Source: Clostridia bacterium
GTDB taxonomy: Bacteria; Bacillota; Clostridia; UBA1381
Length of the DNA: 45,488 nucleotides
Assembly: GCA_017443895.1 (NCBI GenBank)
Contig: JAFSXU010000057.1
Location: 1-45,488, forward strand
Direction of reading: 5' to 3'
The translations under genes and the position numbers were made by a program. Shown here piece by piece: positions 1-45,488 of this stretch; positions within the stretch are counted from its first letter, which is position 1; every line of letters starts with the position of its first letter. The notes beneath the pieces were generated by a model. The model saw only the letters and a list, made by a program, of their open reading frames with translations, did no database searches and had not been told where the DNA came from.

Positions 1-66
1 AACGGAGAAAATATACAGAATGTAGGTACTGCAAGCTGGACAGATATGATGAACTATAACGACTAA
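1..66 (+). CDS. C-terminal end of an upstream gene (partial)
   Basis: Frame 1 is open from the first base to a TAA at 64-66, giving 21 residues that end in WTDMMNYND. A hairpin terminator follows within 15 bases, as expected at the end of a real gene. Too little is visible to name a family. The start lies outside the window. Confidence 0.5.
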   Translation, partial: NGENIQNVGTASWTDMMNYND

Positions 67-79
67 TGCAGATACAACA

Positions 80-111
80 GCGGAGTGTGGCTTTGCCATG
101 CTCCGTTTTTT
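80..111 (+). terminator. Intrinsic terminator of the partial upstream gene
   Basis: CGGAG-TG-TGG pairs with CCA-TG-CTCCG around a short loop and is followed directly by six T. It sits 14 bases after the stop codon of the partial gene. Confidence 0.7.
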
Positions 112-137
112 GTGCGGTATCGGGGCATTTTGTGCGG

Positions 138-304
138 TAAATTTTGGTTTATGGTACCATTTGGGTTACGGTAAATTGGTATGGTCGTAGGGGCAGGTCT
201 CCGTGCCTGCCCGTATCCCCGATAATGCATACTGGGAACGGGAGGGCATGGAAACCCTCCCCTACAAATTGCGATCCCCATTTACGCATATAAACCCAAA
301 TTTA
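138..304 (-). repeat. Interspersed palindromic repeat, copy 1 (reverse orientation)
   Basis: Begins with TAAATTTTGGTTTA and ends with TAAACCCAAATTTA, an imperfect terminal inverted repeat. Inside are two G/C-rich hairpins (GGGCAGG..CCTGCCC and GGGAGGG..CCCTCCC) flanked by GTAAATTGGTATGGTCGTAGG and CCTACAAATT..CCCATTTACG. Taking the copies at 2243-10196 as forward, this one is reversed. Sequence after the right end (CGCCATATTATCAAAGAAAA and on to about 343) is shared only with the copy at 43619, so both carry a longer version. No coding potential is apparent. Confidence 0.85.
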
Positions 305-444
305 TCCCAAACCGCCATATTATCAAAGAAAAATCGAAGATTTTTCCACCGTAATTATTCATTATTCATCATTCATTATTCATTTAATCAAATTTACACA
401 TTTTCTATTCACAAAAATTTAATATTTAAGTTAGACAAAAACAG

Positions 445-473
445 TTGATTTTTTTAATTGATAGTGGTATATT
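445..473 (+). promoter_or_regulatory. Promoter of the tandem membrane-protein operon
   Basis: TTGATT (445-450), a 17-base spacer and TATATT (468-473) form a sigma-A type promoter about 50 bases before the first start codon. Confidence 0.6.
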
Positions 474-525
474 ATATGGGATATGATAATTGCATATATG
501 CGTACAAATGAAAGGGGAAACAAAT

Positions 526-1170
526 ATGGCAAGACCTGTTAAGGAAAAAGCAACGCCAATGGACAAGATGATGACCTTATGCGTTGTAATCATCATTCTG
601 ATAGTGGCGGCACTTGGAGTTTTTGCAACATACGGTAAGATTTCTGCAAACATTGAGGAAAAGGCAGTATCAGAGGAAGCAACAAGCATCCAGAACGGAG
701 AGCAGGAGCCGACTGTAAGGTACCTTGCAAACCAGGCAGGCATTTCGGTTGATGAGTACTTAAAAAAGTACGGCTTGGCAATTGGTGACGGTATCACAAA
801 GACATCAACTCAGAGTGAGATTGCATCAAAAATGACCGTTGAAAACCGTTATAAGTACATTGACGAGTCTAACAGTGCAGAGGAAGCAACAGATGTCGAG
901 AAGCTCTTGACGGACTGGGGTGCAGCAGATTTAGGCATAACAAAGGACACCGTTTGGGAAGAGGCAGAGGCTAAAATCCCGTTTAAGAAGTATGTTGGCG
1001 AGGATTATGATACTATGGTTGAGCAGTACAAAAACGCAGGCTATGATTTAAGCTCAATCACAGACGATATGTCAATTAAGGATGCCAATGAGAAGCTTGA
1101 GGAGATAATGTCGGCAGGTCCTACGCTTGCAACACCTACTCCTGCTCCTACAGAGGCACCGGCTGAATAA
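526..1170 (+). CDS. Membrane-anchored acidic protein of unknown function
   Basis: A 214-residue protein. The ATG at 526 is preferred over the in-frame ATG at 490 because AAAGGGG lies 9 bases before it. Residues ~14-37 form one hydrophobic segment (LCVVIIILIVAALGVFATYG) after a basic N-terminus, so the protein is probably anchored with its C-terminal part outside. The rest is Glu/Thr-rich and contains GISVDEYLKKYGL and a later W..E..I..KKYVGEDYD block; it ends in a Pro/Thr/Ala-rich tail. The downstream gene has the same blocks (TVPEFLEKFGLP and W..EGEIAVKDYIGGED), so the two are paralogues in one operon, 37 bases apart. I recognise no named family. Confidence 0.8.
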   Translation: MARPVKEKATPMDKMMTLCVVIIILIVAALGVFATYGKISANIEEKAVSEEATSIQNGEQEPTVRYLANQAGISVDEYLKKYGLAIGDGITKTSTQSEIASKMTVENRYKYIDESNSAEEATDVEKLLTDWGAADLGITKDTVWEEAEAKIPFKKYVGEDYDTMVEQYKNAGYDLSSITDDMSIKDANEKLEEIMSAGPTLATPTPAPTEAPAE

Positions 1171-1207
1171 ATTTTATTTAAAATAAGATAGAAAGGTTTT
1201 AATTATC

Positions 1208-2176
1208 ATGGCAGACGAGAAGAATTTGAATGAAGAAATTGAAGAGGTAACAGAGGAAGTTACAGAAGCTCAAGAGGCGACAGCAGAAGATGTTGCCGAA
1301 GAGTCAACACAGGCAGTAGAGGAAACAGCAGAAGATGTGGCCGAAGATGCAACAGAGGCAGTAGAGGAAACAGCAGCAGAAGTTGTCGAAGTTGAAGAGG
1401 TTTCAGAGGTAGATAAAGCAGTTGCACAGGCTATGGCTGAGCGTGACGCGCAGGAGGCGGCAGCAAAGGCAAAGAAGTCAAAGACTGCAAAGAAGGTTGT
1501 TGCAATCGCTGCGGCAGTAGTTGTGGTTTTAGGCGCAGTTGCAAGCGGATTTGTAACAAGAAGCTCAGACGGCGGTGTTAAGTTCAGCACATACGCAGGC
1601 TGGTTACCAAAGCTTTGTAACCCATATAACCACAAGGGCTTTGTTGATGTTACAGGCAACACTATAGGCGATATATCGGCACAGATGGGTATGACAGTAC
1701 CGGAGTTTCTTGAGAAGTTCGGTTTACCTGCCGATATGAAGGCAAGTACAATGGAAATGGCAGCTCTTTACATGATGCCGACAAAGCATTATGCAGAGGA
1801 TATTTGCGGAATTGACTTCGCACAGTTAAAGGAAATCTTACACATTCCCGAAAAGACAGCTGACGGCGAGGAGATAACAGAGGAAACTCCTTGGTATATA
1901 GTTGAGGGTGAGATCGCAGTTAAGGACTATATCGGCGGTGAGGATAAGCTTGATGAGTTCAAGACACAGTACGGTCTTGGTGACGATGTAACAGGCGATA
2001 CCTTGTGGAAGGATATAAGAACAACTGTTGATACAAAGGCAAAAGAGTCAAGATTAGAAAGCCAGAAGGCTACAGAGGAGGCTCCTGCTGAGGATACAGA
2101 AGCTACAGAAGAACCCACAGAGGAAACAACCGAGGAGACTGCACAGGCAACTCCCGAGGCTGAAAAAGCAGAATAA
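1208..2176 (+). CDS. Membrane-anchored acidic protein, paralogue of the upstream gene
   Basis: 322 residues, ATG preceded by GAAAGG. The first ~75 residues are an extremely acidic low-complexity stretch built on EETAEDVAE-type repeats, followed by a Lys-rich patch and one transmembrane helix at ~95-118 (VVAIAAAVVVVLGAVASGFV). The presumed extracellular part has two related blocks, GMTVPEFLEKFGLPADM and YIGGEDKLDEFKTQYGLGDD, matching the gene before it. The C-terminus is again a Glu/Thr/Ala tail. Placement of the acidic repeat inside the cell is inferred from the positive patch before the helix. Function unknown. A terminator 18 bases downstream closes the operon. Confidence 0.8.
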   Translation: MADEKNLNEEIEEVTEEVTEAQEATAEDVAEESTQAVEETAEDVAEDATEAVEETAAEVVEVEEVSEVDKAVAQAMAERDAQEAAAKAKKSKTAKKVVAIAAAVVVVLGAVASGFVTRSSDGGVKFSTYAGWLPKLCNPYNHKGFVDVTGNTIGDISAQMGMTVPEFLEKFGLPADMKASTMEMAALYMMPTKHYAEDICGIDFAQLKEILHIPEKTADGEEITEETPWYIVEGEIAVKDYIGGEDKLDEFKTQYGLGDDVTGDTLWKDIRTTVDTKAKESRLESQKATEEAPAEDTEATEEPTEETTEETAQATPEAEKAE

Positions 2177-2194
2177 AACAGAATGAAATATAAA

Positions 2195-2229
2195 GGACTG
2201 TCCGTATTCAATACGGACGGTCTTTTTTT
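2195..2229 (+). terminator. Terminator of the tandem membrane-protein operon
   Basis: GACTGTCCGTATT pairs with AATACGGACGGTC, then seven T. Confidence 0.85.
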
Positions 2230-2242
2230 ACACGATTTTAAT

Positions 2243-2401
2243 ATAAATTTTGGTTTATGTGTGTAAATGGGTATTGTAATTGTAGGGCAGGGGCTTGCTC
2301 CTGCCGTATCCCCGATACCGTAAACAACGGTTGGAGCAAGCCCCAACCCTACGACCATACCAATTTACCGTAATCAAAATGATACGCTAAACCAAAATTT
2401 A
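2243..2401 (+). repeat. Interspersed palindromic repeat, copy 2
   Basis: Perfect terminal inverted repeats TAAATTTTGGTTTA (2243-2256) and TAAACCAAAATTTA (2388-2401). The interior has GTAAATGGGTATTGTAATTG, a GGCAGGGGC..GCTCCTGCC hairpin, a GGTTGGAGC..GCCCCAACC hairpin and CGACCATACCAATTTACCG. About 159 bp, non-coding. Confidence 0.9.
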
Positions 2402-2513
2402 TATTGCCATGGAACAAATCAATATATAATCACCAAATGGAGTGTATGCATTTTTATGCGGGCAGTTCGTTTTTTGTAACTGAAAAAACATAAAAAATGT
2501 CTGTAAATTATAA

Positions 2514-2542
2514 TTGCAATTTAAAAGCATATATGTTAAGAT
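2514..2542 (+). promoter_or_regulatory. Possible promoter of the rhamnosidase gene
   Basis: TTGCAA (2514-2519), 17 bases and TAAGAT (2537-2542), about 34 bases before the start codon. The -10 is not a perfect match. Confidence 0.45.
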
Positions 2543-2575
2543 AAATTAAATTTTTATAAATGGGGATTTAGTACA

Positions 2576-5500
2576 ATGCTTTACGATTTAAAAGTTAATT
2601 CCATGCACAGTCCTTTGGGAATTGACACAGTGCACCCGACATTTTCATGGAAGATGCACAGCAACAAAAAAAACACCATACAGGCATCATATCGCATTAT
2701 GGTATCGGAAAATGCGTCTTTTTCAGATTGCGTTTGGGACAGCACCACTGTTTTATCAAGGTCAAGTCATGATATAGAATATATGGGCGATGAGCTTATA
2801 CCGCAAACCAAATACTTTGTACAAGTTACGGTTTGCGACAATTTTGGAAATTCCGACACACAACAAACCTGCTTTGAGACAGGTCTTATGTGCGAGGACT
2901 ACTCAAACTGGACAGACGGCAAAAATACGGCGCAATGGATTGGCTCGCCATACGATACCGTGAACACGGGCGCAGTCAGCTCATACAGATTTTCCGTAAA
3001 TTTCAAGGCGCTTGACGGAACCTGCGGAATTGTCGTAAATGCGAGAAACCGTGATAAATATGTGTTGTTTGGCGTGGACACAATAAGCAGGGAGCTGTTT
3101 ACATATGAAAAAAGCTCAAATTCATGGAGCGGCTCACGCGCCGAAGGTGTAAAGCCGTATTTTAACACGCTCGGAAAAGGCGGATATAAAATCCCTCAGC
3201 AGGCAATCCCCGAGGGCACCGAATTTGACGAGCACAGCTTTTTGCTTTTTGCAAATGACGGAGTTGTAACGGTTAAGATTGACGGTATAAGCGTTATTGA
3301 CAATGAAGAGATTTTTGTAACGGAAAAGCCGTTCCACCCGTACAAAAAGCGACTGTTTATGTTCGGCTTTGAGCAGGCGGCATCAAGGGCAGAGTACGAC
3401 AACTTAAAGATTGAGGCGCTTTCCCCATACAATAAGGTCTTGGTTGATGACGGGTTTGATAACCCATACTCACACCTTGCATCACTCGGAAAAATCGAGG
3501 ACGGAGTGCTAAAGGTATATAACGAATTTAACCTTACCGTTCCCGATCCTGCGGTTGCGGTAAGAAAGCAGGTAAATATTGACAAGGATATAGAAAGCGT
3601 AAGGCTTTATGCAACCGCACGGGGCGTTTACGATATTTATATAAACGGCAAAAAGGTAAATAACGATTACCTAAACCCGGGCTTTACCGATTACCGTTTA
3701 AGGATAATGTATCAAACATACGATGTAACAGACTGCTTTAAAAGCGGTGTAAATACATTGGGCGCTCTGGTGGGTAACGGCTATTACAGCGGATTTTTGG
3801 GCTATTCAAATATGCCTATGATATACGGAAGCCGTCCCTCATTTTTGGGAAAGCTCACGGTTACATATAAAGACGGAACAAAGGCAAGTTTCGTAACAGA
3901 TGATAGTTGGCAGTTTTCAAACAGCGGTCCTGTTTTATTTAACGACTACTTAAACGGCGAAACCTATGATAACAGGCTATCATACGATTGGGAGGATTTA
4001 AAATCCCCCAAATGGACGGCTTGTGCCGTTATATCACCGCCAAGCGACAGCCCTGTTCCCACAAACGGCGAAAGTGTAGACGAACATTTTAAGATTACTG
4101 CGCAGTACGGACCTTGCGCAACGGTGTATAAGGAGATACAGGGTAAGTTTATGTGTGAGATGCCGACAGGGCATTTTGTGTATGATTTGGGGCAAAATAT
4201 TGTCGGCACTGTCCGTATCCGTGTTAAGGGAAACAGGGGCGACACCATAAAAGTCCAGTATGGCGAGATGTGCTATCAGTCGGGCGAGGTGTATCTGAGG
4301 AATTTAAGGTCCGCATTTAATACAGATGTGTTTATCCTAAACGGCGATAGTAACGGCGAGGAATTTATCCCGACCTTTACATCGCATGGCTTCAGATATG
4401 TAGAAATTACAGGCAATGGCTACAGCCTTCAAGATAAAAATATTATCCTTGATGTAACGGGACTTGTGCTTACAAACACCGTTACAGACACGGGCTTTTT
4501 CGAGTGCTCGGACGAGAGGGTAAACAAGCTGTTTTCAAATATCCTGTGGGGACAGCGAGGAAACTCTTTGCTTGTATATACCGACTGTCCGCAGCGCAAC
4601 GAGCGAATGGGCTGGACGGGTGATGCACAGGTGTTTGCAAGAACGGCATCATATAATGCGGATATAAAAATGTTTATGAGCAAGTGGCTTCGGGATGTGC
4701 GGGACGCGCAGATTATGTATAACAAGCAGGGCGCCGTTCCCGATACCGCACCGCTTGGCGGCGACAACAGAGCGGACGCGTGCGCAGGCTGGGCGGATGC
4801 GGCGGTAATTGTGCCGTGGGAGCTGTTCCGCTCATGCGGAGATATAAATATCCTCAGGGATAATTACAATATGATGAAAAACTGGGTCGAATACCAGAAC
4901 AGAGAGAGCAGGAGAAATACAGGACTGAGGACTGTTGACGGAAAAGAGATGTGGGAGCAGTCCGACTTCTCAAGGGAGCCGTATATCCAGACACAGCAAT
5001 CCCGTGGCGACCACCTGACCTTTGACAAATCAACTCCGTTTATCCTCTCCGCAACGGCGTATGCGGCAAGAGTTGCCGATATTATGGTTAAGGTTTCGGG
5101 ATTTTTGGGCATTGACGAGGATGTAAAAAAATACAGCGAGCTTTATAATAATATAAAAACCGCATTTTGCGATGCATGGGTAAAGGATGACGGCTCAATC
5201 GCATACTGGGGCGAAATGAGCATGGACGGCATAAACAAGACCTATTACAGCGAGAAATCGGAAAATAAGCCCTCACAGACTGCATATGTTTTAGCTCTTG
5301 AATTTAATTTAATACCAAAGGACAGGATAGAGAATGCAAAGAAGTATCTAAAACAGGCAATAAAGCGTGAGGGAGATAAGCTCACAGTCGGATTTTTGGG
5401 CATATCCCATCTAAACCCTGCGCTTACAAAGGTCGGCATGTCGGATATGGCGTATAAGCTTCTGTTACAGGACGAAAACCCAAGCTGGCTATACAGCGTT

Positions 5501-5878
5501 AAAAACGGCGCAACCACCATTTGGGAGCGTTGGAACTCGTATATTGCCGAGAGCGACACCTTCGGCGATGTTTCCATGAACTCGTTTAACCATTATTCGT
5601 ACGGCGCGGTAGGCGAATGGCTGTTTATGAGTATGTTAGGTATTGAGCCTGCGTATCCGGGCTATGAAAAGATACTTATAAAGCCACACTTGGGCGATGG
5701 GATAAGCTATGCAAGGGGCAGTATCAACAGTCCTTACGGTGTTATAAAAAGCGGTTGGGAAAAAACGGATAGCCAAAATATTTTAAGAGTTGAAATCCCT
5801 GCAAACACAACTGCAAGAGTCGAGTTTGGGGGCGAGGTATACGAAATCGGCTCCGGAGAATATGAGTTTCGGGACTAA
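2576..5878 (+). CDS. Alpha-L-rhamnosidase, GH78 family, cytoplasmic
   Basis: 1100 residues. Removes terminal alpha-L-rhamnose from oligosaccharides or glycosides by inverting hydrolysis. In order: an N-terminal fibronectin-like region (starts LYDLKVNSMHSPLGID), an inserted ~150-residue stretch around 130-285 that looks like a concanavalin/LamG-type jelly roll (inference), the rhamnosidase N-domain (~320-410, with YINGKKVN and NPGFTDY), a beta-sandwich (VYDLGQNIVGTVRI), and the (alpha/alpha)6 catalytic barrel with the family block DCPQRNERMGWTGDAQ at ~669-684 and GATTIWERW at ~978-986. These acidic motifs are where GH78 catalytic residues lie. No signal peptide, so imported rhamno-oligosaccharides are the likely substrate. 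Single-gene unit with a weak GGGGA ribosome site. The product, rhamnose, fits the aldolase-containing microcompartment at 34536-43363. Confidence 0.9.
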   Translation: MLYDLKVNSMHSPLGIDTVHPTFSWKMHSNKKNTIQASYRIMVSENASFSDCVWDSTTVLSRSSHDIEYMGDELIPQTKYFVQVTVCDNFGNSDTQQTCFETGLMCEDYSNWTDGKNTAQWIGSPYDTVNTGAVSSYRFSVNFKALDGTCGIVVNARNRDKYVLFGVDTISRELFTYEKSSNSWSGSRAEGVKPYFNTLGKGGYKIPQQAIPEGTEFDEHSFLLFANDGVVTVKIDGISVIDNEEIFVTEKPFHPYKKRLFMFGFEQAASRAEYDNLKIEALSPYNKVLVDDGFDNPYSHLASLGKIEDGVLKVYNEFNLTVPDPAVAVRKQVNIDKDIESVRLYATARGVYDIYINGKKVNNDYLNPGFTDYRLRIMYQTYDVTDCFKSGVNTLGALVGNGYYSGFLGYSNMPMIYGSRPSFLGKLTVTYKDGTKASFVTDDSWQFSNSGPVLFNDYLNGETYDNRLSYDWEDLKSPKWTACAVISPPSDSPVPTNGESVDEHFKITAQYGPCATVYKEIQGKFMCEMPTGHFVYDLGQNIVGTVRIRVKGNRGDTIKVQYGEMCYQSGEVYLRNLRSAFNTDVFILNGDSNGEEFIPTFTSHGFRYVEITGNGYSLQDKNIILDVTGLVLTNTVTDTGFFECSDERVNKLFSNILWGQRGNSLLVYTDCPQRNERMGWTGDAQVFARTASYNADIKMFMSKWLRDVRDAQIMYNKQGAVPDTAPLGGDNRADACAGWADAAVIVPWELFRSCGDINILRDNYNMMKNWVEYQNRESRRNTGLRTVDGKEMWEQSDFSREPYIQTQQSRGDHLTFDKSTPFILSATAYAARVADIMVKVSGFLGIDEDVKKYSELYNNIKTAFCDAWVKDDGSIAYWGEMSMDGINKTYYSEKSENKPSQTAYVLALEFNLIPKDRIENAKKYLKQAIKREGDKLTVGFLGISHLNPALTKVGMSDMAYKLLLQDENPSWLYSVKNGATTIWERWNSYIAESDTFGDVSMNSFNHYSYGAVGEWLFMSMLGIEPAYPGYEKILIKPHLGDGISYARGSINSPYGVIKSGWEKTDSQNILRVEIPANTTARVEFGGEVYEIGSGEYEFRD

Positions 5879-5903
5879 AACCTGAAAAAATTGAAAAAAA
5901 TAC

Positions 5904-5931
5904 TTGAAATTTTGTCACTATATGGTATACT
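5904..5931 (+). promoter_or_regulatory. Promoter of the glycine-riboswitch transcript
   Basis: TTGAAA (5904-5909), 16 bases and TATACT (5926-5931), just upstream of the aptamer. Confidence 0.75.
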
Positions 5932-5961
5932 AATTGTATTATTGAAATGAATAAGGGTTAG

Positions 5962-6131
5962 AAACGGCAGCTTGCTGCCGTTTGTAACGCTCCGGAGAAG
6001 CTCACAAAAATGAGTGCCGAAGGTGTACGGACTGAAAAGTTTAATCTCTCAGGCAAAAGGACGGAGGAATTTCGGTTAAAAATCGTTATATCCAAAACCA
6101 AAATCGGAGCATATTAAAAATGCTCTTTTTT
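5962..6131 (+). promoter_or_regulatory. Glycine riboswitch, single aptamer with terminator
   Basis: The aptamer (about 5989-6066) shows the class signatures: CTCCGGAGAAGCTCAC, GAGTGCCGAAGGTGTA, CTCTCAGGCAAAAGGACGGAG. Only one aptamer is present. A very stable hairpin just before it (AAACGGCAGC-TT-GCTGCCGTTT, 5962-5983) is where singlet riboswitches carry a ghost-aptamer stem; that assignment is inference. A terminator hairpin (6107-6131) forms the expression platform, so glycine binding most likely favours read-through. The gene downstream is an alanine/glycine symporter, a known partner of this riboswitch class. Confidence 0.93.
6107..6131 (+). terminator. Riboswitch expression-platform terminator
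   Basis: GAGCAT, a 7-base loop, ATGCTC and six T. It ends 34 bases before the symporter start, so it must be bypassed for expression. Confidence 0.85.
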
Positions 6132-6165
6132 GTTTCTTAAAATTATTAAAAGGGGAAAAGGGAAA

Positions 6166-7569
6166 ATGGAAACTTTAAACAACATTTTAACTGCTGTTGA
6201 TGATTTCGTATGGGGACCTGTCATGCTTATTTTACTGGTTGGCACAGGTATATTCCTTACCATACGGACAGGCTTTTTGCCGTGGCGGAACTTAGGCTAT
6301 GCCATAAAGAAAACGCTTAGCAAAGAGGCAAGAAAAAAGAGCGGTAAGGGTGATGTATCGCCGTTCTCGGCGCTTACAACCGCACTTGCCGCAACGATAG
6401 GTACAGGTAACATTGTCGGCGTTGCAACGGCTATGGTATCGGGCGGACCCGGAGCATTGGTATGGATGTGGATAAGTGCGGCATTTGGCTTAACATCAAA
6501 GTTCTCGGAGTGTATGCTTGCGATAAAGTACCGTGAGGTAAACGAAAAGGGCGAGATGTCGGGCGGACCGATGTACACAATGAAAAACGCTCTGCCATGG
6601 AAGAAATTAGGCATAGTTTTGGGATTTTTGTTTGCATTGTTTGCAGTGGTTGCATCGTTTGGTATCGGTAACCTGACACAGGCAAACTCAATCTCGGACG
6701 CAATGTCAACTACATTCTCTGTTCCCACATGGGTAACGGGTATTGTTTTAACAGTTCTTGCGCTTATTATCATTATCGGCGGAATACAGTGGATTTCAAA
6801 GGTATCGTCAATCGTCGTTCCCGTAATGGCAATTTTCTATATCATTTGCGGACTTATCGTTATTATTTGTAACATCAAGAACTTACCCGCAGGCGTAAAG
6901 GAAATTGTTACCATGGCGTTTAGTGTTAAGGCACTTGGCGGAGGTATGGCAGGTACTGTTGTGGCAGGAATGATGCAGGCAATGCGTTTCGGTGTTGCAA
7001 GAGGCGTGTTCTCAAATGAGGCAGGTATGGGCTCTGCTGCTATAACAGCAGCAGCCGCTACAACCGATTCACCTGTAGGTCAGGGCTATATCAATATGAC
7101 GGGTACTTTCTGGGATACAATCGTTGTTTGTACAATAACAGGCCTTGCAATTGCATCGTCGGGCGTTTTGGGTATGACAGGCGCAGACGGTGAAATGATT
7201 AAGGGCGCCGCTCTTACAATCGAGGCGTTTAAACATTCGATTTTGGGCGATTTCGGCGCAGTGCTTGTATCAATCGGTATCGCACTTTTCGCCTTCTCAA
7301 CAATCCTTGGCTGGGAGTATCACGGCGAAAAAGCGTTTGAGTATCTGTTTAAAACTCATAAGTATAATATGATTTACAGAATTGTATTCTCACTTATCGT
7401 TTATGTCGGCGCAACCACCACCTTAGAGGTTGCATGGAACTTCTCCGATATTGCAAACGCTCTTATGGCAATCCCCAACCTTATCTGTATGCTTCTCTTA
7501 AGCGGTGAGATTGCAAAGGATATGAAGGAATATCAGGCAGTGATTAAGGCAGAGAAATCTAAAAAATAA
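6166..7569 (+). CDS. Alanine/glycine:cation symporter (AGCS family)
   Basis: 467 residues, an integral membrane protein that imports alanine or glycine with Na+. ATG at 6166 is chosen because AAAAGGGGAAAAGGG precedes it; the longer TTG-started frame would overlap the terminator stem. Family signatures include GPGALVWMWISAAFGLTSKFSECMLA (split across 145-170 in usual numbering), GGPMYTM and the highly conserved GVFSNEAGMGSAAITAAAA region. About ten to eleven hydrophobic helices, normal length. Expression is under the upstream glycine riboswitch, which makes glycine the likely physiological substrate. Followed by its own terminator. Confidence 0.95.
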   Translation: METLNNILTAVDDFVWGPVMLILLVGTGIFLTIRTGFLPWRNLGYAIKKTLSKEARKKSGKGDVSPFSALTTALAATIGTGNIVGVATAMVSGGPGALVWMWISAAFGLTSKFSECMLAIKYREVNEKGEMSGGPMYTMKNALPWKKLGIVLGFLFALFAVVASFGIGNLTQANSISDAMSTTFSVPTWVTGIVLTVLALIIIIGGIQWISKVSSIVVPVMAIFYIICGLIVIICNIKNLPAGVKEIVTMAFSVKALGGGMAGTVVAGMMQAMRFGVARGVFSNEAGMGSAAITAAAATTDSPVGQGYINMTGTFWDTIVVCTITGLAIASSGVLGMTGADGEMIKGAALTIEAFKHSILGDFGAVLVSIGIALFAFSTILGWEYHGEKAFEYLFKTHKYNMIYRIVFSLIVYVGATTTLEVAWNFSDIANALMAIPNLICMLLLSGEIAKDMKEYQAVIKAEKSKK

Positions 7570-7583
7570 AAATGAAAAAATAA

Positions 7584-7624
7584 GGCTGTACACCGATAAG
7601 CTCCCGTGTACAGCCGTTTTTTTT
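7584..7624 (+). terminator. Terminator of the symporter gene
   Basis: GGCTGTACAC pairs with GTGTACAGCC, followed by G and eight T. Confidence 0.9.
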
Positions 7625-7633
7625 GCGTAAAGA

Positions 7634-7796
7634 TAAATTTTGGTTTGGCGGTGTAAATGGGTATTGTAATTGTAGGGCAGGGGCCAAGCGAGTGCCGTGT
7701 CCCCGATAACGCATATTTGGAACGGTTGGAGCAAGCCCCAACCCTACGACCATACCAATTTACGATTTTACAATGGTATGCTAACACCAAATTCAA
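7634..7796 (+). repeat. Interspersed palindromic repeat, copy 3
   Basis: Starts TAAATTTTGGTTTG; the right end has decayed to TAACACCAAATTCAA. The interior is as in the copy at 2243, but the first hairpin has been altered (GGCCAAGCGAGTGCCG), so it is an older or partly converted copy. Confidence 0.85.
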
Positions 7797-7798
7797 CC

Positions 7799-8740
7799 TC
7801 AAAACCCGATTTTTTTAATATTTTCCTTTATCGTATCGGCGCTTTTATGGAGCATGGACAATTCCTGTGCATCAATGGGAATTTCCAAAATCCGCTCCAC
7901 GCCCATACCCGATAACTGTGTGGGAACGGACAGCGAAACATCGGATATTCCGTACTCGCCGTCAAAAATCCCCGAAATTGTGAGTATTGAGTTTTCGGAC
8001 AGCGCAATGCACTCAACAATCCTTGCAACTCCTGCGGCAATTGCATAGTAGGTAGCGCCCTTTTTCTCAATAATTTTATATGCGCTGTTTTTTACCTCGT
8101 TGTGCATATTGATAAGGTCCTCGTTTGTGCAAGAGCCTGTGGAGCGGAAAAATTCCTGCATACTCATTCCCGCAATATTTGTAACCGACCATGCGGCAAC
8201 CTCGCTGTCGCCGTGCTCGCCTATTATATAGGTATGACAATACCTTGCATCAACGCCCGAATGTGAGCTGATAAGGTATTTAAGGCGTGATGTGTCAAGC
8301 ACCGTACCGCTTCCGATAACCTGTGCTTTGGGTAAGCCCGAAAGCTTGTAGCTTACATAGTTTAAAATATCCACAGGGTTTGTAACTGTGAGTAAAATCA
8401 CATCCTCGGGCACAAATTTTAAGATGTTTTCAAAAATATTCCTAAAGACCTTAACATTCTTGTTAAGCAGATCAAGCCTTGTTTCGCCCTTCTTTTGGTT
8501 TGCGCCTGCCGATATTACTATAATATCGGCACCCACGCAGTCACGCCAAGTCCCCGAATACACCGATACAGGCTTTATAAACCCTGCACAGTGCGACATA
8601 TCAAGAGCGTCGCCCATGGTTTTGTCACGGTCAATGTCAATTAAAACAATCTCCGAAAAATGCCCGTAAAGCATTATCGTATATGCGCAGGTCGAGCCAA
8701 CAAGCCCGTCGCCGATTATAACCAATTTCCCCCGAAACAT
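7799..8740 (-). CDS. ldh: L-lactate dehydrogenase
   Basis: 313 residues. Interconverts pyruvate and L-lactate with NADH. The start at 8740 is chosen for AAGGAG at 8747-8752. Seen: Rossmann motif VIIGDGLVGSTCAY, Asp of VLIDID for NAD(H), NQKKGETRLDL with the Gln that marks lactate rather than malate specificity, TNPVDI, and IGEHGDSEVAAWS with the catalytic His. Single gene, divergent from infC, ending next to an interspersed repeat. A clearly diverged second ldh lies at 18976, so the two may serve different conditions; one could act on lactate from the microcompartment (inference). Confidence 0.93.
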   Translation of the reverse strand: MFRGKLVIIGDGLVGSTCAYTIMLYGHFSEIVLIDIDRDKTMGDALDMSHCAGFIKPVSVYSGTWRDCVGADIIVISAGANQKKGETRLDLLNKNVKVFRNIFENILKFVPEDVILLTVTNPVDILNYVSYKLSGLPKAQVIGSGTVLDTSRLKYLISSHSGVDARYCHTYIIGEHGDSEVAAWSVTNIAGMSMQEFFRSTGSCTNEDLINMHNEVKNSAYKIIEKKGATYYAIAAGVARIVECIALSENSILTISGIFDGEYGISDVSLSVPTQLSGMGVERILEIPIDAQELSMLHKSADTIKENIKKIGF

Positions 8741-8808
8741 AATAATCTCCTTAAAAATCAAATTTTTAGTTATTCTTTGTAAATATTAAAAAAATATGCA
8801 AAAAATGC

Positions 8809-8836
8809 TTGACAAATCCAAAGTTTATGGTATAAT
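8809..8836 (+). promoter_or_regulatory. Promoter of the infC operon
   Basis: Consensus TTGACA (8809-8814), 16 bases, consensus TATAAT (8831-8836). Confidence 0.88.
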
Positions 8837-8843
8837 TACTGGG

Positions 8844-9010
8844 AATAAAACAAGCAGAGCTATCCGTTCTCACCGTACGACGAGGGTTTTACGGTAAATA
8901 TTTGCAACATTTTGTGTTGCTGTATTTTTGGGCGGTTGGCGTTTGCCACCGTTTTTTTCTATTTAAGAAGAATTATGCATAAGTTCCAAAATTAGAAGGA
9001 GGGGTTAACC
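8844..9010 (+). promoter_or_regulatory. infC-rpmI-rplT leader with attenuator
   Basis: The transcribed leader contains ACCGTA..TACGGT (8869-8893 region), GCAACA..TGTTGC (about 8904-8920) and then a terminator hairpin. This layout agrees with the Firmicutes infC leaders in which L20 binding promotes premature termination. Calling it an L20 leader is inference from position and architecture. The ribosome site AAGGAGGGG (8996-9004) lies 6 bases before an ATT start. Confidence 0.7.
8933..8958 (+). terminator. Attenuator terminator in the infC leader
   Basis: CGG-T-TGGC pairs with GCCA-CCG, then seven T. It lies between the promoter and infC, so it acts as a regulated terminator. Confidence 0.75.
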
Positions 9011-9523
9011 ATTAGCAAGAATGATTTACAAATCAATGACGAGATCCGTGATGCGCAGGTACGAGTAGTATCCCAGAGCGGAGAACAGCTTGGAGTTATG
9101 AGTTCAAGACAGGCACAGGAGCTTGCAGACGAGCAGGGTCTTGACCTGGTTAAGATTGCACCTACGGCACAGCCGCCGGTATGCAAGATTATGAACTATG
9201 GCAAGTACAAGTTTGAGATGAACAAGCGTGAAAAGGAAAACAGGAAAAATCAGCGTGTTGTTAATGTAAAAGAGGTGCAATTATCACCGTCAATCGACAC
9301 AAACGATTTTAATACTAAGTGCCGTCATGCGATAAAATTCCTCAAAGGTGGGGATAAGGTAAGAGTTATGGTTCGTTTCAGAGGTCGTGAGTTAAGTCAT
9401 TCACAGATTGGTTTCACACTTCTTGAAAATTTTGCCGAGCAGTGTAGCGAGGTTGGTTCAGTAGATAAACCGGCTAAATTAGAGGGTAGGAATATGGTAA
9501 TGTTCCTCTCTCCGTTATCATAA
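9011..9523 (+). CDS. infC: Translation initiation factor IF-3, AUU start
   Basis: 170 residues when read from the ATT at 9011 (ISKNDLQINDEIRDAQVRVV). The first in-frame ATG (9098) would delete the conserved N-terminal domain. ATT sits 6 bases after a near-perfect AAGGAGGGG and the frame is open throughout. IF-3 binds the 30S subunit, checks start codons and prevents premature subunit joining. The rare AUU start is the classical basis of infC self-regulation, because IF-3 discriminates against non-standard starts. N-domain ~1-75, linker, C-domain ~85-170 with VRVMVRFRGRE. First gene of the infC-rpmI-rplT operon. Confidence 0.95.
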   Translation: MSKNDLQINDEIRDAQVRVVSQSGEQLGVMSSRQAQELADEQGLDLVKIAPTAQPPVCKIMNYGKYKFEMNKREKENRKNQRVVNVKEVQLSPSIDTNDFNTKCRHAIKFLKGGDKVRVMVRFRGRELSHSQIGFTLLENFAEQCSEVGSVDKPAKLEGRNMVMFLSPLS

Positions 9524-9551
9524 TTAAACTTTGGGAAGGAGACAAAACACA

Positions 9552-9755
9552 ATGGCAAAGACTAAGATTAAAACACACAGAGGCGCTGCCAAGAGATTTA
9601 ATCTCACAAAGAACGGTAAGGTTAAGATGAACAAGGCGTTCCGCCGTCACATTCTTAACAAGAAAACAACAAAGAGAAAAAGACATTTAAGAAAGCAGGC
9701 TTATTGCTCAAAGGCTAACGCTGCGGTAATAAAGAAGCTTATTCCGTACAAGTAA
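9552..9755 (+). CDS. rpmI: 50S ribosomal protein L35
   Basis: 67 residues, very basic, starting [19 protein letters not shown] at 9552 follows GGGAAGGAGA; the longer TTG-started frame only adds the ribosome-binding region. Lies 28 bases after infC and 23 before rplT, the standard operon order. Confidence 0.97.
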
Positions 9756-9778
9756 TTTGAAAGTGAGGTAGAAAACTA

Positions 9779-10132
9779 ATGGCAAGAGTAAAAGGTGCAT
9801 TAAATACAAGAAAAAAGCATAAGAAGATTTTAAAGCTTGCTAAGGGCTATTACGGTGCGCAGAGCAAGCAGTACAGAACAGCTAACCAGGCTGTTATGCG
9901 TGCAATGCAGAACGCTTATGTAGGCAGAAAGAGAAGAAAGAGAGATTTCAGAAGACTCTGGATAACAAGAATAAGCGCAGCTGCAAAGATGAACGGTATG
10001 AACTATTCAACATTTATGGCAGGTCTTAAAAAGGCAGGCGTTGAGATGAACCGTAAGGTTTTATCAGAGATTGCTATAGCTGATGAAAAGGCATTTGCAA
10101 AGCTTGTTGAAATGGCAAAGAACGCTCAGTAA
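9779..10132 (+). CDS. rplT: 50S ribosomal protein L20
   Basis: 117 residues, typical length, beginning [19 protein letters not shown]. Binds 23S rRNA early in assembly and, in Firmicutes, represses its own operon through the leader. Last gene of the operon, with a strong terminator after it. Confidence 0.97.
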
Positions 10133-10158
10133 TTCTTCGTATAATTTATTTTGCATAG

Positions 10159-10190
10159 GGGATTGATGTATTTCAATCCCTGTTTTTTTT
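10159..10190 (+). terminator. Terminator of the infC operon
   Basis: GGGATTGA pairs with TCAATCCC, then TG and eight T. Confidence 0.9.
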
Positions 10191-10195
10191 GCCGT

Positions 10196-10355
10196 TAAAT
10201 TTTGGTTTAAACGGGTATTAACCCAATGTATTGTAGGGCAGGGGCTTGCTCCTGCCGTTCTGAATATGCGTTGTCGGGGACGGTTGGAGCAAGCCCCAAC
10301 CCTACACCTCATACCAATTTACGGTTTTTCAAACGGTACGCTAAACCAAAATTTA
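10196..10355 (+). repeat. Interspersed palindromic repeat, copy 4
   Basis: TAAATTTTGGTTTA at 10196-10209 and TAAACCAAAATTTA at 10342-10355, a perfect terminal inverted repeat. The interior has the GGCAGGGGC..GCTCCTGCC and GGTTGGAGC..GCCCCAACC hairpins. It sits directly between two terminators. Confidence 0.9.
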
Positions 10356-10361
10356 CCACCC

Positions 10362-10390
10362 AAAAAGAGCGGATATTATCCGCCCTTTTT
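10362..10390 (-). terminator. Terminator of the lipoprotein gene
   Basis: AAAAAG-A-GCGGATA pairs with TATCCGC-C-CTTTTT across two bases. Works on both strands, and on the minus strand directly follows the lipoprotein stop codon. Confidence 0.8.
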
Positions 10391-10401
10391 AAATTTACAG
10401 C

Positions 10402-10959
10402 TTATTTTAAATTGAATGTCTTTGTAACCGCGTCCAAGCCCTCAATTTTTGAAAACTCATTAACCGAGATAGTTACGGGGTCTGATGTGTTTGATAAAAC
10501 ATAACCCTTTTGCACTGTTATCGTATCACCGCTTGGCACAACCTGCGCGATTGTGTCGCAATCAACGCCGTCAACGCCTAAAACAACCTCAACAGGGAGT
10601 TGTCCGTCGTTTTGCTGTGCCGTTACATTAAACAGGCTTGTAAATGTGGCATTTGAGCCTGTTTTGTTCTTGAACTTAAACGAAACGATAAACACATCAC
10701 GGTCGTTATACTTTATAACCTTGCCGTCTGTAATCTCCACTACAGAATCGCCTATCTCGCCCTTGGCATTTTCATCGTCTGCGGTAGTGGCGTCCGTGCC
10801 CTCAACCTTTGTCATATCAATATTCTTGTCCGCATCCTTAGCAAAATCCGCAACAATATCGCCCGTTGTATCGGTTGCAGTATTTGTGGTTTTGCCACAG
10901 CCTGCAAGTGAGAGCGATGCAATTATTGCAGCCATTACTAAAACTAAACTCTTTTTCAT
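10402..10959 (-). CDS. Secreted lipoprotein, DUF5067/DUF4352-like
   Basis: 185 residues. A lipoprotein signal peptide with the lipobox LSLAGC puts the Cys at ~21. A Thr/Asp-rich linker is followed by a ~120-residue beta-rich domain with YNDRDVFIVSFKFKNKTGSNATF, characteristic of small Ig-like domains of the DUF5067/DUF4352 type (TelA-like immunoglobulin folds). No enzymatic role is evident; it is expected on the outer face of the membrane. AGGAAAGGAAA precedes the start. Single gene, convergent with rplT. Confidence 0.8.
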   Translation of the reverse strand: MKKSLVLVMAAIIASLSLAGCGKTTNTATDTTGDIVADFAKDADKNIDMTKVEGTDATTADDENAKGEIGDSVVEITDGKVIKYNDRDVFIVSFKFKNKTGSNATFTSLFNVTAQQNDGQLPVEVVLGVDGVDCDTIAQVVPSGDTITVQKGYVLSNTSDPVTISVNEFSKIEGLDAVTKTFNLK

Positions 10960-11092
10960 TTTTAAATTTCCTTTCCTAATAAACAGCGTTTATATTTTCA
11001 AATTTCGTAGAAATTTGCACCACAATTACTCAGTATATACTAACACAGCGGTATTTAAAAATCAAGTACCGTAACATAATGTTCATAAACTA

Positions 11093-11121
11093 TTTACAAG
11101 AAAACAAAATTTGTGTATACT
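11093..11121 (+). promoter_or_regulatory. Promoter of the HAD phosphatase-malQ operon
   Basis: TTTACA (11093-11098), 17 bases, TATACT (11116-11121). Confidence 0.75.
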
Positions 11122-11160
11122 GTTAAATATGAATTAACATATATTTTAAGGGGTAGATTT

Positions 11161-11808
11161 ATGAAAACATGCATATTTGATCTTGACGGAACGCTGACAG
11201 ATACAATAGCTGCGATTGCGCATTTTGGAAATCTGGCACTTTCAGAGTGCGGATTTTCTACATTTGAAACGGAGAGGTATAAGGTATTTGTCGGAGACGG
11301 AAGGACAAAGCTTATCGAGCGGATGTTAGAGGCGCAGGACGCTTTGACGGAGGAAAATTTCAAGGCGGTATGCACCGTATACGATAGATACTACGAGGCT
11401 GATCCCTTGTATAACACGCACGCCTATGAGGGTATAAAGGAGCTTTTGGAGGAGCTAAAAAACAGGGGCGTAACCATGGCGGTATGCTCAAATAAGCCCG
11501 ATAATGTTGCGCAGGATGTAATAAAAACCGTATTTGGCGACGGATATTTTAGCGTTGTAAGCGGAGTGGTTGACGGAGGATATACAAAGCCCGATAAACG
11601 GTACACCGAAAGCATATTAAAACGGCTTTTTAAAACTGCTGATGAGTGTATATTCATAGGCGATACCAATGTGGATATATTAACAGGCAAGGGCGCAGGA
11701 ATAGAAACAATCGGCGTGCTTTGGGGATTTCGTGACCGAGCCGAGCTTGAAAGTGCGGGAGCGGATCATATCATATCAAAGCCAAGCGAAATTTTAGACT
11801 TTATTTAA
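11161..11808 (+). CDS. HAD-superfamily phosphatase (phosphoglycolate phosphatase-like)
   Basis: 215 residues from the ATG at 11161 (AAGGGG upstream). Motif I FDLDGTLTDT near the N-terminus carries the nucleophile Asp, motif II is VCSNKPD, motif III Lys lies near YTKPDKR, and motif IV is IGDTNVD. The helical cap between motifs I and II is of the phosphoglycolate phosphatase/beta-phosphoglucomutase type. Exact substrate cannot be read. It lies 23 bases before malQ in the same operon, so a sugar-phosphate role is possible. Confidence 0.85.
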   Translation: MKTCIFDLDGTLTDTIAAIAHFGNLALSECGFSTFETERYKVFVGDGRTKLIERMLEAQDALTEENFKAVCTVYDRYYEADPLYNTHAYEGIKELLEELKNRGVTMAVCSNKPDNVAQDVIKTVFGDGYFSVVSGVVDGGYTKPDKRYTESILKRLFKTADECIFIGDTNVDILTGKGAGIETIGVLWGFRDRAELESAGADHIISKPSEILDFI

Positions 11809-11831
11809 TTTGAGGAAAGGAAATAAAATAA

Positions 11832-13319
11832 ATGAGAGCAAGCGGAGTACTAATGCACATTACATCATTGCCAAGCCCCTACGGGATAGGCACGGTAGGA
11901 AAGGAGGCATACAAATTTGTTGATTTTTTAAGGGACTCACATCAGACCTATTGGCAGATTTTGCCGATTGGCCCGACCTCGTACGGCGATTCGCCGTACC
12001 AGTCGTTTTCAACCCACGCAGGAAACCCGTACTTTATCGACCTTGATATGTTAAAGGACGACGGACTGCTAAAGCAAAGCGATTATAAAAACCTCGACTG
12101 GGGAATGAATAGCGAAAGGGTTGACTATGAGGCAATATATAATAATCGGTTCAAGGTTTTAAAAATTGCGTATGAGAACTTTAAAAATACCGACCGTACC
12201 GAATTTGACAGATTTGTTGCCGAGAACGATATGTGGATATCAAACTATGCGCTGTTTATGACCGCAAAATCGGTAAACGGTAACAAGTGCTGGCTTGAAT
12301 GGGAGGACGGCTTAAAGCACCGTGATCCGCATACACTTTGGGAGTTCAAGAATGAACATATGGACGAGGTTGTGTTCTGGGAGTTTGTGCAGTATAAATT
12401 TTTTGAGCAGTGGAAGAAGCTAAAGAGCTATGCAAACGATAACGGAGTAAGGATAATCGGCGATATCCCGATATATGTCGCGCTTGACAGTGCGGCTGTG
12501 TGGGTGCATCCCGACCTTTACGAGCTTGATAACGATTTAAACCCGACAGCCGTTGCAGGCTGTCCGCCCGACGGCTTTTCGCCGACAGGTCAATTGTGGG
12601 GTAACCCTCTATACCGTTGGGACAGACACAGGGAAACAGGCTATAGCTGGTGGATAGACAGATTAAGGGCATCGTGCGAACTTTACGATGTTGTAAGAAT
12701 AGACCATTTCAGAGGCTTTGACGAATTTTACAGCGTTCCATACGGCGATAAGACCGCAGAGCGTGGTAAATGGGTAAAAGGCCCCGGCATTGAGCTGTTT
12801 CGGTTTATCGAGGCAAGAATGGGCACATTGCCTGTAATTGCGGAGGATTTGGGCTTTTTAACGCCGTCGGTAATAAAAATGCTTGCCGATTCGGGCTTCC
12901 CCGGTATGAAGGTGCTTGAATTTGCATTTGACCCAAATTCCGAAAGTGATTATTTGCCGTATCTGTATGATAAAAACTCGGTTGTGTATATCGGAACGCA
13001 TGATAATAATACCGTTCTTGGCTGGGCAAAGGAAACGGATAAGGCGACGGTTGATTTCTGTAAAAAATACATTATGGCTCAAAATGCAGACGACAGCGAA
13101 TTTGTATGGCGGTTTATATGTGCGGCAATGTCGTCAGTGTCGGATACCGCCATTATCCAGATGCAGGATATTTTAGAGCTTGATGAGAGAGCAAGAATGA
13201 ATACCCCGTCAACTACAGGCTCAAACTGGAGCTGGCGTATGAAAAAGGGTGCATATAATAAAAAAATGTCACAAAAGCTTGCCGAAATTACCCGAACATA
13301 CGGCAGGTGTGCAAGATAA
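11832..13319 (+). CDS. malQ: 4-alpha-glucanotransferase (amylomaltase), GH77
   Basis: 495 residues, the normal size. Transfers alpha-1,4-glucan segments between maltodextrins or to glucose in the cytosol, for glycogen and maltodextrin use. N-terminal SGVLMHITSLPSPYGIGTVG and GDSPYQSFS are family hallmarks. RIDHFRGF (nucleophile Asp near 290), AEDLG (acid/base Glu near 337) and GTHDNNT (third Asp near 391) supply the catalytic triad. Start follows GAGGAAAGG. Cotranscribed with the upstream HAD phosphatase. Confidence 0.96.
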   Translation: MRASGVLMHITSLPSPYGIGTVGKEAYKFVDFLRDSHQTYWQILPIGPTSYGDSPYQSFSTHAGNPYFIDLDMLKDDGLLKQSDYKNLDWGMNSERVDYEAIYNNRFKVLKIAYENFKNTDRTEFDRFVAENDMWISNYALFMTAKSVNGNKCWLEWEDGLKHRDPHTLWEFKNEHMDEVVFWEFVQYKFFEQWKKLKSYANDNGVRIIGDIPIYVALDSAAVWVHPDLYELDNDLNPTAVAGCPPDGFSPTGQLWGNPLYRWDRHRETGYSWWIDRLRASCELYDVVRIDHFRGFDEFYSVPYGDKTAERGKWVKGPGIELFRFIEARMGTLPVIAEDLGFLTPSVIKMLADSGFPGMKVLEFAFDPNSESDYLPYLYDKNSVVYIGTHDNNTVLGWAKETDKATVDFCKKYIMAQNADDSEFVWRFICAAMSSVSDTAIIQMQDILELDERARMNTPSTTGSNWSWRMKKGAYNKKMSQKLAEITRTYGRCAR

Positions 13320-13381
13320 ACAAAAAAGGAAAGAATATATATGCAAACCTAACAAAATGCACAAAAATGTATAAAAAATAA

Positions 13382-13410
13382 TTGAAAAATTTTGCAAAAT
13401 ACTTTATAAT
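13382..13410 (+). promoter_or_regulatory. Strong promoter upstream of the dockerin operon leader
   Basis: TTGAAA (13382-13387), 17 bases, consensus TATAAT (13405-13410). It is nearly 500 bases before the first start codon. Confidence 0.8.
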
Positions 13411-13417
13411 GTTAGTA

Positions 13418-13899
13418 TGTGAGGACTGTACATTTAAAACTGAATATACATCGTAGAGATATGAATGAAAAACATAGAAAAGAGGCGGGTTTTTGACTTA
13501 AAACCTGTAAGAGAGAGAAATTTATGTTTTAGAATGTAACGAGCTAAAATGCGAACTATTTTAAACGAAAACAAATCAAGATTACTCCTTGAATGTAATT
13601 CGTGGGAGGTGTGGCGGTTATAACCGCCGTGTTTGAAATCGCTTTTGCGAATCAAACGGAGGCTTTTATTTAGAATTGATGTAACATTGTAGTGAATTTA
13701 ACGATTGATATGGTTGGTTTTACAAAAGATGTAAATACATCTTCTGTCCATAGGCATCTTGCCTGTGACGGATAACTCTGATCAATTGCAAACGGTGTGT
13801 GTTCAGACGGAATTAAATGTATGGCTCCGATACCTATTTGTTATAGGTATGATATGGAATGTAGAGAAAAAACAAACACATGAAAGGAGAAATTTATTC
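13418..13899 (+). ncRNA. Long structured 5' leader of the dockerin operon
   Basis: About 480 transcribed bases without a convincing gene. It holds a series of hairpins: GGCGGTTATAACCGCC (13613-13628), GTTTGA..TCGC-TTTT-GCGA..TCAAAC (13631-13657), AAGATGTA-AA-TACATCTT (13726-13743), CATAGGC..GCCTGTG (about 13749-13767) and ATACCTAT..ATAGGTAT (13830-13850). I could not match it to any riboswitch class I know. It may be a regulatory leader or a stable RNA. Confidence 0.5.
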
Positions 13900-14463
13900 A
13901 TGAAAAAAGTAACAAAGTTATTTTTATCAGTTGCCGCAATCGGTGCATTAGCTGCAGGTCTTGCTACATCTGCAATGGCTATGACAGCTACATACGATGC
14001 AGGCACAGTAACTATTGTAGCAGAGGACGGAGATAAGGTTGCCTCAACGGAAAAGACACTCCTTATCTTAAACAACGATGCTACAACAGTAACAGAGTCA
14101 GATATTGTTCAGATTGACCAGTCAGAGGACATCGCATCTGTTCCTGTAGGCGAATTAGCTGAGGGTACATACTATGTTCGTGTTGGTGGCGACGGCAATA
14201 TCGACACAGCAGAGTTTACAGTTGGTGGCGTTGCTTCAACTCGTTTGTTAGGTGACGCTAACAATGATGACGCAGTTGATGTAATGGATGCTGCAACAAC
14301 CATAAATCACTATCTTGAAGTTACAACGCTTGAAGGCGATGACCTCAAGGCAGCGGATGTAAACAAGGACAATGCGGCAGATGTTCTTGATGCAAGTATC
14401 ATGACAAACTTCTATCTTGAGGTTCCTCAGGACTATATTGATGGAGTTAAGACAATTGATTGA
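13900..14463 (+). CDS. Secreted dockerin-containing protein
   Basis: 187 residues from ATG 13900 (AAAGGAGA upstream). Signal peptide ~1-27 (MKKVTKLFLSVAAIGALAAG..). A ~70-residue beta-rich region follows, then a C-terminal type I-like dockerin: two EF-hand-like repeats GDANNDDAVDVMDAATTI and DVNKDNAADVLDASIM, each with Asp/Asn at calcium positions 1, 3, 5 and 12 and ending in NHYLEV / NFYLEV. Dockerins bind cohesins to build cellulosome-like assemblies, but no catalytic module is present here. The next gene encodes a cohesin-like protein, so the pair may form a small secreted complex (inference). Confidence 0.88.
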   Translation: MKKVTKLFLSVAAIGALAAGLATSAMAMTATYDAGTVTIVAEDGDKVASTEKTLLILNNDATTVTESDIVQIDQSEDIASVPVGELAEGTYYVRVGGDGNIDTAEFTVGGVASTRLLGDANNDDAVDVMDAATTINHYLEVTTLEGDDLKAADVNKDNAADVLDASIMTNFYLEVPQDYIDGVKTID

Positions 14464-14498
14464 TTTATCAAAATTAACAAATTAAGGAGATTGAAAAA

Positions 14499-15785
14499 AT
14501 GAAAAAGAGAATTCTTTCAGTTCTCTGTGCCTTGGCAATGGTATGTACCGTTTTAAGCGGTATGGTTGTTGTTAATGCGCAGACAGGACTTACACCTGTT
14601 GTAAATTCAACAGCAGATTACGATGCAGATACACGCACAGTAACATTACACATTAGTTATAGCGGTGTTCCGCTTATGACAGCATTCCAGGCAGAAATTG
14701 CTTGTGACACTACTGTTTTTAACAAGGGAGCCAAGGGCAATATGACATTAAAGCTTAACGGCGCCTCATCATCATATACATTAAAGAATGTGTATAAGAT
14801 TGCGTTTGCTCCTGCAGACACTGATTTGTGGGCTGCTGATGGCGAAGGCGATATCGCTGACATCACTTTTACTCTTAAAGATGGTGTAGAGCTTCCTTAT
14901 ACATTTGCTATAACAAATGTTAAGTTAAATGCTATGGATATAGAGGCTGATCCTATCGTATCAACAGCATATACACAGGCAGATAATCAGATTACAGTAA
15001 ATAATGCGACAGCTACAGCTCCGACTCCTGCAGTTACAAAGTATACAGTAACAAAAGGTACAGGTATTAAGGAATTATCAGCAGTAGGCGAGGTTGATGC
15101 AAATACAGAGGTTACAGTAACAGCTAACGATCCTGAAACAGGCTATGAGCTTGACAAGATCTTAGTAAACAATGTTGCAATCGACGGTAACACATTTACT
15201 GTTACAGAGGACGCAACTGTTACAGCTACATTTAAGAAGATTAATTATACAGTAACAGGTGCTAACGGTATTGGCCTTGATAAGGCAACAGCTACATATA
15301 ACGAGCAGGTTACTATTACAGAAATAGCTATTCCTGTCGACAAGGAGCTTGTTGACATCACATTGAACGGTGTAAGCAAGGGTAAGAACTTCTCAACATT
15401 CTTTATGCCTGCAGAAAATGTTACAGTTGCAGCAGTACTTCAGGATAAAGTTGTTGAGCCTGATCCTGTAGTAACATTTGAGTCAGACGAGGTAACAGCT
15501 AACAACGCTGTTGGTTTCTGGTCAAAGTTAGCAGCATTCGAGAATGCAGGTGAAGTAAAGGCAGCAGGTTTCGTATTTGCTAATGTTGATGAAGTTGAAA
15601 AGCCATTAGAGACATCACAGATTAAGCTTGCTGACGCTCTTGGTCTTGGTCAGACAATCACATACGAGTTCAAGAACTTAACAGGTTATGATAAGTTCGG
15701 TCTTAAGGCTAAGGCTTATATCGTAACAGATAAGGGCACATTCTGGTCAGATGTATTCGGTAGCCTTATCGATATCGTTAAATAA
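14499..15785 (+). CDS. Secreted cohesin-like protein with Ig-like repeats
   Basis: 428 residues. Signal peptide ~1-27. Residues ~33-165 resemble a cohesin fold: a beta-rich start TVTLHISYSGVP, then FQAEIACD, YKIAFAPADTDLW and GDIADITFTLKDG. Two ~60-residue repeats follow (YTVTKGTGIKELSAVGEV.. and YTVTGANGIGLDKATATY..), each ending in a TVTATFKK-like strand as in InlB-B/Flg_new repeats, then a ~110-residue C-terminal beta domain. No sorting signal or transmembrane helix at the end, so anchoring is unclear. Starts 35 bases after the dockerin gene. Cohesin assignment is by pattern only. Confidence 0.75.
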   Translation: MKKRILSVLCALAMVCTVLSGMVVVNAQTGLTPVVNSTADYDADTRTVTLHISYSGVPLMTAFQAEIACDTTVFNKGAKGNMTLKLNGASSSYTLKNVYKIAFAPADTDLWAADGEGDIADITFTLKDGVELPYTFAITNVKLNAMDIEADPIVSTAYTQADNQITVNNATATAPTPAVTKYTVTKGTGIKELSAVGEVDANTEVTVTANDPETGYELDKILVNNVAIDGNTFTVTEDATVTATFKKINYTVTGANGIGLDKATATYNEQVTITEIAIPVDKELVDITLNGVSKGKNFSTFFMPAENVTVAAVLQDKVVEPDPVVTFESDEVTANNAVGFWSKLAAFENAGEVKAAGFVFANVDEVEKPLETSQIKLADALGLGQTITYEFKNLTGYDKFGLKAKAYIVTDKGTFWSDVFGSLIDIVK

Positions 15786-15807
15786 TTTCTTTAGGAGGTA
15801 ATAAATA

Positions 15808-16014
15808 ATGAAAAAGTTTTATGTAAGTCCTGCTATTGAAGTTACAGCTTTCGTAGCAGAAGATATTTTAACAACAAGCAGTGCATTTGAGAATGTAAAC
15901 CTCGAGAGTGTTGCAGGTTCAGGCAGCACAACAGGTGCAACAGGTAATGTAGTTGGCGGCAAGACAGTTGGTTCAACAACTATCGGTAACTCAACAGTAT
16001 TCATTATCGAGTAA
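15808..16014 (+). CDS. Small Tyr-x-x-Pro leader-like peptide
   Basis: 68 residues, ATG preceded by TTAGGAGGT. The N-terminus MKKFYVSPAIEVTAFVAED has the Lys-Lys-x-Tyr-x-x-Pro pattern seen in many short gut Clostridia peptides and in lasso-peptide leaders, followed by EDILTTSS. The C-terminal half is Gly/Thr/Ser/Val low complexity (GSTTGATGNVVGG..). No modification enzyme lies nearby, so a RiPP role is not supported. Third gene of the dockerin operon, 22 bases after the cohesin-like gene. Confidence 0.75.
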   Translation: MKKFYVSPAIEVTAFVAEDILTTSSAFENVNLESVAGSGSTTGATGNVVGGKTVGSTTIGNSTVFIIE

Positions 16015-16031
16015 TTAAATGTAATACATTT

Positions 16032-16063
16032 AAAGAAGGTGGGTTTTTCCCACCTTCTTTTTT
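16032..16063 (+). terminator. Terminator of the dockerin operon
   Basis: AAAGAAGGTGGG pairs with CCCACCTTCTTT around a short T loop, then further T. Confidence 0.92.
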
Positions 16064-16083
16064 GGTGTGATATGGTGCTGTGG

Positions 16084-16251
16084 TAAATTTTGGTTTAGCG
16101 GTGTAAATGGGTATCGAAATTTGTAGGGGAGGGTTTCCATGCCCTCCCGTTCCCAATATGCGTTGTCGGGGATGCGGACAGGCACAGAGACCTGTCCCTA
16201 CAACCCATACCAATTTACGGTTTTTCAAACGGTACGCTAAACCAAAATTTA
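16084..16251 (+). repeat. Interspersed palindromic repeat, copy 5
   Basis: TAAATTTTGGTTTA at 16084-16097 and TAAACCAAAATTTA at 16238-16251. The central hairpins differ in sequence from copies 2-4 (GGGGAGGG..CCCTCCC and GGACAGGC..CCTGTCC) but keep the pairing, like copy 1. Confidence 0.9.
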
Positions 16252-16325
16252 ACATATAACCTATCATACACAGTCCCCAATTTAACAACTGTACAATAAA
16301 AAAATAAAAAAATATAAAAAATTCC

Positions 16326-16354
16326 TTGACAATTGTGTCTGTATATGTTATCAT
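16326..16354 (+). promoter_or_regulatory. Promoter of tRNA-Glu
   Basis: TTGACA (16326-16331), 17 bases, TATCAT (16349-16354), 15 bases before the tRNA. Confidence 0.75.
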
Positions 16355-16368
16355 TACTTTCGTTGAAT

Positions 16369-16443
16369 GGCTCGTTGGTCAAGCGGTTAAGACTTCGGCC
16401 TCTCACGCCGACAACGCGGGTTCGATTCCCGCACGAGTCACCA
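16369..16443 (+). tRNA. tRNA-Glu, anticodon CTC
   Basis: The acceptor stem GGCTCGT pairs with ACGAGTC; anticodon arm TCGGC-CTCTCAC-GCCGA places CTC at 34-36, reading GAG. T arm GCGGG-TTCGATT-CCCGC is intact and CCA is encoded. Followed at once by a terminator. Confidence 0.95.
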
Positions 16444-16448
16444 AAGCA

Positions 16449-16478
16449 AAAATCCTGTCGAAAGATAGGATTTTTTTT
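16449..16478 (+). terminator. Terminator after tRNA-Glu
   Basis: AAAATCCTGTC-GAAA-GATAGGATTTTTTTT hairpin with a stable GAAA tetraloop. Confidence 0.88.
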
Positions 16479-16614
16479 GTATTATTCATTAACAGGACAG
16501 GATTTTTTGAATGAATAATATAGCCGTTCTGCAAATATACATTAAGCTATCCAAAATACAAACTCCTTATTTATTCCAAAACTGACTCCATTATAATGAA
16601 AATTAAAATTTATA

Positions 16615-16643
16615 TTGCAAATATGCATAAATTGTAATACAAT
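16615..16643 (+). promoter_or_regulatory. Promoter of the HD-GYP gene
   Basis: TTGCAA (16615-16620), 17 bases, TACAAT (16638-16643). Confidence 0.55.
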
Positions 16644-16679
16644 TGTGTTGTAAGATTATGCCGAAAAGGAGCGCTGATT

Positions 16680-18047
16680 ATGGCAAACAGAAACAGGAAA
16701 ACAACAGCATGGGTATTTATTGTCATGATTGTAATTATGGTAGCGATTTTTGCACGCAGTGTAATCAAGGTCGATATATATAATAAAACAAAGCATAACA
16801 GGGTTTTTTCAGGTGCTCAGATGTTCGAGCCGACTAAAAATTCAGCAGATTCGGTTTCTGTGTCCGTTGCGCCACGGAGCAGTACATGGTCAAAGGCGTT
16901 TGACTTTAATAACGAGGGCATAACCGAGCACAATTATCAGGCGTATACATATGATTTTACCGTGTCAAACAACACGCAGGACGATATCTCAAGCTTTACA
17001 TTTAAGCTGACTTTTAATAATCGTGTATTTCTCTCCTCTGCATGGAACGGCGCCTTGGAGATACACCAAAAAACAAAGGACGGTGAGCTTGTAAATACTG
17101 TTCCCGACCTTCGTGAATTCAAGCCGGAAAACTATTCCCTTGAAACCTTTACCGTTGACGGAGAAACGCTTATTGCCATGAATCCGGGGGATTATCTTGT
17201 TTATATCCCAAGCACCTCTGTAAACGCTATGGAGGTACCCATCGAGCCTTTTAAGGCAACAACTCCGGGTATCATTATGTATGTAGCCATAGGCGAGGAT
17301 ATCGGCAGTTCGGAGCTTAGCATCGAATACACCTTCCACCGCCTGCTCACAAGCGAGCCGTTGTTTTGGGTGTCGTTGATTATGCTTATGATATGGCTTA
17401 TTGCGCTTATCATTTTTGCAATTACCTCCGCACAGATACGAAAGTACAATGAACGGCACGAAAGGGATAACAAGATTATAAATGAGTCCATTGAAACCTT
17501 TACAGGCTTTATTGATGCCAAGGACCCGTATACAAACGGTCATTCAAAGCGAGTTGCCATTTACACAAAAATGATTGCAAAAGAAATGGGCTATTCGGGC
17601 GAGGAGCTTGACTATATTTATTATATTGCGCTTCTTCACGACTGCGGAAAAATCGGCGTGCCCGACAGCGTTTTGGGAAAGCCCGGTAAGCTCACCGATG
17701 AGGAGTTTGCTATTATGAAATCGCATACGGTGCATGGCGGAGAAATTTTAAGCAGCTTCAAGAGCCTTAAAAATGCGGGCGAGGGCGCCCTCTATCACCA
17801 CGAAAGATATGACGGAGGTGGCTACCCCGAGGGCAGAGCGGGCGAGGATATTCCGCTTATCGCGCGTATGATATGCGTTGCAGACTCTTTTGATGCAATG
17901 AATACTAACCGTGTATACAGAAAGAAGCTCTCAAGAGAGCATATTATAAGCGAAATTGAAAATAATAAGGGCTTTCAGTTCGATCCAAAGATTGCAGATA
18001 TAATGCTTGGCCTTTTAAGAGACGGCAAGGTCCCTGTTGAGGGCTGA
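16680..18047 (+). CDS. Membrane HD-GYP domain protein (putative cyclic-di-GMP phosphodiesterase)
   Basis: 455 residues, AAAAGGAGC upstream. One helix at ~10-29, an extracellular domain ~35-225, a second helix at ~232-253, then a cytosolic HD-GYP domain. The extracellular part (YDFTVSNNTQDDISSFTFKLTF, with WNG) resembles a family-2-like carbohydrate-binding beta sandwich; that is inference. HD-GYP motifs: NGHSKRVA, LLHDCGKIG (HD pair), KSHTVHGGEIL, YHHERYDGGGYPEG and ARMICVADSFDAM. The GYP loop is intact, so hydrolysis of cyclic-di-GMP or a related dinucleotide is expected. A sugar-sensing receptor for surface attachment would fit a polysaccharide degrader. Confidence 0.9.
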   Translation: MANRNRKTTAWVFIVMIVIMVAIFARSVIKVDIYNKTKHNRVFSGAQMFEPTKNSADSVSVSVAPRSSTWSKAFDFNNEGITEHNYQAYTYDFTVSNNTQDDISSFTFKLTFNNRVFLSSAWNGALEIHQKTKDGELVNTVPDLREFKPENYSLETFTVDGETLIAMNPGDYLVYIPSTSVNAMEVPIEPFKATTPGIIMYVAIGEDIGSSELSIEYTFHRLLTSEPLFWVSLIMLMIWLIALIIFAITSAQIRKYNERHERDNKIINESIETFTGFIDAKDPYTNGHSKRVAIYTKMIAKEMGYSGEELDYIYYIALLHDCGKIGVPDSVLGKPGKLTDEEFAIMKSHTVHGGEILSSFKSLKNAGEGALYHHERYDGGGYPEGRAGEDIPLIARMICVADSFDAMNTNRVYRKKLSREHIISEIENNKGFQFDPKIADIMLGLLRDGKVPVEG

Positions 18048-18060
18048 AAATATAATAACC

Positions 18061-18094
18061 AAACCCCGTGAACCATATGGTTACGGGGTTTTTG
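18061..18094 (+). terminator. Terminator between the HD-GYP gene and the Crp/Fnr gene
   Basis: AAACCCCGT-G-AACC pairs with GGTT-ACGGGGTTT, then T. Nearly symmetrical, so it can serve both convergent genes. Confidence 0.88.
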
Positions 18095-18105
18095 TGCGCG
18101 AAAAG

Positions 18106-18759
18106 TCAAAGGATTTCAAAATGGTTTTTATGGAATTTTATAACTCCCTCATCTCTTAGCTTGCAAAGCTCGTTTGAGAGAGCACTTCTGTCGGCACAAA
18201 GATAGTCGGCAAGCTGTTTTCGTGAAAAGGGAATGTCGAAGGTGTCCGAATTTTCCCTTTTACTCATATACGAAAGATAACTCAAAATTTTGTCCCTTAA
18301 TTTCCTCTGCGAAATGTGCTCGATTTTCTCGGATAACTCCGCATTTTTGCTTGCAATAACGGCAATCAGATTTTGAATAATCCTGCTGTTAATATCGGAA
18401 TTTGAAAAGCTTAGCATCTTGCCTGTGTCAAAGTACATAATGGTAACATCCTCCTGTGCCGTAACATCTACTCCGGATATTCCCTCCGCACTCAGCGCAT
18501 AGCTTAACCCGAAACACATCGGCGGTGTCAGCTTTGAAATAACCGTGCTGTTCCCCCAAAAATCGTCCCGTGAAATAACCGCACTGCCCGATAAAATCAT
18601 ACAAAGCACATTTAATTTATCCCCCTGCGATATTATCCGCACTCCTTTTGGGTACTTTTTAACGCTTGACATACCACATTCAAGCGCTGTTTCAACCTCC
18701 GCAACCGTCATATTTTTAAAAAGCTGTGATTTGCTTAAAATATTTATATATTCGCTCAT
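18106..18759 (-). CDS. Crp/Fnr-family transcriptional regulator
   Basis: 217 residues from the ATG at 18759 (GAGG 5 bases upstream); the longer frame back to 18903 crosses the promoter. N-terminal cyclic-nucleotide-binding-like beta barrel ~20-120, dimer helix ~125-150, then a winged helix with FSRKQLADYLCADRSALSNEL as recognition region. The Cys pattern of an Fe-S Fnr is not seen and the effector is unknown. Transcribed divergently from the ldh-ferredoxin operon with a perfect 16-bp palindrome between, so it probably controls both itself and lactate metabolism. Confidence 0.88.
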   Translation of the reverse strand: MSEYINILSKSQLFKNMTVAEVETALECGMSSVKKYPKGVRIISQGDKLNVLCMILSGSAVISRDDFWGNSTVISKLTPPMCFGLSYALSAEGISGVDVTAQEDVTIMYFDTGKMLSFSNSDINSRIIQNLIAVIASKNAELSEKIEHISQRKLRDKILSYLSYMSKRENSDTFDIPFSRKQLADYLCADRSALSNELCKLRDEGVIKFHKNHFEIL

Positions 18760-18783
18760 AAAAACCTCAAAAATTTTAATTTT

Positions 18784-18799
18784 GGTTGTAATAACAACC
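18784..18799. promoter_or_regulatory. Palindromic operator between the Crp/Fnr gene and ldh
   Basis: GGTTGT-AATA-ACAACC, a perfect two-fold palindrome of the size bound by Crp/Fnr dimers. It lies just downstream of the regulator's own start point and is centred about 41-43 bases before the expected ldh start, the class II activation position. Confidence 0.65.
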
Positions 18800-18811
18800 G
18801 ATTTTTTAATA

Positions 18812-18840
18812 ATTATAGTGTATAATAAGGATAAAGTCAA
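18812..18840 (-). promoter_or_regulatory. Promoter of the Crp/Fnr gene
   Basis: On the minus strand TTGACT (18840-18835), 17 bases, TATAAT (18817-18812). Confidence 0.8.
18821..18826 (+). promoter_or_regulatory. -10 element of the ldh-ferredoxin promoter
   Basis: TATAAT without a recognisable -35 (CCGATT at the expected place), as expected for an activator-dependent promoter. Confidence 0.5.
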
Positions 18841-18858
18841 GGAGTTGATAAGTCTGAA

Positions 18859-18949
18859 AAAATGCTCGTCGCATAGCACTATTATTAAGGACTTGAAGTA
18901 CACAAGTACGACTGCGTCCTTTATAACAGCACTCTGCCAAGAGCATTTT
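18859..18949 (+). repeat. Hairpin with conserved apical module in the ldh leader
   Basis: AAAATGCTC (18859-18867) pairs with GAGCATTTT (18941-18949); inside, AAGGAC pairs with GTCCTT, and the tip is ACTTGAAGTAC-ACAA-GTACGACTGCG. The same tip occurs three times at 22656-22890 on different lower stems. It makes up most of the ldh 5' leader. Confidence 0.6.
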
Positions 18950-18975
18950 CCCAGACGGTTTTGTGAAAGGAGTTA

Positions 18976-19938
18976 ATGGTTATAATTATGAAACATATAA
19001 ATATCAGAAAAACAGCAATAGTCGGCTGTGGGTTTGTCGGTGCGGCATCGGCGTTTGCAATAATGCAGAGCGGTCTGTTTTCGGAGATGGTTCTGATTGA
19101 TGCCAACAAAACCAAGGCAGAGGGCGAGGCACTTGATATAAGTCACGGTCTGCCGTTTGCAAAGCCTATGAAAATATACGCAGGCACATATGACGATATT
19201 GCCGACGCCTCACTTATAATAGTAACGGCAGGCGCAGGGCAAAAGCCGGGCGAAACACGGCTTGACCTTGTAAAGAAGAATATAGCCGTTTTTAAGTCAA
19301 TCATTCCTGAAATAGCACAACGCAACAAGGACGCAATTTTGCTTATAGTTGCAAATCCGGTTGATATTCTTACCTATGTGGCGGCAAAGCTTAGCGGATA
19401 CCCCGAAAACAGGGTATTCGGAACAGGAACGGTGCTTGATACCGCACGCTTAAAATATCTTATAGGCGAGCATTTACAGGTTGATCCAAGAACCGTACAC
19501 GCTTTCATAATCGGCGAGCATGGCGACAGCGAGATTGTGGCATGGAGCAGTGCCAATGTTTCCGGTGTACCGCTTAGTGAGTTTTGCCAAATGCGTGGAC
19601 ACTTTGACCACGAAAAGGCAATGCAGGAAATCGGCGAAAGTGTTAAGAACAGTGCATACGAGATTATAGAAAAGAAAAATGCAACCTACTATGGAATTGC
19701 AATGTCGGTAAAGCGTGTGTGTGAGGCGATAGTCCGTGATGAAAAGTCGATTTTGCCTGTTTCAACCATACACCACGGCAGCAGGATAGACGATGTTGCG
19801 TTCAGTATGCCTACGATTGTCGGCAAGAACGGCGTTGAAACGCTTGTACCCATACAGCTTGACGGGAATGAAACAGATGCGCTTATAAAATCAGCAAAAA
19901 CGCTTAGAGCGGTAATTGATGAAGCGTTTGAGAATTGA
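18976..19938 (+). CDS. ldh: L-lactate dehydrogenase, second copy
   Basis: 320 residues. Rossmann motif AIVGCGFVGAASAF, NAD-binding Asp in LIDANK, GAGQKPGETRLDL (Gln for lactate specificity), ANPVDILTY and IIGEHGDSEIVAWSS with catalytic His. The start at 18976 has AAAGGAG only 3 bases away; ATG at 18988 is the alternative. Diverged from the ldh at 7799. First gene of an operon with an 8Fe-like ferredoxin protein, under a leader hairpin and a likely Crp/Fnr activator site. The Fe-S partner hints at coupling to electron flow (inference). Confidence 0.92.
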   Translation: MVIIMKHINIRKTAIVGCGFVGAASAFAIMQSGLFSEMVLIDANKTKAEGEALDISHGLPFAKPMKIYAGTYDDIADASLIIVTAGAGQKPGETRLDLVKKNIAVFKSIIPEIAQRNKDAILLIVANPVDILTYVAAKLSGYPENRVFGTGTVLDTARLKYLIGEHLQVDPRTVHAFIIGEHGDSEIVAWSSANVSGVPLSEFCQMRGHFDHEKAMQEIGESVKNSAYEIIEKKNATYYGIAMSVKRVCEAIVRDEKSILPVSTIHHGSRIDDVAFSMPTIVGKNGVETLVPIQLDGNETDALIKSAKTLRAVIDEAFEN

Positions 19939-19946
19939 GGTATATC

Positions 19947-20651
19947 ATGATAAGAAAAATAATTAAAATAGACGAGGAAAAATGTAACGGTTGCGGTGCG
20001 TGTGCAAATGCGTGCCACGAGGGCGCAATTGATATGGTAAACGGTAAGGCAAAGCTTATGCGTGAAAACTTTTGTGACGGTTTTGGCGATTGTCTGCCGT
20101 CATGCCCTACAGGTGCAATAACCTTTGAGGAGAGGGAAGCACCCGAATATGACGAGGCGGCTGTTAAAGAAAGCCAAATGAAAAAGGAGAAATTACATAT
20201 GGAGCATCATCAGGGCGGTTGCCCGGGCTCAAGATTTATGAGCTTTGAAAGAGAAGAGGAAGATATTTTACAGAATATAAAGCCTGTATCAAGACTCAAT
20301 CAGTGGCCGGTTCAGATTAAACTTCTGCCGACAACTGCACCGTTTTATGACGGGGCAAAGCTCTTGATTGCCGCAGACTGTACCTCTTATGCCTATGCAA
20401 ATATGCACGAGGATTTTATGAAGGGCAAGGTTACGCTTATCGGCTGTCCTAAGCTTGACGATATTGATTATACCGATAAATTGACCGAGATAATTAAAAA
20501 TAACGATGTACAGGGCGTAACAATTGTGCGTATGGAGGTGCCGTGTTGCGGCGGCTTGCAACTGGCGGCACAAACAGCACTCCAAAAAAGCGGTAAATTC
20601 ATTCCGTGGCAGGTTGTGACAATTTCGAGGGACGGAAGGATAATTGATTAA
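19947..20651 (+). CDS. 4Fe-4S ferredoxin-domain protein
   Basis: 234 residues. Start ATG 19947 with GAGG overlapping the ldh stop. N-terminal CNGCGACANAC is a complete 4Fe-4S motif; the second motif reads CDGFGDCLPSCP, with Phe where the second Cys would be, so that cluster may have three protein ligands or none. The C-terminal ~140 residues contain ADCTSYAYANMHEDFMKG, IGCPKLDD and VPCCGGLQ, extra Cys seen in this common anaerobe family. Role is electron transfer with an unknown partner. Cotranscribed with ldh. Confidence 0.85.
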   Translation: MIRKIIKIDEEKCNGCGACANACHEGAIDMVNGKAKLMRENFCDGFGDCLPSCPTGAITFEEREAPEYDEAAVKESQMKKEKLHMEHHQGGCPGSRFMSFEREEEDILQNIKPVSRLNQWPVQIKLLPTTAPFYDGAKLLIAADCTSYAYANMHEDFMKGKVTLIGCPKLDDIDYTDKLTEIIKNNDVQGVTIVRMEVPCCGGLQLAAQTALQKSGKFIPWQVVTISRDGRIID

Positions 20652-20712
20652 AAGAAATATTTTCAAACAATAAACACCAAATAAACACCAACCCGACCAA
20701 AAAGACGGGAAA

Positions 20713-20758
20713 TAAAAAACCGTACAACCTCTAAAAACAGCTTGGTTGTGCGGTTTTT
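20713..20758. terminator. Bidirectional terminator after the ferredoxin gene
   Basis: AAAAAACCG-TACAACC pairs with GGTTGTG-CGGTTTTTT. Serves the ferredoxin gene on plus and the tRNA fragment side on minus. Confidence 0.85.
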
Positions 20759-20759
20759 T

Positions 20760-20785
20760 GTGGAGCTAACGAGCGGAGTCGAACT
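20760..20785 (-). pseudogene. 3' fragment of a tRNA-Thr gene
   Basis: About 26 bases (GTGGAGCTAACGAGCGGAGT and on to CGAAC) are identical to the 3' end of the intact tRNA-Thr 105 bases away, including CCA and most of the T arm. The rest of the gene is missing. It could be a decayed tandem copy or an integration scar. Confidence 0.75.
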
Positions 20786-20821
20786 GTTGCTGCCGCTGTT
20801 TATTTTACACTAAATCGAAAC

Positions 20822-20864
20822 AAAAAACACCGCAGGGGTAAAACCCCTAAGCGGTGCGCTTTTT
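20822..20864 (-). terminator. Terminator of tRNA-Thr
   Basis: CACCGC-AGGGGT pairs with ACCCCT-AA-GCGGTG. On the minus strand it is followed by TTTTTTG. Confidence 0.85.
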
Positions 20865-20865
20865 G

Positions 20866-20941
20866 TGGAGCTAACGAGCGGAGTCGAACCGCCGACCTCT
20901 TCATTACCAATGAAGTGCTCTGCCTACTGAGCTACGTCAGC
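20866..20941 (-). tRNA. tRNA-Thr, anticodon GGT
   Basis: On the minus strand GCTGACG pairs with CGTTAGC (one G-T pair); anticodon arm CTTCA-TTGGTAA-TGAAG gives GGT, reading ACC/ACU. T arm GGCGG-TTCGACT-CCGCT region is intact and CCA is encoded. Confidence 0.94.
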
Positions 20942-21130
20942 AACTTTATCTGTTTGAGTACAGGTATCTACCCCAAACATGACAACACCTATTATAGTAT
21001 ATGAAAAATATTTTGTCAATACCAAAAATAAAAAACACTCAAAATTCATGCCAATATCTTGTATCGGCAAAGTCGGAAAATGACTATATTTTGCGGTGAG
21101 AAAAAAACTTGAAAAAAATGAGAAAAATGC

Positions 21131-21159
21131 TTGACTTTTGGCTTTATTTCGTATATAAT
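21131..21159 (+). promoter_or_regulatory. Promoter of the str operon segment
   Basis: TTGACT (21131-21136), 17 bases, TATAAT (21154-21159). Confidence 0.85.
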
Positions 21160-21237
21160 CCAATAGATTGCAGTTAGGATAGCTATGCCTATTTTTAAAT
21201 GATTGCATATAAAATTATCTACGGAGTGAAAATTACA

Positions 21238-21480
21238 ATGATCACCGACTCGGACAGGTCAAGGCTACAGACAGGCTTTAAACAAGCAACAAGAGCTGTA
21301 AATCTTGGCAAAGTACAAAAACTTATCATTGCGCTTGACAGCGATGATAAAGTAAGAGAACCGCTCGTATCGGCGGCGGGGGAAAAGGGCATTGAAATTG
21401 TAACTGTGCCGACAATGGAGGAGCTTGGAAAGCTTTGCGAAATTGAGGTCGGTGCAAGCTGTGCCGTAATTTTAAAATAG
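21238..21480 (+). CDS. L7Ae-family ribosomal/K-turn-binding protein
   Basis: 80 residues from ATG 21238 (ACGGAGTG upstream). Small alpha/beta RNA-binding fold with LIIALDSDD, IEIVTVPTMEELGKLC and GASCAVIL, the L7Ae/L30e pattern. Relatives in Firmicutes (YbxF-like) bind kink-turns in RNA and are encoded directly before rpsL, as here. Its target is not known from sequence. Confidence 0.88.
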   Translation: MITDSDRSRLQTGFKQATRAVNLGKVQKLIIALDSDDKVREPLVSAAGEKGIEIVTVPTMEELGKLCEIEVGASCAVILK

Positions 21481-21545
21481 TTTGTTACAGCCTGTGGCTG
21501 TGATGATATATTAAATCAAATTTATGAAAGGAAGTGTAACACGGT

Positions 21546-21971
21546 ATGCCTACATTTAATCAGCTGGTTAAAACAGGTAGAAAGACATCTAAGAAGAAGT
21601 CAACCGCACCTGCTCTTAACAAGTCTTTAAACTCTTTGAAGAAGAAGACTACAGATAAGAGCTCTCCACAGAAGCGTGGCGTATGTACAGCAGTTAGAAC
21701 TGCAACACCTAAGAAGCCTAACTCAGCTTTAAGAAAAATTGCCAGAGTTCGTCTTACAAACGGTATTGAAGTAACAGCTTACATCCCCGGTATTGGACAT
21801 AACTTACAGGAACATAGTGTTGTTCTTATAAGAGGCGGAAGAGTTCGTGACCTGCCTGGTACAAGATACCACATCATCAGAGGTACTCTTGATGCTCAGG
21901 GTGTAAACGGTCGTTTACAGGGTCGTTCAAAGTACGGTGCCAAGAGACCGAAAGAAGCTAAGAAAAAGTGA
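21546..21971 (+). CDS. rpsL: 30S ribosomal protein S12
   Basis: 141 residues, [13 protein letters not shown] start, GAAAGGAAG upstream. [13 protein letters not shown] keeps Lys at the classic streptomycin position, so no resistance change is seen there. Lies at the decoding centre. Followed by a ~170-base spacer with a GCGTATC..GATACGC hairpin before rpsG. Confidence 0.97.
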
Positions 21972-22144
21972 TAATTGATTTTTAAAATCAGTTATTGCGT
22001 ATCACAAGTGCATATCGGGTTATTTCATATAATAATGCAGAAACGATACGCGCTGACGGAATTTTGAAATACTAAGTTCAGAGTACCTGTGATATTCATG
22101 AAAAAATGCATTTTGCGTTTTATACTATGAAGGAGGGAAGTAAA

Positions 22145-22615
22145 GTGCCAAGAAAAGGTTTTATTGCAAAAAGGGAAGTATTACCGGATCCTATTTACAA
22201 TAGCGTTGTCGTAACAAAGCTTATCAATAACATCATGCTTGACGGTAAGAAGGGTGTTGCCCAGAAGATCGTTTATGATGCATTCCAGATCGTAGCTGAA
22301 AAGACAGGCAAGGATCCACTTGAAGCATTTAGCGAGGCTATGGACAACATCATGCCCGTTCTTGAAGTAAAAGCAAGACGAGTAGGTGGTGCAACTTACC
22401 AGGTTCCTATGGAAGTTCGTCCTGAAAGAAGACAGACTTTAGGTCTTCGTTGGTTAACTCGTTATTCAAGAGAGCGTAATGAAAAGACCATGAAAGAAAG
22501 ACTTGCAAACGAGCTTGTTGATGCTATCAACGGTACCGGCGGTTCTGTTAAGAAGCGTGAGGATACTCACAAGATGGCAGAGGCTAACAAGGCATTCGCA
22601 CACTATCGTTGGTAA
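22145..22615 (+). CDS. rpsG: 30S ribosomal protein S7, GTG start
   Basis: 156 residues, the standard length, when started at the GTG at 22145 (reads [15 protein letters not shown] after the initiator), 7 bases after AAGGAGGG. The frame extends upstream to an ATG at 22106, but that would add unconserved residues. Organises the 16S 3' domain. Ends FAHYRW as usual. Confidence 0.97.
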
Positions 22616-22635
22616 TTTTTTTACCGTGTTTTGGC

Positions 22636-22925
22636 GCCTGAGCATTCCGAAACCTGCTTGAAGTACCTTTGTACGACTGCGCAGTTTTCAAAACGCTCAT
22701 GCATCCAAACTCCGGCAAAAAAATCAAGATTTTTCATCTGTATTTTGGCGTCTAAGCTCGCAAATTCGACTTTAAGTACCTTTGTACGACTGCGCAAATT
22801 TTGAAACGCTTATCCGATAAAACTACAGCGAAAAATGCTTTAGTTTAGGGTATGGGCGAAACCTGCTTGAAGTACTTTTGTACGACGGCGTTGAAAATGC
22901 TTATGTAACTAAAAACAGCGAAAAA
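22636..22925 (+). repeat. Three hairpins with a conserved apical module between rpsG and fusA
   Basis: This 411-base gap without a gene holds three copies of the core (C)TTGAAGTAC-NTTT-GTACGACNGCG at about 22658-22681, 22770-22796 and 22866-22892. Each is bounded by lower stems whose sequence varies while pairing is kept, such as TGAGC..GCTCA in the first and AAGC..GCTT in the second. The same core is in the ldh leader. Near the end, ATACCCTATAGGGTAT (about 22962-22977) is a perfect palindrome before the fusA ribosome site. Confidence 0.65.
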
Positions 22926-23026
22926 GCGAATAAGTTTTTCTGACAAAACAATTTAAACGATTATACCCTATAGGGTATGTATACAAAACTATCAAATTTA
23001 CCTTTATCGAAAGGAGGAAAATAATT

Positions 23027-25138
23027 TTGGGTAGACAGTATTCACTTGAAAATACAAGGAATATCGGTATCATGGCCCATATTGATGCCGGTAAGACTAC
23101 TACAACCGAAAGAATCCTGTATTATACAGGTATTAACCATAAAATCGGCGAAACCCATGAAGGTGCTGCGACCATGGACTGGATGGCTCAGGAGCAGGAG
23201 CGTGGTATTACTATCACATCAGCTGCTACAACATGCTTCTGGCAGCCAAAGGAAGGCCCATACGCAGGCAAGAAGCACAGAATTAACATCATTGACACCC
23301 CAGGACACGTTGACTTTACAGTTGAGGTTCAGAGATCATTGAGAGTTCTTGACGGTTCTGTAACCGTTATGTGCGCTAAGGGCGGAGTTGAGCCACAGTC
23401 TGAAACTGTATGGCGTCAGGCTGATGATTATAAGGTTCCCCGCATGATTTTCGTTAACAAAATGGATATCATGGGTGCGGACTTCTACAATGTTGTAAAC
23501 ATGGTTCACGAGCGACTTCATGCTCCGGGCGTTCCAATCCAGCTCCCGATAGGTGCTGAGGATGATTTCATAGGTATTATTGACCTTATGAACATGGACG
23601 CAGAGATTTATGAAGATGCTTTAGGCGAGAAGTATCACAAGGAAGAAATTCCTGCCGATATGAAGGAAAAGGCTGAGGAATACCGTCAGCAGATGGTTGA
23701 GGCTATTTGCGAAACAGACGAGGACTTGCTTGAAAAGTTCTTAAGCGATGAGGAAATCTCAGTTAATGAATTAAAGTTAGCATTAAGAAAGGCTACAATC
23801 AATAACGAAATCGTACCAATCCTTTGCGGTACAGCTTACAGAAACAAGGGTGTCCAGATGCTCCTTGATGCAGTTATTGAGTATATGCCTGCTCCTACAG
23901 ATGTTCCTAACATCAAGGGTGTAAATCCTGAAACAAACGAGGAGGACGAAAGACCTTCATCAGACGATGCTCCGTTTGCTGCACTTGCATTCAAGATTGC
24001 AACAGACCCATTCGTTGGTAAGATTTGCTTCTTCAGAGTATATTCAGGTACTCTTTCAAAGGGTTCATATGTATTGAACTCATGTAAGGGTAAGCGTGAG
24101 AGAATGGGTAGAATTCTCCAGATGCACGCAAATCACAGAGAGGACCTTGACATCGTATATTCAGGCGATATCGCAGCCGGCGTAGGTTTACAAAACACAA
24201 CAACCGGTGAAACTCTTTGTGACGAGAAAGCTCCTATAATCTTAGAGTCAATGGACTTCCCGGAGCCTGTTATCCGTGTTGCTATCGAGCCTAAGACTAA
24301 GGCAGGTCAGGAGAAGATGGGTATAGCTCTTGCAAAGCTTGCAGAAGAGGACCCAACCTTTAAGACCTACACAGACGAGGAAACCGGTCAGACAATTATC
24401 GCAGGTATGGGTGAGCTTCACTTAGAGATTATTGTTGACAGACTTTTAAGAGAGTTCAAGGTTGAGGCTAATGTCGGTCAGCCACAGGTATCGTACAGAG
24501 AGGCATTCAGAAAGCCTGTTGATATCGAGCATAAATATGCCCGTCAGTCAGGTGGTAAAGGTCAGTACGGTCATGTATTCATTAAGTTCGAGCCACTTGC
24601 AGAGGGCGAGGGCTATGTATTCGAGAACGCCGTTGTCGGCGGTGCTATCCCTAAGGAGTATATCCCTGCTGTTGATGCAGGTATCCAGGGCGCAATGTTA
24701 AACGGTGTACTTGCAGGATACAATGTTGTTGACTTAAAGGCTACATTATATGACGGCTCATACCATGAGGTCGACTCTTCGGAAATGGCGTTCAAGATTG
24801 CCGCATCAATGGCATTCAAGGAAGCTATGAAGAAATCAGACCCGGTATTAAAAGAGCCTATCATGCTTGTTAATGTAATCACTCCTGATGATTATTTAGG
24901 TTTCGTTATCGGTGACCTTTCATCAAGAAGAGGTATGATAAAGGATCAGGAAACAAGAACAGGTGGTGTAACTCAGGTTATTGCTGATGTTCCTCTGTCA
25001 GAGATGTTCGGTTATGCAACCGTACTTCGTTCAGGTACACAGGGTAGAGGTCAGTACACCATGGAGCCATCACACTACAGCGAAGTTCCTAAGTCAATCC
25101 AGGAAAAGATTATCAGCGAAAGAGCAAAGAATGACTAA
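23027..25138 (+). CDS. fusA: Elongation factor G, TTG start
   Basis: 703 residues. GTPase that moves tRNAs and mRNA after peptide transfer. TTG at 23027 lies 9 bases after AAAGGAGG and gives [20 protein letters not shown], the full family N-terminus. P-loop [17 protein letters not shown] and NKMD are present, then domains II-V with [15 protein letters not shown]. Third gene of the str operon, separated from rpsG by the hairpin array. Confidence 0.97.
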
Positions 25139-25142
25139 TTAA

Positions 25143-25190
25143 GGTATTTGAGGGAGCAAGACGCTCCCCTCAAGTACACGCTTTAATACC
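25143..25190 (+). promoter_or_regulatory. Large hairpin between fusA and tuf
   Basis: GGTATT..AATACC closes an inner stem GAGGGAGC-AAGAC-GCTCCC-C-TC. There is no T-run, so it is more likely a processing or stability element than a terminator. Confidence 0.45.
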
Positions 25191-25236
25191 AAATGGGTAA
25201 AATTAGCCATAATGGTATAAATATAGAAAAAAACAC

Positions 25237-25265
25237 TTGATTTTTTCTATAAAAAATTGTACAAT
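25237..25265 (+). promoter_or_regulatory. Promoter of tuf
   Basis: TTGATT (25237-25242), 17 bases, TACAAT (25260-25265), allowing tuf to be transcribed on its own. Confidence 0.7.
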
Positions 25266-25310
25266 AAATTTACTAATGTAATAGATTTATTTTAAGGAGG
25301 AATTATTACA

Positions 25311-26513
25311 ATGGCAAAAGAGAAATTTGAAAGAACTAAACCGCATGTAAACATCGGTACAATCGGTCACGTTGACCATGGTAAAACAACTCTTACAGCT
25401 GCTATCACAAAGGTATTGGCTATGAAGGGTCAGGCTCAGTTTGAAGCTTACGATCAGATCGATAAGGCTCCTGAGGAAAGAGAAAGAGGTATCACAATTT
25501 CTACAGCTCATGTTGAGTATGAGACAGAGTCTCGTCACTATGCTCACGTTGACTGCCCGGGACATGCTGACTATGTAAAGAACATGATCACAGGTGCTGC
25601 TCAGATGGACGGTGCAATCCTTGTTGTATCTGCTGCTGACGGTCCAATGCCTCAGACAAGAGAGCATATCCTTCTTTCTCGTCAGGTTGGCGTTCCTTAT
25701 ATCGTAGTATTCATGAATAAGGCTGACCAGGTTGACGACGATGAGCTTCTTGAGCTTGTTGAGATGGAAATCAGAGAGTTATTAAACGAGTACGAGTTCC
25801 CCGGTGATGACATTCCTGTTATCGTAGGTACAGCTCTTGGCGTACTTGAGTCAACATCAACAGATCCTGATGCTCCTGAGTACAAGTGCATCTGGGACTT
25901 AATGGACGCAGTTGATTCATATATCCCAACACCTGAGAGAAAGGCAGATCAGCCATTCCTTATGCCAATCGAGGACATCTTCTCAATCACAGGCCGTGGT
26001 ACAGTTGCTACAGGTAGAGTTGAGAGAGGTCAGTTAAAGATTAACGAGGAAGTTGAAATCGTTGGTCTTACAGACGAGAGAAGAAAAGTTGTTGTAACAG
26101 GTATCGAGATGTTCAGAAAGCTTCTTGACTATGCAGAGGCTGGTGACAACATCGGTGCACTTCTCCGTGGTGTTCAGAGAACAGAGATTGAAAGAGGACA
26201 GGTTCTTGCTGCTCCCGGTTCAATCCACCCACATACAAAGTTCACAGGTGAGGTTTATGTATTAACAAAGGAAGAGGGCGGCCGTCATACACCGTTCTTC
26301 AACAACTACAGACCTCAGTTCTATTTCAGAACAACTGATGTTACAGGCGTTATCTCATTACCAGAGGGCGTTGAGATGTGTATGCCTGGCGATAATGTAA
26401 AGATGAATGTTGAACTCATCACACCAATCGCTATCGAAGTTGGTCTTCGTTTCGCTATCCGTGAGGGTGGTAGAACAGTTGGTTCAGGCGTTGTTACTGC
26501 AGTTGAGGAGTAA
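25311..26513 (+). CDS. tuf: Elongation factor Tu
   Basis: 400 residues. Delivers aminoacyl-tRNA to the ribosome. [11 protein letters not shown]-loop, [28 protein letters not shown] (NKxD type) and the C-terminal [10 protein letters not shown] are all standard. TTAAGGAGGAA precedes the start. Confidence 0.98.
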
Positions 26514-26542
26514 TTTCAGTTTGAATTATAAAATCGAATTTA

Positions 26543-26572
26543 AAATGCAGGTCGTATGACCTGCATTTTTTT
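26543..26572 (+). terminator. Terminator of tuf
   Basis: AAATGCAGGTC-GTAT-GACCTGCATTT plus T-run. Confidence 0.92.
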
Positions 26573-26622
26573 GTGTGGTGTTTTTGCGTATACACAAATC
26601 GTTGATTTGTTCAATTTTAGTA

Positions 26623-26690
26623 TAAATTTTGGTTTATATTACGAATAACGGTATCGTAATTTGTAGGAACGGATATTATCTGCCCCTACT
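26623..26690 (+). repeat. Interspersed palindromic repeat, truncated copy 6
   Basis: TAAATTTTGGTTTA at 26623-26636 followed by a recognisable left interior (GGTATCGTAATTTGTAGGAACGG) that stops at the edge of the duplicated promoter cassette. The right half is absent, so the islet that follows probably inserted here or replaced it. Confidence 0.7.
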
Positions 26691-26760
26691 GAATAGAACT
26701 TTACACCGATTGAGCTTTCTGTTATAATGTTATTATCAAATACAATATAACAGGAGGCGG
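26689..26760 (+). repeat. Duplicated promoter cassette, copy A
   Basis: About 70 bases, CTGAATAGAACTTTACACCG to CAATATAACAGGAGG, nearly identical to 27473-27545. Contains TTTACA (26700-26705), 17 bases and TATAAT (26723-26728), and the ribosome site AGGAGG of the small gene that follows. Confidence 0.85.
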
Positions 26761-26765
26761 ACAAA

Positions 26766-26933
26766 GTGGAGGATTTATATACGCTAACAGATATACAGTA
26801 TAAAGACAAATTAAGAAAAGAATTACTGATGTATAAAGATTATTTATTACTACTCGATAACAACGAAAGTGATAAACTAAGGCAACAGTTTATTGACAAC
26901 ATAAAACGCATACAAACAAGTTTACAAGATTAA
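26766..26933 (+). CDS. Small helical protein A (55 residues)
   Basis: GTG start at 26766, 8 bases after AACAGGAGG; reads MEDLYTLTDIQYKDKLRKEL and on to IQTSLQD. Charged, Leu-rich and probably all-helical. No family recognised. Shares its promoter cassette, ribosome site and GTG start with small protein B at 27551, so the two are likely expressed together. Confidence 0.6.
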   Translation: MEDLYTLTDIQYKDKLRKELLMYKDYLLLLDNNESDKLRQQFIDNIKRIQTSLQD

Positions 26934-26980
26934 ATTAGAATATTGTAACAGTGCAATGTGACAATGGAGGATATAATTTA

Positions 26981-27412
26981 TTGGTCGGCAGGAAGATGAA
27001 GTTGTTTATAAAATGGGGTGTGTCTAACATGAGAGAAAAAGTCAAAATGGTTATATTAATTTCTTTTATTGTTTTGTTTTTAGGAGTTTGTGTTTATATA
27101 GGATTTGCCATACACTGGTTTAATAATACAGAGGTAGAAATGTATAGCGTAACACATTTGGAATTATCTGTATCTGAAGAAGATGTGATAGACTATAATG
27201 TATTTCTCAACCCCCAAAAAGACAAGACAAGGGTTTTAGAACAAATAAACGAAATTAATCGCATTCAAATTGCAGATTACATGAAAAAAAACAATTTCAA
27301 ATTAAAAAAAGGAGATTATTATATTCCCAAAAAGAGCATTATTGATGGGAAAGAAAATGCAATATCCTACGATGAGTATATAGAGTGTTTTGATTTTGAA
27401 AAAATAAAATAA
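26981..27412 (+). CDS. Small membrane-anchored protein of unknown function
   Basis: 143 residues if started at the TTG at 26981 (GGAGG 10 bases upstream); ATG 26996 and ATG 27029 are alternatives. One hydrophobic helix, VILISFIVLFLGVCVYIGFAI, near the N-terminus, then a hydrophilic Lys/Asn-rich domain of ~100 residues that is presumably extracellular. Notably more AT-rich than flanking genes, as expected for accessory DNA. No family recognised. It lies between the two duplicated promoter cassettes. Confidence 0.6.
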   Translation: MVGRKMKLFIKWGVSNMREKVKMVILISFIVLFLGVCVYIGFAIHWFNNTEVEMYSVTHLELSVSEEDVIDYNVFLNPQKDKTRVLEQINEINRIQIADYMKKNNFKLKKGDYYIPKKSIIDGKENAISYDEYIECFDFEKIK

Positions 27413-27472
27413 AAACAGCACTTAATATAATTTGTTGCCACTATTACTTGTCCCTGCTGACATGCCTTGACA

Positions 27473-27545
27473 GCTGAATAGAACTTTACACCGGTTGAGC
27501 TTTCTGTTATAATAGCATTATCAAATACAATATAACAGGAGGTTA
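27473..27545 (+). repeat. Duplicated promoter cassette, copy B
   Basis: Near-identical to 26689-26760, with TTTACA (27485-27490), 17 bases and TATAAT (27508-27513), then AACAGGAGG. Differences are concentrated just after the -10 and just before the start codon. Confidence 0.85.
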
Positions 27546-27550
27546 TCAAA

Positions 27551-27733
27551 GTGAAAGAATATGAAATGACAGACAAACAATTTGACTCAATACTTTTGGA
27601 TAGCATTTTTGATTTAATTGACATCAGAGACAATACAACAGATGAGAACACAAAAAAGCTGGCAAATGAAAAAATTAAACGGTTAGAAATTAAATTACGC
27701 TGTGAACATGGGAAATATTCAATAAATCTTTAA
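27551..27733 (+). CDS. Small helical protein B (60 residues)
   Basis: GTG start 6-7 bases after AGGAGG-TT. Reads MKEYEMTDKQFDSILLDSIF; MTDKQFD-type N-termini are typical of small helical proteins carried on phages and integrative elements of Firmicutes (pattern only). Expressed from copy B of the cassette and followed by a terminator. Function unknown. Confidence 0.65.
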   Translation: MKEYEMTDKQFDSILLDSIFDLIDIRDNTTDENTKKLANEKIKRLEIKLRCEHGKYSINL

Positions 27734-27750
27734 AGCATAACAATATAAAG

Positions 27751-27792
27751 GTGTAAAGTCCTATCGAGTTATCAAAGGCTTTACACTTTTTT
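27751..27792 (+). terminator. Terminator of small gene B
   Basis: GTGTAAAG pairs with CTTTACAC around a ~20-base loop, then six T. Confidence 0.75.
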
Positions 27793-27939
27793 ATAATATA
27801 GGAAATTGCTCGCAAGGTGAGCAATTTTGCTTATTAAAAAAAGATTTCCTTTTTGCCCCAAGGGGTTAAGGGGATTGATGATTTCTAATCTTTTTTATAT
27901 CAAAATACTTTTACGGATTACCCCAAGAGGGGAACAAAA

Positions 27940-28020
27940 ATGAAAAAGACAACATTCGGCAAAAGATTTGCAAGAGCGCAGTGTGACGCCGTGAACACTA
28001 CATTATTTGTCGGCTTTTAA
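27940..28020 (+). CDS. Possible 26-residue peptide upstream of the MATE gene
   Basis: ATG at 27940 follows AAGAGGGG and the frame runs MKKTTFGKRFARAQCDAVNT to a stop at 28018. Very basic at the start. The stretch between 27734 and 27939 has a terminator, an AAATTGCTC..GAGCAATTT hairpin and no other gene. This ORF is supported only by its ribosome site. Confidence 0.3.
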   Translation: MKKTTFGKRFARAQCDAVNTTLFVGF

Positions 28021-28054
28021 TTAACAAATAATATATTTCTTATAGCGGGATTTA

Positions 28055-28084
28055 TTGACAAGTAAACGGCATATGGAGTATAAT
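28055..28084 (+). promoter_or_regulatory. Promoter of the MATE-amidase operon
   Basis: TTGACA (28055-28060), 18 bases, TATAAT (28079-28084). Confidence 0.8.
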
Positions 28085-28117
28085 AGCTGTTAATAAATAT
28101 GAAAAGAAGATGATTTT

Positions 28118-29476
28118 TTGAAGAATAGCCATAGTATAGATATGACAATGGGAGCGCTTATCCCAAAGATTTTGCTTTTTTCGCTTCCGCTTATGCTGTC
28201 GGGAGTTTTACAGCTTTTGTTCAATGCGGCAGATGTAATTGTTGTCGGCAGATTTGCCGGCAGTCAGTCGCTTGCGGCTGTCGGGTCTACCTCGGTAGTT
28301 ATAAACCTGCTTGTAAATTTATTCGTCGGGTTATCTGTAGGCGGTAATGTTGCGGTTGCAAGGCATATCGGCGCAGGCAATGAAAAAGCGGCATCGGATA
28401 CAGTACATACATCAATTTTTATAAGTATTACGGGTGGACTTATTTTAGTCCTTGTCGGCTTGTTTTTTTCAAAACCAATCCTTGTTTTGATGTCATCACC
28501 GCCCGATGTTATTAACCTTGCCACATTGTATCTTAGGATTTATTTTTTGAGTATGCCTGCACTTATGGTATACAATTTCGGCAGCGCGCTTTTAAGAGCG
28601 CAGGGCGATACAAGGCGACCGCTTATTTATCTTAGCATTGCAGGTGTTATAAATGTTATAATAAACCTTATAAGCGTTATAGTTTTCAAAATGGGTGTTG
28701 CAGGAGTTGCAATGGCGACCTGTATTTCACAGTATGTATCGGCGTTCTTGGTGTTTAAATGCCTGATGAGGGAGGACGGAGTTTTACATCTTGATGTACG
28801 AAAAATAAAGATAAACAAAAGAGCATTAAAAGAGGTTTTGCGTGTAGGCTTACCTGCAGGCTTGCAGGGGATAGTATTCAGCCTTTCAAATATGGTTATC
28901 CAGTCTACGATAAACTCGTTTGGTTCAACCGTTATGGCAGGCTCGGCGGCCGCCGCAAATATTGAGGGCTTTGTATATGTTTCCATGAACGCCTTTCACC
29001 AGGCGGCAGTTACATTCTGCTCACAAAACTACGGTGCAAACAAGCTCGACAGGGTTGATAAATCCCTTGCCTACAGTGAGTTTCTGGTAGTATTGGTGGG
29101 TGTTTTGCTGGGCGGAGTGGCATTTCTTTTCGGACGCAGTCTTTTGTCGATATATTCAACCGATGCGGCGGTAATTGACGCAGGTATGAGAAGGATGTCC
29201 TGTGTGTGCCTTGCGTATGCGCTTTGCGGAATGATGGATGTATTCGTTGGCGGACTGAGGGGTATAGGCTATTCGGTTATGCCTATGATTGTATCGCTTT
29301 TGGGAGCGTGCGGTTTAAGGCTCTTGTGGATAGGGACAGTGTTTTTGCTAAACCCCACAGATACAATGCTTTATTTGTCATACCCCGTGTCTTGGGCAAT
29401 AACCGCACTGGTGCATTTTATATGCTATATGGTTGTCAGAAAAAAAGTAAGGAAACGAATGGGCGCTTATAATTAA
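28118..29476 (+). CDS. MATE-family efflux transporter, TTG start
   Basis: 452 residues with ~12 transmembrane helices in two homologous halves. Exports drugs or metabolites against H+ or Na+. The N-terminus DMTMGALIPKILLFSLPLMLSG and LFNAADVIVVGRFAG are typical of the DinF/NorM-like group of Clostridia. TTG at 28118 follows AAAGAAGA; ATG at 28142 would lose conserved residues. Substrate cannot be told. Lies 12 bases before the amidase. Confidence 0.92.
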   Translation: MKNSHSIDMTMGALIPKILLFSLPLMLSGVLQLLFNAADVIVVGRFAGSQSLAAVGSTSVVINLLVNLFVGLSVGGNVAVARHIGAGNEKAASDTVHTSIFISITGGLILVLVGLFFSKPILVLMSSPPDVINLATLYLRIYFLSMPALMVYNFGSALLRAQGDTRRPLIYLSIAGVINVIINLISVIVFKMGVAGVAMATCISQYVSAFLVFKCLMREDGVLHLDVRKIKINKRALKEVLRVGLPAGLQGIVFSLSNMVIQSTINSFGSTVMAGSAAAANIEGFVYVSMNAFHQAAVTFCSQNYGANKLDRVDKSLAYSEFLVVLVGVLLGGVAFLFGRSLLSIYSTDAAVIDAGMRRMSCVCLAYALCGMMDVFVGGLRGIGYSVMPMIVSLLGACGLRLLWIGTVFLLNPTDTMLYLSYPVSWAITALVHFICYMVVRKKVRKRMGAYN

Positions 29477-29488
29477 GAGGAATAAAAA

Positions 29489-30229
29489 ATGCGTGTAACT
29501 CAAATAAATTTTAGTGATGATAAATCATCAAGGGACACAAAACTTAAAAGAGCAGAGGCTTTGATTTTAAATTCCCCAAGCTCTGATTTATATATGCTGC
29601 CGGAGCTTTGGGATACGGGATTTTCAAATTTCACCGACTATGCCAAGAATAAGGAGCCTGTTGACGGCGATACAGTTACAAGAATGTGTGCTTTGGCAAA
29701 AACAAAAAATGCGTATATTTTTATGGGTAGCTTTCCTGAAGAGAGGGACACAAAAATTTACAATACCGCAGTTTTGATTGACAGACAGGGAAGCGTTATA
29801 AAGACATATTCAAAAATCCACCTGTTTGGTGATGAGAAAAACTACATGGAAAACGGTACGGATATTGCCGTATGCGATACCGAGTTTGGCAGGGTAGGGC
29901 TTAGCATTTGTTATGATATGCGCTTTGGCGAATTATATCGAAAAATGACGGATATGGGCGCGGAAATTTTCCTTGTTTGTGCCGCATGGCCAAAGGTCAG
30001 GGCGGAGCATTGGGATATTTTTAACCGTGTAAGAGGTTTGGAAAATCAAGCGATTATGCTATCGTGCTGTTCATCAAAAAACGGCTATGCAGGAATTTCA
30101 TACGGCGTCCTGCCCGACGGCAAAGTGGTAAGTAAATCTGATAATGAAGTGGTTACATTTGATATTGATACGGGGACAGTAAAAGAGTACAGAAAAAATT
30201 TCAGTGTGCTAAAAGACAGACAGATTTGA
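29489..30229 (+). CDS. Nitrilase-superfamily carbon-nitrogen hydrolase (omega-amidase-like)
   Basis: 246 residues. Hydrolyses small amides with a Glu-Lys-Cys triad: Glu in LPELWDTGF (~38), Lys in YSKIHLFGD (~108) and Cys in LSICYDMRF (~141). Short single-domain form close to the Nit2/YafV-type omega-amidases, which clear keto-amides such as alpha-ketoglutaramate; substrate is inferred. GAGGAA before the start. Second gene after the MATE exporter. Confidence 0.88.
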   Translation: MRVTQINFSDDKSSRDTKLKRAEALILNSPSSDLYMLPELWDTGFSNFTDYAKNKEPVDGDTVTRMCALAKTKNAYIFMGSFPEERDTKIYNTAVLIDRQGSVIKTYSKIHLFGDEKNYMENGTDIAVCDTEFGRVGLSICYDMRFGELYRKMTDMGAEIFLVCAAWPKVRAEHWDIFNRVRGLENQAIMLSCCSSKNGYAGISYGVLPDGKVVSKSDNEVVTFDIDTGTVKEYRKNFSVLKDRQI

Positions 30230-30267
30230 AAATATCGTTACAAAAATATGTCATTTGAGCGAATTTG

Positions 30268-30296
30268 TTGAAAACAAAAGATTTTTAATATATAAT
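30268..30296 (+). promoter_or_regulatory. Promoter of the candidate toxin mRNA
   Basis: TTGAAA (30268-30273), 17 bases, consensus TATAAT (30291-30296). The RNA would begin at about 30303, inside an AAGTCAGA-GCAA-TCTGACTT hairpin (30300-30320). Confidence 0.8.
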
Positions 30297-30324
30297 GTCA
30301 AAGTCAGAGCAATCTGACTTGAAA

Positions 30325-30583
30325 GGGTAAGACCGAAAAACGATTAAGCGAACGGTTATGCCACCAATGCTCCGCAGGCTTTTGGGTACATACTATACCA
30401 AAGTGCCCGGATTGGAGGTGGTGCTATGGAAAAACGCTTTTTGCAAATAGCAATTGCTTTATTTGTTATTGCGCTAATCCTTGTAGTTTTTGCTACAAAA
30501 GCAAAGTAACCGCTCCGATGCCCAATGGTACGGTTACTTTGTAACTAAACTCGTGGCATAACCGTTCTAAGGTCTTGCCTTTT
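30325..30583 (+). repeat. Long-range inverted repeat bracketing the toxin gene
   Basis: GGGTAAGACC and GAACGGTTATGCCAC on the 5' side (30325-30363) are matched by GTGGCATAACCGTTC and GGTCTTGCC on the 3' side (about 30553-30579). In the mRNA the two ends can pair around the coding region, a hallmark of type I toxin messages. Confidence 0.75.
30426..30509 (+). CDS. Candidate type I toxin, small hydrophobic peptide
   Basis: 27 residues, ATG 30426 preceded by the strong site GGAGGTGG. MEKRF, then ~17 hydrophobic residues (LQIAIALFVIALILVVFA) and a basic tail TKAK: one membrane helix of the type found in Fst/TxpA/holin-like toxins. The 5' UTR is long (~120 bases) and structured. The stop codon lies in a hairpin AGTAACCG..CGGTTACT. 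A convergent antisense RNA starts at about 30585 from a consensus promoter. Toxicity is inferred, not shown. Confidence 0.65.
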   Translation: MEKRFLQIAIALFVIALILVVFATKAK

Positions 30584-30585
30584 CT
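30500..30585 (-). ncRNA. Candidate antisense antitoxin RNA
   Basis: Starts about 7 bases after a TATAAT on the minus strand, runs across the 3' end of the toxin message, and can stop at AAGTAACCG..CGGTTACTT followed by TGCTTTT. Because of the inverted repeat, its 5' end also mimics the toxin mRNA 5' UTR. Length about 85-90 bases; the ends are predicted only. Confidence 0.6.
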
Positions 30586-30591
30586 ATTTTT

Positions 30592-30620
30592 ATTATAAGC
30601 AATATTTGCTCATTTGTCAA
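30592..30620 (-). promoter_or_regulatory. Promoter of the antisense RNA
   Basis: On the minus strand consensus TTGACA (30620-30615), 17 bases, consensus TATAAT (30597-30592). It is the strongest promoter in the neighbourhood and has no coding gene downstream on that strand. Confidence 0.85.
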
Positions 30621-30656
30621 CAGTTTTGTTTGTAGTTTGAAAGTGTAGAAATAAAA

Positions 30657-30683
30657 GAAATTCGCCCGAAAAAGGCGAATTTC
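30657..30683 (-). terminator. Terminator of galE
   Basis: GAAATTCGCC-loop-GGCGAATTTC; on the minus strand it is followed by TTTTATTT and lies 67 bases after the galE stop codon. Confidence 0.8.
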
Positions 30684-30749
30684 AACCAAAGATAAATCAT
30701 TTAAAATATATCCGCTTTCAAACGGTCTGCGCTAAAGGCAACAATCCCA

Positions 30750-31775
30750 TCAGTCTTCAAAGCCGTTGGGGTGCGTTGACTGCCAGCGCCATGAATCCTC
30801 GCACATCTTCTCGATACCTCTTGTTGCCTCAAAGCCAAGCTCACGCTTTGCCTTTGCGGGATCTGCATAACATTCTGCAATATCGCCCGGACGCCTTGGG
30901 TCAATCTGATACGGTAAATCCTTACCGCAAGCCTTTGAAAATGCCTTTATAATCTCCAAAACGCTATATCCGTTGCCTGTACCCAAGTTATAGATATGAA
31001 CTCCCTCTTTACCTGCACAATGGTCAATAGCCTTAACATGGCCGATTGCAAGGTCAACAACATGGATATAATCTCTTACGCCTGTGCCGTCGGGGGTTGG
31101 GTAGTCGTTGCCGAAAACATGCACCTTCTCAAGCTTACCTACAGCCACCTGCGCAACATACGGTAAAAGATTATTAGGAATACCCTTTGGATCCTCGCCC
31201 ATGATACCGCTCTCGTTTGCACCGATCGGGTTAAAGTAACGAAGGAGCGTAACAGAAAGCTTCGGGTTTGCGGCCTGTGCGTCTGTTAAGATACGCTCAA
31301 TAAACAGCTTTGTTGTGCCGTATGGGTTGGTTGTCAAAATCTTATCGCCCTTGTTGTCCTCCTCAACTATCGGCACACGCTCAGGATCGCCGTAAACCGT
31401 GGCAGATGATGAGAATACTATGTTGTTTACATTGTATTTCTCCATTGCCTGCATAAGGTGAAGAGTACCTGTGATGTTGTTATCATAATATGTAAGCGGA
31501 ATTTTTGTTGACTCACCCACAGCCTTTAAGCCTGCAAAGTGAATTACCGCATCAATTTTATTTTCCGCAAACACCTTCTCTGTTGCGTCCTTGTCAAGCA
31601 AGTCAACCTTGTAAAATGGGAAATCCTTGCCTGTAAGAGTTTTAACGGCATCAAGGCATTTTTCTGAAGCGTTATAAAGATTGTCAAGCACAACTATATC
31701 ATAGCCTGCGTTTAAAAGCTCAACACAGGTATGGCTCCCTATATAGCCTGCACCGCCTGTTACGAGAATATTCAT
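30750..31775 (-). CDS. galE: UDP-glucose 4-epimerase
   Basis: 341 residues. Interconverts UDP-glucose and UDP-galactose using bound [20 protein letters not shown] at the N-terminus binds [11 protein letters not shown] carries the catalytic Ser and YGTTK the Tyr-xxx-Lys pair; RYFNPIGAN and the C-terminal substrate domain are standard. GGAGG precedes the start by 11 bases. Single gene, probably for galactose use and surface polysaccharide precursors. Confidence 0.96.
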
Positions 31776-31810
31776 AAAAGTTTAAACCTCCAAATTTTCA
31801 TTATATAACC

Positions 31811-31839
31811 ATTATATATCAAGCCGTTACTTTTTGCAA
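31811..31839 (-). promoter_or_regulatory. Promoter of galE
   Basis: On the minus strand TTGCAA (31839-31834), 17 bases, TATAAT (31816-31811). Confidence 0.7.
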
Positions 31840-31877
31840 TACAAAATAATTGCTGAGAAGTAGATAAAAATTGCAAA

Positions 31878-31961
31878 GCAAAAAAGCATCTTGCGGAGGA
31901 TGCTTTTTTGTGTGCTATGTATTAGGATAAAAGGGTAGAATGTAATTTCTTCGTTCTACAA
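31878..31961 (-). ncRNA. Candidate small RNA upstream of galE
   Basis: A minus-strand promoter (31967-31995) is followed by GTAGAA..TTCTAC (a 5' hairpin, about 31935-31960) and ends at the terminator AAAAAAGCATC-CTCCGCAA-GATGCTTTTTT (31881-31910). No coding frame fits. About 85 bases long. The terminator also insulates the divergent genes. Confidence 0.5.
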
Positions 31962-31966
31962 TTTGT

Positions 31967-31995
31967 ATTATAGCATAATAATATTTACTTTGCAA
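31967..31995 (-). promoter_or_regulatory. Promoter of the candidate small RNA
   Basis: On the minus strand TTGCAA (31995-31990), 17 bases, TATAAT (31972-31967). Confidence 0.6.
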
Positions 31996-32096
31996 GCATT
32001 TTTTTGAAAAAAATATGAATATTTTTAAAAATTAAGGAATATTTAAGAAAAATGTGTTATAATGGATAAAAAGGAATATATTGTGGGGTGGTACAA

Positions 32097-32774
32097 ATGC
32101 GTATACTAATTGTTGAGGATGAGAAGAGATTGGCGGAGGCGCTGGAACACATATTAAAAAAGAATAATTATACCGTTGATGTTGTATATGACGGCGAGGA
32201 CGGGCTTGACTATATAGAGAGCGGAATATATGATGTAGTGGTGCTTGATAATATGCTTCCGAAGATGAACGGCGTTGATATTTTAAGGGAAATACGCCGT
32301 GAGGGGATGGATGTTCCCGTTATAATGCTAACTGCGCTTGGCGAGATTTCAGACAAGGTCAGAGGTCTTGACGCAGGTGCTGATGACTACCTTGCAAAAC
32401 CGTTTGATACCGACGAGCTTTTGGCAAGAATACGGGCGCTGGGCAGGCGAAGGGGCGAGATAGTGGCGGATAATTCACTTTCCTTTGGCGATATTTCGCT
32501 TGATCCGTCAAACCTGACGGTAAAATATCAGGGCGGAGAAATGGAGCTTACCTTAAAGGAGTGCCAGCTCCTTGAATATCTGATCCTGCATAAAAATATG
32601 GTATCGTCAAAGGAGCAGATAATAGAAAAGCTGTGGGGCTTTGACTCGGAGGCGGAGAGCAACCATGTTGAGGTGTATATACATTTCTTGCGTAACAAGC
32701 TCTCTGCGATAAGTAAAAATGTAGTTATATCAACGGTTCGCGGCGTTGGGTATACGCTAAAGATTAAGGAGTAG
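32097..32774 (+). CDS. OmpR/PhoB-family response regulator
   Basis: 225 residues from the ATG at 32097 (GGGGTGG 7 bases upstream). Receiver domain ~1-115 with acidic pocket VEDE, phosphoacceptor Asp in VVLDNMLP, and Lys in LAKPFD. DNA-binding winged helix ~125-222 with LTLKECQLLEYLILHK and VRGVGYTL. Resembles the CutR/QseB/PmrA-like group. The kinase gene begins 3 bases after its stop. No target is evident. Confidence 0.93.
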   Translation: MRILIVEDEKRLAEALEHILKKNNYTVDVVYDGEDGLDYIESGIYDVVVLDNMLPKMNGVDILREIRREGMDVPVIMLTALGEISDKVRGLDAGADDYLAKPFDTDELLARIRALGRRRGEIVADNSLSFGDISLDPSNLTVKYQGGEMELTLKECQLLEYLILHKNMVSSKEQIIEKLWGFDSEAESNHVEVYIHFLRNKLSAISKNVVISTVRGVGYTLKIKE

Positions 32775-32777
32775 GCT

Positions 32778-34103
32778 ATGTTTAAAAAATTACGGAACAG
32801 CTATTTAATTACCAATTCAATAATTATTGCCGCCCTGCTTGCGCTGTGTTTCGGGGCGGTATACATCATGGTATACAGAAATGTAACCTCAAATACGGCG
32901 CATAGGTTAGAGCGTGAAATAGCGATGTGTGAGGGGCAGGATAGCAGGAATAACCAAGCTAACCAAAGACCGCAGGAGGATAAAACTCCGCCCGCTCCGA
33001 TTGACGACGAAAAGCGGGAGCAGGAAATAGGCGGTATGTTTTTGGATGAGGCGACGGCGTTCATGCCTGCATTTTCAATAAAATGCGATGCAAACGGCAA
33101 TATAACGGCGGTAAATATGGGCTTTAATACGGAGGAGGATTTCTATTCCGAGCTTGTGCCCGACCTGATTGCGTCCGATACCGAAAAAGGAACAATACAT
33201 TCTGCCACAAGCGAGGGCGAGAGCAATACTTGGCAGTATCAGATAAAAAAGACAGCCGATAGCTATATAATTGCATTTGTTGAGGTGTCGAGGGAAAACT
33301 CGTTTTTAAAAGGTCTTTTATTGGTTCTAATTCTTACTATGATTATTGCAACCTTCGGTGCGGTTATGATAAGCTGGCTGTTTGCAAACCGCTCCATAAA
33401 GCCTATCGAGGAGGCATATAACAAGCAGAAGCAGTTTATTGCCGACGCATCGCATGAGCTTAAAACACCGCTTGCGGCGATAAATACAAACCTTGATGTT
33501 CTTATGTCGCATGCCGATTCCACCATTGCCGAGGAAAGGAAATGGCTCATATATATAAAAGACGAAACCAAACGCATGATAAAGCTGACACAGGACCTTT
33601 TATATCTTACAAGAACGGAAAATACACAGGATAATACAGTGTATTCAAAAATTTCATGGACACAAATTGCCAATAATGCCGTAATGCTGATGGAGGCTCG
33701 GGCTTTTGAGAACGGGCAGACAATAACACAGGATATAAGCGACGGTATTTTCGTAACGGCGTCCGATGACAAGCTAAAACAGCTTTGTCTTATATTGGTA
33801 GATAACGCAATAAAATATACCCCAAACGGCGAAAATATTATAATAACGCTTAATAAAAAAGGAAATGACGCAGTGTTTACCGTAAAAAATACGGGTATCG
33901 GCATAAAAGACGATGACATTGCACACCTGTTTGACAGGTTTTACCGCGCGGATAAGTCAAGGACAAACGATAAAACCTTTGGCTATGGCTTAGGCCTGCC
34001 GATAGCAAAGGCAATCACAAAAAGCCTTGACGGACACATATCCGTATCGTCAAAAGAGAACGAGTACACCGAATTTAAGGTAAAATTGCCGTTGGCAAAG
34101 TGA
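32778..34103 (+). CDS. Sensor histidine kinase
   Basis: 441 residues. Transmembrane helix ~11-32, extracellular sensor ~33-178 with a Gln/Asn/Glu-rich linker, second helix ~180-202, then HisKA with DASHELKTPLAAINTNLDVL (His near 226) and HATPase with VDNAIKYTPNG, NTGIGIKDDD, FYRADKSR and GYGLGLPIAKAI. All kinase boxes are intact. Partner of the adjacent regulator. The signal is unknown. Followed by a hairpin terminator. Confidence 0.94.
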   Translation: MFKKLRNSYLITNSIIIAALLALCFGAVYIMVYRNVTSNTAHRLEREIAMCEGQDSRNNQANQRPQEDKTPPAPIDDEKREQEIGGMFLDEATAFMPAFSIKCDANGNITAVNMGFNTEEDFYSELVPDLIASDTEKGTIHSATSEGESNTWQYQIKKTADSYIIAFVEVSRENSFLKGLLLVLILTMIIATFGAVMISWLFANRSIKPIEEAYNKQKQFIADASHELKTPLAAINTNLDVLMSHADSTIAEERKWLIYIKDETKRMIKLTQDLLYLTRTENTQDNTVYSKISWTQIANNAVMLMEARAFENGQTITQDISDGIFVTASDDKLKQLCLILVDNAIKYTPNGENIIITLNKKGNDAVFTVKNTGIGIKDDDIAHLFDRFYRADKSRTNDKTFGYGLGLPIAKAITKSLDGHISVSSKENEYTEFKVKLPLAK

Positions 34104-34111
34104 TAAAATGT

Positions 34112-34155
34112 AAAACCAACAAGACCAATATAAATTTTGGTTTTGTTGGTTTTAT
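34112..34155 (+). terminator. Terminator of the two-component operon
   Basis: AAAACCAACAA-G-ACCAA pairs with TTGGT-TTTGTTGGTTTT. The tip resembles the end of the interspersed repeats (TAAATTTTGGTTTT), but the rest is unrelated. Confidence 0.75.
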
Positions 34156-34420
34156 TTTGTTTTTATGTCAACCGCAGGTTGCATTTTCCATTATGCAGAT
34201 ATTGTTGAAAAAAATCAGCGCACACTATATGTTGTGTACACATCAAAAATCGCATAATATTCGTCATTGTAAACAAACGGCAGAGCTGTTTTTTGTGCAA
34301 TATGAGATATCATAAAAAAAGCTTAAATTTTTGTGTAAAATGTTGCAAAAAACACTTGCCAAATTGGTGGTTTTTATGATAAAATAGCGCTGTGTTGAAT
34401 TATAAGTTTTTGAGTATCGA

Positions 34421-34446
34421 AAAACAGGGTTTTATGCCTGTTTTTT
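34421..34446 (+). terminator. Terminator upstream of the BMC promoter
   Basis: AAAACAGG-GTTTTATG-CCTG then six T, 11 bases before the -35 of the BMC promoter. A TTGCCA..TAAAAT promoter-like pair at about 34352-34381 could make a short RNA ending here. The stretch 34156-34350 shows no gene. Confidence 0.65.
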
Positions 34447-34456
34447 GACAAAATAC

Positions 34457-34485
34457 TTTACATTTATTAAAACATAGTGTATAAT
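34457..34485 (+). promoter_or_regulatory. Promoter of the BMC operon
   Basis: TTTACA (34457-34462), 17 bases, TATAAT (34480-34485), 50 bases before the aldolase start. Confidence 0.8.
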
Positions 34486-34535
34486 AAAAACAAAACCAAA
34501 TAACACCAAATAAAACAAAGAAAAGAGGAAGCAAG

Positions 34536-35414
34536 ATGTACAAATCAGATTATGAAATCAAAAAAGAGCTTTGCGAAATTGGTAGAAGAATCTATAATGA
34601 TGGTTTTGTTGCCGCAAATGACGGTAACTTTTCTGTTAAGATAGACGACAATACATACTATGTAACTCCTACCGGCGTTTCAAAGGGCTTTATGACACCT
34701 GAAATGATTTGCAAGGTTGACGGCGAGGGTAAGTTAAAGGAATCAAACGGTCCTTGGCGTCCGTCATCAGAGTTTAAGATGCACTTAAAGGTTTATCAGG
34801 AAAGACCTGATGTAAAATCAGTTGTGCATGCTCATCCTCCGATTGCAACATCATTTGCCATTGCAGGCATTCCGCTTGATAAGCTCATCATGCCTGAGGC
34901 TATTATTTTCCTCGGTGCGGTTCCGATTGCTCAGTACGGTACTCCGTCAACAATGGAAATCCCTGAGTCATTAACTCCGTATCTTCAGGACTATGATGCA
35001 ATCTTACTTGCAAACCACGGCGCTCTGTCATTCGGCTGCGACTTGAATACTGCATTCTTCAGAATGGAATCAACAGAGTTCTATGCTAAGCTTTTATTCT
35101 ACGCAAGAATGCTCGGCGGTGAGAAGGAAATTCCTTGCGGTGAGGTTAAGAAGCTTGTTGAGTTAAGAAAAGAGTTCGGCGTTCCGGGCAAGCACCCAAT
35201 GGAGAAATTATGTCCGGGCTGCTATGCAGGCGACGATACATGTTCAATGTCACCGACTGATGCAAACGAGAAGTATGGAGTTGAGTCATCAGCCGCATAT
35301 CACGGTTTCCAGCCGTTACCTTCACAGGTTTGCCCTACTCCTTCACAGAGCCCTGATATCGAGGCTATTGTTAAAGAGGTTACAAAGAGAGTTCTTGAAC
35401 AGTACAATAAATAA
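34536..35414 (+). CDS. Class II aldolase (fuculose/rhamnulose-1-phosphate type) with encapsulation peptide
   Basis: 292 residues. Cleaves a ketose-1-phosphate to dihydroxyacetone phosphate and L-lactaldehyde using zinc. Residues E79, H98, H100 and H161 have exactly the spacing of FucA E73, H92, H94 and H155 (a constant offset of 6), so the zinc site and catalytic base are intact. The family domain ends near 215; a Cys-rich piece (CPGCYAGDDTC) and a Pro/Ser linker lead to a C-terminal amphipathic helix SPDIEAIVKEVTKRVLEQYN, a typical BMC cargo-targeting peptide. First gene of the BMC operon. Fuculose versus rhamnulose phosphate cannot be decided from sequence; the nearby rhamnosidase favours rhamnose. 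Confidence 0.92.
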   Translation: MYKSDYEIKKELCEIGRRIYNDGFVAANDGNFSVKIDDNTYYVTPTGVSKGFMTPEMICKVDGEGKLKESNGPWRPSSEFKMHLKVYQERPDVKSVVHAHPPIATSFAIAGIPLDKLIMPEAIIFLGAVPIAQYGTPSTMEIPESLTPYLQDYDAILLANHGALSFGCDLNTAFFRMESTEFYAKLLFYARMLGGEKEIPCGEVKKLVELRKEFGVPGKHPMEKLCPGCYAGDDTCSMSPTDANEKYGVESSAAYHGFQPLPSQVCPTPSQSPDIEAIVKEVTKRVLEQYNK

Positions 35415-35437
35415 AAATTCTTAGGAGGTAGCAGAGG

Positions 35438-35920
35438 TTGAAAACGATTGACGAATTGTTGTCAGAGGTTGCAAAAAAACTTAATGTTACCCAAGAGAGT
35501 CTTAAAGAGAGAGTTGACACTCTTACGCTGTCCGTTGCAAAGGAAATCGCATATGCCATTGAGGCAGGGGCCGAAGGGTTGGGCTTAAATGTTGTTATAT
35601 CCGTTTATAACGACGGTGCAAATCCAATCCTGCTCCATGCAATGGATAATTCCTATATCGCAAGCACAAGGATTGCACAGGATAAAGCCTACACTGCGGT
35701 ATCGCTTAAAATGCCCACCCACATTGCGCTCCGTGAGTCAAGAGGCGGAAGCCTTGATGGACTTACAAACGGAAACGGAATAATGCTTTTGGGCGGAGGC
35801 TATCCGCTTGAGGCTAAGGGCAGAATTTTTGGCGGTGTAGGAGTATCGGGCGGAACAAAGGAACAGGATATGTTACTTGCAAAGCTCGGCGCAGATTATT
35901 TTAAGACTCGTATGAAATGA
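35438..35920 (+). CDS. GlcG/HbpS/PduO C-terminal-like protein in the BMC operon
   Basis: 160 residues, TTG start after TTAGGAGGT. The body belongs to the heme-degrading/GlcG fold: AYAIEAGAEGLGLNVVISVYNDGANPILLHAMDN (split here by ~30 residues), IAQDKAYTAVSLKMPT and a Gly-rich end GGGYPLEAKGRIFGGVGVSGG. Such proteins accompany many Pdu-type and GRM-type loci, where they are thought to handle cofactors. The first 20 residues (TIDELLSEVAKKL) could be another targeting helix (inference). No adenosyltransferase N-domain is present. Confidence 0.85.
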   Translation: MKTIDELLSEVAKKLNVTQESLKERVDTLTLSVAKEIAYAIEAGAEGLGLNVVISVYNDGANPILLHAMDNSYIASTRIAQDKAYTAVSLKMPTHIALRESRGGSLDGLTNGNGIMLLGGGYPLEAKGRIFGGVGVSGGTKEQDMLLAKLGADYFKTRMK

Positions 35921-35991
35921 CAAAAATACTTCCTATAATAATAAGAAGTAACAGTATTAAATACTTAAAATAAAAAGGAGGTTAAATTAAA

Positions 35992-37416
35992 TTGGTAGAT
36001 GAAAATAAGATAAGCCAATTGGTTCGTGAGGTTCTTTCGGATATGGATTTATCGGGTATCGAAACAAAACCGCGCCATCAGCTCGGTGTGTTTGATACTA
36101 TGGAAGAGGCAATCGCAGCTTGTAACAAGGCTTATACAACATTTAGATACTACAACAAAGAGCAAAGAGAAAACATCATCAAAGAGATAAGAAAGCTCAC
36201 TCATGCCGAGGCTGAAATAATGGCAAAGCTTGCGGTTGAGGATACAAAGATGGGCAATGTTTACCATAAGACCTTAAAGCACCACCTTGTTGCAGATAAG
36301 ACTCTTGGTACAGAGGATTTAGACACAAGGGCGTTCTCGGGTGACGGCGGTTTGACATTGATTGAGATGGCGCCATACGGTATTATCGGTGCGATAACGC
36401 CGTCAACAAACCCAAGCTGTACGGTAATCTGTAACAGTATATGTATGCTTGCAGGCGGTAACGGTGTAATTTTTAACCCACACCCGCACGCAAAGAGAAT
36501 TTCAGCATACGCAGTTGACCTTGTAAACCGTGCAATCTTAGCTGCAGGCGGTCCTGAAAACATTGTATGTACAGTTAAAAATCCTACAATGGAAACATCA
36601 AATAAGATGGTAAACGATCCGTCTGTAAAAATGCTTGTTGCAACAGGCGGCCCGGGCGTTGTAAAGATGCTCTTGTCAAGCGGTAAGAAAGCAATCGGTG
36701 CAGGTGCAGGTAACCCTCCTGTTATCGTAGACGATACGGCGGATATTCCAAAGGCCGCAAAGGATATTATCGACGGTTGTACATTTGACAACAACCTTCC
36801 TTGTATCGCAGAAAAGGAATGTTTCGTATTAAGAAGCGTTGCCGATGAGCTTATACACCATATGTTAAAGAACGGTGCATATCTTTTAACCGATGCACAG
36901 GTTAAACAGCTTGAAGATGTTGTCCTTGTTTGGTCAAAGCCAAAGAAGGAGGGCGACAAGCCAAAGCGTGTTATCAATAAGGACTGGGTTGGCCGTGATG
37001 CCAAGAAGATTTTGGCACAGATCGGTGTACAGGCTAAGGACGATATAAGATGTATCATTTGTGAAACTGAGTTTTCACAGGCATTTGTTCAGACTGAGCT
37101 TATGATGCCTATTCTTCCAATCGTAAGAGTTGACACATTTGACGAGGCAGTTGAGATGGCTGTAAAGGCAGAGCATGGTAACCGCCACAGTGCACACTTA
37201 CATTCAAAGAATGTAGACCATATGACTCAGTATGCTAAGGCAATCTGCACAACAATTTTTGTAAAGAATGCGCCAAGCTATGCAGGTATCGGCTTTAATG
37301 CAGAGGGTTGGACAACTTTCACAATTGCAGGTCCTACAGGCGAGGGTATTACATCACCGCGTAGCTTTACAAGAATAAGAAGATGCGTATTGTCAGACGC
37401 TCTTAACATCATTTAA
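35992..37416 (+). CDS. pduP: CoA-acylating aldehyde dehydrogenase (PduP-type)
   Basis: 474 residues, TTG start after AAAAAGGAGG. Oxidises an aldehyde to its acyl-CoA with NAD+; here lactaldehyde to lactyl-CoA is the likely reaction. N-terminal helix DENKISQLVREVLSDMDL targets it to the shell. GAITPSTNPSCTVICN is the NAD/CoA region and the catalytic Cys is C271 in DNNLPCIAEKE, the PduP/EutE hallmark. NADH made here can be recycled by the alcohol dehydrogenase encoded next. Confidence 0.94.
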   Translation: MVDENKISQLVREVLSDMDLSGIETKPRHQLGVFDTMEEAIAACNKAYTTFRYYNKEQRENIIKEIRKLTHAEAEIMAKLAVEDTKMGNVYHKTLKHHLVADKTLGTEDLDTRAFSGDGGLTLIEMAPYGIIGAITPSTNPSCTVICNSICMLAGGNGVIFNPHPHAKRISAYAVDLVNRAILAAGGPENIVCTVKNPTMETSNKMVNDPSVKMLVATGGPGVVKMLLSSGKKAIGAGAGNPPVIVDDTADIPKAAKDIIDGCTFDNNLPCIAEKECFVLRSVADELIHHMLKNGAYLLTDAQVKQLEDVVLVWSKPKKEGDKPKRVINKDWVGRDAKKILAQIGVQAKDDIRCIICETEFSQAFVQTELMMPILPIVRVDTFDEAVEMAVKAEHGNRHSAHLHSKNVDHMTQYAKAICTTIFVKNAPSYAGIGFNAEGWTTFTIAGPTGEGITSPRSFTRIRRCVLSDALNII

Positions 37417-37437
37417 TTTAAAATAAGGAGAGCAAAA

Positions 37438-38679
37438 ATGGCTATAAACGAAAATGAGATTGCTGCATTAGTACAGCAGGTATTAAAGGAAATGACAGGC
37501 GGTGCTCCAAGTACAAACACTGTTGCTCCTCAAAGGTCATATTCAGCTCCGTCAGGCGGCGGCGATATTCCAAAGAACGCAACCGTTGCCATGATGACAG
37601 AGTTAAAGCACTTTGAATTACAGCAGTATCCAATCCCCGAGCTTGGCGATGATGATATCTTAGTCAGAGTTGAGGGTTGCGGAGTTTGCGGAACGGACGC
37701 ACACGAGTATAAAAACGACCCATTCTCACTTATCCCCGTTGTTTTAGGCCACGAGGGAACAGGCGAGATCGTAAAGATGGGTAAGAATGTTAAAAAGGAC
37801 AGCGCAGGCAAGCCTTTGAACATTGGCGATAAGGTTGTTACCTGTATGATCTTTAAAGACGATCCCGATATCACAATGTTCGACCTTAATAAGCAGAATG
37901 TCGGCGGCGCAGATGTTTACGGTTTGTTGCCTGATGATAATGTTCACTTAAACGGTTGGTTCAGTGATTACCTCTTGATTAGAGGCGGATCGAGCGTATT
38001 CAATGTATCAGACCTTGACCTTGACTCAAGAATTTTGATTGAGCCGTGTGCGGTTTTGGTACACGCAGTAGAGAGAGCAAAGACAACAAACATTCTGAGA
38101 TTTAACTCAAGAGTGGTTGTTCAGGGTTGCGGACCTATCGGTCTTATCTGTATCGCAGTATTAAGAACAATGGGTATTGAAAACATTGTTGCTGTTGACG
38201 GTAACGAGCAGAGATTGGCATTTGCAAAGCGTATGGGTGCAGGTGAAACTGTAAACTTTATGAACCATAAGGGTATTGACGCTTTGGCAGGTGCGGTAAA
38301 GGACGCATTCGGCGGTTATCTTGCAGACTTTGCATTCCAGTGTACAGGCTCACCTGTTGCACACGCAAACATCTATAAGTTTATCCGTAACGGTGGCGGA
38401 CTTTGCGAGCTTGGTTTCTTCATCAACGGCGGTGATGCAACAATCAATCCGCACTTTGACTTGTGTTCAAAGGAGATTACACTTGTTGGCTCTTGGGTAT
38501 ACACATTAAGAGATTATGCGACAACCTTCGATTTCTTAAAGAGAGCACAGGCAATCGGCTTACCTATGAAGGAGCTTATCACACATCGCTTCCCGCTTGA
38601 TAAGATGAACGAGGCGCTTGAAACAAACCTTGCTCAGAAGGGCTTAAAGATAGCGTATGTGAGAAAAGATTTAATCTAA
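37438..38679 (+). CDS. Zinc-dependent alcohol dehydrogenase with encapsulation peptide
   Basis: 413 residues, AAGGAG upstream. Medium-chain dehydrogenase that probably reduces L-lactaldehyde to 1,2-propanediol with NADH. Residues ~3-20 (INENEIAALVQQVLKEMTG) form the targeting helix and ~21-45 a Ser/Pro/Gly linker. Catalytic zinc ligands C84 (GVCGTD), H105 and E106 (LGHEG) are present. The four-Cys structural zinc loop is absent, replaced by an insert around VTCMIFKDDPDITMFDL. GCGPIGL and the Asp of AVDGNE indicate NAD(H). Most Pdu-type loci use an iron-type PduQ instead. Confidence 0.92.
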   Translation: MAINENEIAALVQQVLKEMTGGAPSTNTVAPQRSYSAPSGGGDIPKNATVAMMTELKHFELQQYPIPELGDDDILVRVEGCGVCGTDAHEYKNDPFSLIPVVLGHEGTGEIVKMGKNVKKDSAGKPLNIGDKVVTCMIFKDDPDITMFDLNKQNVGGADVYGLLPDDNVHLNGWFSDYLLIRGGSSVFNVSDLDLDSRILIEPCAVLVHAVERAKTTNILRFNSRVVVQGCGPIGLICIAVLRTMGIENIVAVDGNEQRLAFAKRMGAGETVNFMNHKGIDALAGAVKDAFGGYLADFAFQCTGSPVAHANIYKFIRNGGGLCELGFFINGGDATINPHFDLCSKEITLVGSWVYTLRDYATTFDFLKRAQAIGLPMKELITHRFPLDKMNEALETNLAQKGLKIAYVRKDLI

Positions 38680-38716
38680 TCATTAGTAAAAATAACCAAT
38701 GAAAGGATTTAACACC

Positions 38717-39058
38717 ATGAATGACGCAGTTGGCATCGTAGAGATGTATGGATTTACCTCCGCAATAACCGCGGCGGACGCGGCGGCAAAGGCGGCAGAT
38801 GTAAAGATAATTGCAATAGATTCAAATAAGCCTGCAAACGCAGAATCGGCAGAGGTACCGCTTATCATGGCAGTAAAAATGCAGGGTAGCGTATCTGCGG
38901 TCGAGGCGGCAGTTGCGGCGGCAGCAGAGGCTGCCGAAAAGGTATCGGGGCTTATTTGTAAGCATGTCATACCTCGTCCGACAGACGATGCTATGAAAAT
39001 GGCAAAGCGTGTAAGTGTCGGAAAGCACAAGGTAGGACATATTCCAATGAACGGTTAA
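38717..39058 (+). CDS. BMC-H shell protein with an atypical pore
   Basis: 113 residues from ATG 38717, since the earlier ATG at 38699 lies on the ribosome site AAAGGA. Single BMC domain (GIVEMYGFTSAITAADAAAKAADV .. EAAEKVSGLICKHVIPRP in outline). The pore region reads IDSNKPANAESAEVPLIMAV instead of the usual K/R-IGSG-L, so this hexamer should have a different channel. Very Ala-rich. First of four single-domain shell genes. Confidence 0.9.
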   Translation: MNDAVGIVEMYGFTSAITAADAAAKAADVKIIAIDSNKPANAESAEVPLIMAVKMQGSVSAVEAAVAAAAEAAEKVSGLICKHVIPRPTDDAMKMAKRVSVGKHKVGHIPMNG

Positions 39059-39093
39059 GAGGTTTTCGTTGACAGAAAGGATAATTTAATATT

Positions 39094-39363
39094 ATGCAAG
39101 CTTTAGGTTTTATTGAAACAAGAAGTTTGACCGGTGCAATCGAAGCCTCTGATGCGATGACTAAGGCGGCGGAGGTTGTCCTGGTCGGAACAGAGAAAAT
39201 CGGTTCAGGTCTTGTAAATGTTGTTGTGATGGGCGAGGTTGACGCTGTTAAAGCGGCAGTCGAGGCAGGTGAAAAGGTCGCACGGGAATTGGGTGAGGTT
39301 TACGCCACAAACATTATCCCCCGTCCGCATGACGATGTAGCCAAGATATTACCTACAATTTAA
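39094..39363 (+). CDS. BMC-H shell protein (PduA/PduJ-like)
   Basis: 89 residues, the canonical hexamer subunit: [18 protein letters not shown], pore loop EKIGSGLV and [10 protein letters not shown]. Forms facets of the shell and passes small polar metabolites. AAAGGATAA upstream. Confidence 0.95.
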
Positions 39364-39383
39364 TAGAGAGGGAGGTAATACAT

Positions 39384-39845
39384 ATGGCTAAGGAATTTTC
39401 ACTTGGACTTGTTGAAGTAAGCGGTTTAGGTCATGCAATCATCATGCTTGACGATATGCTAAAAGCCGGTGATGTAGAGTTTGTTGCAACCGAGCGAAAG
39501 CTCGGCGGAAGATTGGTAACAATCGTTATAACGGGCGATATTTCATCAGTACAGGCGGCGGTTGACGCAGGAGTGGCAAGAGCAAAGCAATGCGGTGATA
39601 AGATTTATAAAGCGTCGCAGGTAATAGCCCGTCCACACCCCGAAATCTTCCCGTTCCTCCACCTTAACGAGGAGGAGGGCGAGCCTGTAAATACAGAGTC
39701 GGCAGGTACTCATGTCGGAAGCGTCGGTAAAAAGACTGCTCCAAAGACGGCAAGAACAGCACGCGCGACAAAATCCGCAACTAAAACAACTAAAACTACA
39801 ACAAGAAAAAGAACAACAAAAAAATCACAAAAGAGTGATAAATAA
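39384..39845 (+). CDS. BMC-H shell protein with histone-like basic tail
   Basis: 153 residues, GGGAGGT upstream. Residues 1-~90 are a normal BMC domain (GLVEVSGLGHAIIMLDDM, pore ERKLGGRLV, VIARPHPEIFPFL). An acidic joint (NEEEGEPVN) leads to a ~40-residue C-terminal tail of Lys, Arg, Thr and Ala only (KKTAPKTARTARATKSATK and on), with 15 basic residues in the last 38. It resembles bacterial H1-like histone tails. It could touch DNA, RNA or acidic cargo. The tail should project from the C-terminal face of the hexamer. Confidence 0.92.
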   Translation: MAKEFSLGLVEVSGLGHAIIMLDDMLKAGDVEFVATERKLGGRLVTIVITGDISSVQAAVDAGVARAKQCGDKIYKASQVIARPHPEIFPFLHLNEEEGEPVNTESAGTHVGSVGKKTAPKTARTARATKSATKTTKTTTRKRTTKKSQKSDK

Positions 39846-39951
39846 CTAAGGTTTAGAGCAGAAATGCTTTAGATATAAAAAGTCCCACAGGGCAAGAAAA
39901 AAATAAATTAAGTCAATCAGGGCGATAGCCCAAAAATAGGAGGATAAAAAA

Positions 39952-40230
39952 ATGGCAGTAGAAGCATTAGGTATGGTAGAAACAAGAGGTTTAGTAGCTG
40001 CAATTGAGGCTGCTGATGCAATGGTTAAGGCTGCAAATGTAACTTTAATCGGAACAGAGAGAATCGGTTCAGGTCTTGTTACTGTAATGGTAAGAGGCGA
40101 TGTTGGTGCAGTTCAGGCTGCAACAGATGCCGGTTCAGCAGCCGGCGCAAGATTAGGTGAGCTTGTATCAGTTCATGTAATCCCTCGTCCACACAATGAT
40201 GTTGAGAAGATTTTACCATCAATTGACTAA
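39952..40230 (+). CDS. BMC-H shell protein (PduA/PduJ-like), second canonical copy
   Basis: 92 residues, AGGAGG upstream. [17 protein letters not shown], pore loop ERIGSGLV and [17 protein letters not shown]. Closely similar to the shell protein at 39094; codon use differs, so this is not a recent duplication. A 106-base gap before it has no gene. Confidence 0.95.
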
Positions 40231-40261
40231 TTAAAAGCTGATTAGTAGCGAGATATACGGT

Positions 40262-40370
40262 TGGACTGCCATAAGGGCAGTCCATACCCTAATTCTCGAA
40301 AAATGTGTGATACATAATTTACGAAAAAAAATCGGAAATTTTCCCCAAAATAAGCTTGATTTTATGGGGG
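40262..40370 (+). promoter_or_regulatory. Two hairpins between the shell genes and pduL
   Basis: GGACTGCC-ATAAG-GGCAGTCC (about 40263-40283) and CCCCAAAATA..ATTTTATGGGG (about 40343-40369). Neither has a proper T-run, so they may set RNA stability and lower expression of the enzymes relative to the shell. A lone TATAAT at 40405-40410 could be a weak internal promoter. Confidence 0.5.
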
Positions 40371-40443
40371 CTTGGTTTTGTGCGGTTAAAATTTCTGTAA
40401 TATATATAATTTAAGTGCATTTGCACAACGGGAGTTTGGCAAA

Positions 40444-41085
40444 ATGGATAATAGTTATTTAGAAAAACTTATCTCACAGACTGTTGTTGATATTTTGAAG
40501 CAGAAGGAAGAGGAGTCCGGTATAAAAGTCGGAGTTTCCGCCCGTCATGTACATTTATCACAGAAGGATCTTGAACTGCTCTTTGGTGAGGGCTATGAGT
40601 TACACCCTAAAAAGATGCTCATGGGCGACCAGTTCGCCGCAGAGGAGTGCGTAACGCTTGTAAGTCCTAACTTAAAGACTATTGAGGGCGTAAGAGTTTT
40701 AGGCCCTGTAAGAAAGCAGTCCCAGGTTGAGATTTCAAGAACGGACACATTTAAGTTAAAGGTTTCTCCGCCTGTTCGTCCGTCAGGAGAGTTAAAGGGC
40801 TCGGCACCTATGGCGCTTGTTGGTCCAAAAGGCAGTATATTCTTAAATGAATGCTGTATTATTGCTAACCGTCATATCCACCTCACACCTGAGGACGCTA
40901 AAAAATACGGCGTAAAGGATAATGACCTTGTTGATGTTATCATAGAAAACTCAAAACCGACAAAGTTTTATGATGTTCAGGTCAGAGTTCATCCTGAATT
41001 CAATACAGAAATGCATATCGACACAGATGATGCAAATGCCTGTGCAATAAAGACAGGCGACAGAGTCAGAATCATTACAAAGTAG
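40444..41085 (+). CDS. pduL: Phosphate propanoyltransferase (PduL)
   Basis: 213 residues, GGGAG upstream. Exchanges the acyl group between CoA and phosphate, recycling CoA inside the shell and giving an acyl phosphate (lactyl phosphate if the cargo is lactaldehyde). N-terminal helix SYLEKLISQTVVDILKQ is the targeting peptide. Two beta-barrel domains carry the metal-binding motifs SARHVHLS and NRHIHLT plus EMHIDTDDANA. An acyl kinase to finish the pathway is not in the window. Confidence 0.95.
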   Translation: MDNSYLEKLISQTVVDILKQKEEESGIKVGVSARHVHLSQKDLELLFGEGYELHPKKMLMGDQFAAEECVTLVSPNLKTIEGVRVLGPVRKQSQVEISRTDTFKLKVSPPVRPSGELKGSAPMALVGPKGSIFLNECCIIANRHIHLTPEDAKKYGVKDNDLVDVIIENSKPTKFYDVQVRVHPEFNTEMHIDTDDANACAIKTGDRVRIITK

Positions 41086-41142
41086 CCTTGGGCTTATGCA
41101 AGCTGTAAATGAACAGAGTATATAGTATATGAGGTAAAGAGA

Positions 41143-41406
41143 ATGATTATAGGCAGAGTATATGGAAGCATTGTTTCAACGCATAAGCTTGACACGCTTG
41201 TCGGATACAAGTTTATGCTTGTGCAGTGCATAGAAAACGGAAAATTGGTAGATAAGTACCTCGTTGCGGTTGACGGTGTCGGTGCCGGCATGGGCGAGGA
41301 TGTTATCATTGCCACAGGCAGTGCGGCGCGGGTCGCACTTAAAAAGAACGACACCGTTCCGGTGGACGCTGTTATCGTCGGAATTTTAGACGAGAAACAG
41401 GCATAA
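41143..41406 (+). CDS. BMC-P shell vertex protein (EutN/CcmL family)
   Basis: 87 residues, GAGGTAAAGAG upstream. Pentamer that closes the shell corners: MIIGRVYGSIVSTHKLDTL, VAVDGVGAGMGEDVIIATGSAAR and VDAVIVGILD. The only pentamer gene seen here; PVM-type loci often have three. Confidence 0.95.
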   Translation: MIIGRVYGSIVSTHKLDTLVGYKFMLVQCIENGKLVDKYLVAVDGVGAGMGEDVIIATGSAARVALKKNDTVPVDAVIVGILDEKQA

Positions 41407-41464
41407 TTAACAACGAAAGCTATTACATAATATTTAGGTAAATTATTTCGGGGAAGGAAAAGCA

Positions 41465-42799
41465 ATGAAGTTTGAAGAACTTGTAAAAATCGTTTACGAT
41501 GCAGGTATCGTCGGAGCAGGCGGTGCAGGTTTCCCTACGCATAGGAAATTTTCGGATAAGGTTAAGCAGATTATTGTAAATGCGGCTGAGTGTGAGCCTT
41601 TAATGATGGTAGACCACCATATTTTAGAGCATCACCTGCAAGCGTTGATTGACACGCTTAATTTACTTATTGATACCCTTGGCGCTAACGAGGCGATTAT
41701 CGGTATAAAGGGTAAGAATATGCACCTGCTCGATCAAAAAATAGTTTCCTCACTCGCAGGTACAAAGGTAAGTATTCACGAAATCCCTGACATTTATCCT
41801 GCAGGTGATGAGGTTGTGCTTACATATGAAACAACAGGGAAAATAATACCGGAGGGCGCCATTCCCGTAATGGTCGGGGTAATGGTAATAAATGTTGAGA
41901 CTGTTTATAATATCTATAAAGCAGTTAATCGCCATGAGGCGGTAGTTGATAAGTATATCACTATCGGTGGCGACACGAAAGAGGATATTACCGTAAAAGC
42001 GCCTGTCGGTATGAAGATAAAGGAGTTATTGGCAGATGTCGGGTATTCCGACCTTGATAACAAGGCGGTAATTAACGGCGGTCCTATGATGGGTAAGCTC
42101 GTTGATTTAGAGAACGACACTGTTACAAAAACAACAAAGGGATTATTGATATTCCCAAAAACTCATTCAATTATACAGAGAAAGCTCCGCCCAATGCAGA
42201 TGACTCTGAAGCGTGCATCTGCGGCGTGCTGTAACTGTAGAATGTGCTCGGATATGTGTCCGAGAAACCTTTTAGGTTATGATTTGAATGTACATAAAAC
42301 TCTCCGTGCCGCATCGCATAGCGAGGTACAGGATACAGAGGCGTTTTTGCAGTCGGCACTTTGTTGTGGCTGCGGCGTATGTACTGTAATTGCGTGCCAG
42401 CAGGACCTTGACCCACAGGCAATTTCTATGGAAACAAAGGGACTCTTAGGCAAGCATGGCTTAAAGCGTCAGAATAACAAAGCCCCACAGAAGGTAAGGG
42501 AGGAGCGTGCATCACGACTTGTTTCGTCCCAGACTCTTATCGACAGGCTTGGTATCAGAAAATATGTTAAGGACAAGGTAGAGAGAAGATATATAGACTT
42601 TTCTCCGTCAACCGTGTACATTGACTTAAAACAGCATGTAGGAAAGCCTGCTACACCTACCGTTAAGGTCGGCGATAGAGTATCCGTCGGTGATGTCGTT
42701 GCACAGACTGCATTCGAGGATTTAGGCACAACAATGCATGCAAGTATAGACGGTACAGTAAAGGAAGTAACCGACAGATATGTTGCTATCGGTCGCTGA
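41465..42799 (+). CDS. pduS: PduS-like flavin/Fe-S electron-transfer protein (RnfC-like)
   Basis: 444 residues. GAGGAGFPTHRKFS near the start is the NADH/flavin-binding motif of RnfC/NuoF relatives, followed by an SLBB-like region. Two 4Fe-4S motifs: C255-x2-C258-x2-C261-x3-C265 and C300-x2-C303-x2-C306-x4-C311. The C-terminal ~60 residues are a lipoyl-like barrel. In Pdu systems PduS reduces cobalamin; no cobalamin enzyme is encoded here, so it more likely moves electrons between NADH and the shell, together with the PduT-like protein that follows. Confidence 0.93.
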   Translation: MKFEELVKIVYDAGIVGAGGAGFPTHRKFSDKVKQIIVNAAECEPLMMVDHHILEHHLQALIDTLNLLIDTLGANEAIIGIKGKNMHLLDQKIVSSLAGTKVSIHEIPDIYPAGDEVVLTYETTGKIIPEGAIPVMVGVMVINVETVYNIYKAVNRHEAVVDKYITIGGDTKEDITVKAPVGMKIKELLADVGYSDLDNKAVINGGPMMGKLVDLENDTVTKTTKGLLIFPKTHSIIQRKLRPMQMTLKRASAACCNCRMCSDMCPRNLLGYDLNVHKTLRAASHSEVQDTEAFLQSALCCGCGVCTVIACQQDLDPQAISMETKGLLGKHGLKRQNNKAPQKVREERASRLVSSQTLIDRLGIRKYVKDKVERRYIDFSPSTVYIDLKQHVGKPATPTVKVGDRVSVGDVVAQTAFEDLGTTMHASIDGTVKEVTDRYVAIGR

Positions 42800-42817
42800 T
42801 GTGGGGAGGAGAAGTAA

Positions 42818-43363
42818 ATGAATTCTATTGGTTTAGTTGAAGTTAAAAATGTTTCAAAGGGCGTAGTTGTAACTGATGAAATGCTAAAGAGCGCAGGTGT
42901 GCATCTTATTTCCTCAGGATCAGTTTGCCCGGGTAAATTTGTAACAATTGTCGGCGGTGAGTTGAGCGCTATTCATGCCGCCGTTGACCGTGCAGTTTTG
43001 GTTGCTGAGGATGCGTTGATTGATAAGTTTGTTATCGGTAACCTTGGCGAAAAAGTCTTTGAGGCTATTTGCGGAACTGCCGATGTAAAAGAGAAAAAGG
43101 CATTCGGTATCGTTGAAACCTTTACCGCTGCCAGCGCTATCGAGGCAGCCGATGCCGCCGTAAAATCAGGCGATATTGAGCTTATCGAGGTTCGTGTTGC
43201 CCGTGGTATGGCAGGCAAGTGTTTCGCCTCTATGACCGGTGATGTTGCCGATGTCAAAGCCGCCGTTGAGGCAGGCGCTGCCATCGCCGCAAACAGCGGT
43301 GTTCTTATCAATACCGAGGTTATTGCAAACCCACATCCGGAGTTATGGGAAGCAGTATTATAA
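42818..43363 (+). CDS. pduT: BMC-T tandem-domain shell protein with Fe-S pore (PduT-like)
   Basis: 181 residues, two BMC domains (GLVEVKNVSKGVVVTDEML and GIVETFTAASAIEAADAAV) forming a pseudo-hexameric trimer. The first-domain pore is SGSVCPGKF with Cys37, matching the Cys that binds a 4Fe-4S cluster at the three-fold axis in PduT (Cys38). It is encoded 18 bases after pduS, its usual partner, supporting electron passage through the shell. Last gene of the operon. Confidence 0.93.
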   Translation: MNSIGLVEVKNVSKGVVVTDEMLKSAGVHLISSGSVCPGKFVTIVGGELSAIHAAVDRAVLVAEDALIDKFVIGNLGEKVFEAICGTADVKEKKAFGIVETFTAASAIEAADAAVKSGDIELIEVRVARGMAGKCFASMTGDVADVKAAVEAGAAIAANSGVLINTEVIANPHPELWEAVL

Positions 43364-43408
43364 TTCAGTGCTGTTTCTTTTTGCGCAGAACGCTGAAGCT
43401 ACAAATTC

Positions 43409-43450
43409 AAATTGCCATCAATGTACACTCGTACTATTGATGGCAATTTT
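43409..43450 (+). terminator. First hairpin after the BMC operon
   Basis: AAATTGCCATCAAT pairs with ATTGATGGCAATTT around a GTAC-ACTC-GTAC tip; then TTCG. The stem is very stable but the T-run is short. Confidence 0.65.
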
Positions 43451-43521
43451 CGTTTGTTCTGCATCAAAAATAAATCAGCACTGTGACGGTAATTTTTGCG
43501 CAGACCGCTAAAGCTACGAAC

Positions 43522-43568
43522 AAAAAAAACCTTTCTATGTATCGACATGACTGCTCGAAAGGTTTTTT
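43522..43568 (+). terminator. Second terminator after the BMC operon
   Basis: AAAAAACCTTTC pairs with GAAAGGTTTTTT. The tip reads ATGT-ATCG-ACAT-GACTGC, similar to the GTAC-NNNN-GTAC-GACTGCG tip of the hairpins at 22658 and 18890 but with a different stem. Confidence 0.8.
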
Positions 43569-43618
43569 CATTCGTTCTGCACTCAAAATCACTCGCCAAG
43601 ACGCTTTAGTGGAAAGTA

Positions 43619-43877
43619 TAAATTTTGGTTTAGATTACCAATTAAAAAATCGTAAATTGGTATGGTCGTAGGGTTGGGGCTTGCTCCAACCGCGTCCACG
43701 ATACTGCAAAAAAACGGCAGGAGCAAGCCCCTGCCCTACAATTTGTAATACCCATTTACACACATAAACTCAAATTTACCGCACACGCCATATTATCAAA
43801 GAAAAACCGAAGATTTTTCTACTACAATTTTCCATTTTCCATTTTCAATTTATATTGGTATGCTAAACCAAAATTTA
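43619..43877 (-). repeat. Interspersed palindromic repeat, copy 8 (long form)
   Basis: Core 43619-43778, bounded by TAAATTTTGGTTTA and TAAACTCAAATTTA, in reverse orientation like copy 1. It continues through CGCCATATTATCAAAGAAAA and a GAAAAA..TTTTTC hairpin, shared with copy 1, to a second perfect end TAAACCAAAATTTA (43864-43877). The stretch from the BMC operon to 43908 otherwise has no gene. Confidence 0.85.
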
Positions 43878-43908
43878 CTCATCATATCTTAAAAAAATCA
43901 TTCTGAAA

Positions 43909-43928
43909 ATGTAAAACAAACTTGACAT
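43909..43928. promoter_or_regulatory. Operator 1 of the XRE regulator
   Basis: ATGTAAAACAAACTTGACAT, an imperfect match to the perfect palindrome at 43955. It overlaps the -35. Confidence 0.65.
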
Positions 43929-43950
43929 AAAAGTATTTATATGCTATTAT
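43922..43950 (+). promoter_or_regulatory. Promoter of the XRE-membrane protein operon
   Basis: Consensus TTGACA (43922-43927), 17 bases, TATTAT (43945-43950), flanked by two operators. Confidence 0.8.
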
Positions 43951-43954
43951 GCAT

Positions 43955-43974
43955 ATGTAAAGCAAACTTTACAT
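43955..43974. promoter_or_regulatory. Operator 2 of the XRE regulator
   Basis: ATGTAAAG-CAAA-CTTTACAT, a perfect 20-bp palindrome over the start point. Centres of the two operators are 46 bp apart. Confidence 0.75.
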
Positions 43975-43992
43975 ACAGAGGTGATGCAAAAA

Positions 43993-44190
43993 GTGAAAAA
44001 CAGAATTGAAGAAATACGAAACAGCTATGGAATACGGCAAGAGGAGCTTGCAAAGCTAATGGGTGTATCGAGGCAGACAATAAGCTCGCTTGAAAACGGG
44101 CGGTACAATCCGTCAATAACCTTGGCGCACAAAATAGCAAAGTATTTCAAAATGACAATTGAAGAAGTTTTTATTTTTGAGGAGGAATGA
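43993..44190 (+). CDS. Small XRE-family repressor
   Basis: 65 residues from the GTG at 43993 (AGAGGTGAT upstream): a single helix-turn-helix, with NRIEEIRNSYGIRQEELAKL and VSRQTISSLENGRYNPSITL, and an acidic end. Belongs to the short Cro/C1-like type usually paired with a membrane protein. Its stop codon overlaps the ribosome site region of the next gene, so they are translated together. Two palindromes around the promoter suggest self-repression. Confidence 0.9.
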   Translation: MKNRIEEIRNSYGIRQEELAKLMGVSRQTISSLENGRYNPSITLAHKIAKYFKMTIEEVFIFEEE

Positions 44191-44192
44191 TT

Positions 44193-44603
44193 ATGAATGG
44201 AAACAAGGGTCTGATACTTAGTATTTTTTGGATTGTTTTGGGTATTGTATTGTTTACACTGTCAAGTCTTGAGATTTTTAAATGGGACAGTGAACTCGGT
44301 ACAGGTATGGGCAGTGCGCTTATTGTTGTCGGGGCACTGCGACTTATCAGGAGTATAAAATACAGAAAAAATCCCGAATACAAGGAAATGATTGACACTC
44401 AAAACAGCGATGAACGAAACAAATTTCTGCATATGAAAAGCTGGTCATGGGCAGGGTATATAACTGTTATGGCAGAGGGTGCAGGCATTATAGTTGCTAC
44501 AGTTTTGGGCAAGGAGGATATAGTAAAACTGCTCTCGTATTCGGTATGCTTTATGTTACTTGCATACTGGGTAGCATATTTAGTTTTACGCAAGAAATAC
44601 TAA
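44193..44603 (+). CDS. Four-helix membrane protein paired with the XRE regulator
   Basis: 136 residues from ATG 44193, 8 bases after GAGGAGG (ATG 44187 is too close to that site). Hydrophobic helices at about 6-25, 34-52, 84-104 and 110-132, with a cytosolic loop KYRKNPEYKEMIDTQNSDERNKF. The NSDER loop is typical of DUF2178/DUF3796-like proteins found next to small XRE repressors. Possibly a sensor that holds or frees the regulator; not shown. Confidence 0.82.
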   Translation: MNGNKGLILSIFWIVLGIVLFTLSSLEIFKWDSELGTGMGSALIVVGALRLIRSIKYRKNPEYKEMIDTQNSDERNKFLHMKSWSWAGYITVMAEGAGIIVATVLGKEDIVKLLSYSVCFMLLAYWVAYLVLRKKY

Positions 44604-44628
44604 AAATAATAACTCCACGATAAGTGGG

Positions 44629-44657
44629 TTGTCTACACAGGCTCACTATGCTATGTT
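44629..44657 (+). promoter_or_regulatory. Possible promoter of the XRE-desulfoferrodoxin gene
   Basis: TTGTCT (44629-44634), 17 bases, TATGTT (44652-44657). Confidence 0.45.
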
Positions 44658-44680
44658 ATAAGCATAAGGAGGCGAAAAAA

Positions 44681-45265
44681 ATGGACAGATATGTAACAGG
44701 AGCTGTTATAAGAGCGCTCCGTGAACAGAAGAAAATGACACAGGAGGAGCTGGCAAGCAGGATTTTTGTGAGTGCAAAAGCGGTCAGTAAGTGGGAAACA
44801 GGGCAGGGCTTCCCCGATATAAGCCTGATAGAACCACTTTCCCGGGCACTTGATATTTCAGTTATAGAGCTGTTGTCGGGCGAGCATATCAAAAACACAA
44901 ACATAGCATCGAATATGGCAAAAAGTAAATTTTATGTATGTCCCGTATGCGCAAATGTAATCCATGCGACGGGTGAGGCTATGGTAAGCTGTTGCGGAAT
45001 TGTCCTGCCACCTCTTGAGGCGGAGGCATCGGATAGGGAGCACAGCATAAGCATAGAAGCAGTGGAAGACGAATACTATATAACACTCACACATTCCATG
45101 AGCAAGGAGCATTATATTTCATTCCTTGCAGCGGTGTCCGATCACGGTATACAGCTTTGTAAGCTCTACCCCGAAGAACATGCCGAGGCAAGGTTTAAAC
45201 GAAACAGGGTAAAAAGAATTTTGGCATACTGTAACAGACATGGACTGTTTGAAATCAAGCTGTGA
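44681..45265 (+). CDS. XRE regulator fused to a desulfoferrodoxin/superoxide-reductase-like domain
   Basis: 194 residues from ATG 44681 (AAGGAGG upstream). Residues ~5-65 are an XRE helix-turn-helix (MTQEELASRIFVSAKAVSKW). From ~82: FYVCPVCANVIHATGEAM and SCCGIVLPPLEA match the desulforedoxin Fe(Cys)4 module (CxxC..CC). Then EHSISIEA, LTHSMSKEHYISFL and AYCNRHGLF line up with the superoxide-reductase iron ligands (KHVP, HPM..HYI, C-x2-HG). All ligand positions seem kept, so the protein could sense superoxide, oxygen or iron by its own redox centres. The regulated genes are unknown. Confidence 0.88.
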   Translation: MDRYVTGAVIRALREQKKMTQEELASRIFVSAKAVSKWETGQGFPDISLIEPLSRALDISVIELLSGEHIKNTNIASNMAKSKFYVCPVCANVIHATGEAMVSCCGIVLPPLEAEASDREHSISIEAVEDEYYITLTHSMSKEHYISFLAAVSDHGIQLCKLYPEEHAEARFKRNRVKRILAYCNRHGLFEIKL

Positions 45266-45305
45266 TATTTATTGTGGTATGTTAATAAAATCTATACTAT
45301 TCACC

Positions 45306-45348
45306 AAAAAAACTCCGCCTATGCGTTGCACAGGCGGAGTCATTTTAT
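45306..45348 (+). terminator. Terminator of the XRE-desulfoferrodoxin gene
   Basis: ACTCCGCCT-loop-AGGCGGAGT, with A-run before and CATTTTAT after; can act on both strands. Confidence 0.75.
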
Positions 45349-45409
45349 GGCTCTATAATATCTATTGGGGGTAACCAATCAATAGAGCTTTACAAAAAAA
45401 AGAAAAAAT

Positions 45410-45488
45410 AGTAGAGCATATTGAAAAAATCTTGTATAATGGGATTGACCAAAAAACCATGTACAAGGAGAAATCAATATGCTCTACT
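45410..45488 (+). repeat. Inverted repeat around the 5' leader of the next gene
   Basis: AGTAGAGCATATTG (45410-45423) is the exact inverse of CAATATGCTCTACT (45475-45488), which contains the ATG. Between them lie TATAAT (45435-45440) and AAGGAG (45466-45471 region). The repeat reaches the window edge and may be longer. Confidence 0.7.
45479..45488 (+). CDS. Start of a gene cut by the window end
   Basis: ATG at 45479 follows ACAAGGAGAAATCA, a good ribosome site, and reads MLY before the window ends. Product unknown; the hairpins upstream are compatible with an insertion sequence end, which is only a guess. Confidence 0.45.

Follow-up and report, generated by a model that had tools for sequence, protein, structure and literature searches.

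A disordered polycationic tail on a microcompartment shell protein of Clostridia: a candidate nucleoid tether

Some bacterial storage granules are attached to the chromosome by proteins that join a particle-binding domain to a histone H1-like C-terminus. Examples are PhaM, PhaF and AlgP of PHA and polyphosphate granules, which are reported to bind DNA and to space the particles, and whose H1-like C-termini tether the granules to the nucleoid (PMC13052382, PMC9239181). Among bacterial microcompartments, Salmonella Pdu compartments are unaffected by McdAB or ParA/MinD (PMC12866334), and compartments lie at the poles when the shell protein PduK or EutK is deleted (PMC9132943, PMC12487888). For EutK, nucleic-acid binding has been proposed by the authors who described it (PMC12487888). 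Here we describe a shell protein, H3, for which we propose the two-part design of PhaM, PhaF and AlgP, in a window of 45,488 nucleotides (contig JAFSXU010000057.1, positions 1 to 45,488) of a Clostridia bacterium of the UBA1381 lineage (GCA_017443895.1).

The window contains a microcompartment operon at positions 34536-43363 of the forward strand, made up of enzymes, four BMC-H paralogues (H1-H4), PduL, BMC-P, a PduS/RnfC-like protein and a PduT-like BMC-T. All of its genes lie on that strand. It begins with a class II aldolase of the fuculose/rhamnulose-phosphate type (34536..35414; PF00596), an HbpS-like protein (35438..35920; PF03928), an acylating aldehyde dehydrogenase of the PduP/EutE type (35992..37416; NF011927) and a zinc alcohol dehydrogenase of the lactaldehyde reductase type (37438..38679; profile matches). 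The BMC-H set follows and comprises H1 (38699..39058), the canonical, untailed H2 (39094..39363) and the canonical H4, which carries no extension in the window (39952..40230), all three recognised by profile matches, together with the tailed H3 of 153 amino acids (39384..39845; ORF list and PF00936), which lies between H2 and H4. Downstream are the phosphate propanoyltransferase PduL (40444..41085; PF06130), a BMC-P pentamer protein of the EutN/CcmL type (41143..41406; PF03319), a PduS/RnfC-like electron-transfer protein (41465..42799; ORF list and profile search) and a PduT-like BMC-T (42818..43363; profile matches).

This order of aldolase, aldehyde dehydrogenase, zinc alcohol dehydrogenase, BMC-H set, PduL, BMC-P, PduS and PduT is shared with the fucose/rhamnose GRM5 loci of Clostridium phytofermentans and Roseburia (PMC3557285), and the GRM5 gene set is represented in the window by the aldolase, the lactaldehyde-reductase-type alcohol dehydrogenase, the aldehyde dehydrogenase, PduL, PduS and PduT along with BMC-H and BMC-P. 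Unlike GRM5, the operon has no adjoining glycyl radical enzyme, an enzyme that lies within the locus in many relatives. No ORF for a glycyl radical diol dehydratase or its activase was seen in the window, and its contig gave no PFL-like match; PFL-like matches, not assigned to a diol dehydratase, are present on other contigs of the genome. Elsewhere in the window, the ORF at 2576 is alpha-L-rhamnosidase-like as read from the sequence, and rhamnose as the substrate would fit; an ORF at 44624-45265 joins an N-terminal HTH to a C-terminal desulfoferrodoxin-like part (NCBIfam TIGR00320, 40 bits, under the cut-off). On another contig (G000:C46:39101, L167), a satellite permuted PduU/EutS-like BMC-H and, adjacent to it, a EutP/PduV-like GTPase were both recognised by eye.

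The H3 gene is preceded by a ribosome-binding site, GGGAGG (39370..39375, + strand), 9 bases 5' of its ATG. Its product has a single, non-permuted BMC domain (39399..39635; PF00936 at residues 6-84, full profile 1-75, E 5e-21), with PDB sequence matches to chains of the PduA/EutM/CcmK/CsoS1 type. A tail of 61 residues (93-153) follows this domain and reads HLNEEEGEPVNTESAGTHVG from residue 93, then SVG, then KKTAPKTARTARATKSATKTTKTTTRKRTTKKSQKSDK. Its proximal part, residues 93-112 (39660..39719), is acidic and carries a motif, SExAxTHVG, that was recognised in alignments. Its distal part, residues 116-153 (39729..39842), is basic by composition and predicted to be disordered, and it closes with a cationic terminus of 16 residues (39795..39842) that contains RKRTTKK in the window and is conserved in relatives. 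The earlier note had counted 15 lysines and arginines and no hydrophobic residue in about 38 residues, and composition bears this out exactly: the last 38 residues hold 11 K, 4 R, 12 T and 5 A, with zero hydrophobics. The acidic proximal part is absent from that note; SExAxTHVG, at the base of the tail and kept in most orthologues, may dock on the shell.

The isoelectric point is 12.0 for the last 38 residues of H3 and 6.05 for its first 92; H2, H4 and BMC-T have values of 4.7-5.0, whereas H3 is basic. Comparably basic 38-mers (at least 14 K/R and none of VILMFWYC) occurred just one other time among about 451,000 ORF 38-mers, in a count covering the window and loci L085 onward, and so without most of the loci that have H3-family tails. 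In a structure model built from 13 sequences (mean pLDDT 50.7), a poor model that we used solely for tail disorder and for the non-permuted order of elements, pLDDT falls below 50 from residue 92 on, and the tail is thus predicted to be disordered. A Pfam search of the tail with E values up to 5 returned chance matches alone; one of them, to Dicty_REP (E 0.08), was rejected as a composition artefact.

The known kind nearest to the H3 tail is the H1-like nucleoid tether, in that a terminus rich in Lys, Ala, Pro and Thr and predicted to be disordered stands on a particle-binding domain. In contrast to PhaM, PhaF and AlgP, the particle-binding part of H3 is itself a building block of the shell of a protein microcompartment, and the tail is shorter and Thr-rich, with AT-hook motifs in relatives of H3. 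EutK is likewise a BMC-H with a positively charged C-terminal region resembling nucleic-acid-binding domains (PMC12487888). It ends, however, in a folded domain, PF16365 (PMC12058022), whereas the H3 tail is disordered and gave no Pfam domain, EutK_C included; the NCBIfam EutK profile matches the BMC part of H3 alone, at 44.6 of 218 bits. PduK, to which Cphy_1181 at the same operon position in a GRM5 locus was matched (PMC3557285), carries a terminal Cys-rich motif that is likely of the Fe-S kind (PMC12058022, PMC6325248). H3-type tails are free of cysteine, with none in any of 34 tails, and thus have no tetracysteine Fe-S motif. Many H3 relatives end in a RRGRPKK-type terminus like that of AT-hook proteins (PF02178, e.g. 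HMGA), whereas the window protein has RKRTTKK. We rejected the window H3 as an AT-hook protein on account of the missing RGR core: the glycine is replaced in the genus of the window (RKRTTKK, KRTRKTTAKK), which makes the window protein H1-like, with no AT hook. Putative nucleic-acid-binding ends were also seen on BMC-H proteins of other compartment types. In L136, L086, L114, L118 and L142, a long acidic linker leads to a Rho_N/SAP-like domain (in L136, in the ORF at 3770 on the + strand, PF07498 at 33 bits; the ends of L086 and L136 match each other, and L114, L118 and L142 were recognised by eye). In another type (L095, ORF 7273, + strand; L103, ORF 4221, - strand), an N-terminal extension of BMC-H carries the AT-hook-like KRRGRPRKSD.

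How general is the tail among relatives? The best matches in 60 relatives proved to be H3 orthologues, and we added named loci from the genome collection. A cationic segment closes each of the 34 distinct tailed orthologues, and their common layout, with few exceptions, is an acidic SExAxTHVG part and a linker of variable length before that end; tail length ranges from 39 to 93 residues. The mean net charge of the first 20 tail residues is -3.1, and that of the last 16 is +5.8 (range +3 to +7), a value reached by none of 2000 shufflings of the distal tails (mean 3.8, SD 0.3). The tails of L013, L016 and L041 have an overall net charge that is neutral or slightly negative and are basic at the end alone. 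An AT-hook-like motif, [KR]RGR[PKSR], occurs in 16 of the 34 tails and always inside the last 18 residues, and shuffled tails gave a mean of 0.06 and a maximum of 2 (500 runs); at the same position it was found in 3 of 2786 other ORFs of the loci. These matches in relatives are mostly short and under the Pfam cut-off: scans of whole genomes with AT_hook (PF02178) hit BMC-H tails in 5 of 18 genomes, over the cut-off in two (G275, G017) and below it in three (G170, G013, G018), and 0 of 14 control genomes had a match over the cut-off. A literature search yielded nothing joining bacterial microcompartments with the AT-hook, and nothing on microcompartments in Monoglobus. The conserved basic tail is not due to chance. 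The earlier note would have been undone by the absence of the tail from close homologues, and this refutation fails, since the tail is present in nearly the whole H3 family and the H3 orthologues without it have an equivalent cationic extension on a neighbouring shell gene.

Outside the family of the window, the H3 orthologue is often untailed. Among 73 loci of the same type (aldolase/AldDH/PduL/PduS/PduT), 72 have exactly one cationic extension, which is the C-terminal tail of H3 in 37, a C-terminal tail of H1 in five and an N-terminal extension of H4 in 30, with none in the remaining locus. The five H1 tails contain an AT-hook motif; in family f47, a tail of 65-78 residues with KKRGRKPK or KKRGRPAK stands on the H1 counterpart. 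In most other families it is the H4 counterpart that is extended in frame at its N-terminus, by about 30-80 residues that are Lys/Ala/Thr-rich and hydrophobic-poor like the H3 tail but include few arginines (for example MAETKKKSTAKAAAKPAAKKTTSSASTKKAAPAPAK in L150). An extension of H4 with a start codon was found in none of the tailed loci; three of these (L004, L005 and L016) have an open frame before H4 with no methionine in its first 24 residues, and we did not count it as an extension. When open frames are scored, the test of tail against N-extension gives a Fisher p of about 8e-15, a value to be read in the knowledge that the loci are related, with a few near-duplicates. For this reason switches are the proper unit to count, and the H3 tree has about five: the label for the site of the extension changes 5 times there, at least 4 of the changes being forced for the N-terminal state. 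The exceptions are L144, which has no extension, and L026 (G029), which has a short acidic tail and no H4 in its stretch; a frameshift behind either was rejected, as no basic tail was found in the other frames. Many of the surveyed genomes are draft assemblies.

An N-terminal extension at the H4 position was recorded without comment in Cphy_1182, of which residues 73-161 alone match PduA (PMC3557285). In all 30 N-extension loci (e.g. L150, L108, L110, L138), an internal GGAGG and ATG would allow a long and a short form of the protein, as in PduB/PduB' (PMC9132943), and H4 of these loci probably yields both, the long form being a prediction from the gene. Fusion of H1-like and H3-like domains into a tandem-BMC protein of about 215 aa was observed in several families (L028, L070, L071, L073, L107, L108, L112, L143, L152 and L156), which suggests that H1 and H3 are partners in one hexamer.

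In the window's own family, two loci, L024 (G008) and L027 (G005), have no H3 tail and an H4 extension. In both, the DNA at the start of the H4 extension shows homology to the DNA at the end of the H3 tail in L015, with a local alignment score of 51 for L015-L024 (best of 2000 shuffles, 37) and of 40 for L015-L027 (best shuffle, 31). The switched cationic segment lies between the two shell domains, at L024:764-940 and L027:1761-2060, and on these alignments one DNA segment has been transferred from the 3' end of H3 to the 5' end of H4. Most alignments of the H3 tail with the N-extensions of distant families were near shuffle level, and we claim homology for L024 and L027 alone.

McdA/McdB would perform the same job as that proposed here, distributing compartments along the nucleoid. 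It does so by an ATP-driven gradient, whereas the H3 tail would be a passive tether. No ParA-type ATPase was found in the window or in loci of the same type. No ParA-like match was obtained in 727 kb of such loci together with the window, nor any ParA/CbiA-type match on the contig of the window; the matches in its own genome lie on other contigs. The earlier note had stated that a McdA/McdB pair is missing here, and for McdA this held.

What, then, might such a tail do? AT hooks are minor-groove DNA binders, and H1-like tails bind DNA. Extensions at either terminus of a BMC-H protein leave it on its concave side (PMC5534457), which is stated to face outside (PMC9132943), and those on the C-termini of H3 and H1 and on the N-terminus of H4 would therefore all reach the cytosol. 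From this established topology we infer that the tail points outward; it would bind DNA and have a role in positioning. We consider it probable that the H3 tail, disordered and polycationic, serves on the cytosolic side of the shell as a tether that binds DNA and spreads the compartments over the nucleoid, in the way of PhaM, PhaF and AlgP with granules and in line with what has been proposed for EutK and PduK. In the mechanism we propose, the BMC domain would incorporate H3 into the shell, the acidic SExAxTHVG spacer would keep the distal segment away from it, and the K/T/A/R-rich end would bind DNA non-specifically, chiefly through charge, with additional minor-groove contacts by the AT hook in those relatives whose tails carry RRGRPKK. 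Each compartment would make many weak contacts that hold it on the nucleoid and spread the compartments along the cell, and both daughter cells would inherit compartments with no ParA/McdAB motor. Nucleoid binding was the first suggestion of the earlier note. It gains from the conservation of the tail, from AT-hook-like ends in about half of the tails and from the lack of a ParA-type gene nearby; the binding of DNA itself stays an inferred property.

Disordered stretches rich in K, A and T are also able to bind RNA, polyphosphate or acidic proteins. An outward polycation that chiefly engages RNA (mRNA, ribosomes), or a different polyanion, for instance polyphosphate, seems to us rather unlikely. 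In its favour, a K/A/T/P composition of the H1 type does not point to DNA specifically, the similarly tailed AlgP associates with polyphosphate granules and the tail in the window has no AT-hook core. Against it, AT-hook-like ends (RRGRPKK or RRGRSKK) stand at one and the same position in 16 of the 34 relatives, and in another family such an end is found separately, on H1. The charge might instead regulate shell assembly with no nucleic-acid partner, by spacing or repelling compartments or hexamers or by linking acidic shell parts. H3 is indeed basic among the acidic H2, H4 and BMC-T, the H1-H3 fusions of other families indicate that tailed subunits may form part of mixed hexamers, and loss of PduK also gives clustering (PMC9132943). 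Such regulation would leave unexplained both the AT-hook termini and the interchangeable N- and C-terminal sites on different paralogues, and we hold it to be unlikely. Since the positions are interchangeable and the charge is kept, it is a flexible polycation on the outside that appears to matter, and not contact with one shell neighbour.

Terminal extensions are often used for cargo encapsulation, and another alternative is a tail inside the lumen that binds acidic cargo, as named in the earlier note, or that serves as a signal for packaging. Encapsulation peptides are amphipathic helices on the cargo, whereas the H3 tail has no hydrophobic residues and is predicted, in a low-confidence model, to be unstructured. 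The H3 fold is moreover non-permuted, which places its termini on the concave, outer face (PMC5534457, PMC9132943), and for this reason we regard a lumenal tail as very improbable. As for neutral growth of low-complexity sequence at a permissive terminus, through slippage in A-rich DNA, the range of tail lengths would fit, as would the comparison of H3 between G000 and G001, in which amino-acid changes affect 15 of 53 tail codons and 5 of 92 core codons, with two gaps in the tail. Yet the terminal charge and motif are maintained while the linker drifts, each locus has a single extension and the loss of the H3 tail is matched by a gain on H4. The pattern of a single extension and the conservation of the terminus already tell strongly against neutral growth, and we give it hardly any weight. 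Tethering to the nucleoid is thus the reading we hold most likely, given the AT-hook and H1-like ends, the precedents of PhaM/PhaF/AlgP and of PduK/EutK, and the lack of a ParA match.

We put at about even chances a wider rule for the fucose/rhamnose-type compartments of Clostridia, namely one polycationic tether per compartment, in which a mobile disordered DNA-binding module would be re-attached among outward-facing shell paralogues and termini, sometimes as the same DNA. The new element here would be the H1-like tether as a mobile module on the shell proteins of this compartment type. PduK and EutK are implicated in the spread and inheritance of metabolosomes without McdAB, and H3-type tails offer a concrete, removable candidate tether. 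The natural variants, with an AT hook or plain Lys/Arg and with a C-terminal or an N-terminal site, make the question of tethering directly testable, and the tail module may serve to direct designed shells to the chromosome. If true, the one-tether rule would amount to a ParA-independent system by which protein organelles hitchhike on the chromosome.
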